DNA of 64,000 bases from Turneriella parva DSM 21527 (GCF_000266885.1 NC_018020.1:372001-436000), one strand, 5' to 3'; shown: positions 1-64,000, counted from the stretch's first letter. Numbers and translations: made by a program. Notes: a model not told the origin generated them from the letters alone.

Positions 1-571
1 GGTAGATCTTAACGTTATCGGCAATCACCGAAGTGCCGCCGATCACGATACCTGTACCGTGGTCCATGAAAAAAGAGCGGCCGATTTTGGCAGCAGGGTG
101 AATGTCGATGCCTGTCTTCTCATGCGCGTGTTCGCTGAACAGCCTCGGCAACGTGGCAATGCCGAGGCTATGAAAATAGTGTGCGATGCGGTAGACAGCA
201 ACGCCGAAAAACCCCGGGTAGGCGAGCACCACCTCTTGCAGGTTTTGTGCAGCCGGGTCGCCGGCGTAAGCGGCCTCGGCGTCTTGCCAAAGCACGTCGT
301 ATATTTGCGGTAATTCGGTCGTGTAGAATTTTTCGCTGAGTGCGGCCGCCTGGCCGTGCGCGAAAGGTTCAAGCAGTGTGGTGAGGGCTTTTTGCGAGGC
401 GGCGAGCTCGTCGAGCCAAGCTGCGCTGCGGTCTTGCCCTACCCCATGCGAGCGCGCAAACAGCAGCGCCAGTAAGCCTGTTACATATTGACCCGCGTCG
501 TCTTTTGTCGGCAGAAGAGTTTTGAACTCAACGCTGCGCGCCCTTACCTTTTCTAAGAGAAGGTCGTGCAT
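1..571 (-). CDS. cysE: serine O-acetyltransferase, 5' part (runs off window start)
   Basis: Transfers acetyl from acetyl-CoA to L-serine, the first committed step of cysteine synthesis in the cytoplasm. The first 190 codons are present; the rest lies beyond the window. The N-terminal ~130 residues form the helical SAT region, including the segment AYPGFFGVAVYRIAHYFHS. Then the left-handed beta-helix begins with DIHPAAKIG and MDHGTGIVIGG, where the family's catalytic Asp and His are conserved. The long N-terminus resembles the EpsC/long-SAT type more than E. coli CysE. The ATG overlaps the stop of the small upstream gene (TAATG), which indicates translational coupling. A hexapeptide acyltransferase of another specificity is possible but less likely given these motifs. 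Confidence 0.85.
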   Translation of the reverse strand, partial: MHDLLLEKVRARSVEFKTLLPTKDDAGQYVTGLLALLFARSHGVGQDRSAAWLDELAASQKALTTLLEPFAHGQAAALSEKFYTTELPQIYDVLWQDAEAAYAGDPAAQNLQEVVLAYPGFFGVAVYRIAHYFHSLGIATLPRLFSEHAHEKTGIDIHPAAKIGRSFFMDHGTGIVIGGTSVIADNVKIY

Positions 572-756
572 TATTTCGTGAGAAAATGGGTCAATTCAAT
601 AGCGATGTGGTCGATAGCGAATTCGAGATAATCCCGGTCACGAATTCTCTCTTTATATTGAGTAATTCGCGCTTCTGTGGACGTGTACGAACGCTTGCCG
701 AGTTCTGTCGTTTTGGGCAAGTTTCGCCTGCCCTTGTTGGCGAGTCTGCGAGCCAT
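571..756 (-). CDS. 61-aa basic protein of unknown function, coupled to cysE
   Basis: Start chosen at the ATG at 756 because AAGGAAG lies about 8 nt upstream; an upstream in-frame ATG lacks this site. The product begins MARRLANKGRRNLPK and is strongly basic in its first half. It is predicted cytoplasmic, with no signal peptide or membrane segment. Its TAA stop shares a base with the cysE ATG, so the two are probably co-translated. I do not recognise the family. A role tied to serine acetyltransferase is only suggested by the coupling. A longer open frame on the opposite strand lacks a convincing start signal and I take it as a shadow. Confidence 0.6.
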   Translation of the reverse strand: MARRLANKGRRNLPKTTELGKRSYTSTEARITQYKERIRDRDYLEFAIDHIAIELTHFLTK

Positions 757-775
757 AGTTACTTCCTTGTAACAT

Positions 776-822
776 TTTTGCGCGGTCATAAGCTGCCAGA
801 AGCAGCTTATGACCGCGCAAAA
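776..822. repeat. 21-bp perfect inverted repeat in a divergent gene gap
   Basis: Arms 776-796 and 802-822 are exact complements around a 5-base loop (cagaa). T-rich sequence precedes the left arm and A-rich sequence follows the right arm, so it resembles a bidirectional intrinsic terminator. It lies between divergent genes (starts at 756 minus and 993 plus), where a terminator would face outgoing promoters rather than gene ends. Confidence 0.75.
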
Positions 823-992
823 GAAATCTGGGCCATCCTTGGCCTGAATTTATTTTCGACCCGGGCTAAAGTTTGCTGTAGTGATTTTTTTGGCCGAAAA
901 AGGCTAGCCCCGGGGTTTTCATTGACAGCCTGTTTCTTTGAGCGGGGCAGTAAACCAGTGACATAGTTCGGCTGAAGTCACTGCCATTAACG

Positions 993-1859
993 ATGCGAAA
1001 CGACTTCTCTCTCGACCCGGTTCTTACCAATAAAGACGACTCAGACCCGATTCTGGAATACAAGAATATCGATACGTCTTTGCTCGCGGCACGGTGGGTG
1101 CTTTTGGGCAAAATTCCGTTCTACCAGGCGACGTCGGCCGACCTCGTGGCGCACTCTATCCACCGGCTCGACAAAATGCGCGAGAAGAAGAGCAAGTCGA
1201 CCGGGCAGTTTGGCGCGCAGCTGGTCTTTCCCTTCGACCCGTACCGTTATGTCTGGGTGCGCTTCAGAAAGCGTATGTTGAAAATGGTCGATGAATCGTT
1301 CATTAACCTGCCCGACGGCGCCGGCATGCTCTACATGTCGCGCGCACTGGGTAAGCCCCTGCCCGAACTCATATCTATGGTCGGTTACGCCATGAACCTG
1401 ATTCGCATTGCGCATGCAAAAGAGTACACTGTGTTTCTACTGGGTTCGCGCGATGAGGTGCTTGAAAAACTTTATACCAATTTTCGCCGGTCGTTTGCGG
1501 GCCTGCGCATCGTCGGGCGCCACAACGGCTACCTCAAAGGTGCGGCTGGCGAGCGTGTGCTCGAGGCAGTGCGAAAGACCGACCCGCACATTCTTTTTGT
1601 CGGCATGGGCTACCACCGCGGCATGAAATGGATTGAGCAGAACCGCGCGCAGCTCGGCGACCTGATCGTTGTCAATGTCGGCGGGTCGTTTGATACGCTC
1701 GCCGGTACGAAAACGAAAGCACCACACTCCGTGGCTGCAGCGGGTTATACTTGGCTCTGGCGCACAATCAACAAGCCCTACCGCTGGCACCGCCTGTTAC
1801 TCGTGGCGTACTGGTTCTTTGAAACCATGTATTTCAAATTCTTCAAAAAAGAAAAATAA
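993..1859 (+). CDS. WecG/TagA/CpsF family glycosyltransferase (GT26)
   Basis: A 288-aa cytoplasmic glycosyltransferase that probably adds a sugar, such as an N-acetyl-mannosamine derivative, to a lipid-linked glycan for LPS or another surface polymer. Family landmarks are in order: the acceptor/active-site stretch with NLPDGAGMLYMSRALGK (~residues 105-121), the Rossmann-like block YTVFLLGSRDEVLEKL, ILFVGMGYHRGMKWIEQN, and VNVGGSFDTLAGTKTKAP with the small-residue/Asp pattern typical of the family. The N-terminus (~40 residues before the fold) is longer than in many members. The exact sugar cannot be told. It stands alone and faces the cysQ operon convergently. Confidence 0.85.
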   Translation: MRNDFSLDPVLTNKDDSDPILEYKNIDTSLLAARWVLLGKIPFYQATSADLVAHSIHRLDKMREKKSKSTGQFGAQLVFPFDPYRYVWVRFRKRMLKMVDESFINLPDGAGMLYMSRALGKPLPELISMVGYAMNLIRIAHAKEYTVFLLGSRDEVLEKLYTNFRRSFAGLRIVGRHNGYLKGAAGERVLEAVRKTDPHILFVGMGYHRGMKWIEQNRAQLGDLIVVNVGGSFDTLAGTKTKAPHSVAAAGYTWLWRTINKPYRWHRLLLVAYWFFETMYFKFFKKEK

Positions 1860-1862
1860 GCC

Positions 1863-1889
1863 AACAAGTTACTGGTATAGCAACTTGTT
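1863..1889. terminator. hairpin between convergent genes
   Basis: aacaagtt (1863-1870) pairs with aacttgtt (1882-1889) around an 11-base loop. It sits between the glycosyltransferase stop (1859) and the cysQ stop (1888), overlapping the latter. No clear T-run, so termination is inferred from position. Confidence 0.5.
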
Positions 1890-2700
1890 ATTGCGCGAGC
1901 GACCGGTACCACGCGCAGGCTGCCGGTGTACCGGCCACAATACCCGAAGATTCGAGTGCGCGTTTGTTGAAACGCATGGGCGCACCCGCTTTGTCGGCGA
2001 GTTCAAGACCGGCAATGTTCATCAGCGCCGCACCGCCGGCGAGATCCCATTCGTTTTTCGGGCGCACCGAGACAGCGAGGTCATACGTGCCATCGGCGAT
2101 GAGGGCGAGCTTGTAAGCAATTGAGCCGACTGCATAATCGGCGAGCTTCGGGTACGCGTTTTCGAGGTGTTTCAATTCGCCCGCCTTAAACTCACTGCGC
2201 GAGACCACGATGCGCGGTGGTGCAAAAGGTTTTTCAGGCATACGCGTGAATTTTTCGCCATTTAAAAATAGCCCGATGCCTTCAGCACCGCTCAAGAGAT
2301 AGCCTTTGGCAGGGTTAAAGACAAAACCGGCGACGGCGCGATCGCCTGCGACGAGGCCCACTGAAACTGCAAACTCATCGCGACCCTTGATGAATTCGCG
2401 CGTACCATCGATTGGGTCGATGATCCAGACGCGCGGGCGCTCAAAACGGTCGCGCTGCATGCGCGCAGTTTCTTCGGCAGAATCGCTTTCTTCGCTGAGT
2501 ATTGCATCTTGCGGAAAAAGTCTCTTTATCGCACCGACGATGACACGATGCGCAGCGTAATCGGCTTCTGTTACAGGGTTCTCGGGGTCTTTGTGCTGTA
2601 CCGAATATTTCTGGCTCGTGTAAAACTGCATCACCGCTTCACCGGCTTCGCGCACAACCGGTAACATCGAATCGTGTTCGCGCGCGTATGACTCGTTCAT
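1888..2700 (-). CDS. cysQ: 3'(2'),5'-bisphosphate nucleotidase CysQ-like (inositol monophosphatase family)
   Basis: A Mg-dependent, Li-sensitive type phosphatase that probably hydrolyses PAP (or PAPS) to AMP, recycling the by-product of sulfate assimilation. Other IMPase substrates are possible. Family motifs are present: NPVTEADYAAH near residue 41, the metal-binding ILSEESD around 67-73, DPIDGTREFIKG at ~95-106 (two metal Asp), and NEWDLAGGAALM in the C-terminal metal site. Length 270 aa is normal. The REFIKG extension after IDGT is typical of CysQ rather than SuhB. The ATG overlaps the stop of the upstream dehydrogenase gene (ATGA), so the two form one operon. Confidence 0.85.
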   Translation of the reverse strand: MNESYAREHDSMLPVVREAGEAVMQFYTSQKYSVQHKDPENPVTEADYAAHRVIVGAIKRLFPQDAILSEESDSAEETARMQRDRFERPRVWIIDPIDGTREFIKGRDEFAVSVGLVAGDRAVAGFVFNPAKGYLLSGAEGIGLFLNGEKFTRMPEKPFAPPRIVVSRSEFKAGELKHLENAYPKLADYAVGSIAYKLALIADGTYDLAVSVRPKNEWDLAGGAALMNIAGLELADKAGAPMRFNKRALESSGIVAGTPAACAWYRSLAQ

Positions 2701-4103
2701 GAAATTTGCTCGAGCGCGGGGTTAAATAAACAATGAGGATCAAGCGCGTTCTTGATGCTGCGCTGCACCGCGAAATATTCAGCCGAAAGAACCTGCTGCG
2801 CAATTTTGCGCTTCAATCGGCCCAAACCGTGTTCGCCCGACATGGCCCCCCCGGCGCGCGTCGCCGCCTGCGCCAGCCGAAACATGAGGGGCTCGAGCTT
2901 TGCCAGCTGCGCTTCGCTTTCGAACAAATAGTTCACGTGCAAGTTGCCGTCACCCGCATGGCCCCAGATCGCCGTCTCAAGGCCCTGCGCCGCCGCATCG
3001 CTGCGGGCTGCGGCGATCGTCGCGGCCAGCGCGGGCAAAGGCACAGCAATATCTTCGCCGAGCTTGTAGGGATACCGCTTCTTCAGTTCAAGCGTGATCG
3101 CCTTGCGTTTCGACCAGAGCTGCCGGCGGCTCTTCTCATCACGCGCTGCGACCCACTCGCATCTCTTGTCAAGACTCTGCAGTTTTGCGAGCGCGCTACT
3201 CACATCTTCAGCGTCACCATCAAACTCAATCATCAGCAGAGCCCCTGCCCCTGCGACGGGAAAGTCGACGAGATTCAGACTGAATGCGTCGAGCAATTCA
3301 ATCGAGCGGGGTGCGATGCCACTACGCCGCATTTTCAGAATCAATTCGACTGCAGCGTGTTCATCGGCAAAGCCTGCGAGCACGAGCGCTGTGTCTGCAG
3401 GCTCAGCAGCGAGCCTGACGGTCGCTTCGAGTATTAATCCCAACCTGCCTTCGCTGCCGCAGAGCAGGTCGGTAAGCGAAAACCCCATGGAAGTCTTGAC
3501 CGGCAGCGAACCCGCATCAATAATTTCGCCTGACGCGTTCAGCCACTTCAGCGCTGCCAGGTTCTGCCGCGTCGTGCCATACTTGAGAGACGACGGCCCG
3601 GCAGCATTCGTGGCAATGCTGCCGCCGAGAGTGCAGAGCGTCAACGATGACGGGTCAACGGGGTACCAAAGACCTGTGCCTGCGAGCGCAGCGTTCACGT
3701 CGCTCAAGATCACGCCACATTCAGCCCGCAGCGTCTGGTTTCTCTCATCAATCTCAATGATGCGATTGAGGCGCGTGAGGTCGAGTACGATTCCTGACGC
3801 GGGCACCGCAGCACCCGATAGACCACTGCCGCCCCCGCGCAATGTCAACGACAGTGCAGCGGCTTCGGCCGGTTGAGCGCGACGGAGCGCATTCACTTCA
3901 GTGATGATTGCCTCAAGCTGATTCTGCGAGCCAGGCCTCAGAACCAACAGCGCCTGGCCCCGCATATAGGTCGCGTCGCTGAGGTATCTTTCAAATTTTT
4001 CATCTTCGGGAAAGTATGCATGTTCCGTACCAACAATGGAGACGAGTTGGCCCAGGGCAGACTGCAAGCTGCCGGTGGTAATCGGCCCTGAAAGGCGATT
4101 CAT
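2697..4103 (-). CDS. FAD-linked 2-hydroxyacid dehydrogenase (GlcD / D-lactate dehydrogenase type)
   Basis: Oxidises a D-2-hydroxyacid (lactate, glycolate or 2-hydroxyglutarate) with FAD. The N-terminal FAD_binding_4 domain has LRGGGSGLSGAAVP (pyrophosphate loop) and VDPSSLTLCTLGGSIATNAAG. The C-terminal FAD-oxidase C domain has IWGHAGDGNLHVNYLFE and GGAMSGEHGLGRLKRK, with the family His residues. I chose the ATG at 4103 (468 aa). An upstream TTG at 4184 would add 27 residues that match nothing in the family. It overlaps cysQ by 4 bp. Substrate cannot be read from sequence. Divergent from the lipoprotein gene at 4145. Confidence 0.85.
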   Translation of the reverse strand: MNRLSGPITTGSLQSALGQLVSIVGTEHAYFPEDEKFERYLSDATYMRGQALLVLRPGSQNQLEAIITEVNALRRAQPAEAAALSLTLRGGGSGLSGAAVPASGIVLDLTRLNRIIEIDERNQTLRAECGVILSDVNAALAGTGLWYPVDPSSLTLCTLGGSIATNAAGPSSLKYGTTRQNLAALKWLNASGEIIDAGSLPVKTSMGFSLTDLLCGSEGRLGLILEATVRLAAEPADTALVLAGFADEHAAVELILKMRRSGIAPRSIELLDAFSLNLVDFPVAGAGALLMIEFDGDAEDVSSALAKLQSLDKRCEWVAARDEKSRRQLWSKRKAITLELKKRYPYKLGEDIAVPLPALAATIAAARSDAAAQGLETAIWGHAGDGNLHVNYLFESEAQLAKLEPLMFRLAQAATRAGGAMSGEHGLGRLKRKIAQQVLSAEYFAVQRSIKNALDPHCLFNPALEQIS

Positions 4104-4144
4104 GTTGTCAGGGTGTGGCGCAGAGCCGATGCGCAAAGTAAAAG

Positions 4145-4549
4145 ATGCATCGCGTTGGCCCAATCCATTCAGGTCGTATTTCAATGCTCTTCGCCTGCAT
4201 CGCGCTGGCGAATTGCCTCTCTATGGATAAAAAAATATTCGAACCGGGCTGCGCCGAACCCAGAAAAAAGCCCGAAGAGATTACGGTTGGCTATGCCGTG
4301 CCGGTGTCAAAGCACCGATACCTGGGCGAAATTACGATACAGTACGGCTCGGGCTACGAACGCCCCGAAATTCTAAGGCGATTGCGGCTTGAAGCAGCGG
4401 CGTGTGGCGCCGACGGCATGCTACTCGGTTCGTTCTCTCGGGTCGACAGCAAGTGGAAATGGGCAGACAAAGCCGCCAACGATTCATTCGACACCTCAGG
4501 CTTTCGCCTGATCGTGACGCTTTACCGGTTCGACGACGATCAGCGTTGA
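4145..4549 (+). CDS. small lipoprotein, related to the one at 57641
   Basis: A 134-aa predicted lipoprotein. With the ATG at 4145 there is an Arg/His n-region, a hydrophobic core ISMLFACIALA, and a spirochaete-type lipobox ALANC (Cys24). A start at the internal ATG 4184 would leave an almost uncharged signal. The mature part has a compact alpha/beta pattern with YLGEITIQYG, then LRRLRLEAAACGADGMLLGS. The same order LG-I...LR-L--EA----ADG recurs in the lipoprotein at 57641-58009, so the two look paralogous and resemble small DUF4156-like envelope proteins. Function unknown. The gene end overlaps the mazG end by 10 bp. Confidence 0.65.
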   Translation: MHRVGPIHSGRISMLFACIALANCLSMDKKIFEPGCAEPRKKPEEITVGYAVPVSKHRYLGEITIQYGSGYERPEILRRLRLEAAACGADGMLLGSFSRVDSKWKWADKAANDSFDTSGFRLIVTLYRFDDDQR

Positions 4550-5379
4550 ACCTGTTTCGCTCTCTCCCAGGCCTCGTTCCAGGTTTTGGCGCTGAGCTTT
4601 TCACCGCTGCTGAGCGGCGCCGACAAGTCTTGCTCCATCAATCTGAAACGTGTTTCAAATTTGCCGCAAGCCTTGCGCAGCGCCCCTTCGGGGTCAATGC
4701 CCAATAGCCGCGAATACTGCGCCAGGGCGAACAGCAGATCACCCAGCTCTTCTTCGCTGCGCTCTATACCTTCAGACCGGGCCAACCGCAACTCTTCGAA
4801 CTCTTCTGTGACCTTTTCCCGTACGGCGACGAGACCCTCTTCGCCGGCTGGCCAGTCGAACCCCAGCCGCGCGGCTTTTTCACCCAGGCGCGCGGCGCGC
4901 TGCAAGGCGGCGAGGTTTTTGGGTACTCCGTCGAGATACGACACCCTGCCACCACCCGCCCTCGCGGCTCTCTTGTCGCGCTCGCGCGCCTTGATGGCCT
5001 CCCAGTTTCTGAGAACAGTTTTCGAATCACCGACTGTCAGGTCGCCATAAACGTGCGGATGCCGTGTCACAAGTTTATCCGCAATCGCGCGCGCCACATC
5101 GGCAAAAGTGAAACGCCCTTCTTCTGCGGCGAGCTGCGCGTGAATGACGACCTGAAAGAGCACGTCACCGAGTTCTTCTTTCAGGTCGCTGTCATTTGCG
5201 GGGTCGGTGCCGCGTTCGATGATTTCGACCAACTCGCAGGCTTCTTCGATGGCATGTTTGGCGAGCGACTCGTGTGTCTGTTCGAGATCCCAGGGGCAGC
5301 CGCCGTTCTTGTCTCTGAGGTCGCGCGCCACCTGCAACAGATCACGCAGCGCATCGTCGGTGACGGGGGGCGTTTTCAT
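4540..5379 (-). CDS. mazG: nucleoside triphosphate pyrophosphohydrolase MazG
   Basis: Hydrolyses (d)NTPs to NMP and pyrophosphate; a house-cleaning enzyme also linked to (p)ppGpp control. 279 aa with two tandem MazG domains. The first has NGGCPWDLEQTHESLAKH, the EEACELVEII metal-binding helix, and ELGDVLFQVVIHAQ; the domain ends with RHPHVYGDL. The second repeats EVTEEFEELR and EEELGDLLFALAQYSRLL. The start at 5379 (MKTPPVTDD) was preferred over the ATG at 5415, which would translate through the long palindrome 5385-5423. There is no obvious ribosome-binding site; the palindrome begins 5 nt before the start codon. Confidence 0.9.
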   Translation of the reverse strand: MKTPPVTDDALRDLLQVARDLRDKNGGCPWDLEQTHESLAKHAIEEACELVEIIERGTDPANDSDLKEELGDVLFQVVIHAQLAAEEGRFTFADVARAIADKLVTRHPHVYGDLTVGDSKTVLRNWEAIKARERDKRAARAGGGRVSYLDGVPKNLAALQRAARLGEKAARLGFDWPAGEEGLVAVREKVTEEFEELRLARSEGIERSEEELGDLLFALAQYSRLLGIDPEGALRKACGKFETRFRLMEQDLSAPLSSGEKLSAKTWNEAWERAKQVQR

Positions 5380-5384
5380 TCGAC

Positions 5385-5423
5385 CATTTTTTATGTGGCA
5401 GCCGCGGTGCCACATAAAAAATG
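5385..5423. repeat. 16-bp perfect inverted repeat filling a divergent promoter gap
   Basis: Arms 5385-5400 and 5408-5423 are exact complements (cattttttatgtggca type) around loop gccgcgg. The repeat ends 5 nt from the mazG start (5379) and 7 nt from the start of the sugar dehydratase (5431). It therefore occupies nearly the whole 51-bp divergent gap and must lie in the leader or promoter of both genes. Confidence 0.8.
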
Positions 5424-5430
5424 ACCCGGC

Positions 5431-7200
5431 ATGCAGTTACGTTTGAAACCGCAGACACTCACGGGAATCGGTGACTTTCTGCTGCTTGCGGGTGGTTATG
5501 CGGTCTACTTACATTGGGTAAATCTCTCGCCGTACTGGGCGATACCTGTTTCGGCGCTGCACGTCGCTGCGCTCGTGGCGCTGAAGCTCTACCGGGCGAA
5601 CCTGCGGTTTCTGAGTCTTTACGCTTTGCGCACTCTGTTCGTGGTGTCGTTGGTCGGCGTCATGGTCGCCGTGGCGAATGGCTTTTACGCCGGTGGCAAC
5701 CATTTGGCAGAGGCCGCGGCGCTCATGGTGTTTCAGAACTCGGCGACGCTGGTGCACCGGCTCTTCTGGTACTTTCGCCTCAACCCTGAAACCCGGTTCA
5801 AGAAGCAGGGCCTGACGCCGGTCATCATCTATGGCGCTGGCACAGTTGCGCACCACCTGCTGCAAGACCTTTCGGCCGAAGATCTGCTCGGCAAATACCA
5901 GATAGCAGCGATCGTCGACAACGACAAACAGAAGTCGGGTGGTCATGTCGGCCCCTACCGTATTCACGCCGGTTCTGAACTGAGGGCACTCGCTGAAAAG
6001 CACAACGCCGCTGAAATCTGGTTCACGATGCCCGCGACACCCGATTTTTTGCGGGAGGTGATGGATAATCTGCAAAACCTGAGCATCACGTACAAACTGG
6101 TACCGCGCAAGCTGGCGCAGTTTGCTCCCGATGTGCGCAAGCTGCGCATCGAAGACCTCATTCGCCGGCCCGAAATAAGACTCGATGAATCGAGGCTGAT
6201 TACAGCGCTGAAATCTAAACGCGTGCTCATCACCGGTGCCGCAGGATCAATCGGCCGTGAGCTCGCGCGGCAGATTAAAGCTCTGGTACCGGCAAGGCTC
6301 ACACTGATCGACCAGTGGGAACACGGGGTCTACCAGCTCGAACAAGAGTTTAATGCAGACAATATTTTCTGCGCGATCGCCGACGTGCGCAATGAGCGGC
6401 GGCTTCACGATATTATCGCCGCAGAAAAACCCCAGGTGATCTTTCACGCAGCGGCCTACAAGCATGTGCCCCTCATGGAATCAAATCACCTGCAGGCGAT
6501 CGAAACGAATATTCTGGGCACCTGGCACCTGATAGGCGCGATCTCAAAATACCTTAAAGAAAACAGCGCCGCAGAGCCGGTGCGGCTGGTGAATATCTCG
6601 ACCGACAAGGCGGTCGCGCCCGAAAACATTATGGGCATCACCAAAAGACTCGCAGAACTGATTGTTTATAACTCGGGCATGAAAAGTGTTGGCCGCTTGC
6701 AGACCGCAAGCGTTCGGTTCGGCAATGTTCTGGGTTCGTCGGGGTCTGTCGTGCCGCTCTTTTGGGAGCAGATTCAGCAAGGCGGCCCTCTCACCGTCAC
6801 ACACCCCGATATGGAACGCTTTTTTATGACAATTCCCGAAGCGGTGCGCCTGGTGCTGCAAGCGGCGTCTTTGCCCGAAGAGGCCGAAACGATTCTGGCA
6901 CTCGATATGGGTAAGCCGGTGCGCATCGTCGAACTCGCTGAACGGCTGATTCTACTCGCGGGCAAAAAACCGCATGAAGACATTCAGATTGTCTATTCAG
7001 GCATTCGCCCTGGTGAAAAACTGAAAGAAGAACTTTTCTGGGAGAAAGATTCAGTACGCACTGCAATCCCTTTTATATTCAGGTCTACAGCCGAGCTCAA
7101 GTCACTGGATGTTGAGGATTTCTTGCTCAAACTGCGCGAAGCCCTCGAAGGCGAGCATTCTCGCTCGTGGTACAAAGAATTTTTGCTGCGTTTTGTTTGA
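5431..7200 (+). CDS. membrane nucleoside-diphosphate-sugar 4,6-dehydratase (CapD/WbpM/PglF family)
   Basis: Converts UDP-GlcNAc (probable substrate) to a 4-keto-6-deoxy sugar for surface glycans. 589 aa: about four N-terminal membrane helices (~10-110), a first CoA-binding-like Rossmann domain with VIIYGAGTVAHHLL (~132-145), then a SDR domain with RVLITGAAGSIGREL (~264). The catalytic block is NISTDKAVAPENIMGITKR (~388-406), in which Met replaces the usual Tyr, as is normal for the long membrane-bound dehydratases. C-terminal QIVYSGIRPGEKLKEEL is also typical. The ORF starts just after the palindrome. Together with the WecG-like and GT9 genes it suggests LPS or glycoprotein biosynthesis. Confidence 0.88.
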   Translation: MQLRLKPQTLTGIGDFLLLAGGYAVYLHWVNLSPYWAIPVSALHVAALVALKLYRANLRFLSLYALRTLFVVSLVGVMVAVANGFYAGGNHLAEAAALMVFQNSATLVHRLFWYFRLNPETRFKKQGLTPVIIYGAGTVAHHLLQDLSAEDLLGKYQIAAIVDNDKQKSGGHVGPYRIHAGSELRALAEKHNAAEIWFTMPATPDFLREVMDNLQNLSITYKLVPRKLAQFAPDVRKLRIEDLIRRPEIRLDESRLITALKSKRVLITGAAGSIGRELARQIKALVPARLTLIDQWEHGVYQLEQEFNADNIFCAIADVRNERRLHDIIAAEKPQVIFHAAAYKHVPLMESNHLQAIETNILGTWHLIGAISKYLKENSAAEPVRLVNISTDKAVAPENIMGITKRLAELIVYNSGMKSVGRLQTASVRFGNVLGSSGSVVPLFWEQIQQGGPLTVTHPDMERFFMTIPEAVRLVLQAASLPEEAETILALDMGKPVRIVELAERLILLAGKKPHEDIQIVYSGIRPGEKLKEELFWEKDSVRTAIPFIFRSTAELKSLDVEDFLLKLREALEGEHSRSWYKEFLLRFV

Positions 7201-8211
7201 TCAGCTTTCTGCTTCTTCGATCTCACGGGCAAGTCTGGCCTTGCCGATTCGGCGCTGCATAACGAACCAGCCGTAGCCGCCTAGCCCTAATGTGACACAC
7301 AGAAACATCACCTGAAAGAACGACACCGCGAGAAATGCCTGGCTTTCTTTCATGCCGAAAACCGGCAACAGAGCCACAGCGATTGCCTGGTACACACCCA
7401 CATAGCCTGGCGTCGAGGGAACACTACTCGCAAACCCGATGATAGCAACAAAAATCACCGACTGCGCAACCGTCAATTCGCCCCCGAAGGCCGCCGCGAG
7501 CGACTTGAACATGAAAGCATCGATAAACCAGATAATGACGGTATAGATCAGAAACTGCAAGAGAAATGCCGGGTGATGAAACACGCGAATGCCGTCGAGC
7601 AACCCGTTCAAAAAGGCTTCAAGGCGCATCTTGAATGCGCCGCCGAGCGGCATTAGGTGAATCAGCCTCACCCAGAACGCCTGCATTTTCGGGGCGATGA
7701 ACGCAACCACAACGAGCAGCAGCACCACGGGTAGCACGATTGTCCAAATGGTGCGAAACGCCGGCGGCAGCTCTACCGTGAAAAACAGCATGCACCAGGC
7801 CAGAAGCAGCAAAACCGCTGCGTCGAGCATGCGCTCGGTGAGCGCTGTCGCGAGCACCAAGGTCTTGCGAATATTCGCGCTCAACGCCAGCACCACAGAA
7901 CGTATCACTTCGCCTGCGCGCGCGGGTAGAATGTTGTTCGCGAGATAACCAATAGCATTTGCCCAGTAGGTGTTGCTGAACGCAAAGTCATGCTCGCGGC
8001 GAATTACCTGGTGCCAACGCCAGGCACGCAGCGAGAGCGCGATCACCGCAACCGCGGCAGCAATCAGTGCAGGCAATACCTGCATATCGGCAAACTCGCT
8101 GCGAATTGCAGAGAATTCAAGATTGCGCGCGGCGAAGTACAGACAGCCACCCGAAATTGCGAGCGTGAGAACGATTTTTATGATACTCAAAACCCGCCTG
8201 CGCATGTGCAT
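7201..8211 (-). CDS. UPF0104 / lysylphosphatidylglycerol synthase TM-region family membrane protein
   Basis: A 336-aa integral membrane protein with about eight hydrophobic segments and no catalytic synthetase domain. Family-like elements are the early LRAWRWHQVIR, NAIGYLANNILPARAGEVIRSV (~86-107), and FASSVPSTPGYVGVYQAIAVALL near the C-terminus, the pattern of YbhN/AglD/flippase-like proteins. Known members have roles in lipid or polyprenol flipping or MprF-type lipid transfer; the role here is not determinable. The stop codon directly abuts the dehydratase stop (0 bp apart, convergent). Either of two ATGs (8211, 8205) may start it. Confidence 0.75.
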   Translation of the reverse strand: MHMRRRVLSIIKIVLTLAISGGCLYFAARNLEFSAIRSEFADMQVLPALIAAAVAVIALSLRAWRWHQVIRREHDFAFSNTYWANAIGYLANNILPARAGEVIRSVVLALSANIRKTLVLATALTERMLDAAVLLLLAWCMLFFTVELPPAFRTIWTIVLPVVLLLVVVAFIAPKMQAFWVRLIHLMPLGGAFKMRLEAFLNGLLDGIRVFHHPAFLLQFLIYTVIIWFIDAFMFKSLAAAFGGELTVAQSVIFVAIIGFASSVPSTPGYVGVYQAIAVALLPVFGMKESQAFLAVSFFQVMFLCVTLGLGGYGWFVMQRRIGKARLAREIEEAES

Positions 8212-8357
8212 GCCATTGGTCAGATTATCTGAATCTCAGCGACAATCTTTTTTGAAGAGCCCGGCCGAATTAATTTAGCTGACGGCTGAACTGCGAGTAC
8301 GTTTGATATCCTCATCATTCGGCGCACCGGCAGCATGGCGCGCGTTAAGGGGTAAAC

Positions 8358-8966
8358 ATGGCATACCGAAGGCTGATTGGCGCAAGCGCGAGCGAAGACA
8401 GACTCGAAAAGCTGATCGAAGACCGGCTGAAGCCCGGCGCAGATAAAGAGCGCATCGACAGCCGCATATGGGATCTCTTCGGCGAAACGTGGGCTATTAT
8501 GTTCACCGATCTTTCGGGGTTTTCGCGCAACGTTGCGAAATTTGGTATCATTCACTTTTTGCAGACGATATACGAATCAGAGCGCCTGTTGATTCCCCTG
8601 ATTGAAGAAAACGATGGCATTCTGCTGAAGGCCGAAGGTGACAGCCTGCTGGTGATTTTTCGCAATCCCGATAAGGCGGTGCAGGCTGCGGTCGCGATGC
8701 AGCGGCAACTCTTGCAGTATAATACCGACAAGACCGACGAAGAAAAGGTTCTACTCTGCGTCGGTCTCGGTTACGGCCCGGTGCTTCGTATCGGCGATAT
8801 CGATGTTTTTGGCCACGAGGTCAATTCGGCGAGCAAACTCGGTGAAGACACAGCGAAAGCCTATGAAATTCTGGTGACACCTGCCGTGCGAGAAGTTTTC
8901 AAGAGTCGTGCGGATGTCAAATTCACCGAAGCCGATGGCCATTTCAGCCTCAGCTGGCGCGAGTGA
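8358..8966 (+). CDS. class III adenylate/guanylate cyclase catalytic-domain protein
   Basis: A 202-aa soluble protein that is almost entirely a class III nucleotidyl cyclase domain. Metal-binding Asp51 is in MFTDLSGFS and Asp95 in LLKAEGDSLLVIF. Lys91 is in the base-selecting position expected for an adenylate cyclase, followed by IGDIDVFGHEVNSASKLGED. The transition-state motif NxxxR appears as NSASK (Asn156, Lys160), so Lys replaces the usual Arg; activity may be altered. There is no membrane or sensory domain, though the first ~40 residues could form a helical dimerisation segment. Single gene, separated by a hairpin from the OmpA-type gene. Confidence 0.8.
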   Translation: MAYRRLIGASASEDRLEKLIEDRLKPGADKERIDSRIWDLFGETWAIMFTDLSGFSRNVAKFGIIHFLQTIYESERLLIPLIEENDGILLKAEGDSLLVIFRNPDKAVQAAVAMQRQLLQYNTDKTDEEKVLLCVGLGYGPVLRIGDIDVFGHEVNSASKLGEDTAKAYEILVTPAVREVFKSRADVKFTEADGHFSLSWRE

Positions 8967-9020
8967 TACGGGTTAATATCTGTTCGCGAAAACGGCTGGG
9001 AAAAATGGCCTCGAAAGCAA

Positions 9021-9052
9021 CACCGGCTACCGCAATATGGCGGTAACCGGCG
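9021..9052. terminator. hairpin between convergent genes
   Basis: ccggctaccgc (9023-9033) pairs with gcggtaaccgg (9040-9050), one mismatch, six-base loop. It lies between the cyclase stop (8966) and the OmpA-lipoprotein stop (9059), so it probably terminates both. No T-tract. Confidence 0.6.
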
Positions 9053-9058
9053 TACTGA

Positions 9059-9589
9059 TCAGCCGGCCTTAACGACTTTAAATGTCACGCGGCGGTTCTT
9101 TTCACGCGAGAGGTTCTCGTCACGTTCTGCAGAGCCCGCACCGCGATACGTCATCTTTTCTTTGGGGATTCCGTTTTTCACGAAATAGTTGTAAACGTCT
9201 TTGGCGCGCTGGCGTGAGAGGCCGCCTTTGCCGTCGTCTTTGCGCTTATCTTTTTCAGGGTGCTGGTTATGGTGGCCGGTGATTTCGAGCACGTAACCTT
9301 CTGGCATTTCAGCGACAACTTCTTTGACGGTTGCGAGCGAACCTTTTGCCGACGCACCTGCGCCTTTCGCGTCAAAAGCGGGCAAACCCACAACCGCGAC
9401 TTTGGCGAGCTTCTCGTTGGCCGAGTCTACGCCTGAGTCAAGACCGGCTGAACGCGTATTCGCGGCAGGCGCGGGCTCTGGCGCTGCAGGCGGTGGTGTG
9501 ACCTCAGCTTTTTTTTCTTCTGTTGAACTACAGGCAGCAAAGCCAATAGTGAGCGCGCCGATGAGCGCTGTGATGAATAGTTTTTTCAT
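9059..9589 (-). CDS. OmpA-family lipoprotein
   Basis: A 176-aa lipoprotein. MKKLFITALIGALTIGFAAC gives a clean signal with lipobox Cys20; GAGGA 7 nt upstream supports the ATG at 9589 rather than the longer frame. A Pro/Ala linker (~30-45) leads to a C-terminal OmpA/Pal-like peptidoglycan-binding domain: VLEITGHHNQHPEKD, LSRQRAKDVYNYFVKNGI, YRGAGSAE and NRRVTFKV. The family's usual GHTD is GHHN here. Likely tethers outer membrane to peptidoglycan, in the manner of Pal/Loa22-type spirochaetal proteins. Monocistronic and divergent from the desaturase gene. Confidence 0.85.
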   Translation of the reverse strand: MKKLFITALIGALTIGFAACSSTEEKKAEVTPPPAAPEPAPAANTRSAGLDSGVDSANEKLAKVAVVGLPAFDAKGAGASAKGSLATVKEVVAEMPEGYVLEITGHHNQHPEKDKRKDDGKGGLSRQRAKDVYNYFVKNGIPKEKMTYRGAGSAERDENLSREKNRRVTFKVVKAG

Positions 9590-9747
9590 TTTTATATCCT
9601 CAAAAAGTCGCGCGAAATTTTGGCACAGCCGAGGGCCACGCATGCGCGAGTTGGGCAGTTCATCCGATTTCAGCGCTGTGCGTCAACCATAAACAACTGA
9701 ATCCAAAACCTACTTGACGGGCTGATTTTGCGGGCCATTCGGCAGAT

Positions 9748-10689
9748 ATGCTCCGTTACGCTGCCGACTGGCGCACGCTCTTCTTTGTCGCTATCTATTG
9801 CACTCTGGTTTATGTGGGGTTCGCCTTCTGGGAGCAAATGGAGATATGGCAGGTCGTGCTGCTTTTTATTGCGATGTGTAATTTTTCATTCTTCAGCGCA
9901 GTCATGGTCCATAATACCATACACTGCCCCATATTTCAGCAACGGTGGATGAATAAAGTCTTTCAGCATTTTCTCTCTTTTTGCTACGGCCACGCCGTGA
10001 GTGCGTTCGTACCGGGTCACAACTTCAGCCACCACAAATACACGCAGCGTGAAAAAGATGTGATGCGCACGACGAAGATGCGCTGGCGCTGGAACCTTCT
10101 GAACCAGCTGTTTTTCTTTCATACGATGCTACCCGATATCATGCGCGATGAAAATCGCTTCGTCAGCGCCATGCGCAAAGAGCGTCCGGCATGGTTCTGG
10201 CAATACTGGACAGAAATGATTATTTTTATCGCGACGCAGGCAGTGCTCGCATACCTGAACTGGAAAGCATTTCTGCTGCTCGTACTGATTCCGCACCACT
10301 ACGGCGTTTGGGGCATTGTCGGGGTTAATTTTTGGCAGCACGACGGCTGTGACCCTGACCATCAATACAACCACTCGCGCACCTTCACCGGCAAGCTGCT
10401 CAATTGGTTTGCCTTTAACAATGGTTACCACGGCATGCACCACGACCAGCCAACACTGCATTGGAGCCTTCTGCCAGAATACCACAACAGACTTATACAT
10501 CCGCATATTCACCCAGCGCTCGAGCAGAAAAGCCTTGTGGTTTATCTTTGGAAAACACTGATCTACCCCGCAAAGCGCCTGACCTATGACGGCAAACCGG
10601 TTGTACTGCCCCCGAAAGTAAAAGACGGTGATTGGGTTGCCGAGCTGCGTGTGAATGCCAACGCGCTCGATCTCGGAGCCGAAGCTTAA
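9748..10689 (+). CDS. membrane fatty acid desaturase
   Basis: A 313-aa di-iron membrane desaturase/hydroxylase. Three histidine boxes are in the canonical order: VHNTIH (~51-56), GHNFSHHKYTQ (~91-101) and HGMHHDQPTLHW (~231-242). An additional WQHDGCDPDHQYNHSRT stretch lies between boxes 2 and 3. Hydrophobic helices surround them (~12-60, ~165-195). Probably introduces a double bond into acyl chains, modulating membrane fluidity; a sphingolipid- or carotenoid-type hydroxylase cannot be excluded. Its TAA stop overlaps the ATG of the next gene (TAATG), so the two are translationally coupled. Confidence 0.82.
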   Translation: MLRYAADWRTLFFVAIYCTLVYVGFAFWEQMEIWQVVLLFIAMCNFSFFSAVMVHNTIHCPIFQQRWMNKVFQHFLSFCYGHAVSAFVPGHNFSHHKYTQREKDVMRTTKMRWRWNLLNQLFFFHTMLPDIMRDENRFVSAMRKERPAWFWQYWTEMIIFIATQAVLAYLNWKAFLLLVLIPHHYGVWGIVGVNFWQHDGCDPDHQYNHSRTFTGKLLNWFAFNNGYHGMHHDQPTLHWSLLPEYHNRLIHPHIHPALEQKSLVVYLWKTLIYPAKRLTYDGKPVVLPPKVKDGDWVAELRVNANALDLGAEA

Positions 10690-11645
10690 TGGCAACTGCC
10701 GCGGCCAACAACCAAAAGAAGATTTCATACCGGGCCAAAGAGGTCACGAAATGCCCGGTCTGCGCAACGACGCATTTTAAAGAAGAATTGTTATCGGGCA
10801 GCGGGCGCCTCATTGCCGGCAAACTGACGCAAGAACTGCAGCGCCTTTACGAAGACAATAAAAAGTGGGGAAAAATCAACCCGCTCGTCTACCACGTGCA
10901 GGTGTGCCCAAAATGCCTGTTTGCTGCTTTTCCCAAAGATTTCACGACACTCACCTCAGAAGAAATTCTTGCGTTAAAGAACACTGTCGCGCACAGACAG
11001 AAAGTCGTTGAAACGTTTTTTGGCAAATATGACATGGGCGAAAACCGCAGCATCGTTCACGGCGCGATCGCGTACATGCTCAATGTCGACTGCTACCACC
11101 TGCGTGGGCCGGCGAGTGCACCGACCCCCAAAAAGGCCGTTTCAGCGATACGCGCCGCATGGCTGCTCGACGATCTCTTCAAAGAAGCAAACTATCGCCC
11201 CTATGATAAACTGCGTGACTTTTATTATGTCGAGGCCGCCCGTTATTACAAGCGGGTGCTCGACACGATGACCTCGGGCATTGAACCGATGGAAGAATCG
11301 GCGTACATTCTCGGCCCATCGCTTGACTTTAACTGGGCATTTGATGGCGTCATTTATTTGAATTCGTATCTGACACGCAAGTTCATCGACCAGATGGCAA
11401 CCAACCCCAAAGATAAATATGCTATTATGGATAGTTCGCGCCGCTACCTGTCAAAGCTCTATGGCAGCGGCAAATCGTCAAAAAGCCGGCCGTCGGTGAT
11501 TATCGACATGGCCAAAGAACTCTATGACGAGATGGGCAAAATGATGGAGCGCTTTCGTATTGAATACGACCCCGCATTTGCAGAACAAAAGGCCAAAGAG
11601 GCAGCAGAAGCTGCTGCCATCGTCGCGGCGGCTCAGAAAGCTTAA
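10689..11645 (+). CDS. DUF2225-type protein with two CxxC pairs
   Basis: A 318-aa probably cytoplasmic protein. The ATG at 10689 overlaps the desaturase stop; a longer in-frame start upstream lies inside the desaturase gene and is not needed. Two zinc-ribbon-like pairs, KCPVCATTHF (~20) and QVCPKCLFAAFPKDF (~75), match the DUF2225 family seen in spirochaetes and Firmicutes. The remainder is helical with tetratricopeptide-like spacing (SAIRAAWLLDDLFKEANYR, YYVEAARYYKRVLD) and a charged C-terminal helix rich in Glu, Lys and Ala. Function unknown. Coupling to a desaturase may be operonic convenience. Confidence 0.7.
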   Translation: MATAAANNQKKISYRAKEVTKCPVCATTHFKEELLSGSGRLIAGKLTQELQRLYEDNKKWGKINPLVYHVQVCPKCLFAAFPKDFTTLTSEEILALKNTVAHRQKVVETFFGKYDMGENRSIVHGAIAYMLNVDCYHLRGPASAPTPKKAVSAIRAAWLLDDLFKEANYRPYDKLRDFYYVEAARYYKRVLDTMTSGIEPMEESAYILGPSLDFNWAFDGVIYLNSYLTRKFIDQMATNPKDKYAIMDSSRRYLSKLYGSGKSSKSRPSVIIDMAKELYDEMGKMMERFRIEYDPAFAEQKAKEAAEAAAIVAAAQKA

Positions 11646-11709
11646 GATTTCGCGATACGTTTTCGCTGAAGCAGGGAGTGCAGCGAGAATCGATTATGAC
11701 TGCAATTTT

Positions 11710-13890
11710 TCAATGAGCAGACAACTTTGCCAGAAACGAAATTACCTCAGTTTGATCACGCAGAATATAGCGCGCGGCGCTGCGTGCCCTGCCCACCTTG
11801 ATAGTGTGGCTCGTCGCCGGCAGCATGCGAAACATGTCTTCGTCGGTCGTGTCGTCACCCGCAGCGAGAATAAAATCGTACCGCTGGTGGCGAGAGAGTG
11901 CCATAAGCGCAACACCTTTATTCACACCGTTGTTGCGTACCTCAACATTGTTATTGCCCTGAATAACATCAATATTCATGCTCGCCGTGAATTGCAGAAG
12001 CGTGTCATACAGTTCTAAAATTCTTTCGCGAATAAAGCCCATATCACCTTGCGCCCGGCGGTAATGAAAGACAATCGACCGTTCTTTCTGTTCGATAGTT
12101 GTACCCGGCAGACGCCGATGGTACTTTTGCATAATGGGGGCAATCTTCAAAAACCAATCGGCGCCCGCCGGCACCAGCGGCGTCCATTCGCTTGAGTGCG
12201 CCGGGCGATAAAAGGCTCCGTGTTCTGCCACAAGGCCAATGCGCTTGTCAGCGAAATGCAGACTCAAGAATTCTCGATTGCGGCCGCTAACGATAAAGAG
12301 GTCCGTTCGCGCGTCATCGCAAAGGTTCTGCAAGACGGATATCAGCCCGGGGCCGGGCACTGCATCTTCAGGTTTGGCGGCAAAACCGACAAGTGTGCCG
12401 TCGTAATCGAGAAACAGCGAGCGCCGCTTCGCAGATCTGTACGCTTCGACGACTGAGCGTTCGACATCAAACGCAAGATATTTTTTACGTTCGGAGTTTC
12501 TGCTTTGCTGCGTTTCGTTGAGGCATTCCATAATCTCGCCCAACCACGAATGGATATTCTGTTCGCGCAGATAGGCACGCATGGGTTCATTGCGTTCGAT
12601 CTGCTCACTTCGGGGAATTTCGAGCGCCTGCTTGATGGCGTCTGCGATCTCTGAACAGCTATTGGGGTTTATCATGATCGCACCGGTCAGCTCACCTGCC
12701 GCACCCGCCATCTCGCTCAAGATCAGCACACCCGAACCGTCGGTTCTCGCCGCCAGATATTCTTTCGCTATCAGGTTCATACCATCTCTAAGCGGAGTCA
12801 CCAGCGCGATATCGGTCGTGCGGTAGAGCCCTATGACTTCACGGGTCGATAGGTTTGTATATTGGTAGAAAATCGGCGCCCAGTCAGCTCTTGAAAAACG
12901 GCCATTGATGCGACCAATCTGCTCGTCGAGCTGCGTCTTCAGGTCTTGGTATTTGTCGACGCCAACCCGGCTCGGCACTGCGACGACGTGCAGCTGCACG
13001 CGCCCGTGCATTGCGGGAAATTTCTCAAGAAAGAGCCGATAACCTTCGAGACGATTGAGAATCCCTTTCGTGTAATCGAGGCGGTCTATGGACAAAATTT
13101 TTCTGAGTCCAGGCACAGAGAGTTCTTGACCAGCTTGTGCTCCATCGCCCGCGTAGAGATCATAATCGATACCCATTGGAAACGTTTCAGCCTTGCATAC
13201 CCTGTCTTGCACGGTAATTTCACCGAGAGCGTGTTCAAACCCGAGAATTCGGCGAACGCAGTGCAAAAAGTGCTCACGGTATTCATGCGTATGAAAGCCG
13301 ACGAGATCGGCAGCAACCAGCCCTGCGAGCAAATCGGCCCGCCACCGCCCGGGCAGCAGTCGAAACAGTTCAAAATGTGGAAACGGAATGTGCAGAAAGA
13401 AACAAATTTGGTTTTCCGGGAAAAGGTCTCGCAACAGGCGCGGCAGCAGCATCAGGTGGTAGTCGTTGACGAAAATTATATCCCCCGGCTTGACAATCTC
13501 GGCGATGCGGTTACAGTATTCGATGTTCACCTCAACATAGACCCGCCAGTATTCATCATCGTATTGCGTCAGCATCGGAAATGAATGGAAAAGCGGCCAC
13601 AGGGTCTTGTTGCAGAATCCGTCGTAGAATTTCTCCATTTGGTCTGGCGAGAGAAACACCGGTACGAATGTGTCGCCTACCGATTCACTGTATGCGGCGA
13701 ATTTTTCGGGCGCAATTTCTCCGGGCCAGCCCACCCACTTGTGCTGAAAATTTTCAGTTTCTTTACGTCGCGAGGCAATATACGAGTTGATACCCGTGGC
13801 GACGCCACCGGTCGACTGCTTGACGCGCATTCTACCGCCCGATTCTCTGAATTCGAATGGCAACCGATTCGAGACGACAATGAGTTGCAT
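11710..13890 (-). CDS. bifunctional trehalose-6-phosphate synthase/phosphatase (OtsA-OtsB fusion)
   Basis: A 726-aa fusion that makes trehalose from UDP-glucose and glucose-6-phosphate in one polypeptide. Residues ~1-470 are the GT20 synthase: IVVSNRLPFEF, STGGVATGI, NDYHLMLLPRLLRD, FFLHIPFPHFELFRLLPG, and SIDRLDYTKGI. Residues ~485-726 are the HAD phosphatase: LFLDYDGTLVGF (~491-502, nucleophile Asp), IVSGRNREFL, VRNNGVNKGVAL and AAGDDTTDEDMF. All key motifs are intact in both halves, so both activities are expected. It is divergent (55 bp) from a GH15 enzyme likely to act on trehalose, forming a trehalose turnover pair. Confidence 0.93.
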   Translation of the reverse strand: MQLIVVSNRLPFEFRESGGRMRVKQSTGGVATGINSYIASRRKETENFQHKWVGWPGEIAPEKFAAYSESVGDTFVPVFLSPDQMEKFYDGFCNKTLWPLFHSFPMLTQYDDEYWRVYVEVNIEYCNRIAEIVKPGDIIFVNDYHLMLLPRLLRDLFPENQICFFLHIPFPHFELFRLLPGRWRADLLAGLVAADLVGFHTHEYREHFLHCVRRILGFEHALGEITVQDRVCKAETFPMGIDYDLYAGDGAQAGQELSVPGLRKILSIDRLDYTKGILNRLEGYRLFLEKFPAMHGRVQLHVVAVPSRVGVDKYQDLKTQLDEQIGRINGRFSRADWAPIFYQYTNLSTREVIGLYRTTDIALVTPLRDGMNLIAKEYLAARTDGSGVLILSEMAGAAGELTGAIMINPNSCSEIADAIKQALEIPRSEQIERNEPMRAYLREQNIHSWLGEIMECLNETQQSRNSERKKYLAFDVERSVVEAYRSAKRRSLFLDYDGTLVGFAAKPEDAVPGPGLISVLQNLCDDARTDLFIVSGRNREFLSLHFADKRIGLVAEHGAFYRPAHSSEWTPLVPAGADWFLKIAPIMQKYHRRLPGTTIEQKERSIVFHYRRAQGDMGFIRERILELYDTLLQFTASMNIDVIQGNNNVEVRNNGVNKGVALMALSRHQRYDFILAAGDDTTDEDMFRMLPATSHTIKVGRARSAARYILRDQTEVISFLAKLSAH

Positions 13891-13945
13891 GCGACTTTAT
13901 GGTATTCATGAAGCTTGCGACAAGGGTTTTTGCTTTTTCTGACGC

Positions 13946-15784
13946 ATGACTGAAGCAAGCACGAAAAATACTAACTACGATTCGCTCTCGCTGGCCAGTT
14001 ACGGGGTAATCGGCGATACGCGCACAGCGGTTCTTGTATCGGCCACCGGCTCAATCGATTGGGCATGTTTTCCCGATTTTGATTCCCCTTCAGTTTTTGG
14101 CCGCCTTCTCGGCCGCGGTGCGGGAGAGTTCTCAATAGCGCCGACCGATGCGTACCGCTCGCATCAATTTTATGAATCGGGAACCAACATCGTGGTTACA
14201 GAATTTGTCTGCGATTCGGGTCGGTTGCGAGTGCGCGATTTTATGCCTTATGTACCGAATCGCAAAGTAGCGACGGCAGAAATTCACCGAACCGTAGAAT
14301 GCATCGAAGGCCAGGTGCGCGTGCGATTGTTTTTTTCACCTCGATTCAACTACGGCCGCGAAAAGGCAAATGTGGTGGTGAAATCGCATGGGGCGATCTT
14401 CTCGGCTGCTGAAAATTCACTGACACTTTCATCGCCCACACCATTGTCAGCGAGCGACGGAGCCGCCGGCACCACGTTCACAATGGCGACAGGCGAAGAG
14501 CTTTCATTTGTCGCCGACTGGGGAGCAACTGAAGTTTACCCGGTGCGCAGTTACCAGACTTATCGCCGCATCTGGGAAACGCGCAAGGCGTGGCGACAAT
14601 GGATTGGCCGACTTGCCTACCACGGCAGATACCGTGATGCAGTTGAACGTTCGCTGTTAACGCTGAAATTACTTTCTTACGAACCGACAGGCGCCATAAT
14701 CGCAGCGCCGACGACGTCATTACCCGAATGGATAGGCGGCTCGCGCAATTGGGATTACCGCTACACATGGATTCGCGACTCTGCGTTTATTCTGGGGGCG
14801 TTTTTTCGTGCGGGGTTTATCGATGAAGGCACAGCCTATTTTGATTTTATTCTGAAGAGGGTATTCAAGGGGCGTGATCTGCGCATTCTGTACGATATTC
14901 ACGGCCGCGAAAACCCTACCGAAGCTGAGCTGCAGCACCTCGAAGGGTACGCTGGTTCTGGCCCGGTACGCATCGGCAACGGGGCCGCAGAGCAGCACCA
15001 ACTCGACATCTATGGCAGCCTGCTCGATGCCGCCTGGTTATATTATCAGCACGGTGGAGTGATCACTTCAACAGAATGGCAGGCCTTAACAGACATCATC
15101 GCTCTCGTCATGAACAAATGGCGCGATACCGATTCAGGCATCTGGGAGGCGCGGTCAGAAGAGCAGCACTATACCTATTCGAAAATCTGGGCGTGGGTGG
15201 CGCTCGACCGCGCTGTGAAGCTGGCAAGCCGTCTGGGTCTTGTCGACCAGGTAGAAACGTGGGCACGTGAAGCCGACACCATTAAGGCGCACGTGCTTGA
15301 GGGCGCATGGAACGAATCATTGCAGAGCTTCACACAATATTATGGTTCACCGACTATTGATGCTGCTCTGCTCGTCATGGCCGAAACCGGGTTTATCGAC
15401 GTGAATGATGCTCGTTTTGTCAGTACACTCGAAAAGATCAAAAACTCGCTGGGCGACGAGCTAACCCCGCTATTCTACCGTTATGATTCGGGTGCGTTCG
15501 ACGACGGTATTCGCGAACCCGAAGGCCGCTTTTTGCTGATGTCGTTCTGGTATATCGATTGCCTGATTTTGCTGAAAAAACTGCCTGAGGCACGGGCGGC
15601 CCTCGAGCAAATGATTGCGATGGCAACACCGCTCGGCCTCTACAGCGAATGTTTAGACACCGCCGCAGATACTCCGTATCGCTTTCTGGGCAATTTTCCG
15701 CAAGGGTTCAGCCATCTCGGGCTGGTGAATTCGATTTTCAAGCTCGACCAGATGCGGCGCGCAATGGAAGCGGGTGACGCCTGA
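13946..15784 (+). CDS. glycoside hydrolase family 15 protein, probable trehalase or glucoamylase
   Basis: A 612-aa cytoplasmic GH15 enzyme. The N-terminal trehalase-like domain has LASYGVIGDTRTAVLVS and GSIDWACFPDFDSPSVFG. The (alpha/alpha)6 barrel contains WIGGSRNWDYRYTWIRDSAF (~261-280), the catalytic acid in IWEARSEEQHYTYSK (Glu ~401) and the second carboxylate in GLYSECLD (~563-570), followed by LGNFPQGFSHLGLV. GH15 members with this N-domain include bacterial trehalases and glucoamylases. The divergent otsAB fusion next door favours trehalose as substrate, by inference. No signal peptide. Confidence 0.85.
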   Translation: MTEASTKNTNYDSLSLASYGVIGDTRTAVLVSATGSIDWACFPDFDSPSVFGRLLGRGAGEFSIAPTDAYRSHQFYESGTNIVVTEFVCDSGRLRVRDFMPYVPNRKVATAEIHRTVECIEGQVRVRLFFSPRFNYGREKANVVVKSHGAIFSAAENSLTLSSPTPLSASDGAAGTTFTMATGEELSFVADWGATEVYPVRSYQTYRRIWETRKAWRQWIGRLAYHGRYRDAVERSLLTLKLLSYEPTGAIIAAPTTSLPEWIGGSRNWDYRYTWIRDSAFILGAFFRAGFIDEGTAYFDFILKRVFKGRDLRILYDIHGRENPTEAELQHLEGYAGSGPVRIGNGAAEQHQLDIYGSLLDAAWLYYQHGGVITSTEWQALTDIIALVMNKWRDTDSGIWEARSEEQHYTYSKIWAWVALDRAVKLASRLGLVDQVETWAREADTIKAHVLEGAWNESLQSFTQYYGSPTIDAALLVMAETGFIDVNDARFVSTLEKIKNSLGDELTPLFYRYDSGAFDDGIREPEGRFLLMSFWYIDCLILLKKLPEARAALEQMIAMATPLGLYSECLDTAADTPYRFLGNFPQGFSHLGLVNSIFKLDQMRRAMEAGDA

Positions 15785-15857
15785 CCCAGGCGCCTACCGG
15801 CTAAAATATTACTTCAATCCCACACCGGGCAGACCGAAAATAGAATCGTAGACTGCC

Positions 15858-16655
15858 ATGGATAAAGCATATATGATCGGTTTCGGGGTCGCCCTCGGCG
15901 TCCTTGTTTTGGGGGTCGAAGCCTCGGGCGTTGCCTGGAGCGCGCTCTATGACCTTGCCTCGATCTTCATCACCTTCGGTGGTGCTTCTGCGACCACGAT
16001 GATGCAGAACCCCTTTGAACTGACGATGAATATCCACAAGATCTATAAACTCGCATGGCTGAAGAACGAAATCGATATTAACCGTTACGTTTTGCAGATC
16101 GTATCACTCTCAGAAATCGCACGCCGTGAAGGTATTCTGGCGCTCGAAGACCACGTCGATAAGCTCGACAGTAAGTTTCTGACCAAAGCGCTGCAGATGA
16201 TCATCGACGGTACCGACCCCGAAATTGCCAAGCGCGTTATGCGCATTGAAATCGAGGCCCTCGAAGGCCGCCACGCGGGCAATCGCGGCTGGTTCGACAC
16301 GCTCGCCACGATGGGCCCTGCGTTTGGTATGCTCGGTACCCTCATCGGCCTTGTGGGTATGCTTTCGAACCTCGGAGGTGACACTTCGGGCCTGGGTAAA
16401 GCGATGGCCGCCGCCCTCATTACGACCCTCTACGGTTCATTTCTCGCCAACGTTTTTGCAATACCCACAAACAATAAGCTCAAAGGCCGTACCGAAGCCG
16501 AAGTGATGCTCATGAACATGCTGCTCGAAGGTGTCATGTCGATTCAGGCCGGTGAAAACCCGAAAGTTATTATGGATAAACTGCTCTGCTTCGTCGACCC
16601 CTCAGCGCGCGAAGCGCTCATTAAACAGCGTGAAGCCGAGGGTGGCAGCAACTAA
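15858..16655 (+). CDS. motA: flagellar motor stator protein MotA
   Basis: A 265-aa inner-membrane stator subunit that couples ion flow through MotA/MotB to rotation of the periplasmic flagella. Four membrane helices: ~6-24 and ~30-47 at the N-terminus, then FDTLATMGPAFGMLGTLIGL (~147-166) and ALITTLYGSFLANVFAIP (~185-202), which carry the conserved Pro and Gly-Thr residues of TM3/TM4. The cytoplasmic loop between helices 2 and 3 has the charged KRVMRIEIEALEGRH region that contacts FliG. The gene is followed two bases later by motB. No clear sigma-28 promoter or strong ribosome-binding site was visible upstream. Confidence 0.93.
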   Translation: MDKAYMIGFGVALGVLVLGVEASGVAWSALYDLASIFITFGGASATTMMQNPFELTMNIHKIYKLAWLKNEIDINRYVLQIVSLSEIARREGILALEDHVDKLDSKFLTKALQMIIDGTDPEIAKRVMRIEIEALEGRHAGNRGWFDTLATMGPAFGMLGTLIGLVGMLSNLGGDTSGLGKAMAAALITTLYGSFLANVFAIPTNNKLKGRTEAEVMLMNMLLEGVMSIQAGENPKVIMDKLLCFVDPSAREALIKQREAEGGSN

Positions 16656-16657
16656 AA

Positions 16658-17449
16658 ATGGCGCAGAAGTGCCCACCATGCGTACAGAAAGTACCCGAAT
16701 ACATGTCGACGTATGGGGACTTCATCACCCTGCTGCTCTGCTTTTTTATCGCGATCTACCAGCCGCCGACGCCGGTTAAAGTTTCTGAAATGCGGATTAT
16801 GTTGTCGCCCTTTCAGGGCTCACGCGGCATCATGCCCGGCGGCAACACGCTCTCGAAACAGAAACTCGAAGACATGGGCCTCACCGTTGAAGCGATGCCT
16901 GCTGAAGTGAAAGGAAAGGTACAATCGAAAGAAAAGTACCAGGTCAAACAGATATTCGAAGACGAAATAAAAAAGAAGAAAATCAAAATCACCGAAGAAG
17001 AGCGCGGTATCGTTATCAGCCTCATCGGCGACGGCTATTATGCTCCGGGGTCGGCGAAGCTCACAGAACAAGGTCGCACGATTCTGACAAAAATCTCTGA
17101 TGTGCTCGGCCGCATGGATTCATACACGCGCATCGAAGGTTATGCCGACGACGAAATGACGGCAAGACCGCAGGGCGAATTTTACGAGTCAGCATGGGAA
17201 CTCGCCGCGCAGCGAGCGATCAATGCCTTGCGCTTTCTCGAAGAGAAAAACGACGTGCCCGCAGAAAAACTCTCAGCAGCGACGTTTGGCAAGACGCGAC
17301 AGCTCACGCAATCGGGAACCCCTGAAGCGCGCGCACTCAACCGCCGTATAGACGTCATTATTCTTTCGGGTAAAAACCAGACGCGCTCTTACAAAGACTC
17401 CGCGCTGCCTGAGGGTCGCGTACCTCAGACCGAAACCAGCGTACCTTAA
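16658..17449 (+). CDS. motB: flagellar motor stator protein MotB
   Basis: A 263-aa partner of MotA that anchors the stator to peptidoglycan. A short N-terminus with CPPC and KVPEYM leads to the single membrane helix; STYGDFITLLLCFFIAIY contains the ion-binding Asp21. A plug/linker follows, then the OmpA-like domain with VISLIGDGYYAPGSAKLTEQ, YTRIEGYADDE, ELAAQRAINALRFLEE and ARALNRRIDVIILS. It is 2 bp downstream of motA in one operon. The CPPC before the membrane helix is less usual. Tyr-Gly-Asp in place of the commoner hydrophobic-Asp context does not tell proton from sodium specificity. Confidence 0.92.
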   Translation: MAQKCPPCVQKVPEYMSTYGDFITLLLCFFIAIYQPPTPVKVSEMRIMLSPFQGSRGIMPGGNTLSKQKLEDMGLTVEAMPAEVKGKVQSKEKYQVKQIFEDEIKKKKIKITEEERGIVISLIGDGYYAPGSAKLTEQGRTILTKISDVLGRMDSYTRIEGYADDEMTARPQGEFYESAWELAAQRAINALRFLEEKNDVPAEKLSAATFGKTRQLTQSGTPEARALNRRIDVIILSGKNQTRSYKDSALPEGRVPQTETSVP

Positions 17450-17455
17450 AAGCAT

Positions 17456-17492
17456 AGGTGAGCAGCCACCGCAATGCGATGGCGGCTCACCT
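17456..17492. terminator. long hairpin after motB, shared with convergent gene
   Basis: aggtgagc (17456-17463) pairs with gctcacct (17485-17492). The inner gccaccgc and gcgatggc arms extend the stem with one mismatch on each side, leaving a small loop. It lies between the motB stop and the TPR lipoprotein stop, overlapping the latter. Confidence 0.65.
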
Positions 17493-18257
17493 GCGCTCAA
17501 GATCTTTCAGATATGTTTCGGCGCGCCCATAATCGGGGTTGCGCAAATAGCCGGATTTATTATTCTTCTGGATCACCGCCATGAGGTCGGTGAGCTCGCG
17601 CTTTGCTTCTGCAAGTTCGCCGCGCTCTTTGTAAAGACCCGCCAAAAAGAAATAGGCCTTCGCCTGGTCGGGTTCAACCGATTTGAACTCTTTCATCAGT
17701 TCTATCGCTTTCTCCTGAAATTGCTGTTGGCTCACGGTGATCACATCTGAAAGAACGCGGTACTGGTTATTGCGCGCAAACCCGGCATAATACATGACCG
17801 CAAGCTCGTATTTCACCTTGTTCATCGTCTTTTCAAGGTTCAGCGCCTTCAGAAAGGCCTGCTCGGCTTTGCGCGCCTCATCGGGGTTCCAGTTATGCGT
17901 GCGCGACAGATTCGCGTGGCAGAGCCCCTGCCAGTAGAAAACTTCGGCGACGGCTTCGCCGTACTCGGCTGCTTTTTCGAGATTTTTAATGCAGAGCTCA
18001 TAATTTTCCATGAGCGCGTACGATTCGCCGATCTTGCGGTAGACCTTGCCGGTTTTTATGCCGGCGTCGATTTTCTCATTGATTATTTTTTCGTAACCGG
18101 AAATTTCTTTCTCCCAGTCGTCGAGCTGGCTCTTGCTGGCAGGTCGGCTGCCATAACGCTTCTCGAGATGCTTCTCTTTTGCCTCTTGATAGCAGCTTTT
18201 GACTTCGCAGCCCATAAAGAGCGAGGCGAAAATGAGCACGGGCAGGCGAATCTTCAC
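17487..18257 (-). CDS. TPR-containing lipoprotein
   Basis: A 256-aa predicted lipoprotein: MKIRLPVLIFASLFMGCEVK with lipobox FMGC (Cys17). The mature chain is helical, with several tetratricopeptide-like units: KVYRKIGESYALMENYELCIKNLEKA, AEVFYWQGLCHANLSR, AEQAFLKALNLEKTMNKVKYEL and AYFFLAGLYKERGELAEAKREL. Likely a periplasmic or outer-membrane scaffold protein. The neighbour motAB operon is convergent, so there is no operon link. No enzymatic motif is visible; function unknown. Confidence 0.72.
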   Translation of the reverse strand: MKIRLPVLIFASLFMGCEVKSCYQEAKEKHLEKRYGSRPASKSQLDDWEKEISGYEKIINEKIDAGIKTGKVYRKIGESYALMENYELCIKNLEKAAEYGEAVAEVFYWQGLCHANLSRTHNWNPDEARKAEQAFLKALNLEKTMNKVKYELAVMYYAGFARNNQYRVLSDVITVSQQQFQEKAIELMKEFKSVEPDQAKAYFFLAGLYKERGELAEAKRELTDLMAVIQKNNKSGYLRNPDYGRAETYLKDLERR

Positions 18258-18318
18258 AGCGAGGCCTAATGTGACATAATACGGCTATGCTGTAAAGAAA
18301 ATTATCTCGAAAGTCAGG

Positions 18319-18351
18319 CACTTTTGCCGGCGCATCGCGCGGGCAAAAGTG
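18319..18351. repeat. 10-bp inverted repeat in divergent gap
   Basis: cacttttgcc (18319-18328) and ggcaaaagtg (18342-18351) flank a 13-base loop, midway between the divergent starts at 18257 and 18407. It may be an operator or an insulating hairpin; the sequence differs from the other divergent palindromes. Confidence 0.5.
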
Positions 18352-18406
18352 GCGATTCGTTATAAATCCCCATTGACGGCGCAATGGGCTGCCGTTTCAC
18401 GCGAGC

Positions 18407-18706
18407 ATGCAGCAGGTCTATTTTTCACGTTTGGGTATGCCAGACAATATCGAAGAAGTTGAAACGGTAGAGTTCGTCATTCGGTGGGAGGTCAGCTATA
18501 ACGAAGGCGACCACGACCGTATCGATGCGGCGAGTTACGACGAGATCAAAGAGCTGCTGGCTAAAAAGCTTGAGGTACTGCTCAAAGACAAAGGCGCCGA
18601 TATTGCGCGCATTTTGCAATCATCGGTGCACCATAAGACAAAATACGAGCCTTTTGTCTCAGAAATATCGGGCGAGTATAAAGCGGTGCTCTATAAGCTA
18701 CTTTGA
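18407..18706 (+). CDS. 99-aa conserved-looking protein of unknown function
   Basis: A small acidic protein without a signal peptide or membrane helix. An internal ATG at 18437 (MPDNIEEVE) may be the true start, since the first ten residues look unrelated to the folded part. The pattern VETVEFVIRWEVSY followed by the amphipathic helix YDEIKELLAKKLEVLLKDKG and a final beta segment suggests a small alpha/beta domain. I do not recognise the family. It has its own intergenic region upstream and a strong bidirectional hairpin downstream, so it is probably monocistronic. Confidence 0.55.
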   Translation: MQQVYFSRLGMPDNIEEVETVEFVIRWEVSYNEGDHDRIDAASYDEIKELLAKKLEVLLKDKGADIARILQSSVHHKTKYEPFVSEISGEYKAVLYKLL

Positions 18707-18730
18707 GGCGGGCACGCCCGCTTCAAAGTA
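18699..18730. terminator. 14-bp hairpin between convergent genes
   Basis: tactttgaggcgggc pairs with gcccgcttcaaagta, with one G-T pair and a tiny loop. It overlaps both stop codons, of the 99-aa protein and of the DUF445 protein. Strong bidirectional terminator candidate. Confidence 0.7.
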
Positions 18731-19946
18731 TAAACAGCATCTGGATCAAACCAACGGCAAAGCCGAGCGCCGAGCCGACGAGAATCAGAATCCATTCGTC
18801 TTCTTGAAATGCCGTGCGCAGCAGTTCTTCAAAGTCTTCTGGCGGCAGATTGCTGAGGCGCTCGTAGAGCGTGTTTTCGAGATCCATCGCATTACCGAGA
18901 TAGCCCTCAACTTTCATCGCATACTTGGGCACGGCTTCGTTGATTCGGCGCACGATCAGGGACTTGAGAAATTCGTATTTCTCTGAACCGACGGCAAAAC
19001 TCATGATCGGCTGCGCCAGCCCTTCGATCTTGGCCAGAGCGCGAATTACATTGGATTGAATGACGCTGAAGAATGCTTCAGCCGCGCGGCCATAGATGAA
19101 GTTTTCGAGCACCTGGTGCGGTGAGAGAATTTTGTTCGCGACAATGTCGGCATATTCTTTTGAAACTTCTTTCTGGCGCTTGAGAAACAGGCCCTGGTAT
19201 TTTACCAACCCAAGAATTTTTTGCTCGCGCAGCGGGCGAAAGATCATCTTGAGCGCCAGCCAGTTTGTGTAATAGCCGACGATCACGCCGACAATCGGCA
19301 CAGTCCAGGGCGCCTGGTAAAAATACCACTGCGCCATCTGAATAATGCCAAATGGGAAACCAAAGTAGATGCCACTGAGCGCAATAAACGTAAATTCTTT
19401 CTTGCCGCAGCGCATAAACATTTCGTTGAGCAGAACCACATTTTTGCCGGTGAGGTTTTTGATGACGAGGCTCTTCAGGTCAAAAACCGCAAGAATGTTG
19501 CGTTTGATTTCTTTAATTGACCCTTCGAGCAAGGGGCCGGTTTCTTTGTTGACTTGCTTCGCAATCTGCTCGCGCACCGCGCCCGGTGTGAGATCCCACA
19601 CTGTCTGGTTGGCCGAGCGGCCGACTTCGTCGACGAGTTCATGCGTCACCTTTTTCATCGGCTCTGCAAGTTCGAGCGCCATCTCATGCGGCTTCACCTT
19701 ATCGAAAATTTCTTCGACTTTAATGAGTTTGGTCGTCATGAGTTCGACTGACTTTGACGCCATCTTGTGCGCCTTGCGCGGTATAATACCCTGCCAGCCG
19801 AGAAAAGGCGGTATTCCCCAGAATGTCAGGGGATAGAATGTCATCTTGATCGCTATCCAGTTTGTCAGCCAGCCGACGAATGCGCTCGTGACGGGCATGC
19901 TCGCGTAGACGAGCAGTTCTTTATGGGCGTGAATCCATTCTTGCAT
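18723..19946 (-). CDS. DUF445-family membrane protein
   Basis: A 407-aa membrane protein. The N-terminal membrane segment VTSAFVGWLTNWIAIKMTFYP and the internal repeat VPIVGVIVGYYTNWLALKMIFRP (~195-245) both carry the (G)-W/Y-x-TNW-x-A-x-KM-x-F-x-P signature of DUF445. A final hydrophobic segment (ILVGSALGFAVGLIQMLF) closes the protein. The duplicated signature and long helical stretches between suggest an elongated periplasmic or cytoplasmic domain. Family function is unsettled. Transcribed alone, with trpD upstream on the same strand about 90 bp away. Confidence 0.82.
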   Translation of the reverse strand: MQEWIHAHKELLVYASMPVTSAFVGWLTNWIAIKMTFYPLTFWGIPPFLGWQGIIPRKAHKMASKSVELMTTKLIKVEEIFDKVKPHEMALELAEPMKKVTHELVDEVGRSANQTVWDLTPGAVREQIAKQVNKETGPLLEGSIKEIKRNILAVFDLKSLVIKNLTGKNVVLLNEMFMRCGKKEFTFIALSGIYFGFPFGIIQMAQWYFYQAPWTVPIVGVIVGYYTNWLALKMIFRPLREQKILGLVKYQGLFLKRQKEVSKEYADIVANKILSPHQVLENFIYGRAAEAFFSVIQSNVIRALAKIEGLAQPIMSFAVGSEKYEFLKSLIVRRINEAVPKYAMKVEGYLGNAMDLENTLYERLSNLPPEDFEELLRTAFQEDEWILILVGSALGFAVGLIQMLFIL

Positions 19947-20036
19947 CAGGACAGGCTATAGGTAAACGCGTCAAGGTCGAGCGTTTTCATTGATGGCGGC
20001 CATCGATCGCACCGCGGCGTTGCCGCTAACCGCCGT

Positions 20037-21062
20037 CTAAGGAAAGACCGAAAAATCGGCGAGCGCGCCGCTCGCGATATGGCTGAACTCGGTGACGATT
20101 TCATCGGGTGAAGGCAGAATCTCGGGATTGCCGTCTGCCTTGGCTGCGGCTGCGAAGAGTTTGCGCGCAAAGGCAGCGTTGAGCGCCGTCATATATACCC
20201 CCGCCGTATTCTGGCCGGTCAATACGGCGCGAAAGTCGGTGAGCGATTTTTCTTTTGTATCTGCCCGCAGCGCATCGAGCGACGACAGATATTTCTGCGG
20301 TGGCGGCTGAAAGATACCCGTTGTGATTTTGCCGGATTGCAAAAGTGCATAGTGGGTCGGTGCGAGGGGCGATATTTCATCGAGCCCGTCATCGGAGTGC
20401 ACGACGAGCGCCGCCTTGAGTCCCAGAAGTTTCAACGTCTCGGCGACCGGCACGAGCAGTTCCCTTGCATAAACACCCATCAGCTGCACCGGCGCGGCCG
20501 CCGGGTTCGATAACGGCCCCAATACATTAAACACGGTGCGCACGCCGAGCTCACGCCGCACAGGGCCCGCATGCTTCATGGCCGGGTGGTAGAGCGGTGC
20601 GAAGAAGAACGCGAAATTCGTGCGCCTGAGTCTCGCTGCAATGCGCTGCGGGTCTTCTTCAAGTGGGTAGCCGATTGCTTCGAGCACGTCGGCCGAACCT
20701 GATGACGACGAGACGGCGCGGTTACCGTGCTTGGCAACGGGAACGCCCGTCGATGCCAGTGTCAACGCGACAAGGGTCGAAATATTGATCAGGTGTGAGC
20801 GGTCGCCGCCCGTGCCGCAGGTATCGATAAAAAGTTCAGGTAGCTCATCTTTCTTGATCGGTGTCGCCATTTGGCGCATAGTTTTTGCACAGGCGGCAAT
20901 TTCTTCGGGGGTCTCGCCTTTTGTGCGCAGTGCCACGAGCCACGCTGCGATCTGCGCCATTGTCAAACGGCCATGCATAGTCTCTGAGATGAGCCAGGTT
21001 ATCTGATCGGCAGGCAGGTTTTGCCCTGCTAAAAGCTCTTCGAGTAGGTTTTTGAATTCCAT
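20037..21062 (-). CDS. trpD: anthranilate phosphoribosyltransferase
   Basis: Joins anthranilate to PRPP, the second step of tryptophan synthesis. 341 aa from the ATG at 21062; an upstream start at 21104 would only read through a hairpin. Motifs: FIDTCGTGGDRSHLINIST (PRPP/anthranilate loop; the family's usual TFNIST is altered to LINIST), AKHGNRAVSSSSGSADVLEA, FNVLGPLSNPA and VVHSDDGLDEIS (Mg-binding Asp-Asp/Glu). It is alone here rather than with other trp genes. Start ATG follows a terminator-like hairpin of the upstream gene. Confidence 0.92.
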   Translation of the reverse strand: MEFKNLLEELLAGQNLPADQITWLISETMHGRLTMAQIAAWLVALRTKGETPEEIAACAKTMRQMATPIKKDELPELFIDTCGTGGDRSHLINISTLVALTLASTGVPVAKHGNRAVSSSSGSADVLEAIGYPLEEDPQRIAARLRRTNFAFFFAPLYHPAMKHAGPVRRELGVRTVFNVLGPLSNPAAAPVQLMGVYARELLVPVAETLKLLGLKAALVVHSDDGLDEISPLAPTHYALLQSGKITTGIFQPPPQKYLSSLDALRADTKEKSLTDFRAVLTGQNTAGVYMTALNAAFARKLFAAAAKADGNPEILPSPDEIVTEFSHIASGALADFSVFP

Positions 21063-21076
21063 GACTGGGTTAATTA

Positions 21077-21101
21077 GTTTTCGCCGCGGTGCGGCGAAAA
21101 C
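21077..21101 (-). terminator. 11-bp hairpin after the GT9 gene
   Basis: gttttcgccgc and gcggcgaaaac flank a 3-base loop between the GT9 gene stop (21115) and the trpD start (21062). It probably ends the GT9 transcript, or forms part of the trpD leader. Confidence 0.6.
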
Positions 21102-21114
21102 CAATATAATTCTC

Positions 21115-22101
21115 TCAAATCAGTCTGCGAATCATGCCTGCAAGTTCGGCGGGTTCGACCGTGTCGACGGCCCGCGATTCAATCGGCACGTCTGAAAAGA
21201 GAAAATACGCTTTCTGCGCTTCGCCATAAACCTGCCAGCTGTGCTTGCGGTGGCGGGGCATCAGTGTCAGGCTCTTCTTGCCGATCGCTGCGGCAACATG
21301 GCGAGGGGCGGCGTCATTACAAATGACGAGGTGCGCCAAAGTGAACAGAGCCGCGGTTGCGCTGAAATCAATTTCGTCGGCAAAGAAGACTTTCATTGAT
21401 TTCAGGTCGCTGTTGTTCACAGCGGTCTCGAGCTCTGCAATGAAAGCTTCGTCGCCCGGCCCCGCTGCGAAAAGCACGGGGTGGATAATGCGCTTCTTCT
21501 TGAACAGACGCAGCGTCTCGATAATCTGAAAAACCGGATACCGCTTCTCTTCAATGCTTGCCCCTATATGCCATATGATAAACCGGCGCGACAGGCGCAG
21601 CTTAAAGAGCTGGTTACGCAGGCGCGAGACCTCTTGCTTTTCGACGCCGATCACCGGGTATTGCATCTTGAGCTGTGGTGAGACGAGCGCCCCGAGTTTG
21701 TGATAGTATTCGAACGAGTTCACTTCGGTTGCGTGCTCGATTGCGGTGCGCGTGAGTAAAAACTTCAGCGGTTGATTGCGCACGCCGACGCGAATCTTGA
21801 TTCGTGCCAGAAAGCCCCAAAGGCATGCCTGCGAGTCACGGCCAAATGTGAGCACGGCGTCGAACCGCTTGTGGCGAATGGCTTTCAGAACACCTAGAAA
21901 TCCGGCTGCTTGTTCGCCCTTCAAAGTCAGCGGCAATACCTCAGCAACGTCGGGGTGTTTTTGCACAGCAGAAGCGTTACGCGCGTCGCAGGCAACGGTA
22001 ATCTGCATGCGGGGGTGTGCTTCTTTGAGCGCCTGAATGACGCCGGTCTGCAATATGATATCGCCCAAGGATTTTTTTGAAATAATGAGTAGTCTTTGCA
22101 T
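21115..22101 (-). CDS. glycosyltransferase family 9 (heptosyltransferase-like)
   Basis: A 328-aa cytoplasmic GT-B enzyme of the ADP-heptose:LPS heptosyltransferase family. N-terminal LLIISKKSLGDIILQTGVIQAL is the acceptor-side signature. The C-terminal donor domain has VLFAAGPGDEAFIAEL and VICNDAAPRHVAAAIGKKS, the counterpart of the family's (S/T)NDSGxxHxAAAxG with Ser-Gly replaced by Ala-Ala. It probably adds a heptose or related sugar to the LPS core. Flanked by hairpins on both sides, so likely transcribed alone. Donor and acceptor not determinable. Confidence 0.82.
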   Translation of the reverse strand: MQRLLIISKKSLGDIILQTGVIQALKEAHPRMQITVACDARNASAVQKHPDVAEVLPLTLKGEQAAGFLGVLKAIRHKRFDAVLTFGRDSQACLWGFLARIKIRVGVRNQPLKFLLTRTAIEHATEVNSFEYYHKLGALVSPQLKMQYPVIGVEKQEVSRLRNQLFKLRLSRRFIIWHIGASIEEKRYPVFQIIETLRLFKKKRIIHPVLFAAGPGDEAFIAELETAVNNSDLKSMKVFFADEIDFSATAALFTLAHLVICNDAAPRHVAAAIGKKSLTLMPRHRKHSWQVYGEAQKAYFLFSDVPIESRAVDTVEPAELAGMIRRLI

Positions 22102-22112
22102 GGTTTCCCTGG

Positions 22113-22154
22113 CTGTTTTAGGGTAGCTTGCGCTGCATTGAGAGCCTAAAACAG
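22113..22154 (-). terminator. 10-bp hairpin after the nucleoside transporter gene
   Basis: ctgttttagg (22113-22122) and cctaaaacag (22145-22154) pair across a 22-base loop; the right arm covers the transporter stop codon. Likely terminates that transcript before the GT9 gene (start 22101). Confidence 0.55.
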
Positions 22155-23672
22155 CACTCCAGCGATGGACGCAGCCAGAATGTTAGACATGACGCCTATC
22201 AGAACAGCCTTTAGCCCCAGAGCCGCGAGTTCGGCCCGGCGCGATGGCACGAGCGCACCAACACCGCCGGCCATAATTGCGATCGAAGTCAGGCTGCCGA
22301 AACCACAAAGCAGGTAGGTTGAAATCATGAATGATTTGGGTGAAAGCAGCGCTTTAATCTTGCCGAGTTCTATGTAAGCGACAAATTCATTGAGCACGAT
22401 GCGGGTGCCGAGCAGGTTACCCACCTGCACCGCTTCGCCCCAGGGTACACCGGTGATGAATGCCACAGGCGCAAAGGCATATCCCAAAAGCTGTTGAATG
22501 GTGAGGGGAACCGCAGTGACGACCTGTTGCAATGAGCCCGTCGTGTGCGCAATCGCCAGGTCGCGCAGCGACGACCAGATACCGTTCATCAGCGCAATGA
22601 GCGCGATAAACGCGATCAGCATGGCAGCGACATTGGCCGCAAGCAGCAAACCTTCTGACGCGCCGCGTGCCGCAGCGTCGATGACATTGACCGGGCCGTT
22701 GGTGTCGCTTGCCTCGCTGTGCGTCTTTGCACCGTTCTTCGCGGTCTCAGGCGTGCCCGTTTCGGGAATCACCATCTTTGAGAGCATGATCGCCCCGGGT
22801 GCAGTCATGATGACCGAGGCCATCAGGTGGCGCATATCGACACCCGCAACCGAAACATAAACGACCAGAATGCCGGCGCTGCAGTGGCACATGCCAGAAA
22901 CCATCAACGTAAAAAGCTCTGAGCGCGTGAGATTTGCAAGGTAAGGTTTAATCGTCAATGGCGCTTCGGTCTGGCCCATAAAAATATTCGCCGCAACATC
23001 GAGAGTTTCTGCCCCAGAAGCGCGCATAAACCGGCTCATAAACCCGGCGATGGCGCGTATAATCGGCTGCATGACACCGAGGTAATAAAGAACCGAGAAG
23101 ATCGATGCGACGAAGATAATCGTCGGTAAAACCTGAAACGCAAATACGAAGGCCACCGACGCCGTCTTATCGCCGAGTGCCGTGCTGAAAGCAGAGCGCA
23201 TTCCTTCTTCTGAGCCGAACACCCCAAACACAAATGCCGCGCCGGTAGATGAATATTTCAACACCTGTTCGGCGCCATTTTTTAGCGCGTCAAAAAGAGC
23301 GCCGACGACGTTAAACTTCAGCGCATATATCACGATTTCGGCGAGTACAATTCGCCGCACCCAGAGCATCGGCGTGCGAGCGGCCAGCGGCGCAATATAA
23401 CGCGCGACAACGAAGAGAACTGCCAACTGTAAGAGAATAGCGATGAGATAAACACTCTGTGCACCGGGAAGAAATAGGTCGAAAAGTCGCGCGATAGTCT
23501 CACCCCTGATGATGAGCACCGCAAAGGCAATCTGCAGCACCAGCCCCCAGATTACGGTTCGCCAGTCGATTCGGTTGCGCGTAGCTGAAAGCGCGTAACA
23601 GGTTGCGATAACCGCCGCGATGCCTGCAAGACCGGTGAGGTTTGCCAGCTGCACGCTACTGGCCGCCAACAT
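22146..23672 (-). CDS. concentrative nucleoside transporter (CNT/NupC family)
   Basis: Inner-membrane nucleoside:cation symporter. 508 aa, longer than the ~400 of E. coli NupC because of an extra N-terminal helix region and a hydrophilic insert (~300-330, rich in Thr, Glu and Ala). Core signature: FQVLPTIIFVASIFSVLYYL, FMGQTEAPLTIKPYL (~229-243, with the substrate-contacting Gln-Thr-Glu), SGMCHCSAGILVVYV, and ESG-like GNLLGTRIVLNEFVAYIEL, ending in LLCGFGSLTSIAIMAGGVGAL. The gene overlaps the upstream small membrane protein gene by 17 bp, so they are co-transcribed. Confidence 0.9.
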   Translation of the reverse strand: MLAASSVQLANLTGLAGIAAVIATCYALSATRNRIDWRTVIWGLVLQIAFAVLIIRGETIARLFDLFLPGAQSVYLIAILLQLAVLFVVARYIAPLAARTPMLWVRRIVLAEIVIYALKFNVVGALFDALKNGAEQVLKYSSTGAAFVFGVFGSEEGMRSAFSTALGDKTASVAFVFAFQVLPTIIFVASIFSVLYYLGVMQPIIRAIAGFMSRFMRASGAETLDVAANIFMGQTEAPLTIKPYLANLTRSELFTLMVSGMCHCSAGILVVYVSVAGVDMRHLMASVIMTAPGAIMLSKMVIPETGTPETAKNGAKTHSEASDTNGPVNVIDAAARGASEGLLLAANVAAMLIAFIALIALMNGIWSSLRDLAIAHTTGSLQQVVTAVPLTIQQLLGYAFAPVAFITGVPWGEAVQVGNLLGTRIVLNEFVAYIELGKIKALLSPKSFMISTYLLCGFGSLTSIAIMAGGVGALVPSRRAELAALGLKAVLIGVMSNILAASIAGVLF

Positions 23673-24078
23673 TGTGCCGTTGCATTTCTTCGACGGTCGG
23701 CCGCATAAAGGCCATCAGCGCGATAAGAATGCCGAGCGGTATCAGCATATTTTTTTCATGGCTGAGAAAAAAGACCACGCCGATGAACATTGCTGACCCT
23801 TCGAGCAGCGCCCATTGCACGATTTTCATGGTGATATATTTTTGCAGCGGCACATTCTTCTCGCCACGCATAACAAACCGCGGTATGAGCTGTGACATGC
23901 CCACGCCAATGACTGCCATCGCGGCCGCCACCGTCTGAAAAACCAGCAAATCTTGCTTTTCGATCGCAGCGTCTTTGACATCGGGCAGAATAATGAAGAA
24001 AGTAACAGCGGCGAACATCGCCGGGGCCAGCATCATCGCGAGATGAATGACATAAAGATTTACGGGAATCTTGGGCAT
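23656..24078 (-). CDS. small four-helix membrane protein, unknown
   Basis: A 140-aa protein with four hydrophobic segments (~6-30, ~45-65, ~82-103, ~107-122). Start set at the ATG 24078 (MPKIPVNLYVIH); the longer frame adds a basic stretch with no support. No recognised domain; the layout resembles small accessory or DUF-type inner-membrane proteins of spirochaetes. Its 3' end overlaps the nucleoside transporter start by 17 bp, which makes a functional or at least translational link plausible. Divergent from icd. Confidence 0.6.
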   Translation of the reverse strand: MPKIPVNLYVIHLAMMLAPAMFAAVTFFIILPDVKDAAIEKQDLLVFQTVAAAMAVIGVGMSQLIPRFVMRGEKNVPLQKYITMKIVQWALLEGSAMFIGVVFFLSHEKNMLIPLGILIALMAFMRPTVEEMQRHNVGGQ

Positions 24079-24196
24079 AGCGACGAGTCGCCGCGCGTAA
24101 CGCGGTGGCAAGAATTTTGTGCAGAGCGCACACTTAAACCTGAATTGTGGCCCCGTTTAGATTTACAGCCACACGCTGTGTTCAGTTCTACACCCG

Positions 24197-25447
24197 ATGG
24201 CGTACGATAAGATTCAGCTGCCTGACCAGGGTGAGAAAATCACCATGGAAAAAGGCAGACTCAAAGTACCCGACCAGCCCATAATTCCCTATATTGAGGG
24301 CGATGGCACCGGCCCCGATATCTGGAGAGCCAGTGTGCGCGTGCTCGACGCGGCAGTGGCGAAGGCATATCAGGGCGCCAAAGCCATTCACTGGCTAGAG
24401 GTTTATGCCGGTGAGAAATCCAACTTGGTATATGGCCCCAATACCTGGCTTCCCGACGAGACACTGAGGGCAATCGAAGAGTTCAAAATTGCGATCAAAG
24501 GGCCCATGACTACCCCGGTCGGCGGAGGTATTCGCTCGATCAACGTGGCGCTGCGGCAAATGCTCGATCTCTATGTGTGCCTGCGACCCGTGCAATATTT
24601 CAGCGGCGTGCCATCGCCGGTGAAGCGACCCGAAGATGTCGACATGACTATCTTTCGTGAGAATACTGAAGACATCTACGCGGGCATCGAGTTTGAACCA
24701 GCGAGCGACGGAGCCAAGAAGATTATCAAAATGCTTGAAGAATCAGAGCTGCTGGGCAAGGTGCGGTTTCCGGCGACTGCGTCTTTTGGCATTAAGCCCG
24801 TATCGCGCGAAGGTACGGAGCGCCTCGTCAAGGCAGCGATTGAATACGCGATTCAGAACAAACGCCGGTCGGTGACGCTGGTGCATAAAGGCAACATCAT
24901 GAAGTTCACCGAAGGTTACTTCTGTAAATGGGGCTATGAAACCGCCAAGAAATACTTCGCGAACGAAACCGTCTCGTGGGATGAATGCGGCGGCAACCCG
25001 CCGGCCGGAAAAATTCTGATAAAAGATGCAATCGCCGATTCATTCTTGCAGCAGATTCTGTTGCGCCCGAAAGACTATGACGTTGTCGCGACGCTCAACC
25101 TGAACGGCGACTACCTCTCTGACGCACTCGCGGCGCAGGTGGGCGGCATCGGCATTGCACCCGGCGCCAACATCAATTACCAGAACGGCTGCGCTATTTT
25201 TGAAGCCACGCATGGCACCGCGCCCAAGTACGCAGGTCTCGACAAAGTGAACCCCTCATCGGTCATTCTTTCGGGAGAAATGATGCTGCGCTATCTCGGG
25301 TGGAAAGAAGCAGCAGACATGATTATCGCGGCACTTTCAAAAACTATTGCGCAGAAAACCGTCACGTATGACTTCGCGCGCCTGATGGAAGGCGCGAAAG
25401 AAATCAAGTGTTCTGAGTTTGCTGATGCCGTAATTGAAAACCTTTGA
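24197..25447 (+). CDS. icd: isocitrate dehydrogenase [NADP+]
   Basis: Oxidative decarboxylation of isocitrate to 2-oxoglutarate in the TCA cycle. 416 aa, the E. coli length, collinear with E. coli Icd from the first residues. [30 protein letters not shown] (contains the serine that is phosphorylated in E. coli), [12 protein letters not shown] and [16 protein letters not shown] are all present. The NADP-binding pair Lys-Tyr in [15 protein letters not shown] and the Tyr in [10 protein letters not shown] support NADP specificity. Monocistronic, ending in a strong hairpin. With the aconitase at 52357 it gives two TCA enzymes in the window. Confidence 0.95.
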
Positions 25448-25454
25448 TCGCCCC

Positions 25455-25517
25455 CTTCGAGCGCCTCAGGGTGCGATTGGCGTGACACGCGGTCGCTGAG
25501 GCGCTCGAAGCGACCGC
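25455..25517. terminator. strong hairpin with an overlapping alternative stem
   Basis: cttcgagcgcctcag (25455-25469) is an exact complement of 25496-25510, a 15-bp stem. A second 9-bp stem, gcggtcgct (25489-25497) with agcgaccgc (25509-25517), uses part of the same right arm, so the two exclude each other. Lies between the convergent icd and crotonase stops. Confidence 0.7.
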
Positions 25518-26329
25518 TAGATTGCCCAAAATCTTTCACCCTTGTTAAACCGCTCAACGCCCTTCTTCATGCTCTCACTCGTCGCTACCGGATGCAAATT
25601 GCGCGCCTCAAGCCTGAGCGCTTCGCTGAGCGGCAGGTGAGATCCGTTGAGTGCCGATGAAAGATCGGCGATGAGCGCATCGCGCGGCGACTGGCATATT
25701 TGTGCCGCTACTTTAAGCGCGCGGTCGAGTCCTTTGCCTTTTTTCGCGAGCTCCCACACGAGGCCGATCTCGTAAGCACGCTGCGCGCGAATACGCTGAC
25801 CGGTGATAATCAGCGGCAGCGCAGCGCCCCAATTCAGCAGCCGGGGCAAATAGACGGTACCCCCGTCGACGAGGGGAACTCCCCACCGCCGGCAGGCCAC
25901 CGAAAACAGCGCCTGCGGCTCGGCGATGCGAATGTGCCCGTGGCAGAAGAGCTCGAGCCCCCCTGCATATGTATACCCGTGGCTCACCGTGATGACCGGC
26001 TTCTGCTGCACAATGCGGCTGCCACCCAATGGGCCAGCATCGTTCATCGCATATCGTTCGATTGCCTGCGGGGTCATGCCCTCGCCCAATTGCGCGAGTT
26101 CGCCGAGTGCCGTCAGATCGGCCCCTGCGCAGAACGATTTATCGCCCGCACCGTGTAAGACGGCGACGACCAGCGCATCGTCGTCCCGAAATTTTTGCCA
26201 TGCTTCGCTGAGGTATTTTGCCATTTCGCCGTTAACAGCGTTATGCACCTCGGGGCGGTTCATCGTAATCTGGTATATCTTGCCGCCTTCGGTGGAGTGT
26301 ATCTGTGTGAGAACCGGCTTCGTTGTCAT
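25517..26329 (-). CDS. enoyl-CoA hydratase/isomerase family protein (crotonase fold)
   Basis: A 270-aa crotonase-superfamily enzyme, probably acting on acyl-CoA in beta-oxidation or branched-chain degradation. ITMNRPEVHNAVN near the N-terminus and KSFCAGADLTALG (~63-75) form the first oxyanion-hole region; HGYTYAGGLELFCHGHIRI (~120-138) is the second, with Gly-Gly and the Glu in the usual place. RRWGVPLVDGGTVYLPRL and TGQRIRAQRAYEIGLVWE follow the family order. The ATG at 26329 was chosen; the upstream in-frame start adds 11 unrelated residues. It lies downstream of a small membrane protein gene on the same strand. Confidence 0.82.
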   Translation of the reverse strand: MTTKPVLTQIHSTEGGKIYQITMNRPEVHNAVNGEMAKYLSEAWQKFRDDDALVVAVLHGAGDKSFCAGADLTALGELAQLGEGMTPQAIERYAMNDAGPLGGSRIVQQKPVITVSHGYTYAGGLELFCHGHIRIAEPQALFSVACRRWGVPLVDGGTVYLPRLLNWGAALPLIITGQRIRAQRAYEIGLVWELAKKGKGLDRALKVAAQICQSPRDALIADLSSALNGSHLPLSEALRLEARNLHPVATSESMKKGVERFNKGERFWAI

Positions 26330-26381
26330 AAACCATTTGCCCGCGCCGCCACGTACAGGCAAGCGGCGCGCGAATTCGACT

Positions 26382-26744
26382 CTATAGGTTTTTTATGGCT
26401 TTGTGGGTCAGGTACAGGTCGAGCAGCAGATTGAACAGATATGCGGCCGCAAACGCGAACGGAAATATGGCAGGGTATTCCCGGGGAAACTTATTTCGAG
26501 GCATCAGAAATTCGACAGCGACGCCACCTGCAGCAATCGCCAGAACGAGCCAACCTGCGGCATCGGGCAAAATCGACACCTTTGCGTCGGTGGCCGGGCG
26601 GTGAATACGTATGATGCTCAGGGGAAACAAAATGCGAAACAGCCCCCGCATCGGCAATTTGCGCACACGCCGTGCCACCAGCGGGTCGCCGTCGCGGACA
26701 ATATAGAATGCGCCCGAACGCGTTAGTTTCTGTGCAAATGCCAT
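26382..26744 (-). CDS. 120-aa membrane protein of unknown function
   Basis: A basic cytoplasmic N-terminal half (GDPLVARRVRKLPMRG) is followed by two hydrophobic segments, LPDAAGWLVLAIAAGGVAVEFL (~59-80) and AIFPFAFAAAYLFNLLLDLYL (~91-111). No motif I recognise. It is 52 bp upstream of the crotonase gene on the same strand, so they may share a transcript, and it diverges from the acyl-CoA dehydrogenase gene by about 118 bp. Probably a small inner-membrane protein. Confidence 0.55.
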   Translation of the reverse strand: MAFAQKLTRSGAFYIVRDGDPLVARRVRKLPMRGLFRILFPLSIIRIHRPATDAKVSILPDAAGWLVLAIAAGGVAVEFLMPRNKFPREYPAIFPFAFAAAYLFNLLLDLYLTHKAIKNL

Positions 26745-26862
26745 AACGGGGCCTTTTAGAAAGAGGCCACTGGCCGCCGACTGAAAAATCTAATTGGCCA
26801 CAGCCGGTCAGGTTTCAGGCCTATATTCCTTTTCAGACTGTCGTGCGCCCTGACTTTTACCC

Positions 26863-28005
26863 ATGTCAGCCCTCACCATTCTTTCAGACGAAGAACAATC
26901 TTACTTTGACGCGATAAAAGACTTCGCGAAAAAAGAAATCACCCCGCACGTCACGGCGATGGACGAAGCGCAACAGGTCAATAAAGACATCGTCAAGAAG
27001 CTCTTTGAAATGGGCCTCATGGGCATTGAAGTGCCGCAGAGCCTCGAAGGCTCAGAAGCCTCGTTTTTCACGGCGATTCTCGCCGTTCAGGCGATCTCAC
27101 AGGTTGACCCTTCGGTCGGCGTGATGGTCGACGTGCAGAACACACTCGTAAACAATGCGTTCATGCGCTGGGGTTCAGACGCGCTCAAAAAGAAATACCT
27201 GCCGCAGCTCGCTACGGGCAAAGTTGGTTCGTACTGTCTTTCAGAGAGTTCTTCGGGGTCAGATGCATTTGCGCTAAAGACCAAAGCCGTTAAAAAAGAC
27301 GGCAAATACATTCTGAACGGCCAAAAACTGTGGATTACCAACGCAGGTGAAGCAGATATCTTCATTATAATCGCGAACCTGAACCCAGAAGCGGGCTATA
27401 AAGGCATTACTGCGTTTATCGTCGAACGCGGCTTCAAAGGTTTTTCCGTTTCGAAAAAAGAAAACAAACTTGGTATTCGGGCATCGTCGACCTGTGAGCT
27501 CGTGCTCGAAGACTGCGAAGTGCCGCTCGAAAACCTGCTCGGTGAAGAAGGCAAAGGTTATAAAGTTGCGATCGAAACGCTCAACGAAGGCCGAATCGGC
27601 ATCGGCGCACAGATGGTAGGCCTTGCCGAAGCGGCGCTGAACCACGCGGTTGAATACGTCAAAACCCGAAACCAGTTCGGTAAGCCCATCGCGACATTTC
27701 AGGGCATGCAGTTTCAGCTCGCGCAAATGGCGATCGACGTCGAGACTTCGAAACTTATGGTCTATAATGCCGCGCGCCTTAAAGACGCTGGCAAAGACTT
27801 CGTGAAAGAAGCGGCTATGGCCAAGTACCATTCAAGCCAGGTAGCAGAGCGCGTTGCTTCGCTCGCGGTCGAATGCTTCGGCGGTTATGGCTTCGTGAAA
27901 GACTACCCGGTAGAGAAACTTTACCGTGACGCCAAAATCGGCAAAATTTACGAGGGCACGAGCTTCATGCAGCTCATGACCATCAGCAAAATTCTGCTCG
28001 GATGA
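26863..28005 (+). CDS. acyl-CoA dehydrogenase (short/branched-chain type)
   Basis: FAD-dependent desaturation of acyl-CoA to enoyl-CoA, passing electrons to ETF. 380 aa with the complete fold. An N-terminal helical domain is followed by YCLSESSSGSDAFALKT (FAD/substrate signature), GKYILNGQKLWITNAGEAD, and the arginine-rich VEYVKTRNQFGKPIATFQGM. Near the C-terminus are CFGGYGFVKDYPVEKLYRDAK and IYEGTSFMQLMTISKILLG, with the catalytic Glu of IYEGT. The pattern fits SBCAD/BCAD-like enzymes, but chain-length preference is uncertain. A small exported-protein gene follows 16 bp later. Confidence 0.92.
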   Translation: MSALTILSDEEQSYFDAIKDFAKKEITPHVTAMDEAQQVNKDIVKKLFEMGLMGIEVPQSLEGSEASFFTAILAVQAISQVDPSVGVMVDVQNTLVNNAFMRWGSDALKKKYLPQLATGKVGSYCLSESSSGSDAFALKTKAVKKDGKYILNGQKLWITNAGEADIFIIIANLNPEAGYKGITAFIVERGFKGFSVSKKENKLGIRASSTCELVLEDCEVPLENLLGEEGKGYKVAIETLNEGRIGIGAQMVGLAEAALNHAVEYVKTRNQFGKPIATFQGMQFQLAQMAIDVETSKLMVYNAARLKDAGKDFVKEAAMAKYHSSQVAERVASLAVECFGGYGFVKDYPVEKLYRDAKIGKIYEGTSFMQLMTISKILLG

Positions 28006-28021
28006 AAAAAGCGGCCCATTC

Positions 28022-28393
28022 GTGAAACGCGTCTGGGCAACTCTTCTCGTTTTCGTCAGTCTGGCAAGTTTCAGCAGTTTCGCCGAATCGGTCGCGCACC
28101 AAAATCACAACGCATTCTTTCATTGCCAGCATACGCGCCAGAAGATCGAACGCACGAAGCCCTGTCCGTGCGGTTGTAACAAGAAGAAAAAGACGAGAAT
28201 TCGTATCACCACGGCAGACAGCAGCTGTGAATCAGACGATGTCGTCGCGCATGCCCCGCAGTTTGAGAAGCTGGTCTCATCGTCACCTGACTGTAAATTA
28301 ATTCGGGGGCTGGTGGCAGTTTCACGTCATCTGCCCATGGGTTTGCATTCACCCACGTCGCATTCTCTTTCACCACCGGTACCTCCCGGATAA
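28022..28393 (+). CDS. small secreted Cys/His-rich protein, possible metal binder
   Basis: A 123-aa protein starting at GTG, 16 bp after the acyl-CoA dehydrogenase stop. MKRVWATLLVFVSLASFSSFA is a typical signal peptide. The mature part opens with AHQNHNAFFHCQHT and CPCGCNKKKKTR, a cluster of His and Cys suited to binding a soft metal, with two further Cys (SSCESDD, SPDCKLI). The C-terminus is Pro/Ser/His-rich. I do not recognise the family. The next gene is a beta-barrel protein whose mature N-terminus is also Cys-containing, so an envelope metal-handling pair is a hypothesis only. Confidence 0.55.
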   Translation: MKRVWATLLVFVSLASFSSFAESVAHQNHNAFFHCQHTRQKIERTKPCPCGCNKKKKTRIRITTADSSCESDDVVAHAPQFEKLVSSSPDCKLIRGLVAVSRHLPMGLHSPTSHSLSPPVPPG

Positions 28394-28403
28394 TTGTTCA
28401 CTC

Positions 28404-28455
28404 AAGGCCAGATTTTCACCAACAGTTTTCTGAAAAAGGAAACTGTCAGGCCTAA
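28404..28455. terminator. nested inverted repeats ahead of the barrel gene
   Basis: aggcc/ggcct outer arms enclose acagttttc paired with ggaaactgt (one G-T pair), giving a two-step hairpin between the genes ending at 28393 and starting at 28544. The rest of the 150-bp gap holds a smaller acggc/gccgt hairpin and a strong TGAGGAG ribosome-binding site at about 28531. Confidence 0.45.
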
Positions 28456-28543
28456 GCCGACTCATGTTGATCGCACACGGCAAAGCCGTCTGCGGCTAAA
28501 TCTGTCGGTAACAGAAATCAATTATTCATCTTGAGGAGATTTT

Positions 28544-29377
28544 ATGTATTACTTTTCTAAAATATTTGCAATTGCAGTGGTTGTATTCACCGCTTTGCTG
28601 AATCCTACTACGGCATCGGCGAGCTGCGGCATGGGTGTTTGCCCCCTGCCAGTTGCCGGGGGGCTCAACGAGAGGGCGCTCGCGGGTACAGGTGTGCTGC
28701 CATCGCAGCTGGGTCTCGAAACGCGCTACGCGAGTTTTGACATCGGTGGCAAGGGCAGCTATCTGCAGAACAGTGTCACGGCGGTTATCGAGCACCGCTA
28801 TTTTCGCGCGGGCGGTATTCTGCCGCTGATCTATCTTTCGGGCCCGGCAGGCGAAACATGGGGTTTAGGCAACACGACGCTCTTCGGCGAAGTGTATGTT
28901 TTTACCCGGCCCGGTACGCGGTTCTCGGTGGGCAGCCAGCTCGAAACCCCGACCGGCAATCACGACAAGGGGCTCGGCGCTGACCATTTCATGGCGATAC
29001 CCTACATGAATCTGTGGCAGCAGACGGGCGACTGGCGTTTTGCCGCACAGCTGGGTTTTCAGCAGACGCTGGGTCACCATAGCCACGGTGTAGCGAGCCC
29101 TGTGCTCTATGTGAATCCGCATACAGATACCGAACTCATGGCGCGCCTCATGGGCGGGTACACCTGGTATAGCCGCTATTCGGCAGAAGCCGGGGCACTG
29201 TGGCGGCAGGTTTTGGGGCATGACGCGCAGGGCGACAAGACGTTCGTCGACTTCGCACTGGCATTTCGCACCGCTCTCGGTGACTCGCTGGCGCTGCGTG
29301 CCGGTGTGGATGTTCCACTCACCTCGCGGGCCCGCCACCTGTACCAGATGTATCTGAGCTGCTTCTACTATTTCTAG
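28544..29377 (+). CDS. outer-membrane beta-barrel protein
   Basis: A 277-aa exported protein. The signal peptide (IFAIAVVVFTALLNPTTASA) is followed by SCGMGVCPLPVAGG. The remainder alternates polar and hydrophobic residues in strand-sized stretches (GLETRYASFDIGG, WGLGNTTLFGEVYVF, RFSVGSQLETPTGNHDKG, DLALRAGVDVPLT-like) and ends with aromatic YF, as outer-membrane barrels do. A GAGGAG site 7 nt before the ATG confirms the start. It resembles small transporter-like barrels that sit beside metal resistance genes, but no specific family is clear. Confidence 0.7.
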   Translation: MYYFSKIFAIAVVVFTALLNPTTASASCGMGVCPLPVAGGLNERALAGTGVLPSQLGLETRYASFDIGGKGSYLQNSVTAVIEHRYFRAGGILPLIYLSGPAGETWGLGNTTLFGEVYVFTRPGTRFSVGSQLETPTGNHDKGLGADHFMAIPYMNLWQQTGDWRFAAQLGFQQTLGHHSHGVASPVLYVNPHTDTELMARLMGGYTWYSRYSAEAGALWRQVLGHDAQGDKTFVDFALAFRTALGDSLALRAGVDVPLTSRARHLYQMYLSCFYYF

Positions 29378-29446
29378 CAGGCGCACCGGTAACCGACTGC
29401 TTTTGCCCAAGTTTACCGCTCTTCAGGCCGATATTCTAAGGGAGCA

Positions 29447-30961
29447 ATGGCTTATTCTAAGCGTTATTCCCTTATCCTTGCCGGCTGGATTCTCGCGGGA
29501 GTCGCGGTGCTTTTTACGCACTACTGGCAAACGTCGCGTTTCAGCAAAGACGCTGTCGATGAGCAGATCACGCTCGTCGCGGCGTCACATTTTGGTATGT
29601 CGCAGCTCGTCGACAACCTGCCGAATGTCTTTAAAGAGAACCCCCACGCCGCCGCGCTCAAGATCACCGATCTTCGCGGTGCTTTTCTCGGTGCCATGTA
29701 CGACTCGCGCCGCATGCCCCCGCAGACGTATAAAGCGTTTCTCGAAACCCGCGCTTTTGATATCGAGGCTTCACCCTTTACCGGCTACAAACTGCATTCG
29801 TGGGAGAGTAAACGCAGAAAACTGCGCATCGTGTCTTTGAATCTCGAACGCATGCTCATCAGCGAGTATCTGAGCCGCATGAGCCACGACATGGCGCTGC
29901 ACTATGTGATTCCCCTCTATATTCTTTTGGGCCTCGCGATACTTGCAGGCTACCACTACCTGATCTCTGGCACGATGCCAACGTTCAGATTGGCGAAACC
30001 TGTGAAGACTGGTGTGCCCAAATACACTGAGCCGAAAAGCCTGCAACAGGCGGCCCCCAGGGTGCGCACGCCCGCGAATGCGTGGCAGCTGAGACCCGGC
30101 ATTATTGCCGAAAGCCACATACGCGAAACGCTGGCGCACCTCAAAGCAATTTCGGGCGCGCTGTCGGTAAGTTTTTGCGCGCGCCAGAAAGCCGACGCCG
30201 GCGAGAACTGGTCGGGAGTGCTCGAACTCAGGGGCAGCATTCTGGTGAGGGGCGGCGCCATGCAATTGCCACCGCAGAACCTGCAACGCGAAGACTCGAA
30301 CCGCTGGTTTCGCCAATCGCCCGATCGCAGCGAATGGTATTTTTTCGGCGGCGATGATGCCGTGCCGCTCAGCTGCTTCGTGATGCGCTTTGCGAATGCC
30401 GACGCTGCGCCGGCAACAGACTCGCTCGAGCGTATCAGCGACTACGCCAGGCGCAGCACCCGCCCGCTGCTCGTAGAACACTATTATGAAAATTCGATTA
30501 TCGACGCCGAAACGGGTCTTTATAGTAATCCTTATGCAATCTTCACGCTGAAAGAAAAACTTCTTGGGGGCATGGCGTTCGCCACTGCCGCCCTTAGGTT
30601 CGGCGACAAAGACGCTGAGGGCATCGCATCACAAAAGACGGCGCGCACGGCGATACGTGTCATGCGCGAATTTTTTGCTGCTGAGGCTGCACCGACGATT
30701 GCCCGCGGCGCTGAAGATACCCTGCTCATCGTTTTCGCCGGCGAAAAGGTATCGTCGGGTAATGCCAAACGCGCCATAACACAGCTTGTTGCATCTTACC
30801 GAAATCTCGGTCGAAGGGTGCATGCAGGCCTCATTGAAGACTCCGCGACGACCGGGTCGCCGCAGCATGTGCTGAAAACGCTTTCTAACCTGCTTGACAA
30901 ATCGGCGAAAACCGGCGCGATCGAGCTTTACACCGCGGGCACCACAGCGCGAATCCTCTGA
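29447..30961 (+). CDS. membrane-anchored protein with a degenerate GGDEF-like domain
   Basis: 504 aa. Two membrane helices (~7-25 and ~150-172) bracket a periplasmic domain of ~125 residues (FSKDAVDEQITLVAASHFG...). The cytoplasmic part has a GAF-like stretch (~215-330) and then a region beginning ENSIIDAETGLYSNPYAIF, the opening pattern of a diguanylate cyclase domain (D-x-x-TGL-x-N-x-x-x-F). No GGDEF signature follows; the corresponding site reads ARGAEDTLLIVFAG. It is therefore probably catalytically inactive, a receptor or scaffold. Four bases before the next gene, so co-transcribed with it. Domain assignments are from pattern, not search. Confidence 0.6.
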   Translation: MAYSKRYSLILAGWILAGVAVLFTHYWQTSRFSKDAVDEQITLVAASHFGMSQLVDNLPNVFKENPHAAALKITDLRGAFLGAMYDSRRMPPQTYKAFLETRAFDIEASPFTGYKLHSWESKRRKLRIVSLNLERMLISEYLSRMSHDMALHYVIPLYILLGLAILAGYHYLISGTMPTFRLAKPVKTGVPKYTEPKSLQQAAPRVRTPANAWQLRPGIIAESHIRETLAHLKAISGALSVSFCARQKADAGENWSGVLELRGSILVRGGAMQLPPQNLQREDSNRWFRQSPDRSEWYFFGGDDAVPLSCFVMRFANADAAPATDSLERISDYARRSTRPLLVEHYYENSIIDAETGLYSNPYAIFTLKEKLLGGMAFATAALRFGDKDAEGIASQKTARTAIRVMREFFAAEAAPTIARGAEDTLLIVFAGEKVSSGNAKRAITQLVASYRNLGRRVHAGLIEDSATTGSPQHVLKTLSNLLDKSAKTGAIELYTAGTTARIL

Positions 30962-30965
30962 AACT

Positions 30966-31703
30966 ATGTCAGGCCTCGTTTCGCGGCGCATGATGAAAAA
31001 TCTTCTGACCAAAAGGTCAGGGGGCACGCGCGTTATTACCGAAAATGTCGCTGTGCTCAAGGCGATTGAGACAGTACCCAAGATCGCGAGCGTTGAATCA
31101 GATAACTACTACAAAGAACCCGTTACGATTGAATATTATATCCCGAAAGAGAGCCGGTTTGCCTATCAGGTAAAGTACCTGTACGTTCCGCTCTACGACC
31201 CTGAGCCACGCAACGACAATGCACGTATGGTGCTCGAACATTTCAAGAATCTGAATGAACCCATTGACCTGATGAAGGTGATGGATGAGTACCCGCAGTT
31301 TCTCGTGCGCATGCTCGACTACCTCTCACCGCAGATGGGAATCATCGAGAATCTTAGCCGCAGCATTCAAGACGGCCTGGCAGGCGAAACCGACGGATTT
31401 CGCAAAGCGCTTTATACGTGCGAGGTGCTGCGCAAATTCGAGCCGTCGATCGTTTCACTCGAAATCGTAGGGGATTACACAACGTACAACATCAACTGGC
31501 TCGTCAGAAAACTGAACTCTCTGAAACTGGAATTCTCACTCGAAGACCCGACCGTTGAGTTTCTCATGATACGGTACCGGCAGCAGGCCGAGCGCGCCGG
31601 CGAGGTGATTCCTGAGCGGTTCGAGATTCTCTCTCAGATCTTTCTCGAGCAGGCTTTTCCGATGAGCGACGACGATTATGCCGATCTCATGAACCCGGAC
31701 TGA
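30966..31703 (+). CDS. 245-aa cytoplasmic protein of unknown function
   Basis: The ATG at 30966, 4 bp after the upstream stop, is chosen over a longer frame that runs inside that gene. There is no signal peptide or membrane segment. A basic N-terminus (SRRMMKNLLTKRSGGTR) is followed by a predicted beta-rich segment (VTIEYYIPKESRFAYQVKYLYVPLYD) and then helices (YPQFLVRMLDYLSPQMGIIENL). An acidic tail (SDDDYADLMNPD) ends it. I do not recognise the family. The tight spacing suggests it works with the degenerate GGDEF membrane protein. Confidence 0.55.
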   Translation: MSGLVSRRMMKNLLTKRSGGTRVITENVAVLKAIETVPKIASVESDNYYKEPVTIEYYIPKESRFAYQVKYLYVPLYDPEPRNDNARMVLEHFKNLNEPIDLMKVMDEYPQFLVRMLDYLSPQMGIIENLSRSIQDGLAGETDGFRKALYTCEVLRKFEPSIVSLEIVGDYTTYNINWLVRKLNSLKLEFSLEDPTVEFLMIRYRQQAERAGEVIPERFEILSQIFLEQAFPMSDDDYADLMNPD

Positions 31704-31729
31704 CGGGTTCGCCACCGACTCTCGGGAAG

Positions 31730-33091
31730 TCAGGCTGCCGCACTGCGGCGCAGCCGCAGAAAAGCCACAACCATGAACAGCAGAACGGCCACTACCGGGA
31801 AAATCAGCTTCTGCCATAACTCAAGCGGCGACTTAATTTCAATCTCGGCCGATTCTTCGGCGCGCGCTTGGACGACGCCGCCACCTTTGAGGTTTAGCGC
31901 CAGTCGTGTGACCGCTGCGGGAAAAGAAATCACTCCCCGCCCGAGGTTTTTGTCCTGAACGCGCGCAAGTTCGCGTTCGCCGTCGGTGATGGCCAGATTC
32001 TGCGGCTCGGCGATCAGCTGCACACCTGCATCCTGTGGGTACACGGTGCGCAAGGCGAACGGCGTGCCCGATTCATTGTAAGGCATCTGGAATGCAACCT
32101 GAAGAATACGTTCACCGGGTTTCACGCTTTGCGCCACATAGTACTGGCCAGGCACTGAACCTTTCGCCGCAGCGACTTTCAGCCACTGTATGTTCGATGC
32201 TCCGCTGCCGACCGATACCGATGCCTCGGCGACAGTGGCCGCAGGCGGCAAATAGAATTCAAGGCCCGATTGGCCGCCGCGAAAAGTGCGGCGATCGCTG
32301 TTGATAAAGTAAACAATCATGAGGCCTGCGAGCCGGTCTTTTTCGACGCGGCGAAGTTCTACGAGTGTGCGTGCCCGCAATTTGGCGGTCGCGTCGGTGC
32401 TTTCGAAAATCTCAAGATTCACCGATACCGGGCTCGCCATATTCGGTGCAATCACCTTACTGTAGGTGACGCCCTGGTAGACGGTCTGCACCATATATGG
32501 CCCCGTGGTCATCTCAGGCAGCCCCGTGAATTTCGTTACCCCACCGACTGTGCTTGCAGCTGAAACTGGCTGCATACCCTGCTCAAGCTTCAGCAGTTGC
32601 ACGCTGAGGGGTGGTTTGTGCACTGAGCCGGCAGTACCGTTTTCGACGGTTACCTTGATGTCGAGCGCCTCGGTTTGCGAGGGTGCGCCGAAGAATACCA
32701 GAAGTACGAACAGCAGTAACTGCAATAGTCGCGCACCGCAGACGTGGCAGAAGCGCGCAGCGGCTGAAACGACCGGTGTGTTGCAGCTCTGGCACGCGGC
32801 CGGTTGCTGAACCGCCGGTGTTTCTGCCAGCTGCGGCATTTCGGCTTCGATCGCCTGCCACTCTTCAAGCAGTTCACTCTGCAGGCGCGTTGCCGTCAGC
32901 TGGTCCATTTTACCGACACTTGTTTCGTATTCGAGATCTTTGAGCGAAAGACGAATCGAATGCTGGCGTTCGAGCAGACGCTGGCGCTTTTCGCTCACCG
33001 GCAGCGCATCGGATTTGGCGACGCGCAGCTCAGAAAAATACAGGTAGATCGCCGCAGCTGCGACGATGAGGGCAAATACGAAGTATGTCAT
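31730..33091 (-). CDS. membrane protein with zinc ribbon and large exported domain
   Basis: 453 aa with an unusual order. An N-terminal membrane helix (~2-19) leads to a coiled helix with LKDLEYETSVGKMDQLTA, similar to segments beside cytochrome c biogenesis proteins. Next come a four-Cys zinc ribbon CQSCNTPVV...CHVCGARL (~100-121) and a second hydrophobic segment (LLQLLLFVLLVFFG). A ~280-residue beta-rich region follows, with a carboxypeptidase-regulatory-like start (KVTVENGTAGSVHKPPLSVQ), and a C-terminal helix (WQKLIFPVVAVLLFMVVAFL) ends the chain. The zinc ribbon would be cytoplasmic and the beta domain periplasmic. It overlaps the upstream lipoprotein gene by 4 bp. Function unknown. Confidence 0.6.
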   Translation of the reverse strand: MTYFVFALIVAAAAIYLYFSELRVAKSDALPVSEKRQRLLERQHSIRLSLKDLEYETSVGKMDQLTATRLQSELLEEWQAIEAEMPQLAETPAVQQPAACQSCNTPVVSAAARFCHVCGARLLQLLLFVLLVFFGAPSQTEALDIKVTVENGTAGSVHKPPLSVQLLKLEQGMQPVSAASTVGGVTKFTGLPEMTTGPYMVQTVYQGVTYSKVIAPNMASPVSVNLEIFESTDATAKLRARTLVELRRVEKDRLAGLMIVYFINSDRRTFRGGQSGLEFYLPPAATVAEASVSVGSGASNIQWLKVAAAKGSVPGQYYVAQSVKPGERILQVAFQMPYNESGTPFALRTVYPQDAGVQLIAEPQNLAITDGERELARVQDKNLGRGVISFPAAVTRLALNLKGGGVVQARAEESAEIEIKSPLELWQKLIFPVVAVLLFMVVAFLRLRRSAAA

Positions 33092-34227
33092 GATTTACTG
33101 TCGTCGATTTCGACGGCCTTGTTGTAGATTTTGAGAGATTCTGCAGGGGGCATTTTCTGCACGTAGCGCATCGCAGACCCCGTTGACGACAAAAACAGCA
33201 GTTCGTCTTTTACTCCGACGGCAAGCTGCTCTGCCCAGAAGGGCAATTCAACTTCTTTTGTACCGTCTCGGTACGCGAGCACGCCATCTTCGATGTAATA
33301 ATATTGGCGGTCGTTCACAAACGCCGCATCGCCCCAGACTTTAGCCTTCATGCGCCGGCCGATCTTTGAATCTTTCGGGTTAAGCGTCACGAACTGCTGT
33401 GCCCCTGCCCCACCGACGAAAACGCCTGGTATGCGGCTTTCGGCGACGAGATACAGCCGGCTCGCTGCGATATCTTTTGAGACGAGTTTGGTCTTGTCTG
33501 AAAGCTGGTAGAGACGGTAGCTGCCTGCGGCCCCGTAGATCATCCACACTTTGTTATCGGGCGCGGCATAAAAATGTGCATATGCGGGAAACTTGCGCGC
33601 CGACTTTTCGGGCTTTTGCCCGCGGTTGAACAGGCTGTCTTTGCCGGTCTTTGAATCGAACGTATGAATCTGGTCGTTCTTCATGTACCAGACCGTGCCG
33701 TCATTCTTGGCGGCGGGTTTCGTAATACAATGCGATGCACCAGCTTCGATCATTTTATTTGCGGATATCTGCCATAACCAGATCTTGCAGTCTTTAACAG
33801 ATTCTGTCGGCTGTTGCAAGAAGACTGCCTGCAGACCATCGGGAGAAAAATTCACGTCACGAATCTTACCCTGCATCGAATTCTTCTGCTGTGAACCTTT
33901 CTGTCGGTCTATCATGTAAATTCGCATGTTTTCGTAGGCTTTTTTCGGGCTTTTTTTCTCAACCAACAGTATGCGCTGCCCGTCATGCGATGCGCGCAGA
34001 TGCGAAAATGAAAGATCGCGCGCGGTGATAAAAAACTCTTTTGGCAATGACAATTCATACGCATTCTTCATGTACAGCAGCGCGGCGTCATAATCTTCAC
34101 GCGCCAGCGCGGCCTGCGATTTTTCGATAAACTTTTCAGGAGTCGGACCGCAAGCCAGAAACGGCAACGGCAAACTCAGTGCAAGGCACAGAATCGAGCG
34201 GAATCGCTGAAATTTACCGCGTGTCAT
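33088..34227 (-). CDS. lipoprotein with beta-propeller-like domain
   Basis: A 379-aa lipoprotein: signal with LSLPLPFLACGPT, lipobox Cys26. A short TPR-like helix pair (ALAREDYDAALLYMKNAYEL, ~40-59) is followed by repeated WD40/TolB-like strands, including SHLRASHDGQRILLVEKKS and IRDVNFSPDGLQAVFLQ, the 'F-S-P/H-D-G' pattern of such propellers. The rest alternates short beta segments to the C-terminus. It is sandwiched with 4-bp ATGA overlaps between ilvH and the zinc-ribbon protein gene, so all three are translated from one transcript. Role unknown; perhaps envelope assembly or sensing. Confidence 0.65.
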   Translation of the reverse strand: MTRGKFQRFRSILCLALSLPLPFLACGPTPEKFIEKSQAALAREDYDAALLYMKNAYELSLPKEFFITARDLSFSHLRASHDGQRILLVEKKSPKKAYENMRIYMIDRQKGSQQKNSMQGKIRDVNFSPDGLQAVFLQQPTESVKDCKIWLWQISANKMIEAGASHCITKPAAKNDGTVWYMKNDQIHTFDSKTGKDSLFNRGQKPEKSARKFPAYAHFYAAPDNKVWMIYGAAGSYRLYQLSDKTKLVSKDIAASRLYLVAESRIPGVFVGGAGAQQFVTLNPKDSKIGRRMKAKVWGDAAFVNDRQYYYIEDGVLAYRDGTKEVELPFWAEQLAVGVKDELLFLSSTGSAMRYVQKMPPAESLKIYNKAVEIDDSKS

Positions 34228-34697
34228 GGCAGCGCCAGCGCCACGACACCGGTGCGCGCCATATGGATAATTTTGAAACCCTTGATTGCATCGAGAAAGT
34301 GCGTCACACGCCGCGGTTCTGCGACCATCTGCAGCACGATCACCGATTCTGACATTTCAATCACGGTCGTTTCAAAGAGCCTCGACAACATCAGCATTTC
34401 GGCGCGCTCGGTTTTTTTGATTTCGATAGATGCCAGCAGCAGTTCGCGCTTTACCGAACCCTCGCCGGTAAGATTCTGAATTTCGATGACGTCGATCAGC
34501 TTCAAGAGTTGTTTGGTAATCTGCTGTACCATCGCTTCGTCTTCGTCAATGACGAGCGTAATGACCGAATAGCGCGGGTCATTGGTCTCACCGACGCAGA
34601 GCGAATCGATGTTGTAGCTACGCCGGGTAAAGAGCCCGGTAACATGGCTCAGAACACCGGCAGAATTGTTGACCCGCACTGAAAGAACATGCTTCAT
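34224..34697 (-). CDS. ilvH: acetolactate synthase small (regulatory) subunit
   Basis: Regulatory subunit of acetohydroxyacid synthase, in branched-chain amino acid synthesis; binds valine to control the large subunit. 157 aa, the normal length. The N-terminal ACT domain reads HVLSVRVNNSAGVLSHVTGL and FTRRSYNIDSLCVGETND, followed by VITLVIDEDEAMVQQITKQL and LIDVIEIQNLTGEGSVKREL. The C-terminal domain follows. No large subunit gene is in the window. It is the first gene of an overlap operon with two envelope proteins, an unusual setting for ilvH. Confidence 0.92.
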   Translation of the reverse strand: MKHVLSVRVNNSAGVLSHVTGLFTRRSYNIDSLCVGETNDPRYSVITLVIDEDEAMVQQITKQLLKLIDVIEIQNLTGEGSVKRELLLASIEIKKTERAEMLMLSRLFETTVIEMSESVIVLQMVAEPRRVTHFLDAIKGFKIIHMARTGVVALALP

Positions 34698-34739
34698 GAC
34701 TGGCAGGTACCGCAGCCGAAACTGACCGTAAAGATAATT

Positions 34740-34776
34740 GGTTTGTTCCGCTGCGGTTGCCGCGGCTGAACAAACC
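34740..34776 (-). terminator. hairpin after the DUF6580-type gene
   Basis: ggtttgttc (34740-34748) and gaacaaacc (34768-34776) pair around an inner GC-rich stem. It begins 6 bp after the DUF6580-type stop (34782) and precedes the ilvH start (34697), so it separates the riboswitch-controlled unit from the ilvH operon. Confidence 0.65.
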
Positions 34777-34781
34777 TGCTG

Positions 34782-35363
34782 TCAGGCCCGTGACAGGTTC
34801 GGTGAAGCCGCAGCAAGCAGCACAAAATGCCGCTGGGCTATGTGAAATCCCCCGAAAAGGAGAGTCACGAATACCGCATCACCCATGAGTGTGCCCTGAT
34901 AGAAAGGCAACGCCGCCGCGTAACACGCGACCAGACCCGCGAACGTCGGCGGGTAAAGACCGCCGCCGGCCCATACGCCGAAATTAGAGACCGAAAAGAA
35001 AATCAGCCCGGCGACAAGTGCCGCGATCACGGTGCGCGCCACGGTCACACCGCGACGAAAGATGGCCAGGCCAAAGAGAGAGATGACGGCATATGCCGAG
35101 TATTGCCAGTAGAACCCCGGGTAGAACCAGACGAAAGGTTGGCCGCTGGCAGCGTACGTGACATTATTCAGAAACAGATCACTCAGAAACACGGCACCCA
35201 GCGGCAAAACTATGGCCTTAGCTTTACCCGAAAAATGTGCTGCGGCAAAAAGTGCTGCGGCGTTCAGAGGTGACAGATTCGGCAGGTGCGGTATGACGCG
35301 GCTAAAGGCAGCCGCGAACACAATCGTCACCAGCACCGAAAAACGGGGATTTATGGACTTCAT
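34782..35363 (-). CDS. DUF6580-type multispanning membrane protein, putative transporter
   Basis: A 193-aa membrane protein, five to six helices. Landmarks resembling the DUF6580 family: FSRVIPHLPNLSPLNAAALF (~20-39), SGKAKAIVLPLGAVFLSDL, then a Trp/Tyr/Phe-rich loop QPFVWFYPGFYWQYSAY, and FSVSNFGVWAGGGLYPPTFAGLVACY. The ATG at 35363 has GAGGG upstream; a longer in-frame start only adds Arg-rich residues. It is 10 bp downstream of the lipoprotein gene under the cobalamin riboswitch, so it should share B12 control. The compact helix bundle resembles ECF S-components in size, which is inference, not homology shown here. Confidence 0.7.
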   Translation of the reverse strand: MKSINPRFSVLVTIVFAAAFSRVIPHLPNLSPLNAAALFAAAHFSGKAKAIVLPLGAVFLSDLFLNNVTYAASGQPFVWFYPGFYWQYSAYAVISLFGLAIFRRGVTVARTVIAALVAGLIFFSVSNFGVWAGGGLYPPTFAGLVACYAAALPFYQGTLMGDAVFVTLLFGGFHIAQRHFVLLAAASPNLSRA

Positions 35364-35373
35364 TTGGTGGCCC

Positions 35374-36636
35374 TCATGGCAGAAGCTGCGTCCACGAAAA
35401 GCCACCGCAGCCGCTCGCCGCGGGATTCGTCTTCGTCGTCGTGTCGGCAATCGCGGCTGCTGCATTGGCCGTCGCCGAATCAAACGGGCTCACGGTACAG
35501 GTATACCACGAGCCGCTGAATTCGGTGAGAATCATCTTCTGGTACTTCGACGGGTTGTACGTGTCGCTTGCCGATTTCTGAATCACGAGATACCCGTCGA
35601 TTGCGTTGTAGCGGATTATCGCGTCGGTCGAAGGGGTGCCGTAGTCTGAAACCCAGTTAGAAACCGAGATTGTGTGTTTGCCCGAATAGGCGTCGCGCCA
35701 TTTGCCGATCAACGGATTTTTCACCGGACTGAGTTTCGTCCATGAAAAGCCCGAGCAACCGCCCGTCAGCGGGTTCGTCTTAGTCGTGTTGTCAGTGATC
35801 GCCTCTGCCGTTGCGGCGTCGTTGCTGTTGAAAGGCGAGAGCGTACAGGTGTAAAAAGAACCGTCGCTGTTCGAGATATACACCACTTTTTGAAACTTTG
35901 AAGCGTTATACGCATCGGCAGCAGATTTCTGCACGATAAAATAGCCGGCCTGTCCGTTTATTTTGGTGATCGTATCGGTCTGGTTAGTCCAGTCGTCTTT
36001 GAGCTGCCAGGTGCCTGCAGTCAGAAAATGTTTGCCGCCGTAGTTGTCGGTAAAGCTACCCGAAAACCGGTAGCCAAGAAAGTTCGCAGTCGCCGTGGCA
36101 TCGCTCACCAACGGCACAACCGAGCCGCGCGAGACCTGAACCACGGCCTTCACAACAACGTCAGCATCAAATGCCGAAACTGTCTGGTTAAAGTTGATCG
36201 TGGTGCCCGCAAGCAGGTCGCGCACAGCCTGGCGTATCTCGATGCCATTTTCAGCAACGCCGTCGCTGTCGACGGTCTGTAAGAATCTAAGCATGTTGAT
36301 GACACTCTGGTCGCTGAGACCCGTGCCCGATGCCGAAAGATGTTCGGGTGTCATGTACGCGATGGCGGGCCCCGAACCAAGAACGGTTTTGCCGATCGAG
36401 AAAGTCACCTGCTCGCCCGCCTGATATCTGAAGTTGCCGTCGGCGTCGGTTATGCCCCGCTGGGTCGACGTGCTGTACTCAACGCCCTGCACGGGCGCGT
36501 CGATAAACCTGCCGGTGAAAACCTCGGCAGAGACGGCTGAGCCGTTTTCTGAAATGCCCGCATTGCCAGTGCAATGCGCTGCTGCGAAAGCGACCAGCGT
36601 AAAGCACGCCGCTCGCTGAATGTGTCGATAAATCAT
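35374..36636 (-). CDS. lipoprotein with two C-terminal repeats, under cobalamin riboswitch
   Basis: A 420-aa predicted lipoprotein. Signal MIYRHIQRAACFTLVAFAAA, probable lipobox AAHC (Cys22). The N-terminal domain (GRFIDAPVQGVEYSTSTQRG, then FRYQAGEQVTFSIGKTVLG and INMLRFLQTVDSDG) is a known bacterial surface-protein pattern. The C-terminal half holds two ~110-residue repeats. Each starts GKHxxxxxxW, contains YFIVQKSAADAYNASKFQKV or YLVIQKSASDTYNPSKYQKM, then FYTCTLSPF or WYTCTVSPF, and ends with a Cys-Gly-Phe-Ser-Trp-Thr block. One Cys of each strand pair is conserved, suggesting a disulphide per repeat. The cobalamin riboswitch 143 nt upstream implies B12-responsive expression and a surface role in corrinoid capture is proposed. 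Confidence 0.7.
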   Translation of the reverse strand: MIYRHIQRAACFTLVAFAAAHCTGNAGISENGSAVSAEVFTGRFIDAPVQGVEYSTSTQRGITDADGNFRYQAGEQVTFSIGKTVLGSGPAIAYMTPEHLSASGTGLSDQSVINMLRFLQTVDSDGVAENGIEIRQAVRDLLAGTTINFNQTVSAFDADVVVKAVVQVSRGSVVPLVSDATATANFLGYRFSGSFTDNYGGKHFLTAGTWQLKDDWTNQTDTITKINGQAGYFIVQKSAADAYNASKFQKVVYISNSDGSFYTCTLSPFNSNDAATAEAITDNTTKTNPLTGGCSGFSWTKLSPVKNPLIGKWRDAYSGKHTISVSNWVSDYGTPSTDAIIRYNAIDGYLVIQKSASDTYNPSKYQKMILTEFSGSWYTCTVSPFDSATANAAAAIADTTTKTNPAASGCGGFSWTQLLP

Positions 36637-36719
36637 TTTTGCCCCTTGGGGAAAAAACAAGAACGGAACAACGCAGCGTTGCACTGCGAGAACCGGCCCC
36701 GTCGTTTCCCGGAGCCCGC

Positions 36720-36756
36720 AATCTGAGCATCAAAAAAAATTTACTCAGATTTTTTC
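36720..36756 (+). terminator. intrinsic-terminator-like hairpin, plus-strand orientation
   Basis: aatctgag (36720-36727) and ctcagatt (36744-36751) pair across a 16-base A-rich loop and are followed by six T on the plus strand. It would stop plus-strand transcripts entering the riboswitch/amtB region. On the minus strand it lies between the cobalamin aptamer and its gene, so it could also belong to the expression platform. Confidence 0.5.
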
Positions 36757-36778
36757 GGCTGGCGGCCGTTACCTCGGG

Positions 36779-36948
36779 CCACCTGCACAAGAGTTCCCGA
36801 CTTACGCCGGTATGTAGGGGTAGGTTTAAACCTACCCCTACATACCGGCGAACACGGTTGCGGGTCAGCGCCGGATTCTCACCGGACTTCCTCTTACGTG
36901 CACGGGTATTTACCCGTGCGCGTCGGTTAACCTCTATGCATCAGGTGG
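36779..36948 (-). promoter_or_regulatory. cobalamin (B12) riboswitch aptamer
   Basis: Read on the minus strand, the core matches the cobalamin aptamer consensus: GAGGAAGTCCGGTGAGAATC, then CCGGCGCTGACCCGCAACCG, a variable arm, then AAGTCGGGAACTC. The closing helix P1 pairs CCACCTG (at 36948-36942) with CAGGTGG (at 36785-36779). A 9-bp hairpin gcacgggta/tacccgtgc (~36900-36919) forms the early arm. The 46-bp palindrome 36805-36850 fills the variable arm. It points at the lipoprotein gene starting at 36636, 142 nt downstream. The expression platform is not certain; the AAGGGG ribosome-binding site lies within CCCCAAGGGG, so translational control is possible. Confidence 0.88.
36805..36850. repeat. 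perfect 46-bp palindrome (riboswitch variable arm)
   Basis: Bases 36805-36827 are the exact reverse complement of 36828-36850, with no spacer. In RNA it would form a ~21-bp stem inside the cobalamin aptamer, between the CCCGCAACCGTG and AGTCGGGAAC blocks, where the consensus allows a variable hairpin. Confidence 0.9.
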
Positions 36949-37027
36949 AGCGTAAACACAAATGAAATCAGTAGCCGTTACAGAAAATTTCGCCCTTGCA
37001 GTGCGTGCTGATGCAGAGGCGCAAAAT

Positions 37028-37042
37028 TGGCATGAATATTGC
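37028..37042 (+). promoter_or_regulatory. sigma-54 promoter of amtB
   Basis: TGGCATGAATATTGC matches the -24/-12 consensus TGGCAC-N5-TTGC, with one mismatch and exact GG-GC spacing (G at 37030, C at 37042). Transcription should begin near 37054, leaving an ~11-nt leader before the ATG at 37065. Sigma-54 control fits nitrogen-regulated ammonium uptake. Confidence 0.75.
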
Positions 37043-37064
37043 TCGCGAGTGTCAGGGTGAAGTT

Positions 37065-38441
37065 ATGAAAGTAGTACATTGGGCAATCCTCATGATGACT
37101 CTGCTCGGCACTTCGGTGTTCGCCGCAGAAGAAACCAAGACTGCCGCATTCAATGCTGAAGAGGCGATTAAAACGCTGCGCGGTGAAACAGACCTGTTGT
37201 GGTTAGTGGTTGCGAGCGTTTTGGTTTTCTTTATGCAGGCGGGTTTTGCCTATGTCGAGACAGGCTTCTCGCGCAAGAAGAACGCAGTGAATATTCTGAT
37301 GAAGAATATTTCTGATTTTCTCGTCGGTTCTCTCGGGTACTGGCTAATCGGCTTTTCATTGATGTTCGGACCACATCTGCTCGTCGGCTTTGGTTTCGGT
37401 TCACCTTTTATGTTCGAAAAGCTGCTCGAAGGCGCTGACGGCAAGCCGATCGCATTTAACTATGGCTTCTTGTTTTTTCAGATGGTTTTTGCCGGCACCG
37501 CCGCCACGATTGTGTCAGGCGCAATGGCCGAGCGAACGAAATTTATTTCGTACGTCTTCTTTTCTCTGGTTTGCAGCGCGATCATTTATCCGCTTTTTGG
37601 CAGCATGGTGTGGTCGAATCTGCTCGACACGAACAATACCGGCTGGCTCGCCAAGATGGGCTTTATTGATTTCGCGGGCTCAACAGTCGTACACTCACTC
37701 GGCGGCTGGATGGGCCTCGCCGGCACAATCGCACTCGGGCCCCGAATCGGCAAGTTCGGCAGCCGGCACGAAGTGAAGCCGATTCTCGGTCACAACATGA
37801 GCATGTCAGTGCTCGGTATGTTCATTCTCTGGTTTGGCTGGTTCGGCTTCAACCCGGGTTCGACCGCCGTCGTCAAAGACGGTACCTTCGCGATCATCGC
37901 GATCACGACCAACCTGGCGGCCTGCGCTGGTGGCGTGACGGCAATTGTTACCTCATGGTTGCTTTTCAAGCGCCCCGACGTGAGCATGGTCGTTAACGGT
38001 ATTCTCGGCGGGCTCGTCGCTATCACGGCCGGCTGCAATAATGTGGATGCAAAAGGTGCTGTCGCGATCGGCGCAGTCGCCGGCATTCTCGTGGTCTACT
38101 GCGTGCTGCTGCTCGATTGGTTAAAAATCGACGACCCTGTGGGCGCCGTGTCAGTGCACGGCTTCTGCGGAGCGTGGGGCACTATCGCGATTGGTCTTTT
38201 TGCCAACCCGAAATTCGGCGGCGGCCCCACAGGAATTTTATATGGCGGTGATGCAGGCCAACTGGGCGTTCAGGCTCTCGGTGCGGGCGTCGCATTCGCC
38301 TGGGCTTTCCCGATCTCGTTTCTTGTCTTTATGTTCATGAAATGGATGCCCTTCATCGGCTTACGCGTACCTGAATCAGAAGAGATTGAAGGCCTTGATA
38401 TCATTGAGCACGGTATCGAAGCTTATCCAGAAGAGACTTGA
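37065..38441 (+). CDS. amtB: ammonium transporter
   Basis: Trimeric ammonium channel of the inner membrane. 458 aa with a cleavable signal sequence (MKVVHWAILMMTLLGTSVFA), as in many AmtB proteins. Amt signatures: FFMQAGFAYVETGFSRKKN, DFAGSTVVHSLGGWMGLAGT with the first pore His, FILWFGWFGFNPGS, and AVSVHGFCGAWGTIAIGLF with the second pore His. The start at 37065 is fixed by the sigma-54 promoter, whose transcript would begin after the two longer in-frame starts, and by AGGGTGAA upstream. No glnK gene is adjacent. Likely induced under nitrogen limitation. Confidence 0.93.
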   Translation: MKVVHWAILMMTLLGTSVFAAEETKTAAFNAEEAIKTLRGETDLLWLVVASVLVFFMQAGFAYVETGFSRKKNAVNILMKNISDFLVGSLGYWLIGFSLMFGPHLLVGFGFGSPFMFEKLLEGADGKPIAFNYGFLFFQMVFAGTAATIVSGAMAERTKFISYVFFSLVCSAIIYPLFGSMVWSNLLDTNNTGWLAKMGFIDFAGSTVVHSLGGWMGLAGTIALGPRIGKFGSRHEVKPILGHNMSMSVLGMFILWFGWFGFNPGSTAVVKDGTFAIIAITTNLAACAGGVTAIVTSWLLFKRPDVSMVVNGILGGLVAITAGCNNVDAKGAVAIGAVAGILVVYCVLLLDWLKIDDPVGAVSVHGFCGAWGTIAIGLFANPKFGGGPTGILYGGDAGQLGVQALGAGVAFAWAFPISFLVFMFMKWMPFIGLRVPESEEIEGLDIIEHGIEAYPEET

Positions 38442-38459
38442 AAACGTCTGGGGCCGCCC

Positions 38460-41400
38460 TCAGGCACCTTTGCCATATGACTTAGCAAATTGAATGCAGT
38501 CGGCGAGGGGCATGGGGCGGGCAAGCAGATAGCCCTGCACCATATCGCAGCCCTCGTCTTTCAAGAATTGTAGTTGCTGCTCGCTCTCTACACCTTCTGC
38601 TATCGCCGTTAGCCTCAGGCTATGCGCTAGACTGATGATCGCGCGAACGATCGTCGCATCGTCGGGGTCACTGATGACATCGGCGACGAAAGATCTGTCG
38701 ATTTTCAAATGGTGAATCTTCAACGACCGCAGATAGCTCAGCGACGAATACCCCGTACCAAAATCGTCAATCGAGAATCTGACCCCCTGCGCGGTGAGGC
38801 TTGAGATGGTGGCTATCGCCTGCTCGGTGTCACTCATCAGCATGCTCTCGGTGACTTCGAGTTCGAGGCAGCCAGCGGGTATCTTATGTTCGGCTACAAC
38901 AGCTGCGACAAAAGCCGCAAAGTCAATGACGCGCATCTGCGGAGAGCTCACGTTCACAGCGAGCCGCATGTTCGAAAAACCGGCAGCGGAAAATTCTGCA
39001 AAGTCGGCGGCGACCCTGCGCAGCACCCATCGGCCTATGGCGTCAATGTGCCCTGATTCTTCGGCAACCGAAATAAATTCACCCGGGGCGAGAAGGCCCT
39101 TTTTTGCATGGTTCCAGCGGATGAGCGCTTCGCATGACTCGATTTTTCCCGTCGCGAGATTCAATTGCGGCTGGTAATATACCTCAAATTCGTTCTTTTC
39201 CAGCGCGTCATCGATAGCCGCTTCAATTTCGAGGCGCTCATGCGTCGTTCTGTTTAACTCTTCTGAGAAGAACTGAAATTGATTTCGACCGCTGCCCTTC
39301 GCATGGTACATTGCTATATCCGCATTGCGAAGCAATACTTCGGCCTGCAGCCCGTCTTTTGGGTACATCGCGATACCGACGCTCGCCGATGCATGCAGAC
39401 GCAGCGCCTCGACCTGAAAGGGCTCTGAAAGTGCTTCACAGATGCGGCGAGCCATAAAAGCAGCTTCGTCCGCGTGTTCGAGTTCAGCGATAATAATGCT
39501 AAACTCATCGCCACCCTGCCGCGAAGCTGTGTCGAGAGGGCCTACGCATTCGAGCAGGCGGCCCGAGACCTGGCGCAAGAACCTGTCACCAATCTGGTGC
39601 CCGTGCGAATCATTGATCTTCTTGAAATGGTCGAGATCGAGAAACAGCAATGCGAAACTTTTCTTGTGAGCCGCCGCGAATGAAATGGTCTGCGTCAGGC
39701 GATCGGCGAAGAGCGCACGGTTTGGCAGCCCGGTCAAGAGATCGTGCTGGCCCAAATACCGTATCTGCTCTTCAGCATTCTTGCGCTCAGAAATATCACG
39801 CACGACAACCATGGTTGCGTTAGAATCGTTGAAGCGCGTACCAGTGGCTGAAACTTCGACATCGATTGTCGAGCCGTCGAGCCGCATGAACTTCTCTTCG
39901 ATCGCCGGCGCTCTGCCCCCGGGAGCATTGACTATTTTCATGCGCTCGATAACCATTTGCCGGTATTCCGGGGCGACAAACTCAAGCGCGTTGCGGCCGA
40001 TTATTTCTTCGGCGTTCTTGGCGCCAACCAGCCGCAGCGCCGCATCGTTCGCGTAGGCAATGAACCCGCCCACATGAACGATAATGCCGTCTGAGGCGCT
40101 TTCAACAAGATGGCGGTAGCGCTCTTCGCTGAGCTGAAGGTCGCGTTCTATGCGCTTGCGCGCCGTTATATCGGTGACCATCGCGAGTGCGCCCACGACT
40201 GTGCCGTCTTCGCTGCGTATCGCGTTGGTGCTCGAGAGAGTCCAGACCTCGCGGCCACCCTTGTCTTGCAGGCAGAACTCGTGCACCTCATGAATACCTT
40301 CGTTGCGCCGCTGCAACAGGGCGAGCGCCGCTTCTGCCCGGTCGGGAGTCATAAAGTACGTAAACGGCTTACCCAGCATTTCATCTTGAGTATAGCCAAG
40401 AATATCGGCCATACGTTCATTCACGAAGGTTGTTTTGCCCTCTGAATCGATAGTCCAGATGCCCTCTTCTGAAGTTTCAACGAGTCGCTTGAAGTCGAGT
40501 TCACTTTTTTTCAGCGCCAGTTCTTTTTCTCGTTTTTCCGTCAGATCATGCATTGACCCGACAAGACGAACGATCCGTCCGTTTTCTTTGACGGGATTCG
40601 CCTGCGATCTGACCCAAATTTTACGCCCCGTGTGCGTCACCATCGCGAACTCGGTATCCCAACCGATACCCTGTTCGATCGCCTGCTGAACCCTGCCGGC
40701 GTGTGCATGCTGCTCTTGCTCATCGAGAAATGTCAGCGCTGCCTGAAAATGCATCGGACTTTCGGGCGGCAGCTCAGCGATTCGCCTCGCTTCACGGGAT
40801 AATTGCATTTCACCGGTCATTACATCGAGATCCCATGCGCCGATTTTGGCGAGCGAGCCAACAAGTTCGAGCCGTTCATGCGCCTGAGTGAGGCCAAGCA
40901 GTGAATTCTTGCGCTCGTGCACAAAAATCGCCAGCGCCATGCCGGTAAAGGCCAGAATGAAAATGTAGAGCCAGATGCTCGTGAGCGGCATTGCGTTGCC
41001 GGTGCGGTAGAAATAGCCACTTTGGCTCAATACTCCGTACAGTATCTGCAATACAAGAAGACCAATCACAACAGCAGTTGCATGCCGGCCGAACCGCACA
41101 GCCGCCCATGATACAAAAACAAAGAGCACGAAGCCATGTGCATAATCGCTGAATATCTCAGAGAACCAGCCGGCAAAAATAATCTGTCCCGCCAGCGCGG
41201 CCAGCGCGAGGCCCACGATGCCTTCTATCCATTGCCGCGACGAATACCAGTTTTCAGGCACGCGCCGCCAGACCAGCAACAATGGCGTCAGCACCAGAAC
41301 GCCCAGCGAGTCACCCATCCACCAGTGTTCCAGGTTCGTGAGCCAATCTTGGCGCGTAAGCCCGAACATGTGCAAAGTTGCAGCCCCGATGAATGCACTC

Positions 41401-41831
41401 GGCAACGGCGCGACCAATACGGCCCGGCGCACGATGAGAAAATATTCACGCGCGTGCGAAAGTGTATGCGAGCTATCGGCGCGAAAGTTCAGCGCGAAGT
41501 GACCCAGCCAGGCTTGGAGAGCGTTTCCCAGGGCGAAAATGATCGCTGGCCATAAGGGAACACCGGAAATGAGGTTCGCGAGCAGGGCTCCGGCTGCGAC
41601 AACCGGCAAAAATATCCGGCCCTGAATCATGACAGCCGCTAGAGCCAGACCCGTTGGCGGCCAGAAGATTGCGACCACACCGTTGTGCGTAAAATAGCGC
41701 AAAACGAATACGGCAGAAGCCACATAGATTACGATGAAGCCGACAGAAAACGGTAGCTGCACGACCATCTGGCGCAGGGTACTTTGAACTTTCTTGTCAC
41801 TGAAGAAAGGCATGCGGGTGAGGCACCACAT
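38460..41831 (-). CDS. MASE1-PAS-GGDEF-EAL cyclic-di-GMP signalling protein
   Basis: An 1123-aa membrane sensor of c-di-GMP metabolism. A MASE1 domain with about eight helices (~25-310; FWPPTGLALAAVMIQGR) is followed by about three PAS domains (~330-690), including WTIDSEGKTTFVNERMADIL. Then come a GGDEF domain (SRQGGDEFSIIIAEL) and an EAL domain (SCEALIRWNHAKKGLLAPGE, LEVTESMLM, SIDDFGTGYSSLSYLRSLK, LKIDRSFVADV). GGDEF and EAL catalytic motifs are intact. The upstream inhibitory RxxD site has lost its Arg (reads GPLD). It could act as cyclase, phosphodiesterase or both. A second ATG at 41813 is possible. Divergent from the P450 gene. Confidence 0.9.
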   Translation of the reverse strand: MWCLTRMPFFSDKKVQSTLRQMVVQLPFSVGFIVIYVASAVFVLRYFTHNGVVAIFWPPTGLALAAVMIQGRIFLPVVAAGALLANLISGVPLWPAIIFALGNALQAWLGHFALNFRADSSHTLSHAREYFLIVRRAVLVAPLPSAFIGAATLHMFGLTRQDWLTNLEHWWMGDSLGVLVLTPLLLVWRRVPENWYSSRQWIEGIVGLALAALAGQIIFAGWFSEIFSDYAHGFVLFVFVSWAAVRFGRHATAVVIGLLVLQILYGVLSQSGYFYRTGNAMPLTSIWLYIFILAFTGMALAIFVHERKNSLLGLTQAHERLELVGSLAKIGAWDLDVMTGEMQLSREARRIAELPPESPMHFQAALTFLDEQEQHAHAGRVQQAIEQGIGWDTEFAMVTHTGRKIWVRSQANPVKENGRIVRLVGSMHDLTEKREKELALKKSELDFKRLVETSEEGIWTIDSEGKTTFVNERMADILGYTQDEMLGKPFTYFMTPDRAEAALALLQRRNEGIHEVHEFCLQDKGGREVWTLSSTNAIRSEDGTVVGALAMVTDITARKRIERDLQLSEERYRHLVESASDGIIVHVGGFIAYANDAALRLVGAKNAEEIIGRNALEFVAPEYRQMVIERMKIVNAPGGRAPAIEEKFMRLDGSTIDVEVSATGTRFNDSNATMVVVRDISERKNAEEQIRYLGQHDLLTGLPNRALFADRLTQTISFAAAHKKSFALLFLDLDHFKKINDSHGHQIGDRFLRQVSGRLLECVGPLDTASRQGGDEFSIIIAELEHADEAAFMARRICEALSEPFQVEALRLHASASVGIAMYPKDGLQAEVLLRNADIAMYHAKGSGRNQFQFFSEELNRTTHERLEIEAAIDDALEKNEFEVYYQPQLNLATGKIESCEALIRWNHAKKGLLAPGEFISVAEESGHIDAIGRWVLRRVAADFAEFSAAGFSNMRLAVNVSSPQMRVIDFAAFVAAVVAEHKIPAGCLELEVTESMLMSDTEQAIATISSLTAQGVRFSIDDFGTGYSSLSYLRSLKIHHLKIDRSFVADVISDPDDATIVRAIISLAHSLRLTAIAEGVESEQQLQFLKDEGCDMVQGYLLARPMPLADCIQFAKSYGKGA

Positions 41832-41889
41832 GCTTCACGAGTATAAGGTAAATCTTTTTGCCTTGTTGTTTCTTGCGTATCGCAAAAAA

Positions 41890-41906
41890 CTGGCACTTTG
41901 AGTGCC
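41890..41906. repeat. short hairpin in divergent gap
   Basis: ggcact and agtgcc pair over a 3-base loop in the 119-bp gap between the GGDEF-EAL gene (start 41831, minus) and the P450 gene (start 41951, plus). Weak, but similar in placement to the other divergent hairpins. Confidence 0.35.
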
Positions 41907-41950
41907 CGGCGATTCATTGACACCCTGCCTGCCGCCATTTTTCTCAGAGC

Positions 41951-43288
41951 ATGCCTGAACCCAAAGGACCTGTCGAGCTGCCTTTTATCGGCAGCATTCT
42001 CAGTCTCAGGGAAAATCCGCCTGAGTTTTTTGCCAGGCTCGCTGCCGACTATGGTAATGTCGCGCGTTTCTCTGTCTTTGGCCGTGAGGCATTGCTCTTG
42101 TCTCACCCCGATCTGATTCAAGAAGTTCTGATCGAGCAGCCCAAGAACTTTCGCAAGAGCCGCGGCCTGCAACTCGCCAAGGCTCTGTTGGGAGACGGCC
42201 TGCTCACCAGCGAAGGCGATTTTCATAAGCGCCAGCGCCGCCTTTCGTCACCCGCATTCGCGCGCAGCCGCATGGCGAAATACGCAGAAGACATGGTGAG
42301 GATATCAGAACGCCATGTCGCCTCATACCCCGCTGGCGTTCGGGTCGACGCAAACCAGCTGATGATGCGGCTGACTCTCGCGATCGTCAACAAGACACTC
42401 TTCGATGCCGACGTTTCGGCTGAGGCTGACACGGTTGCCGACGCGCTCGAAGTTATTCTCAATAACATGGACAGAATTCTGAATCCGTTCACCGAGATTC
42501 TGAATGTGCTGCCGCTGCCTTCGACATTACGACTTCGTGAAGCGCAGGCGAAACTCGATAAGATTGTCTATGGCATCATCGCCGACCGTCGCAAGAATCC
42601 GGGCGATCGAGGCGACCTGCTGAGCATCTACATGTCAGCGAGCGATGATGAAGCGACAGGTGCCATGACAGACAAACAGATTCGCGATGAATGCATGACG
42701 CTCTTTATTGCCGGGCATGAGACGACTGCTAATGCACTGGCCTGGGCGCTTTATCTGCTGGCAGCGAACGGCGAATGGTTAAAGAAGGCGCGCGCAGAAT
42801 TGCGAGAAGTTACCGGCGACAGGCCAGTCACTGCCGATGACTACCCGAAACTTAAGCTGCTGCAGAATATTTTCGCTGAAACGCTGCGCCTCTACCCACC
42901 CGCGTGGACAATTTCACGCGAAGCGCTCGTCGATACGCAAATCAAGGGCTACGAAGTTAAGGCCGGCACTACGGTCGTCATGAGCCAGTGGGTGATGCAC
43001 AGACACCCTGCTTACTGGTCGAACCCAGCGCAGTTCGACCCCGCCCGCTTTAACCCTGATCGTGCGCATGACCGAGCGAAGTTTACCTACTTTCCATTTG
43101 GCGGCGGCTCGAGACAATGCATCGGCGACCAGTTCGCGTCGATCGAGGGCGTGCTGATTCTCGCCGTATTTCTTCAGCATTTCGAGCCATGCCTCATTGT
43201 ACCGGGCTATACCGCCGAAATTCACCCAATGATCACACTGAGACCGCGTGGCGGCATGCCGCTGGTACTGCGGGGAGTTTCAAAGTAG
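41951..43288 (+). CDS. cytochrome P450
   Basis: A 445-aa soluble heme monooxygenase. I-helix oxygen-activation motif AGHETT (~256-261), K-helix ETLR (ExxR, ~314-317), the meander FDPARFNPDR, and the heme loop FPFGGGSRQCIGDQFA with the thiolate Cys ~390 are all intact. The N-terminus lacks a membrane anchor. The overall pattern resembles CYP102 heme domains and fatty-acid-type P450s (PGP-like GPVELPFIGSILSL at the start), but there is no reductase fusion, so a separate redox partner is needed. Substrate unknown; fatty acids are a reasonable guess. Confidence 0.9.
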   Translation: MPEPKGPVELPFIGSILSLRENPPEFFARLAADYGNVARFSVFGREALLLSHPDLIQEVLIEQPKNFRKSRGLQLAKALLGDGLLTSEGDFHKRQRRLSSPAFARSRMAKYAEDMVRISERHVASYPAGVRVDANQLMMRLTLAIVNKTLFDADVSAEADTVADALEVILNNMDRILNPFTEILNVLPLPSTLRLREAQAKLDKIVYGIIADRRKNPGDRGDLLSIYMSASDDEATGAMTDKQIRDECMTLFIAGHETTANALAWALYLLAANGEWLKKARAELREVTGDRPVTADDYPKLKLLQNIFAETLRLYPPAWTISREALVDTQIKGYEVKAGTTVVMSQWVMHRHPAYWSNPAQFDPARFNPDRAHDRAKFTYFPFGGGSRQCIGDQFASIEGVLILAVFLQHFEPCLIVPGYTAEIHPMITLRPRGGMPLVLRGVSK

Positions 43289-43298
43289 CCTGCCATGG

Positions 43299-43324
43299 CA
43301 TAATGGGGATATATCCCCCTTATG
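43299..43324. repeat. 26-bp near-perfect palindrome before the TonB receptor
   Basis: cataatggggata pairs with tatcccccttatg, 12 of 13 positions, with no spacer, just after the P450 stop. It may terminate the P450 transcript or act as an operator of the receptor gene. A Fur-like box follows 7 bp later. Confidence 0.6.
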
Positions 43325-43331
43325 CGACTTT

Positions 43332-43351
43332 AATGATAATGATTTATCATT
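43332..43351 (+). promoter_or_regulatory. Fur-like box upstream of the TonB-dependent receptor
   Basis: aatgataatgatttatcatt contains the inverted repeat AATGATA-N6-TATCATT, and GATAATGAT matches the first nine bases of the Fur consensus. It is ~40 bp before the receptor ATG (43391) within an AT-rich patch, as expected for an iron-repressed promoter. Binding by Fur is inferred. Confidence 0.6.
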
Positions 43352-43390
43352 TTTAATTGACATGCCATCTTTTACCGCAGACACGGCAGC

Positions 43391-45643
43391 ATGTTTTCGT
43401 TACCACTGCGATTCGCGATGCTCGTCACGGCCCTCTCAACGGGCATCTTCGCCGCCGATTTCTCGGGCCGGGTTGATGCAGAAGACGGCAAGCCCGTCGA
43501 AGATGCCGACGTGACGATACCCGCAATCAACAGGCACCTGCATACCGATGCTGCCGGTATTTTCAAATTCACTGACCTGCCCCGCGGAGTTTTTGCCGTC
43601 AAGATTACTAAAGAAGGTTTACCGTCGCGCGTTGTGACGATCGACCTCAGAAACGAAAACGTTGAACTCAAAATCAGACTCGATTACGTGCAGTTGAAAC
43701 AAGACACGATTATCATCTCGGGTTACCGGCCAGCCGACGAAGCAGAAATTGCACAGGCGGTTACCGTTATTGAAGGTAAAAAACTCGACCGCCTGCGCGG
43801 GCAGAGCCTCGTTCAGACAGTCGAAGATACGCCGGGCGTGGCAAACTTTTCAACCGGTAATTCTATCGCAAAGCCGGTGATTCGCGGCTTGCCTTCTTTT
43901 CGTTCGCTCGTGCTGGTCGATGGCATGCGCGAAGAATCACAGCAGTTCGGCGATGAACATGGGCCCAATATCGACATTCTCGATATGGACCGCATTGAAA
44001 TTGTGCGGGGGCCAGGCAGCCTGCTCTATGGCTCCGACGCATTGGGAGGAGTGATCAACGTCACGACACCCGAGTTGCCGCGCTCGGCCGAGCACGCAAA
44101 GACCCTCAGCGGAAAGGTTATCGGCAACGCCAATTCCAATAACCCTGGCGGCGCGGGCGCTATCTCGCTCGCGGGTGCTAAAAATGATTTTGGCTACCGC
44201 GGAAATTTCAGCTACCGCCAGGCGGGTAACACTCTCACTCCAGCCGGCGCAATCCCTAACAGCGCCTATGAGAATCTCAATGGCAGCGGGCTCATTGGCA
44301 TCAATGAAAAATGGGGCATGCTCTCACTGCGCTTCTCGCGCTACGATACAAAACTCAATTTGCCCCAGGCAACGAACGACGCCGCGGGAAAACTCATTGC
44401 CGATCCGGGGGCGACGACCTACCAGCGCGTCGCGCACAACCGGCTGCAGCTCAAATCGCTCATCCAGACTTCGATTGCGAAATTTGATATTGGCCTGACC
44501 TACCAGCAAAACCAGCGGCGCGAGTTTGAAGACAACATCAATCCCGACCCCAGGCTGAACCTGTTGCTCGATACCTTCAACTCTGAAATCAAGGCCCACC
44601 ATGCACCCTTGGGACCTCTCCTGGGAACAATTGGTCTGAGCTACATTTACCAGAAGAACCAAACGCTGGGGAGTGAACCGCTGATCCCCGGTTATACGGC
44701 CAATAGCTACGGCGCCTATCTCTTCGAAGAATTGCGCTTCGATGCCTTCAGTATCATGGCGGGCGTGCGCGGTGATACGCGCGTGCTCTCGGTCCAGCAG
44801 AATGCGCAGCTCGGCAACAACAACGAAACTGTTCAGAATTCAGCGATGACAGGTTCGGTCGGCGCAGTCTGGCGCTTTGCACCGGGCTGGTCGCTCTTCG
44901 CCAACCTCGGCCGCGGCTTTCGCGCCCCCACAATTTTTGAGCTCTACAGCACGGGAGTGCACGAAGGCGCGGGCACGTACGACATCGGCAAGAACGATCT
45001 CAAGTCAGAAACCTCGGTGACCACAGACAGCGGCATACGCGTTCGCAAGGGCAAGGTGCGCGCCGAGCTGAACGGCTATTACAACCGTATCGACAACTAT
45101 GTGTTTGCTGTGCCAACCGGCAATATTCAGAATGTCGACGGCAATGCGTATCCCGAATACCAGACGACCCAGGGCAGGGCGACGATTTATGGCGGCGAAG
45201 CCGATGGCGAATTTGCGCCGCTCAAATGGTTAACACTTTCTGCCGGCGTCGACCTGATCTATGGCCGCAATGAAACGCTCGGCGAGCCGCTGGCGCTGAT
45301 ACCCGCCAACCGCTACCGAACGGGAATCACTTTCAGCGGCGACAAACTGGGATCAATTCTGAATCCTTATATCAGCCTGAAGGCGCGCTATGTCGCACGC
45401 AAAACAGAAATTTCTGCAGCCGAGCGCACCCTTTACCCGGGTTTTGCCGACTATACGCTGGTATCGCTTTCAACCGGCGGTGACTTTGCGGTCGGCGGCC
45501 AAATGTGGACATACACGATCGGCGCCGACAACCTGCTGAACCAGCGTTACGTCGACTACCTCAGCCGGCAGAAGCTGTTTGCGCTGAATCCGGGGGTGAA
45601 TGTCTATTTCAAGATCACGGCCCCATTTGATTTAGTCGATTAG
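43391..45643 (+). CDS. TonB-dependent outer-membrane receptor
   Basis: A 750-aa receptor. After a signal peptide (~1-21, ending FAADFSG) a carboxypeptidase-regulatory-like domain (GRVDAEDGKPVEDADVTIPA, to ~95) precedes the plug: DTIIISGYRPADE, SLVQTVEDTPGVANFSTGNS, KPVIRGLPSFRSLVLVDGM, and RIEIVRGPGSLLYGSDALGG. The 22-strand barrel follows, including LGRGFRAPTIFELYSTG and TIGADNLLNQRYVDYLS. The last residues (FDLVD) lack the usual terminal Phe, although a Phe is five from the end. A Fur-like box upstream suggests iron-siderophore or heme uptake. The extra N-terminal domain is more typical of Bacteroidetes receptors. Confidence 0.88.
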   Translation: MFSLPLRFAMLVTALSTGIFAADFSGRVDAEDGKPVEDADVTIPAINRHLHTDAAGIFKFTDLPRGVFAVKITKEGLPSRVVTIDLRNENVELKIRLDYVQLKQDTIIISGYRPADEAEIAQAVTVIEGKKLDRLRGQSLVQTVEDTPGVANFSTGNSIAKPVIRGLPSFRSLVLVDGMREESQQFGDEHGPNIDILDMDRIEIVRGPGSLLYGSDALGGVINVTTPELPRSAEHAKTLSGKVIGNANSNNPGGAGAISLAGAKNDFGYRGNFSYRQAGNTLTPAGAIPNSAYENLNGSGLIGINEKWGMLSLRFSRYDTKLNLPQATNDAAGKLIADPGATTYQRVAHNRLQLKSLIQTSIAKFDIGLTYQQNQRREFEDNINPDPRLNLLLDTFNSEIKAHHAPLGPLLGTIGLSYIYQKNQTLGSEPLIPGYTANSYGAYLFEELRFDAFSIMAGVRGDTRVLSVQQNAQLGNNNETVQNSAMTGSVGAVWRFAPGWSLFANLGRGFRAPTIFELYSTGVHEGAGTYDIGKNDLKSETSVTTDSGIRVRKGKVRAELNGYYNRIDNYVFAVPTGNIQNVDGNAYPEYQTTQGRATIYGGEADGEFAPLKWLTLSAGVDLIYGRNETLGEPLALIPANRYRTGITFSGDKLGSILNPYISLKARYVARKTEISAAERTLYPGFADYTLVSLSTGGDFAVGGQMWTYTIGADNLLNQRYVDYLSRQKLFALNPGVNVYFKITAPFDLVD

Positions 45644-45706
45644 ACGTTACATGAAGAGCACCATTCGCTCAACTCAACTTCACGGCACTGCCGATGCGCC
45701 ACGCTG

Positions 45707-46303
45707 TCAGAATGTGTACTGTAATGCGACTCGCGGTGTGATGTTCGTGTAGTCGGCGTGCGCACCGGCGCTGCGAACCGTCGCAGCGGCTTCGGTATGC
45801 ACAAATGTCACAACGGCCCCAATATCGAACGCCAGCGAACCAATAGTGTATTGATAACCGAATTGGCCGCCGAGCACCGTTCCGTTGGTCTTTAGGTAGT
45901 TCTGCCCGGTCACAGTGGTTGAGCCTATATCGACCACGTAGCCACCCCGACCGCCAGCGTAAAAGCCCAGAAGGTAGAAGTTCAACACACCCTCGAACGG
46001 CATCAGCGCCTTGGTGTCTTGACCGGTATCCGATGTGTAGACATAAATGGGTATAAACGATGTGGCGACACCACCACGAATGTAGCGCGCGCCTGCGAGA
46101 AATTCAACGCCGCCAGCAAAACCACCCGTCGTGAGCCCCAACGTGACCTTGCTGAATTCATCGCTCGTGGGCAGATTGTATCCACCCCAGAAGAGCGCTG
46201 TGACCGTGAGCGGCGACTCAATCGCGGGCTCGGCAGCCGTGGCTGTCGGCAGAACAGGAGTTGTAGCCAAAGCCACCAGAATGAGTGGTAGAACGCGTTT
46301 CAT
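45707..46303 (-). CDS. small outer-membrane beta-barrel protein
   Basis: A 198-aa exported protein. Signal peptide MKRVLPLILVALATTPVLPTATA, then alternating strands such as LTVTALFWGGYNLPTSDE, GVEFLAGARYIRGGVATSFI and FYLLGFYAGGRGGYVVDIG, ending in RVALQYTF with the C-terminal Phe typical of barrel proteins. It looks like an eight-stranded porin-like barrel. No specific family recognised. Convergent with the TonB receptor gene (63 bp, no clear hairpin seen between them). Confidence 0.7.
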   Translation of the reverse strand: MKRVLPLILVALATTPVLPTATAAEPAIESPLTVTALFWGGYNLPTSDEFSKVTLGLTTGGFAGGVEFLAGARYIRGGVATSFIPIYVYTSDTGQDTKALMPFEGVLNFYLLGFYAGGRGGYVVDIGSTTVTGQNYLKTNGTVLGGQFGYQYTIGSLAFDIGAVVTFVHTEAAATVRSAGAHADYTNITPRVALQYTF

Positions 46304-46348
46304 TTATCTCCTCCGTGCGGTTGCGGTGCGTGTCTTGAGTTGCCTCAC

Positions 46349-47644
46349 TCAGCCCACCTTGTTCGGTGAAAACAGCAGCTTATCGACCCGCGCCGCATCC
46401 ATGTCCATCACCTCGAAGCGGCCGTGTTCGAACTCGACGAGGTCACCCACTGCTGGCAGGCGCTGCAGTCGGGCGCTGACGAAACCAGCGAGCGTCGTAT
46501 AGTGCACATCAGTGCCCTGCAGCGCCTCAGGACGACATTTAAAGTAAAATGCAAAATCGGCGATCGGCAAATTACCATCGATCAGAAACGTGCCATCGGC
46601 CCGCCGCACAATCGGGCCGTCTTGCGCTTTGCCCGCAGGCATGTCGCCGACGATCGCTTCGAGAATATTGTGCAGTGTCGCGACGCCCTGCACCGTACCA
46701 TATTCATCGACGACAACCGCAAAGTGCTGGCCCTGCTGCTTAAAAAGCTCGAGCAACTTCGACGATTTAAGCGACTCGGGTACAATCAGTGGCGTAATCA
46801 ATGAGGATCTCAAATCGTAACGAGCCCCTTTCGCGAGCGCCTGCAGCAACGACTTCACCGCAAGTATGCCCTCGATATTGTCGACAGAACCCGCACACAC
46901 GGGATAATAAGAGTGCGGGTTCCCGCCAATGAATGCCAACAGGTCTGCCTGCGCCGTGGCGATATCTATCCACCTTAAGCGCGCGCGTGGCGTCATCAGC
47001 TGCACAACCGGCTTGTCGTCGAGATTGAAGACATTCTCGACCATGTATTGCTCGCTCGCGTGCACCAGCCCCGACTTGCGGCTTTCGCGCAACATCACCC
47101 TGATTTCTTCTTCAGTCACGTGCGGTGTCGCCGATTTTTTTACACGCATGAGGCGCAGCAGAATCTGCGCGAGACCCGAAAGCACATAAGAGAACGGCGT
47201 CAGAAGCCACATCACGAGAAAAAAAGGCCGCACCGCAAAACAGGCAATCGCCTCGGCGTGCGCAAGCGCAATACTCTTGGGCACGAGTTCACCCACAACA
47301 ATCGAAAGAGCTGTTGTCGACCCGACAACAGCCACTGTCGCAATCGGCTTTGCGTAAGCCGAAAGTGCGGGCATTGAATTCTTCAGCAACTCGGCAACCT
47401 GTTCTGAAACCGCTGAACCGCCTAAAAAGCCGGTGACAATGGCGACGGCCGTGATCGCCACCTGCACGGTCGACAAGAACCGCTCGGGGTTCTGCAAGAG
47501 TTTAATGACCAGGGTCGCCGAATGGTGGCCTTGCTCTGCGAGCGCGGCCAGCCTCGCGCGGCGCGACGAAACCACTGCCATTTCAGCGAGTGAAAATAAT
47601 CCGTTGAGCAGCGTCAGAAGTGCAATTGCGATGATCTGCGCCAT
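46349..47644 (-). CDS. CorC/HlyC-type protein (DUF21, CBS pair, transporter-associated domain)
   Basis: A 431-aa membrane protein of the family loosely called hemolysin-like, with suggested roles in Mg/Co efflux or pH stress. DUF21 region (~1-180) contains LLNGLFSLAEMAVVSSRRAR with several helices and ALSIVVGELVPKSIALAHAE. The two CBS modules (~195-325) include VMLRESRKSGLV and HFAVVVDEYGTVQGVATLHN. The C-terminal CorC_HlyC domain follows GTFLIDGNLPIADFAFYF. Start taken at the ATG 47644; the TTG at 47656 only adds four residues. No overlap with neighbours. Confidence 0.85.
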   Translation of the reverse strand: MAQIIAIALLTLLNGLFSLAEMAVVSSRRARLAALAEQGHHSATLVIKLLQNPERFLSTVQVAITAVAIVTGFLGGSAVSEQVAELLKNSMPALSAYAKPIATVAVVGSTTALSIVVGELVPKSIALAHAEAIACFAVRPFFLVMWLLTPFSYVLSGLAQILLRLMRVKKSATPHVTEEEIRVMLRESRKSGLVHASEQYMVENVFNLDDKPVVQLMTPRARLRWIDIATAQADLLAFIGGNPHSYYPVCAGSVDNIEGILAVKSLLQALAKGARYDLRSSLITPLIVPESLKSSKLLELFKQQGQHFAVVVDEYGTVQGVATLHNILEAIVGDMPAGKAQDGPIVRRADGTFLIDGNLPIADFAFYFKCRPEALQGTDVHYTTLAGFVSARLQRLPAVGDLVEFEHGRFEVMDMDAARVDKLLFSPNKVG

Positions 47645-47690
47645 TGAATGCCGCAATGACAGCGGCTAAGCTCGGCACAAGTCATTTCAA

Positions 47691-47933
47691 CTACATGAAA
47701 AGACCCCATTCGCTGCGCTCTGTCTCGCGGCATTGCAGGTGCGCAGTTGCCATCGCCACAGTGTTCGCGAAATCGTAAAAATCTTCGCGCGCGAACGCCA
47801 GCTTAAAATTGTCGAATGTCAGAATCGTGTGCCCGCAGGGAAATATCTCGGCGCGGGCGACCTTACCCTGCGCGAGCAATTCTCCGCATTGCAGCCGGCT
47901 ACGGTGGGGGTGGGGATTGCTATGGTTTTCCAT
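47691..47933 (-). CDS. 80-aa protein behind a Fur-like box, unknown (DUF6686-like)
   Basis: A small soluble protein with Cys/His-rich features: RLQCGELLAQGKVARAEIFPCGHTILTFDNFKLAFA, then REDFYDFANTVAMATAHLQC. The CGHxxLxFxNxxLxF spacing is reminiscent of a DUF6686-type family, but I cannot confirm it. No signal peptide. A near-consensus Fur-like box lies ~40 bp upstream, so iron regulation is plausible. It sits between pfkA (upstream, same strand) and the CorC-like gene. An iron-related or metal-sensing role is only an inference from promoter and Cys/His content. Confidence 0.55.
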   Translation of the reverse strand: MENHSNPHPHRSRLQCGELLAQGKVARAEIFPCGHTILTFDNFKLAFAREDFYDFANTVAMATAHLQCRETERSEWGLFM

Positions 47934-47974
47934 AGCGGCAGCCTGCGTACCATCATTGGCCCGTCAATCTATTT

Positions 47975-47993
47975 GATAATGATTCTCACTTGC
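47975..47993 (-). promoter_or_regulatory. Fur-like box upstream of the 80-aa gene
   Basis: gataatgattctcacttgc begins with the exact first nine bases of the Fur consensus GATAATGAT and continues partly like it (tcTCacT). It lies directly after the pfkA stop and 40 bp before the start at 47933. Strand assignment follows the gene it most likely serves; binding is inferred. Confidence 0.55.
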
Positions 47994-47995
47994 AT

Positions 47996-48982
47996 TTAGC
48001 TGCCCATGATGCGCACAAGCTGCACCATCTCAGGTTCAACTGCACGCACGCCCACGGTTGCCTCGATCAGATACGCGGGTATTATATGCCCGCCGCGCAT
48101 CGCCGTAAACACACCCGTCATGCGATTTTTCAGAAAGCGCACCGCCGCTTCACCCATGCGCGAGCCCCAGACACGGTCATGCGAAGTCGGCGAACCACCG
48201 CGTTGAATATGGCCGAGTACCGAGACGCGTATGTTAAAGCCCACTTTTTGCTGCACGGTTTCAGCGAGCTTGAAAGCACCGCCGCTATCATCGCCTTCGG
48301 CGACAACGACGATACCAAAGCGTTTACCTTTCTTACGACCGTCGAGCAGGCGTTTGGCTACAACATCCGCATCGGTTTTTTCTTCGGGAATCACCACGTC
48401 TTCGGCGCCCGACGCCAGACCGACTGAGAGCGCAATCTGCCCCGACTTTCGCCCCATCACTTCGACAAAAAACACCCGGCCATGCGAGAGCGCAGTATCT
48501 CTGAGTTTGTCGATCGCCTCGACGGCAGTTTGCACTGCCGTATCAAAACCAATCGTATACTCGGTACCGGGAATATCGTTGTCGATTGTGCCGGGTATAC
48601 CGACGACCTGCCCTTTATAGAATTCGCTGAGGGCGAGCAGACCGCGAAACGAACCGTCGCCACCGACGACACAGAGCGCATCAATTTTTGCTGCGTTGAG
48701 GTTCGCCGCGGCTTTTTGCAGACCTGCAGGCGTTTGAAATTCGGCCGAGCGCGCAGTGCCCAGCATCGTGCCGCCCTGGTTGATAATCATGCCCATATCA
48801 CGCGAACTCAGTTCGCGGATTTCATTCTCTAACAGACCTTCATAGCCGTTTTGAATTCCGAATACCTGATAGTTTTCCCAAAGCGCCGAACGCACAAACG
48901 CGCGAATCGCGGCGTTCATTCCCGGCGAATCGCCGCCTGAAGCGAGAATCGCCACACGTTTGTCTTCTGAGCGGTTACCCAT
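47996..48982 (-). CDS. pfkA: 6-phosphofructokinase (ATP type)
   Basis: Phosphorylates fructose-6-phosphate to fructose-1,6-bisphosphate, the committed glycolytic step. 328 aa from the ATG at 48982; a GTG two codons earlier is also possible. ILASGGDSPGMNAAIRAFV holds the ATP glycine loop. VVGGDGSFRG has the Gly-Asp-Gly-Ser pattern of ATP-dependent enzymes, not the PPi type. GTIDNDIPGTEYTIGFDT carries the catalytic TIDND, and GRKSGQIAL and GHIQRGGSP complete the fingerprint. A GGGGGTGGGG tract just before the start probably acts as ribosome-binding site. Confidence 0.92.
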   Translation of the reverse strand: MGNRSEDKRVAILASGGDSPGMNAAIRAFVRSALWENYQVFGIQNGYEGLLENEIRELSSRDMGMIINQGGTMLGTARSAEFQTPAGLQKAAANLNAAKIDALCVVGGDGSFRGLLALSEFYKGQVVGIPGTIDNDIPGTEYTIGFDTAVQTAVEAIDKLRDTALSHGRVFFVEVMGRKSGQIALSVGLASGAEDVVIPEEKTDADVVAKRLLDGRKKGKRFGIVVVAEGDDSGGAFKLAETVQQKVGFNIRVSVLGHIQRGGSPTSHDRVWGSRMGEAAVRFLKNRMTGVFTAMRGGHIIPAYLIEATVGVRAVEPEMVQLVRIMGS

Positions 48983-48994
48983 CCCCACCCCCAG

Positions 48995-49018
48995 CCCCTC
49001 CCCGTAAACGGGGAGGGG
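48995..49018 (-). terminator. 11-bp GC-rich hairpin between crotonase gene and pfkA
   Basis: cccctccccgt and acggggagggg pair exactly with a two-base loop, 12 nt upstream of the pfkA ATG and 21 nt after the upstream gene's stop (49040). Probably terminates the crotonase transcript, or controls pfkA translation through its G-rich arm. Confidence 0.6.
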
Positions 49019-49039
49019 TGCCGTACGCGGGGTGGGGAG

Positions 49040-49807
49040 TTACTGCCATTTCGGTCTCCTTTTTTCAACTATGGACCTTAGCCCTTCTTGCGTAACGGGG
49101 CTCGTCATGATAGTTGCGAGTGCACGCGCATCGTCATCGGTCAGCTCGGCGAATACTTTTCGGTAGGGTTCTGTGCGCGAGCGCTTCATGCCGGTGAGTG
49201 TCTGTAACGGGCTCTTGGCGAGCTTTTCGGCAAATTTAAGTGTTTCAGCGTGCAGAGTCTCCTCAGAATATATCTGATCAACCAGACCAATCTCCAACGC
49301 CTCGGGGCCTTTGAGCGACTTGCCGGCGAAAAGAATGTCGCGTGTTTTTTGAATGCCGATCAGGTCTTGCATGTAGCGCGCCACGAATGCCGGAAAGTTC
49401 ATGCCCAGCAAAGCTTCGGGAAAACCGAAGCGGGCTGACTTATCTGCCATGATTCGCCAATCGGAAAACAATGCAAAAACTGCCCCCGCGCCCATCGCAT
49501 GCCCATTGAGGCAGGCAATGATGGGCTTTTCGAAAAAGAAAAAGTACTGCGCAGTCTCATTCACGAGCTGGCATACCTGATGGTTATAGTCGAAAGTCTG
49601 CCCAAGAAAAAGCGCCGGCTCAAAACCATTGGAGAAATAACCCGAATCGTTGCCGGTAAAGATAACGACGCGCGCCTCGTCGTTACCTGCCAGCGCACGC
49701 AGCGCGTCGCGAATACCTTCGAAACTGTCAGCAGTCAGGGTATTCGCTGCGTTGTGATTGATCTTTATGAGTGCGACACGATTACGTATCTGCGTATCTA
49801 AGCTCAT
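49040..49807 (-). CDS. enoyl-CoA hydratase/isomerase family protein
   Basis: A 255-aa crotonase-fold protein, shorter than the one at 25517. Start at the ATG 49807 (MSLDTQIRNRV); the longer frame adds 11 residues. The first oxyanion block is DSGYFSNGFEPALFLG, and the second is IIACLNGHAMGAGAVFALFSDWR. The usual Glu after the Gly-Gly is absent (AGAVFALF) and SGYFSNGFE replaces the normal CAGADL, so hydratase activity is doubtful; isomerase or thioesterase-like chemistry, or another acyl-CoA reaction, is possible. Family assignment is firm, reaction is not. Upstream lies the MCP gene behind a hairpin. Confidence 0.78.
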   Translation of the reverse strand: MSLDTQIRNRVALIKINHNAANTLTADSFEGIRDALRALAGNDEARVVIFTGNDSGYFSNGFEPALFLGQTFDYNHQVCQLVNETAQYFFFFEKPIIACLNGHAMGAGAVFALFSDWRIMADKSARFGFPEALLGMNFPAFVARYMQDLIGIQKTRDILFAGKSLKGPEALEIGLVDQIYSEETLHAETLKFAEKLAKSPLQTLTGMKRSRTEPYRKVFAELTDDDARALATIMTSPVTQEGLRSIVEKRRPKWQ

Positions 49808-49843
49808 GGGGTTGTGTAAAAGTCGCAGCGCAGGCGGCAATCG

Positions 49844-49889
49844 ATTCTGATTTTTGAGTCTGGCCTACGCCGGACTCAAAAATCAGAAT
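49844..49889 (-). terminator. long hairpin after the MCP gene
   Basis: attctgatttttgagtc (49844-49860) is an exact complement of 49873-49889, and tggc/gccg continues the stem to a 4-base loop, ~21 pairs. It covers the MCP stop (49883) and precedes the crotonase start (49807). Strong terminator candidate. Confidence 0.75.
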
Positions 49890-51853
49890 TTCTCATACGA
49901 GCCTGAGTGAATGACCATCGGCTCGCTGCCGACTGAACTGTTGGCGCCGGGCGCCGTTCGGGCGGTCTTTTTGGCGATCGCCTGCTTGAATGTGTTCACG
50001 GCCGAATAGCCGTGCGATACAGCAGCGCCTTCATTCGCAAAGCTGAAAAACTTCAAGCCTTCGATAAGAGTAGCAGTTTGCGAACTCATCTCTTCTGCCG
50101 TCGCCGCGAGTTCTTCGGCGGCCGAAGCGGTCTGCTCAGTCGTCTGGTTGAGGCGCCCCATAGTTTCGCTGATCTGCTGCGCCGCCTGATTTTGCTCTTC
50201 AGAGGCATGGCGTATCGCCAGAACTTTCTGCGCGGTGTTCTGCATACTTTCTGTGATGAGCGAAAGCGACGATGCAGCATTTTCAGAAACTGCGGAGCTA
50301 TCACGCAAGAGCGCCTGTATCTGTTTCGCGGCCTGCCCGCTCGTTTCAGCGAGCTTGCCAACTTCTGTTGCCACAACGGCAAACCCGCGGCCGTGTTCGC
50401 CGGCGCGCGCGGCTTCTATGGTTGCGTTGAGGGCGAGCAGGTTTGTCTGTGCGGCGATTTCTTGTACAATCTGAATACGTTCAGAGATGACTTTCATCGA
50501 TTCGACCGCACGCAAGACGTTCTCTGTGCCCATCTGCGTATTTTTGACGGCCATGTTGGCGGTATTGTCCGTTTCAACGGCGTTTTTGGCATTGCTTTGA
50601 ATCAGATTCACCATTTCACCGAGAGCCGCGCCGGTCTCTTCGACATGGGCAGCCTGATCCATTGCCCCGTTGTTGAGCATTTCGGCGGTACTCGAAACCT
50701 GCTGCGCCGCAAGCGCGATCTCTGATGCACCCTGGTGCACCTGCCGCAGCACACCCCGCAGCCTTTCTGCCATGATCTGCAATGAGTTCATGAATGCGCC
50801 TATCTCGTCGTGTGTATTGGCGTTGATTTCAAACTCGAGATTGCCCGAGGCCAGGCGCTCTGATATCTGCATCGCTTCATCGAGTGAGCGGGATATCTGT
50901 TTCATTATGAACCAACCAACCAGCCCCGAAAGCAACGCCCCGATCGCAGCGAGAAAAAGCACGGTGAGTTGTTTAATTCTTAGCGTCGAGGCACGTGATT
51001 CGAGTTGGGCCTGCAAATCATCGGTAGCTGTGGTGAAAAGGGCATTGGCTGCAGCGACAGCGTCTGCTGATATCGCCTCTGTCTTCTCGGCAGTTGCCGC
51101 TCGGGAAAATGCGACACGCAGGTCATCAAGCAGTTTCAGTGCTTCATCGAAGCGCTTTTCGTACGCCGATTTTTTCTCAGACAGATAGTTCTGAATACGC
51201 CAGCGATTTCTTTCGAGCTGATCGGCGTGAAACAAGATATTGCTCCGGTTCGCCTCGCGTAACGCAACAGGTAGGTTCGTGGTGGTGCGCGACAACTGCA
51301 AAGATTCGATCAACGGCGTAACGATATGCAGCGAGAGCTGATTCAGATAAAAACCAGCAGCCTCAGGTTCAAGGTCAAGCTGTGACTTTTCTGCGACAAG
51401 CGATTGAAAGACCGCGATCGCCTGAATTGTCTCAGTATGCAGCATCACATGGCGCACCCGGTCGGCCTTAAGGTTTGTGTCAGCCAGATAATTGAGCTTT
51501 GTGCGCAGATCAGTCCAGACGATTTCGAGATCAATGCGTTTCTTCTCGCGTGCCTGCGTGGCTTCGGTGTCATCGGCAGCTTTGCGCAGGGCATCGGTGG
51601 CTGTTTTGAATTCAGAACTTTCACCGCCGGCAGAACGCGCCACGGCAAGGCGCCGTTGCTGCACGGCTGAAGTCAGGCGAAACAGCGGTGCAGAGAAATG
51701 AATGCCCGCAACTTCGAGACGTGTCGAGTGTATATCTTCCGCGGTCTTAAGAAAGAACTGCAGGGAAAGAAAAATAAGCGGCAACAGCAAAAGTGATGCG
51801 GCAATCGACATTTTTGTACGCACCCGCAGGTTTGAGAGTAAAGACCTCATCAT
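49883..51853 (-). CDS. methyl-accepting chemotaxis protein
   Basis: A 656-aa transmembrane chemoreceptor. Helix TM1 (~16-34), a ~250-residue periplasmic helical sensor region, TM2 (~300-320, [20 protein letters not shown]), a HAMP domain ([20 protein letters not shown]) and a cytoplasmic signalling domain with the hairpin tip [36 protein letters not shown] and [10 protein letters not shown] follow. The C-terminus has a 55-residue tail with no NWETF-like methylesterase tether. Sensor is not a recognised PAS/Cache by eye. Monocistronic; connects to motAB function. Confidence 0.92.
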
Positions 51854-51932
51854 TTCATTTTCGACCCAGAACGGTCTTTTTTTTACCTTTTATTTCATTG
51901 ACGGGGCAGGTTTTCAACCGGGCGCATCGGTT

Positions 51933-52310
51933 ATGAAAGTAATCGCTACCACAGGCGCACCCGCTGCCGTCGGCCCCTACTCGCAGGCAATTCAGGCCGG
52001 CGAATACGTGTTTCTCTCTGGCCAGATTCCCCTCGTGCCCGAAACAGGTCTTCTGGCGTCAGAAGATATAAAGGCGCAAACCGAGCAGGTTATGAAAAAT
52101 GTGCGTGCGGTCTGCGAAGCAGCAGGCGGCAGCCTCAGCAAAATCGTTAAATGTACGGTGTTTATGACCGATCTTTCGCAGTTTCAGGCAATGAACGAGG
52201 TGTATGCAGCACATTTCGGCGAGCATAAACCCGCCCGTTCGACAGTGCAGGTAGCTGCGCTGCCACGCGGGGCGTCGGTTGAAATCGAAGCTGTGATGTA
52301 TTTGAAATAA
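51933..52310 (+). CDS. ridA: RidA family (YjgF/YER057c/UK114) enamine/imine deaminase
   Basis: Detoxifies reactive 2-aminoacrylate and other enamines by hydrolysis to ketoacids. 125 aa, the normal length. VGPYSQAIQAGEYVFLSGQI and VPETGLLASEDIKAQTEQVM (~14-54) are family hallmarks. Near the C-terminus, EHKPARSTVQVAALPRGASV (~97-116) carries the substrate-binding Arg of RidA, with the terminal Glu in VEIEAVMYLK. Start at the ATG 51933 rather than upstream in-frame codons that overlap the MCP gene on the other strand. Confidence 0.93.
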   Translation: MKVIATTGAPAAVGPYSQAIQAGEYVFLSGQIPLVPETGLLASEDIKAQTEQVMKNVRAVCEAAGGSLSKIVKCTVFMTDLSQFQAMNEVYAAHFGEHKPARSTVQVAALPRGASVEIEAVMYLK

Positions 52311-52313
52311 CAG

Positions 52314-52347
52314 CTTTTAGCCACCGAATTAATTCGGTGGCTAAAAG
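52314..52347. terminator. perfect 34-bp palindrome between convergent genes
   Basis: cttttagccaccgaatt (52314-52330) is followed at once by its exact complement (52331-52347). It sits between the ridA and aconitase stops and should act as a bidirectional terminator. Confidence 0.75.
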
Positions 52348-52356
52348 GGCAGATTA

Positions 52357-55071
52357 CTAACCTGCTCCCAGTTTTCGCAGCACCGTGTGCAGAATACCAC
52401 CGTTTTTGAGGTACACCACCTCAACCGGTGTATCGACACGGTTCATCGTGGTAAATGAAACCACTGCGCCGTCTTTTTTCTTCGCCGTGACCTTGATGTC
52501 GCTGCGCGGCTTCAGGTTGTTATCGTAACCTTCGATATTGAAGACTTCTGAACCATCGAGCCCCAGCGACTGTGCGTTCTGGCCGTCTTTGAACTGCAGC
52601 GGCAGAATGCCCATGCCGATCAGGTTCGAACGGTGAATACGCTCGAAGCTTTCGGCGATCACCACCTTGATGCCCTGCAGCGCCGGGCCCTTCGCCGCCC
52701 AGTCGCGCGATGAGCCCGTGCCGTATTCTTTACCGGCCAGCACAATCAGCGGAGTTTTCGCTTCCATGTACTTCATCGCTGCGTCAAAGATGCTCATTTT
52801 TTCACCAGACGGAATATGGACTGTGTTACCGCCTTCGGGTACTTTTGTCCAGTCGGCGACTTTGCCCGAAACTGCTTCGGGAGCCATCATGAGGTTCTTG
52901 ATGCGCGTGTTGGCAAAAGTACCGCGCACCATTACCTCGTGGTTACCACGGCGCGCGCCGTAAGTATTAAAATCAACCGGCTGCACACCCCGACCTGTCA
53001 GGTAACGGCCTGCAGGCGAGTCTTTCTTGATATTGCCCGCAGGCGAAATATGGTCAGTTGTCACCGAATCGCCGAAGATCGCGAGGCAACTGATGTCCTT
53101 GAGGTTCGGGATGCCCGGCTCGGTCAGCGAGAAGTTCTCAAAATAGTTTGGCTTCGCGATGTAGGTCGATTTTTGATCCCACGTATAGGTGTCGCCCGCG
53201 CCGACTTTGATGTTGTTCCACATCTCATTGGCTTTGAACACGTTGCCGTATTCTTTTTTGAACAGGTCAGATGTAACCGCTTTCGCGAGCGCATCGTTCA
53301 CTTCTTTCTGCGTCGGCCAGATGTCTTTCAGCGAAACTTTGCCCTGAATCTTTTCTGATTCAAAGTCGATATCCATGGTACCGGCGAGCGCGTACGCCAC
53401 GACCAGCGGCGGTGAAGCGAGGTAGTTGGCTTTCACGTCGGCATGAATGCGGCCTTCGAAGTTGCGGTTACCCGAAAGCACCGCACCCACCGTCAGGTTG
53501 TTCTTGTTGATCGCGTCTGACAGTGCCGCGTCTATCGGGCCTGAGTTACCGATGCACGTCGTGCAGCCATAACCCACAGTGTTAAAACCAATTGCATCGA
53601 GCGATTTTTGCAAGCCCGCTGCTTCGAGGTATTTAGTCACCACGCGCGAACCCGGTGCAAGTGAGGATTTCAGCGTTGCCGGAACCTTTAAGCCCGCCTT
53701 CGCGGCTTTTTCTGCCACGAGGCCTGCCGCTACCAGCACTGAGGGGTTAGACGTATTGGTGCAAGAGGTAATCGCCGCAATGACAAGCGAGCCATTGCCC
53801 AGTTTTTCCGTTCTGCCGTTGAGTGGTACATCCACACTTTTATCGGGAGCATCTTTGAACACGTCGGCCATCGCCTTGCGGTAATCGGCTTTTGCATTTT
53901 TGAGTTCGATACGGTCTTGCGGGCGTTTGGGGCCGGCAATCGACGGCACAACCTTGCCCATGTCGAGTTCAAGCGTTGAGCTGAAGTCAGGCGTCGGAGC
54001 TTCTTTTGTTAAGAAAAGGCCCTGAGCTTTCGAATATTTTTCGACCAGGTCGCAGAGTTTTTCGTCGCGGCCGGTGAGCTTCATGTAACGAATCGTTTCG
54101 TCGTCGATCGGGAAAAAGCCCATCGTCGCGCCGTACTCGGGTGCCATGTTCGCGATTGTGGCGCGGTCGGCGAGGCTCATCTGTGAGAGGCCTTCACCGT
54201 AGAATTCAACGAACTTACCGACGACACCGTGCTTGCGCAGCATCTGCGTAACGGTAAGCACAAGGTCGGTGGCAGTCGTGCCTTCGGGCAGCTTGCCCGT
54301 CAGCTTAAAGCCGACAACTTCAGGAATCAGCATATAGATCGGTTGCTCGAGCATGACGGCTTCTGCTTCGATGCCGCCGACGCCCCAGCCCAACACACCA
54401 AGGCCGTTGATCATCGTGGTGTGCGAATCTGTACCGACGAGCGAATCGGGGTAGGCGACGAGTTCGCCGTTGTGCTGGCGCGTCTGCACAACTTTCGCGA
54501 GGTACTCGAGGTTCACCTGGTGCACGATACCGGTTGCAGGAGGTACAACCTGAAAGTTCGAGAATGCGCCCGAACCCCAGCGCAAGAACTCATAGCGTTC
54601 GCCGTTGCGTTCGAACTCGAGCTTGTTGTTCTTGTCGAGCGCGTCGGCCGAGCCCGCGAAGTCGACCTGCACCGAGTGGTCGATCACAAGGTCGACGGGC
54701 AGTACGGGGTTGATCTTCTTGGGATCAATCTTGAGTTCAGTCATCGCATCGCGCATCGCGGCGAGGTCGACAACGCCCGGCACGCCGGTGAAATCCTGCA
54801 TAACCACTCGTGCAGGCTTAAACGGGATCTCTTCTTCTTTTACAGATTTCGGGTCATACTCGGCAATCGTCTTGATATGGTTCTCATCGATGATGAATCC
54901 GTCTTCTTGCCGCAGCGCCGCTTCGAGCAGAATGCGTATACTATAAGGAAGGCGGTTGATATTGGGGTATTTTTTCGCGAGTTCGGGAAGCGAATAGTAC
55001 GACACCTCGCCGGCGGCGGTTTGGAGTTTTTTGCGTGTGCCGAGTTTGTCGGCCCATGAGGGATTTGTCAT
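52357..55071 (-). CDS. acnA: aconitate hydratase A
   Basis: Interconverts citrate and isocitrate with a [4Fe-4S] cluster. 904 aa, standard for the IRP/AcnA type. The three cluster Cys are in [17 protein letters not shown] (~434) and [17 protein letters not shown] (~500, 503). Active-site elements [44 protein letters not shown] and [19 protein letters not shown] are all present. The start at 55071 (MTNPSWADK) was chosen since the upstream frame adds Arg/Leu-rich residues unlike the family. Pairs with icd in the TCA cycle. Confidence 0.95.
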
Positions 55072-55127
55072 GGGACGAGAATTTTTTGCAGAGAGAGGGC
55101 GTCTATTGATTTGAGAGTTGCGGCTGC

Positions 55128-56132
55128 CTAGAAGCGAGCACCAATAGTCAAGAAGGCAACGGGGCCGCCAATATCTTCTACCTGAAACAAGTAGCCTGAT
55201 TCGCGGTAATCTGCGGAGATAGGCATGAGCCAACCCACGGAAACCCGGGCGAAGACATTCTGCGTGAATCGCGTACCCAACCCGAATTGAATGATTGTGC
55301 GCATCTTGCCATTGAGGGCATCATTGGCTGAAGTGCGATCTACATATTGTATGAGGCCAATACCCGCGTCGATAAAATGCCGAGCCATATCGTATTGAAC
55401 AACCGCTTCGGTAAGGAGTGCCGTGGTCGAACGATAGGTGATGCCCTTATGCATAGTTTCTATACTGTAGGCGAGCGAGACTCCGATGCCGGCGGTCCAT
55501 GGCCCCGAGTTCTTGCCGACCCGAACCTTTGCCTCAACTTCAGACATAGGCTTCGCGAAAGCATTCGGATCATCACTCTTGATACCGGGAGAATAGATGC
55601 CACCGGCATCCAAAAACCATTCATTGCGGCCGAGACCCAAGAGCCGGCCTATCGCCGAGAAACGGGGGTTGTAAAAACCCGTGCTCGTCGTCGCAGAGGC
55701 ACGAAGTGATGATAATGACCCGGTATTGCTCAAGGAAACCCGTTCGGAGGCCAAATAAAGTACATCTAAGCCTAAAACAAAACGATCGTGAAGAGCGTAT
55801 GCAAGGGTCGCTGCCATGCGTACAGAGTCCCGAGTTGTTTTGGTGCTGCCCGCCGCCAATGGAACCCCCGAAACCGTCTGTGCGGGAAAAGTAACTTTTG
55901 ACGCATAACGCTGCCAACCGCCCTGTATCTCAACGTAGAATTGGTTCTGCGAGGGCAAAAACAGAGGATTCGCAACAGGCAAGCGATTTGCAATAGCAGG
56001 CTTTGCGTCAGGTAACGACGTGTTCTCTGCCGTCGCGCCAGCTGCAGCAGCGGCGTCATTTGACTCGGCAAACAATGAGGTCGAAACAGCTAAGCCGAAG
56101 ACCAGACGATAGGCAAGTTTACGTATAGGCAT
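55128..56132 (-). CDS. outer-membrane protein, porin-like beta-barrel
   Basis: A 334-aa exported protein. Signal peptide ([13 protein letters not shown]) then an Ala/Asn-rich linker (~20-58). The barrel has strand-like segments such as [51 protein letters not shown] and [18 protein letters not shown], ending in LTIGARF with terminal Phe. Resembles OmpW/OmpA-size spirochaete barrels but no family is clear. Located on the same strand upstream of acnA with a 57-bp gap, so read-through is possible. Confidence 0.68.
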
Positions 56133-56180
56133 TGCCCCCGGTGGCCAACGGCATTATACGGGCAACTATTTTTACTGCGG

Positions 56181-57518
56181 CTACAGCCGCTGTAAGCAAA
56201 CCACTGTCAAATCGTCGTTCACTTCAGCGCCGCGTCTGAATTTATCGACGTCTTCGCGCAGGTCATTCACAACCTGCTCCGCGGAGTTTTTGCCTGAAGT
56301 GCGTGCGAGCACTTTCTCGACGCACGCATTCATGCGGTCGGTTTCATATTGCACGTTTTCAGGGTCCATCGCTTCGGTGATGCCGTCAGAATAGATCAGC
56401 ACTGTCTCGCCGGGTTTGAGGTCGAGCCGGTGCACGCGGTATTCCATGTCGAATCTGAGGCCGAAGGCGGTGCCGCTCTGCTGCAAGAGCTCTGCAGTAA
56501 TTTTGTTATCCTCATTTTTGCGAAAGATGTAAGGCGGGTTATGGCCGCAGCTTACGTAGTGCATTCTGCCCGAAGCAGCGTCGAGGCGCGCGATGAACGC
56601 CGTGACGAAAGTACCCGTGATGAGGTTCTGGCGCATGAAGTTGTTGAGCTGAAACGCGAGTTCACCCAACGTATCATAAAGAGGCGAAAGCAACTGCAAA
56701 GCCGCGTGGAAATTGGAAACGATCAGCGACGCCGGTATGCCCTTGCCGGCAACGTCGGCGACGATGAGGTCGATCTTGGTATTGCCGGTGCGGTCGACGT
56801 GGTTGATAAACTGAAAATAGTCGCCGCCGACATCTTGTGCGGGTTCGGTGTGCCCGTGAATCGAATAACCTTCGATCTGCGGCATTGCGTGCGGCAAAGA
56901 CTGGCGCTGAATGTCTGCAGCGAGGTGCACGTCGCGCTCAAACGCTTTTTTCGAGAGAGCGTCGCGGTGCAAGAGCGAAGTCTCAATCGCCATAGCCGCC
57001 TGCGTCGAGAAGTTGAGCATGAGCCGCACGTCGGCGTCGGTGAACGGGTGCCCGCCCGCTTTGTTCATGAGCTGCACCGTACCCTTTATTTCGCCACGCA
57101 GCTTCAGCGGTACGCAGAGGTATGATTTCGTTTCGCCACCGCGCGTCACGTCGACTTCTTTATAATAGCGCGAGTCAGTCTTGATGTCGCTCTGGTTCAC
57201 GTACTCGCCGGTCTGCGCCACGTAACCCGAAATACCCTTGCCCAAAGGCACGCGAATATTTTTCAGAAGCTCTGCCTGCGCATCAGTCGTCGCGGCAAAC
57301 TCGAGCACCTGGTCTTTCTTGTTAATGAGAAAAATCGAGGCAATTTCTGCGCCTGAAAGCGCGCGCATCTCTTGCAACACGAGACGCAAGACCTCATCGT
57401 AATCGAGAGTTGAAGAGAGAACTTCGTTGATCTGAAAGAGCGATACATACCGTATCAGCTCGGCCTGTAGCTCGGCTTCATTCGCAGTGGTGATAAACTC
57501 GTAGACTTCGGTTGCCAT
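56181..57518 (-). CDS. GAF-domain PP2C/SpoIIE serine phosphatase (RsbU-type)
   Basis: A 445-aa cytoplasmic phosphatase that probably dephosphorylates an anti-sigma-antagonist or similar STAS partner. The N-terminal GAF domain (~40-180) contains SIFLINKKDQVLEF and VPLKLRGEIKGTVQLMNKAG. The SpoIIE phosphatase domain follows: DVHLAADIQRQSLPHAMPQ (~200), GDYFQFINH, IVADVAGKGIPASLI (metal-binding Asp and Gly), ITGTFVTAFIARLD, and IYSDGITEA (~378-386), ending at EVNDDLTVVCL (~430-442) with the final metal Asp pair. No receptor or STAS gene lies next to it. Confidence 0.9.
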   Translation of the reverse strand: MATEVYEFITTANEAELQAELIRYVSLFQINEVLSSTLDYDEVLRLVLQEMRALSGAEIASIFLINKKDQVLEFAATTDAQAELLKNIRVPLGKGISGYVAQTGEYVNQSDIKTDSRYYKEVDVTRGGETKSYLCVPLKLRGEIKGTVQLMNKAGGHPFTDADVRLMLNFSTQAAMAIETSLLHRDALSKKAFERDVHLAADIQRQSLPHAMPQIEGYSIHGHTEPAQDVGGDYFQFINHVDRTGNTKIDLIVADVAGKGIPASLIVSNFHAALQLLSPLYDTLGELAFQLNNFMRQNLITGTFVTAFIARLDAASGRMHYVSCGHNPPYIFRKNEDNKITAELLQQSGTAFGLRFDMEYRVHRLDLKPGETVLIYSDGITEAMDPENVQYETDRMNACVEKVLARTSGKNSAEQVVNDLREDVDKFRRGAEVNDDLTVVCLQRL

Positions 57519-57526
57519 GCGTCAGC

Positions 57527-57542
57527 CAGGCAAAGTTGCCTG
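57527..57542. repeat. short palindrome in divergent gap
   Basis: caggcaa and ttgcctg flank a 2-base spacer, 9 bp from the phosphatase start (57518) and ~100 bp from the lipoprotein start at 57641. The remaining gap holds nothing else I can identify. Confidence 0.4.
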
Positions 57543-57640
57543 TGAATGCCGGGCGGCAAGTTCTTTCGAACAGGAGGCCAAATCCCGCGGCGCGCCAGTG
57601 TTTTTAATTGACCACGGCTAAAGGCAGCAAAAGAGTAGTC

Positions 57641-58009
57641 ATGCTTCGCCTTGCCCTCTTTATCGTGCTCTTTGTTTCACTGGGCGCCTGCGCCAGCAAG
57701 ACGCGGCGCACCTACCCCAATAATGGCAAACTCGTCTTCTGGGACATGGCGGCAGGCGACCCAGGTGCCAATGTCGACACGACAGGTGTGACGATGTATT
57801 ATCGTGGCCCAATTGGCGACACGATTGAAGAACTGGGTATTATCGAGGCGAAAGTCGAAGGGCCGAAGAAAAAGCGCGCCGATGTACTGCGCGAGCTCAA
57901 AAAAGAAGCAGAAAAACTGAGAGCCGACGGCATCTGCGAAATTGAGTACAAACGCGACGGCGACACGCTCAAGGCAGACGGTGTCGCGTTTCGGTTCAAG
58001 AACCGGTAA
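57641..58009 (+). CDS. small lipoprotein, paralogue of the one at 4145
   Basis: A 122-aa lipoprotein. Signal MLRLALFIVLFVSLGACASK with lipobox LGAC (Cys17). The ATG at 57641 replaces an upstream TTG. Mature part: a variable segment (TRRTYPNNGKLVFWDMAAGD), then a domain with IEELGIIEAKVEG and VLRELKKEAEKLRADGICEI, the same order of landmarks as the lipoprotein at 4145-4549, suggesting shared ancestry. DUF4156-like in appearance. Function unknown. Its TAA overlaps the next gene's ATG (TAATG), so the two are translationally coupled. Confidence 0.7.
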   Translation: MLRLALFIVLFVSLGACASKTRRTYPNNGKLVFWDMAAGDPGANVDTTGVTMYYRGPIGDTIEELGIIEAKVEGPKKKRADVLRELKKEAEKLRADGICEIEYKRDGDTLKADGVAFRFKNR

Positions 58010-58464
58010 TGCGCCTGCATGAATTACCACTAAACCTCAGCCGGGCTGACTTCAATCAGAAGTTTGCCGGTGTCATCATTACTCCGAAAAATACTGCCGC
58101 GATGAGCGAGGCCATCACGGGTGGCGTTATTGTCTACGTGCTGCAATTCGATGCAGAGAAACTGACCTCGCTGCGCCTCACGGTCAATGAAGACTTTAAT
58201 GAAGAGAGTTATCAGAATCTTTCTGCCGTGGTGCAAGAAATCATGAAAACGATGCCAGACCGGGGTTACGCGGCGCCGGTGAAAACCACGCGACAGCTCG
58301 CGTGGAAAGAGCTGATCGAATCCCCTCTGCCCGAGTCGGGCGACCGTTCGATTGCGGCGGTAAGCAGCGAATGGAACAATGGTAAATCGAAAGCGAGCCT
58401 GACATTCTCGTGGACATGGCCGGGCCAATTGCTGCTTGAATACGGCGAATCGCAGTCTGTTTAA
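58009..58464 (+). CDS. 151-aa protein of unknown function, coupled to the lipoprotein
   Basis: A soluble protein, ATG overlapping the upstream stop (TAATG). No signal peptide or membrane helix. Predicted alpha/beta with MSEAITGGVIVYVLQFDAEK, SYQNLSAVVQEIMKTMPD, and the Trp-rich LTFSWTWPGQLLLEYGE near the end. I do not recognise the family. The next gene begins 43 bp later and encodes an exported protein, so the three could form a small envelope unit. Confidence 0.6.
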   Translation: MRLHELPLNLSRADFNQKFAGVIITPKNTAAMSEAITGGVIVYVLQFDAEKLTSLRLTVNEDFNEESYQNLSAVVQEIMKTMPDRGYAAPVKTTRQLAWKELIESPLPESGDRSIAAVSSEWNNGKSKASLTFSWTWPGQLLLEYGESQSV

Positions 58465-58507
58465 CGGCTGCGGCTTTTCACGGTATACCCACAATCTGTG
58501 CTGGTAC

Positions 58508-59068
58508 ATGCCCAGACTATCTTTTCGCCGATTGCAGTTACAATTCGTTATGGCGCTGCTGCATCTGCCTGGCGCGCTGATGGCCGATGAGCTTTTGGAG
58601 CGCGCCCGCACCCAGGCTGTCGATATGACGCATGCCTTTCAGCGTGAAGATGCAAAGGCCCTGGTTCGCTACACTGCCGAGCCGATCGTGAAGCGTAAGG
58701 GCGGCGCTGAAGCGCTGGAGAAGCTACTCATCGCCGAATTTGCCGAAATGAAAAAAGATAAGGCAAAGCTGCTGTCTTTCGAATTTATTCGCCCCGATCG
58801 CATACACACGGCACACGGGCAGCTTTTCGTGCTGATCGAGCGCAAGTCGCGCTGGCAATACGGCGAGCAAACGATGGATCTGCGCTATAACCTCATGGGT
58901 GTCTCGGCCGATTCGGGTGAAACCTGGCGTTTTCTTGAGGTAACTTCGCTCGACGAAAATCTGTTCAAACATCTTTTTGGTTTTGTCGACCAGACGCTGC
59001 TTTCAGAAATTTACCAATACACGTCTGAGCGCAGTAAGTGCCTGGGCGGCAAGCTACCGGGCCGTTAG
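58508..59068 (+). CDS. exported 186-aa protein, unknown
   Basis: Start at the ATG 58508. A basic n-region (MPRLSFRRLQLQ) and a hydrophobic core with FVMALLHLPGALMADEL form a signal peptide, probably cleaved after ALMA. The mature chain is a helix-plus-sheet module (TQAVDMTHAFQREDAKALVRYTAEPIVKRKGGAEALEKLL, then FEFIRPDRIHTAHGQLFVLIERKS and WRFLEVTSLDENLF) of the size of an NTF2/SnoaL-type or small periplasmic lipid-binding domain, although this assignment is tentative. Directly upstream of typA but separated by 85 bp. Confidence 0.6.
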   Translation: MPRLSFRRLQLQFVMALLHLPGALMADELLERARTQAVDMTHAFQREDAKALVRYTAEPIVKRKGGAEALEKLLIAEFAEMKKDKAKLLSFEFIRPDRIHTAHGQLFVLIERKSRWQYGEQTMDLRYNLMGVSADSGETWRFLEVTSLDENLFKHLFGFVDQTLLSEIYQYTSERSKCLGGKLPGR

Positions 59069-59153
59069 CCCTTTACTGTTCTTTACACCCTATCTCATTG
59101 CCCATTTTTGGCGGTGCATAGAAGGGGCCAATACCCCGAAGCAAACAACAAAC

Positions 59154-60959
<1,806 letters not shown>

Positions 60960-60966
60960 TCGCATA

Positions 60967-61827
60967 ATGCTCGAGTTCTTCTCGCCACAGAACCTGAACG
61001 CATTCTGGGCGCGACTGACGAGCGGGCATGCTTTCGCCGCGACGGCCCTCGTCGTGAGCATTCTGCTGCTCACACGCATGGTCGTCTTGCGCATCGCCTA
61101 CCGCAACATCGAAGACAAGTTCGTGCGCATGCGCTACAAGCGCACCGTCTCTTATATCAGCTTCTTTATCGGGCTTTTTTTACTTCTGCCAATCTGGCTG
61201 CCGTCGATTCGCAATGTGGCGACCTTTCTGGGTATCTTTGGCGCCGGTTTTCTGATCGTCACGCGTGACCTGTGGGTTTGCGTCGTCGGCTGGGCATACA
61301 TCATGATTCGACGACCCTTCGTCATCGGCGACCGGGTGCAGATTGGTAACGTCGCGGGCGACGTCATCGACATTCGCCTTATGGAAACCAGCATAATGGA
61401 AGTCTCTTCGGCTGAAGGCGGCCAGACCACCGGACGTGTGGTGTTTTTTCCCAATGCCAAAATCTTCACGGAGAGTTTCGCAACAACCGGTGCTCATGTC
61501 GGGCATGTCTTTCAAGAATTACAGGTCAGCCTCACCGCAACCTCAGACTGGAAAAGCGCTGCCGAGCTGCTCGAAAAATGCGCGAAAAAGCAATACGAGA
61601 CGGCCCGAGCAGCCAAAGAGCAGCTGCAGACGGGCGATGCCGAGCTCGACATGATTTCTTTCTATCGTGACCCCCGCGTGCTGACGCAAATGGTTGGTAA
61701 TCACATCGTGCTAAAACTGCAATACATGGCGCCGACTGGTCAGGGTGTCAATATGCAAGACCGCATCTGGCGCGAATTTCTCACCCTGACGGCGAAGAAA
61801 CCCCGTATTCGCTTCGCCGAAAAGTAG
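60967..61827 (+). CDS. MscS-family mechanosensitive ion channel
   Basis: A 286-aa membrane channel for osmotic relief. Three N-terminal helices (~18-38, ~60-78, ~85-110) including NVATFLGIFGAGFLIVTRDL, the gating helix with Gly/Ala packing. The beta domain follows with RRPFVIGDRVQIGNVAGDVI and METSIMEVSS, then the motif VVFFPNAKIFTESF (MscS 'vPN' region). A ~110-residue alpha/beta C-terminal domain follows. Shorter than E. coli MscK and close to MscS length. Seven bp downstream of typA; stop 1 bp from the convergent TPR-propeller gene. Confidence 0.85.
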   Translation: MLEFFSPQNLNAFWARLTSGHAFAATALVVSILLLTRMVVLRIAYRNIEDKFVRMRYKRTVSYISFFIGLFLLLPIWLPSIRNVATFLGIFGAGFLIVTRDLWVCVVGWAYIMIRRPFVIGDRVQIGNVAGDVIDIRLMETSIMEVSSAEGGQTTGRVVFFPNAKIFTESFATTGAHVGHVFQELQVSLTATSDWKSAAELLEKCAKKQYETARAAKEQLQTGDAELDMISFYRDPRVLTQMVGNHIVLKLQYMAPTGQGVNMQDRIWREFLTLTAKKPRIRFAEK

Positions 61828-61828
61828 T

Positions 61829-63376
61829 CTATTTCTCTTTGGCTGGGCGGTAAACGACGTCGATGCCGTTTTCCAGATAGCCTATCCAGAGAAAATCACC
61901 TTCGATACGCAATATCTGAATTTCATTCGATGACAGGCCTTCAACGGCGGTCATGCGATTGAGGCTGTTGGTGTTTCTGTCGAGAACTCTTAACCCCTGC
62001 CCCGACGTACCTATAAAAATTTCATGGTCACGCCGGGCGAACGCCGAGGGAAAAGGCAATTCGGCTTTGATCGGTGTCAGTTTTTTCTGCTGAATATCGT
62101 AAACATAAACACCGTCGTTATGCGCTCCGATATAGACATACCGGCCATCGAGAAGCACTGCCTTGACGTTTTCTGACCTGAGCAAACCTTCGCCGACGGT
62201 AATTCTTTGCACCTCACCGGTTTTTTTATGATAGATAACAGCGCCGTGATCAAGCGTGCCGACAACGATATAATCGAGATCTGCATCGAGTGCATATACC
62301 TGGTTGCTACCCACCCATGAATCTTTACCGAGCGTCACAACCTTGCGCTTGATGGTGTCGTATTGTATCAAGCCGCGGTTCAGAGTTGAAAAATACACGT
62401 ACCGGTCGTCTTTGATGGTTTTTTGCCCCAGCTTCAACGCACCGGCTTCGTCGCTAAGGCTTTCTGTCTCTCCGGTTTTTTTGCTGTAGCGGTAAACACC
62501 GTCGAAAGAGGTTACATAGAGCTCATCGAAATCAGCGTAAAGCCCGCGCAGTTGTGGCGAGGGCAATTTAATTTTTTCGAGCTTATCGGCAGACCTTGTA
62601 TAACGCACGAGGCCGGCACCCCAGGTTGCAATATAGACGTCATCACCATCGACCCTGATATCTGCGATAGAATTGTCATCGAGGCCATTCAGCTTGTCGA
62701 TGCGGCGAAGTGAAATACGGCGGAGTGCAAGGCGTAATGCGCCGGCCTCACCTGGCTTGTATTTTGCCGACAACTGTATTGCCCGCGACAAATATTCGAC
62801 CGCAGACTCGGTCTGCAGCGGGTCGCGCGCCAGCATTGTACCGAGATCGCGATACACCCGAAACAAGTTGCGGTCTTCAAAACCAAACTTTGTGGCAAAG
62901 GCTATCGCGCTCTTATAGAGTTTTGTTGCGGGCGCAAATGATCTCGCATCATATGCAATAAAGCCCCGGTACATATCGATACGGTAGTGCAAAGACTCAA
63001 TATTTGCCTGTTTGCGGGTGTCGGCGAGCAGCCGGTCGGCCCGGGAATGCGCGTTCATCTGATAAAGGCATTCGCCGGTGATCACACGCAACTCGTGCCG
63101 ATCGGGGTGGGCCGGGTAGCGCTCGAGCGCGATATTGGCCCGGGCCACAGCTTCGTTGCACTTACCCTGTTCGGCGAGTGCATTTGCCAAATAGAACCAC
63201 GACTTCTTGACCTCGGGCTCATAAGGGTTTTCGGCGACAAACTCAACGAATAGTTTCACTGCCTGATCGTATTCGCGGGCCTCGTAGCGGCCGACCGCGT
63301 CATGGTATTTGCGCAGGTCTGCAACCGCAGCGAGCGGCGCTGCAGCCACAATGAAAATTAAAATACTTCTGATCAC
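61829..63376 (-). CDS. exported TPR and beta-propeller repeat protein
   Basis: 515 aa, signal peptide MIRSILIFIVAAAPLAAVA. TPR-like pairs occupy ~20-210 (YEAREYDQAVKLFVEFVAEN, SWFYLANALAEQGKCNEAVA, YRGFIAYDARSFAPATKLYK). Then a propeller of repeated blades begins near 225: IRVDGDDVYIATWGAGLVRY, LRGLYADFDELYVTSFDGVY, LDADLDYIVVGTLDHGAVIY and LDGRYVYIGAHNDGVYVYD, resembling two-component regulator propellers. Probably a periplasmic binding/scaffold protein. Gene order: FtsB-like protein first, then this gene 12 bp later on the same strand, so one operon. Confidence 0.72.
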   Translation of the reverse strand: MIRSILIFIVAAAPLAAVADLRKYHDAVGRYEAREYDQAVKLFVEFVAENPYEPEVKKSWFYLANALAEQGKCNEAVARANIALERYPAHPDRHELRVITGECLYQMNAHSRADRLLADTRKQANIESLHYRIDMYRGFIAYDARSFAPATKLYKSAIAFATKFGFEDRNLFRVYRDLGTMLARDPLQTESAVEYLSRAIQLSAKYKPGEAGALRLALRRISLRRIDKLNGLDDNSIADIRVDGDDVYIATWGAGLVRYTRSADKLEKIKLPSPQLRGLYADFDELYVTSFDGVYRYSKKTGETESLSDEAGALKLGQKTIKDDRYVYFSTLNRGLIQYDTIKRKVVTLGKDSWVGSNQVYALDADLDYIVVGTLDHGAVIYHKKTGEVQRITVGEGLLRSENVKAVLLDGRYVYIGAHNDGVYVYDIQQKKLTPIKAELPFPSAFARRDHEIFIGTSGQGLRVLDRNTNSLNRMTAVEGLSSNEIQILRIEGDFLWIGYLENGIDVVYRPAKEK

Positions 63377-63388
63377 AGATACCTCATG

Positions 63389-63877
63389 TTAGATTTCATC
63401 GCCGAGGGCGAAAGGTCGCACCTTGTCGGCCATGATGCGCGCTGAATTGCGGCGGTAGAAGAACAGGGTTACGAGAGCGATTAGAACACTCGTGAATACG
63501 ATATAGAATTTCTGCGTGGTCGCAAGGTCGGCCGCCGCGCTTGCTTCTGCGGTTTTTTCATCAGCAGATTCGCGAAATTTCAGAATACGGACCTTCTCCT
63601 GAAAAAGGTAGAAATCCTTACTGAATTTTTGCACGGCCATGTCTTTGTTTCGCAGCATCGTGAGTTTTTGCCTCAGCTCGCTCTTTTGTCGGTTAAAACT
63701 TTCAATCTGCTCTTTGAGCTCTTCTTTCTCTTTGATGCGCACACGATAGGCCATGAGCCCTTTGTCGCCGATAAAAAAAACGTAGATGAACGACAAAATC
63801 AGCAGCACGAAGAGCGGCACGAACAACCAGTGCTCGCGGCTGCGTTCAAAGAAGTGGCCGATGCGGCGCGTCAGCAT
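63389..63877 (-). CDS. FtsB/DivIC-like membrane protein with extra C-terminal helix
   Basis: A 162-aa protein. N-terminal membrane helix (WLFVPLFVLLILSFIYVFFI, ~17-36), then RVRIKEKEELKEQIESFNRQ and KSELRQKLTMLRNKDMAVQK, a coiled coil (~45-95) as in FtsB-type septum proteins. Unlike FtsB (~100 aa, one helix) it continues to a second hydrophobic segment (KFYIVFTSVLIALVTLFFY, ~122-141) and a short cytoplasmic tail. A division role is a guess from layout; a generic coiled-coil membrane protein is equally possible. First gene of the operon with the TPR-propeller gene. Confidence 0.6.
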   Translation of the reverse strand: MLTRRIGHFFERSREHWLFVPLFVLLILSFIYVFFIGDKGLMAYRVRIKEKEELKEQIESFNRQKSELRQKLTMLRNKDMAVQKFSKDFYLFQEKVRILKFRESADEKTAEASAAADLATTQKFYIVFTSVLIALVTLFFYRRNSARIMADKVRPFALGDEI

Positions 63878-63923
63878 GTGCGCCGAATATGAATCTCAGG
63901 GCCGCGACGACAAGAAGATTAGA

Positions 63924-64000
63924 TCAGAGAATCTTGAATCTGCCGTTGATGCTGTAGAACTGGCGATGCACGATTTTTTTGGCTTCGGTATCGTAGAGCA
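63924..64000 (-). CDS. 3' end of an unidentified gene (runs off window end)
   Basis: Only the last 25 codons are visible, ending LYDTEAKKIVHRQFYSINGR, then FKIL and a TGA stop. No family can be recognised from this. It lies 47 bp upstream of the FtsB-like gene on the same strand. Confidence 0.45.
   Translation of the reverse strand, partial: LYDTEAKKIVHRQFYSINGRFKIL

Follow-up and report, generated by a model that had tools for sequence, protein, structure and literature searches.

Genes and features of the locus

Within the window (the whole stretch of 64,000 nucleotides from Turneriella parva DSM 21527 that was analysed), a minus-strand transcript is headed by a cobalamin riboswitch aptamer and carries two genes 10 bp apart, one for a lipoprotein and then one for a DUF6580 membrane protein, as the first-pass annotation had described. 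The hairpin that it placed at the end of this transcript is also there, as an inverted repeat at 34776-34740. The features of the locus are as follows.

36774-36935, minus strand: cobalamin riboswitch aptamer (RF00174, cmscan), heading the transcript
36805-36850, minus strand: hairpin-forming perfect palindrome of 46 nt within the variable aptamer part (sequence and fold)
36758-36786, minus strand: conserved hairpin with loop CGAGGTAAC, directly after the aptamer core (covariation)
36720-36751, minus strand: second hairpin AATCTGAG/CTCAGATT, its loop containing a T-run (leader sequence comparison)
36711-36719, minus strand: conserved box GCGGGCTCC, able to pair through its GCTCC with the Shine-Dalgarno region
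36641-36647, minus strand: Shine-Dalgarno sequence AAGGGGC, ahead of the ATG at 36636
35374-36636, minus strand: lipoprotein gene, 420 aa (ATG start at 36636, signal peptide with Cys22)
35719-36060, minus strand: lipoprotein repeat 1 (about residues 193-306), predicted lipocalin-like barrel (AlphaFold2 model)
35377-35706, minus strand: lipoprotein repeat 2 (about residues 311-420), same predicted fold (identity to repeat 1, and model)
34782-35363, minus strand: DUF6580 membrane protein, 193 aa, six membrane helices (PF20221, E 5e-49)
34740-34776, minus strand: inverted repeat GGTTTGTTC/GAACAAACC after the last gene, at the end of the transcript, with no T-run

The aptamer core strings quoted in the earlier annotation are present in the sequence, and the Rfam covariance-model check that it proposed gave a significant match to RF00174 (31.3 bits, E 4.3e-5, model positions 1-189 aligned in full) when 7 kb were compared with all of Rfam by cmscan; the genome-wide search returned the same aptamer with E 6.3e-6. 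Because the Rfam gathering score for this family is 31.5, 0.2 bits above that of the window aptamer, a default Rfam scan of the window misses it. In the genus, leaders of the same operon families reach 36 bits with RF00174. All aptamer calls reported here rest on covariance models; a stricter regular-expression search missed known aptamers and was set aside. In Turneriella-type leaders, long hairpins of unrelated sequence occupy the same variable aptamer site (in the window, the palindrome at 36805-36850), as if they had been swapped repeatedly.

Leader structure and a candidate mode of control

The P1 stem CCACCTG/CAGGTGG proposed in the first-pass annotation, with strands 160 bases apart, had to be rejected because its 3' strand, CAGGTGG, belongs to the 5' arm of the conserved local hairpin at 36786-36758. 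Across 11 leaders, that of the window plus ten of relatives, standard pairs fill 90% of the hairpin's cells, both sides have changed in 38 cells compared with 12 in shuffles, and the covariation score is 0.82 against 0.25 for shuffled alignments, while slid versions of the hairpin all drop to about 40% pairing.

Control by transcription termination was considered and rejected, as no U-run stands behind a hairpin at the right position in the leader; the second hairpin (36751-36720) is, by its position, not an intrinsic terminator. In the 12 leaders that could be scored, GGGCUCC or a variant of it can pair with the Shine-Dalgarno region just 5' of the start codon. For any single sequence this pairing is suggestive (shuffle fractions 0 to 0.34), and the two sides co-vary across leaders (GCUCC/GGGGC, GCUCCG/UGGAGC, GGCCUUU/GGAGGCC). 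The absent U-run and this co-variation together lead us to prefer translational control, in which the box GCGGGCTCC may block translation by pairing with the Shine-Dalgarno region. Judging from the conserved pairing, when B12 is plentiful the aptamer would bind it and the leader would refold to place the GCGGGCUCC box over the ribosome-binding site, and when B12 is scarce the lipoprotein and DUF6580 genes would both be expressed.

A lipoprotein with two predicted barrels

In the lipoprotein, Cys22 is preceded by a hydrophobic stretch. The two Cys-bearing repeats of about 110 residues noticed at first pass make up the C-terminal half; they are 51% identical over 108 residues and hold one cysteine pair each (Cys264/294 and Cys380/410). 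Relatives with a single repeat keep two cysteines and one tryptophan, and they head B12 operons throughout the class. AlphaFold2 modelled the repeats with a pLDDT of about 70-92 (62 for the whole model, the N-terminal half being poorly modelled), and the modelled repeats resemble lipocalin-like and avidin-like barrels, the best match, to a lipocalin-like protein, being at Z 9.9 over 91 residues, no more than moderately above background. The predicted barrels fit a small-molecule binder and, given the operons described below, the lipoprotein is probably a corrinoid binder with two lipocalin-like barrels.

Searching the PDB with the lipoprotein profile gave one weak lipoprotein match (5cyb, E 2e-4), all others being at chance level. 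Among NCBIfam families, the repeat weakly matched the LIC13354 family exoprotein of Leptospira (LIC13354_fam, NF047669; E 2.5e-6) at 27.9 bits, far below the cut-off of 130. LIC13354 is a hypothetical protein, raised 3.8-fold in host-adapted L. interrogans (PMC3953431), and relatives of the window lipoprotein likewise occur in Leptospira-type genomes, where they head riboswitch operons.

The DUF6580 protein and its relation to B12 S-components

The first-pass assignment of the 193-aa multispanning protein to DUF6580 stands, with 167 bits against PF20221 where the Pfam cut-off is 27. A PDB search with the single sequence found nothing, and a profile built from 22 DUF6580 sequences had one match only, 6FNP (E 5e-6), which is ECF-CbrT, a complex whose S-component CbrT is B12-specific (PMC5997447). 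The AlphaFold model of the protein (pLDDT 93, pTM 0.89) aligned best with BtuM in VIA-align (Z 14.3, rmsd 3.5, 167 residues). The top 21 structural rows were all BtuM or ECF S-components, at Z 9-14, with rows 3 to 21 being ECF S-components for folate, biotin, riboflavin, thiamin and others. Foldseek E-values for the model were weak (best 0.03, BtuM 0.4), and we therefore base the fold assignment on VIA-align together with the agreement among the hits. As modelled, DUF6580 has the six-helix fold of an ECF S-component.

BtuM (PDB 8ovv/8c7p; PMC6072759) and DUF6580 are alike in being small six-helix proteins of S-component fold in a B12 context in Gram-negative hosts; BtuM is a solitary S-component-type B12 transporter, and the window's host genome likewise has no EcfT. 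However, the two share 13% identity in the structural alignment, occur in different phyla, and BtuM was not listed by the DUF6580 sequence profile search. BtuM also carries an invariant, cobalt-ligating Cys80 (PMC6072759), whereas no invariant cysteine was found among the 22 DUF6580 sequences, and this criterion places DUF6580 outside the BtuM family. CbrT (6FNP; PMC5997447) resembles DUF6580 in occurring in B12 auxotrophs that lack BtuCDF and in its B12 substrate, which for DUF6580 is a predicted one, but in Firmicutes CbrT acts together with an ECF module, and most tested DUF6580 genomes are without EcfT. CbrT failed to sustain E. coli growth when its ECF module was absent (PMC5997447), and therefore a solitary DUF6580 member need not transport. 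By analogy and from the model, DUF6580 would work like BtuM or CbrT in outline. DUF6580 is named in no paper of the literature searched, which leaves most subscription journals and preprints outside it.

In a tree of 85 DUF6580 sequences, the window copy groups with those of L033, L035, L025 and L030 (support 100/95), among Bacteroidota-type members, and the riboswitch-linked copy may thus have come from another phylum. The host has a second DUF6580 copy, which falls in a separate clade of seven unlinked copies from the genus (100/100). This copy (L024 9286-9807, C1:3859327-3859794) has no riboswitch, is conserved in the genus, and adjoins genes that by eye are alpha/beta hydrolase-like and ABC-type ATPase-like.

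B12 genes of the host genome

The host genome (4.41 Mb, two contigs, 99.99% complete) carries two cobalamin aptamers only, according to the genome-wide covariance search. The second, at C1:3383106 (36 bits), heads an operon for the lipoprotein LP280 (280 aa), a TonB-dependent receptor that has a Plug domain, and the lipoprotein LP381 (381 aa); we call this receptor BtuB-like because of its riboswitch operon context. The earlier statement that no BtuB, BtuF or Cbi gene is present is therefore right for the window transcript and not for the genome, where the BtuB-like receptor lies under the second riboswitch. Another TonB-dependent receptor in the window (43391-45643) is nearest to haem/haemoglobin types, with its best match under the cut-off (TIGR01785, E 2.5e-54); it was rejected as a BtuB partner, given this haem-type match and no riboswitch above cut-off in the window.

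Searches of the host genome gave no match to the FecCD/BtuC permease (PF01032) or to EcfT (CbiQ family, PF02361), and found neither CbiC nor SbmA/BacA, so that the latter was dismissed as the B12 importer. One lone PF01497 protein, without a permease, is present, as are B12-binding enzymes, two of which read by eye as MetH-like and mutase-like. The host spirochaete is apparently a B12 auxotroph, with no synthesis of its own and dependent on imported corrin.

Operons in spirochaete relatives

DUF6580 and the aptamer were sought in forty relatives, 60 stretches were read, and the profiles were iterated over these stretches. Among the 27 relatives having both, DUF6580 lies within 4 kb of an aptamer in 10, where 0.12 would be expected. 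The order riboswitch, lipoprotein, DUF6580 is common to the window and L025. In L036, a single operon holds the riboswitch, the window-lipoprotein family, DUF6580, LP280, a BtuB-like receptor and LP381; L052 and L054 combine the window-lipoprotein family, LP280, a DUF4430 lipoprotein, DUF6580, a BtuB-like receptor and LP381, and L043 and L047 have divergent operons. In Leptospira-type stretches (L061, L077, L078, L081, L082), a riboswitch is followed by the window-lipoprotein family and LP280. The gene immediately before DUF6580 in riboswitch-linked spirochaete operons is usually a lipoprotein, and one type of lipoprotein in this place carries DUF4430 (PF14478, E 1.5e-11), a domain that occurs in transcobalamins too (PMC4350170). 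The partners in relatives are thus B12-related, comprising BtuB-like receptors, DUF4430 lipoproteins and lipoproteins whose family also occurs in fusion with DUF4465; the first-pass annotation had regarded unrelated partners as evidence against its proposal.

Two nearby copies of the window-lipoprotein family lie in one B12 operon region of L052 (5764-6165 and 7579-8259). In L030 (3826-4932), L038 (10449-11534) and L071 (9473-10564), the position of the window lipoprotein after the riboswitch is taken by a different lipoprotein of about 365 aa that looks propeller-like by eye, and those of L030 and L038 had no match to the profile of the window lipoprotein.

Among relatives without FecCD, DUF6580 is present in 21/24 that lack CbiC versus 2/7 that have it (p 0.006, not corrected for kinship); G013, G022 and G039 have none of FecCD, CbiC and DUF6580. 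Of ten relatives with strong FecCD matches, nine carry DUF6580 as well. No riboswitch lies near the host's second copy or the Leptospira-type copies; members of the family may therefore not all have one substrate, and that of the unlinked copies may be another. In the Leptospira-type stretches L040, L041, L042 and L055, DUF6580 lies away from riboswitches, several times near a MazG-like gene; these genomes are mostly without FecCD, and DUF6580 is a candidate B12 importer there too.

Riboswitch-linked DUF6580 in other phyla

The first-pass annotation had suggested looking for upstream cobalamin riboswitches of DUF6580 genes across genomes. Scanning a collection of 84,980 species, each represented by a single genome, yielded at least 80 DUF6580 loci, and cobalamin aptamers were present in 47 of the 50 DUF6580 genomes tested. 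By coordinates, on the assumption that matching coordinates mean the same contig, a same-strand aptamer lies upstream of DUF6580 within 7 kb in 30/50, within 4 kb in 25/50 and within 500 bases in 16/50. Direct cmscan found the aptamer at the expected place in all 11 loci checked, with up to 115 bits. Linked loci occur in Bacteroidota, Planctomycetota, Chlorobiota, Ignavibacteriota, SAR324, Rokubacteria and others.

The neighbours of DUF6580 in these phyla include TonB receptors, a DUF5074 beta-propeller, a PF01497 (BtuF-type) protein and a DUF4465 protein, DUF4465 being a B12-binding domain (PMC13398666). Within one protein of L130, an LP280-like stretch stands beside DUF4465. LP280 itself was considered as a DUF4465 protein and rejected, since it has no Pfam match and its like adjoins DUF4465 in the fused protein. 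Among 30 riboswitch-linked DUF6580 genomes of other phyla, 26 are without EcfT and 14 have strong FecCD matches; DUF6580 is therefore sometimes additional to a BtuCD-type system. A diphthamide-synthase-like PP-loop protein, possibly a corrinoid-related enzyme, adjoins DUF6580 in different phyla (L025 3312-4064, L035 5224-5949, L139 3951-4643, with PF01902 in L139, and others).

A candidate arm of a B12 uptake regulon

The computed aptamer, operons and fold family and the missing alternative importers argue that the gene pair is an arm of a B12 (corrinoid) uptake regulon, in which the lipoprotein captures and DUF6580 imports without an ECF ATPase module, and we hold this to be likely. The corrinoid capture or import route put forward at first pass thus gains support from the covariance model, from the B12-uptake partners in relatives and from riboswitch-linked DUF6580 elsewhere, the function being a prediction from sequence. 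Passage of the outer membrane would be via the BtuB-like receptor operon under the host's other cobalamin riboswitch. The lipoprotein, exported and anchored, would bind corrinoid with its two barrels at the surface or in the periplasm, and DUF6580 would carry B12 over the inner membrane with no ECF ATPase module, the mode of transport proposed for BtuM. The BtuB/BtuG/BtuH/BtuJ loci of Bacteroides (PMC6143338, PMC8941943, PMC13398666) are likewise cobalamin-riboswitch operons with a TonB receptor and several lipoproteins. Their B12-binding lipoproteins, however, are of beta-propeller and DUF4465 type, whereas the window lipoprotein matches no Pfam family of those loci, and the inner-membrane step falls to BtuCDF in Bacteroides and here to the candidate DUF6580.

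Instead of a solitary carrier, DUF6580 could be a B12- or corrinoid-binding S-component that needs an unrecognised energising partner, be it an unusual ATPase or another energised system. This would agree with the S-component fold of the model and with the requirement of CbrT for its ECF module (PMC5997447), but EcfT occurs in 2/41 genomes (the host being without it) and in 4/30 other DUF6580 genomes, and no ATPase stood out among the commonest DUF6580 neighbour clusters, as judged by eye with a few representatives scanned. We regard such a partner as unlikely. We think it similarly improbable that the pair moves another B12-related compound (cobinamide, a corrinoid precursor or a lower-ligand base) and not complete cobalamin. 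Cobalamin riboswitches do control precursor salvage as well. CbrT and BtuM also handle cobinamide (PMC5997447, PMC6072759), which may be an additional substrate of the pair; yet the host, having no CbiC, appears dependent on imported corrin, and both families occur in BtuB-like operons.

In some bacteria, cobalt importers are under cobalamin riboswitch control, so a transporter of cobalt or another metal under B12 control has to be weighed. The host has no marker of corrin-ring synthesis (CbiC) that would need cobalt, and the relation of DUF6580 to the B12 S-components CbrT and BtuM speaks against the cobalt-handling role that the first-pass annotation had offered as an alternative; we consider it very improbable. 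The score 0.2 bits below the gathering cut-off could mean that a degenerate aptamer or a chance match precedes a gene pair that has nothing to do with B12, but context and leader structure are conserved in relatives, and genes and riboswitches lie together far more often than by chance (10/27 against 0.12 expected), leaving this explanation with next to no credence.

Implications for B12 acquisition

According to the authors of the BtuM study, inner-membrane B12 importers are in most cases unidentified (PMC6072759). Many B12-requiring bacteria have an outer-membrane receptor and no known inner-membrane importer, and DUF6580 is a concrete candidate for this step, on which riboswitch control, operon partners, phyletic pattern, sequence profile and fold converge. 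A broader proposition, for and against which we see the balance as even, is that DUF6580 proteins are widespread solitary B12 importers, free of an ECF module and without the BtuM cysteine, that supply the missing inner-membrane step in auxotrophic spirochaetes (Leptospira relatives included), many Bacteroidota, Planctomycetota and others, and that the lipoprotein is a new corrinoid-binding class made of tandem lipocalin-like barrels. If true, this Pfam family of so far unknown function would gain one, a missing piece in the B12 economy of environmental Bacteroidota and of spirochaetes would be in place, and DUF6580, being without the BtuM cysteine, would provide an independent test of ATPase-free B12 import by an S-component.
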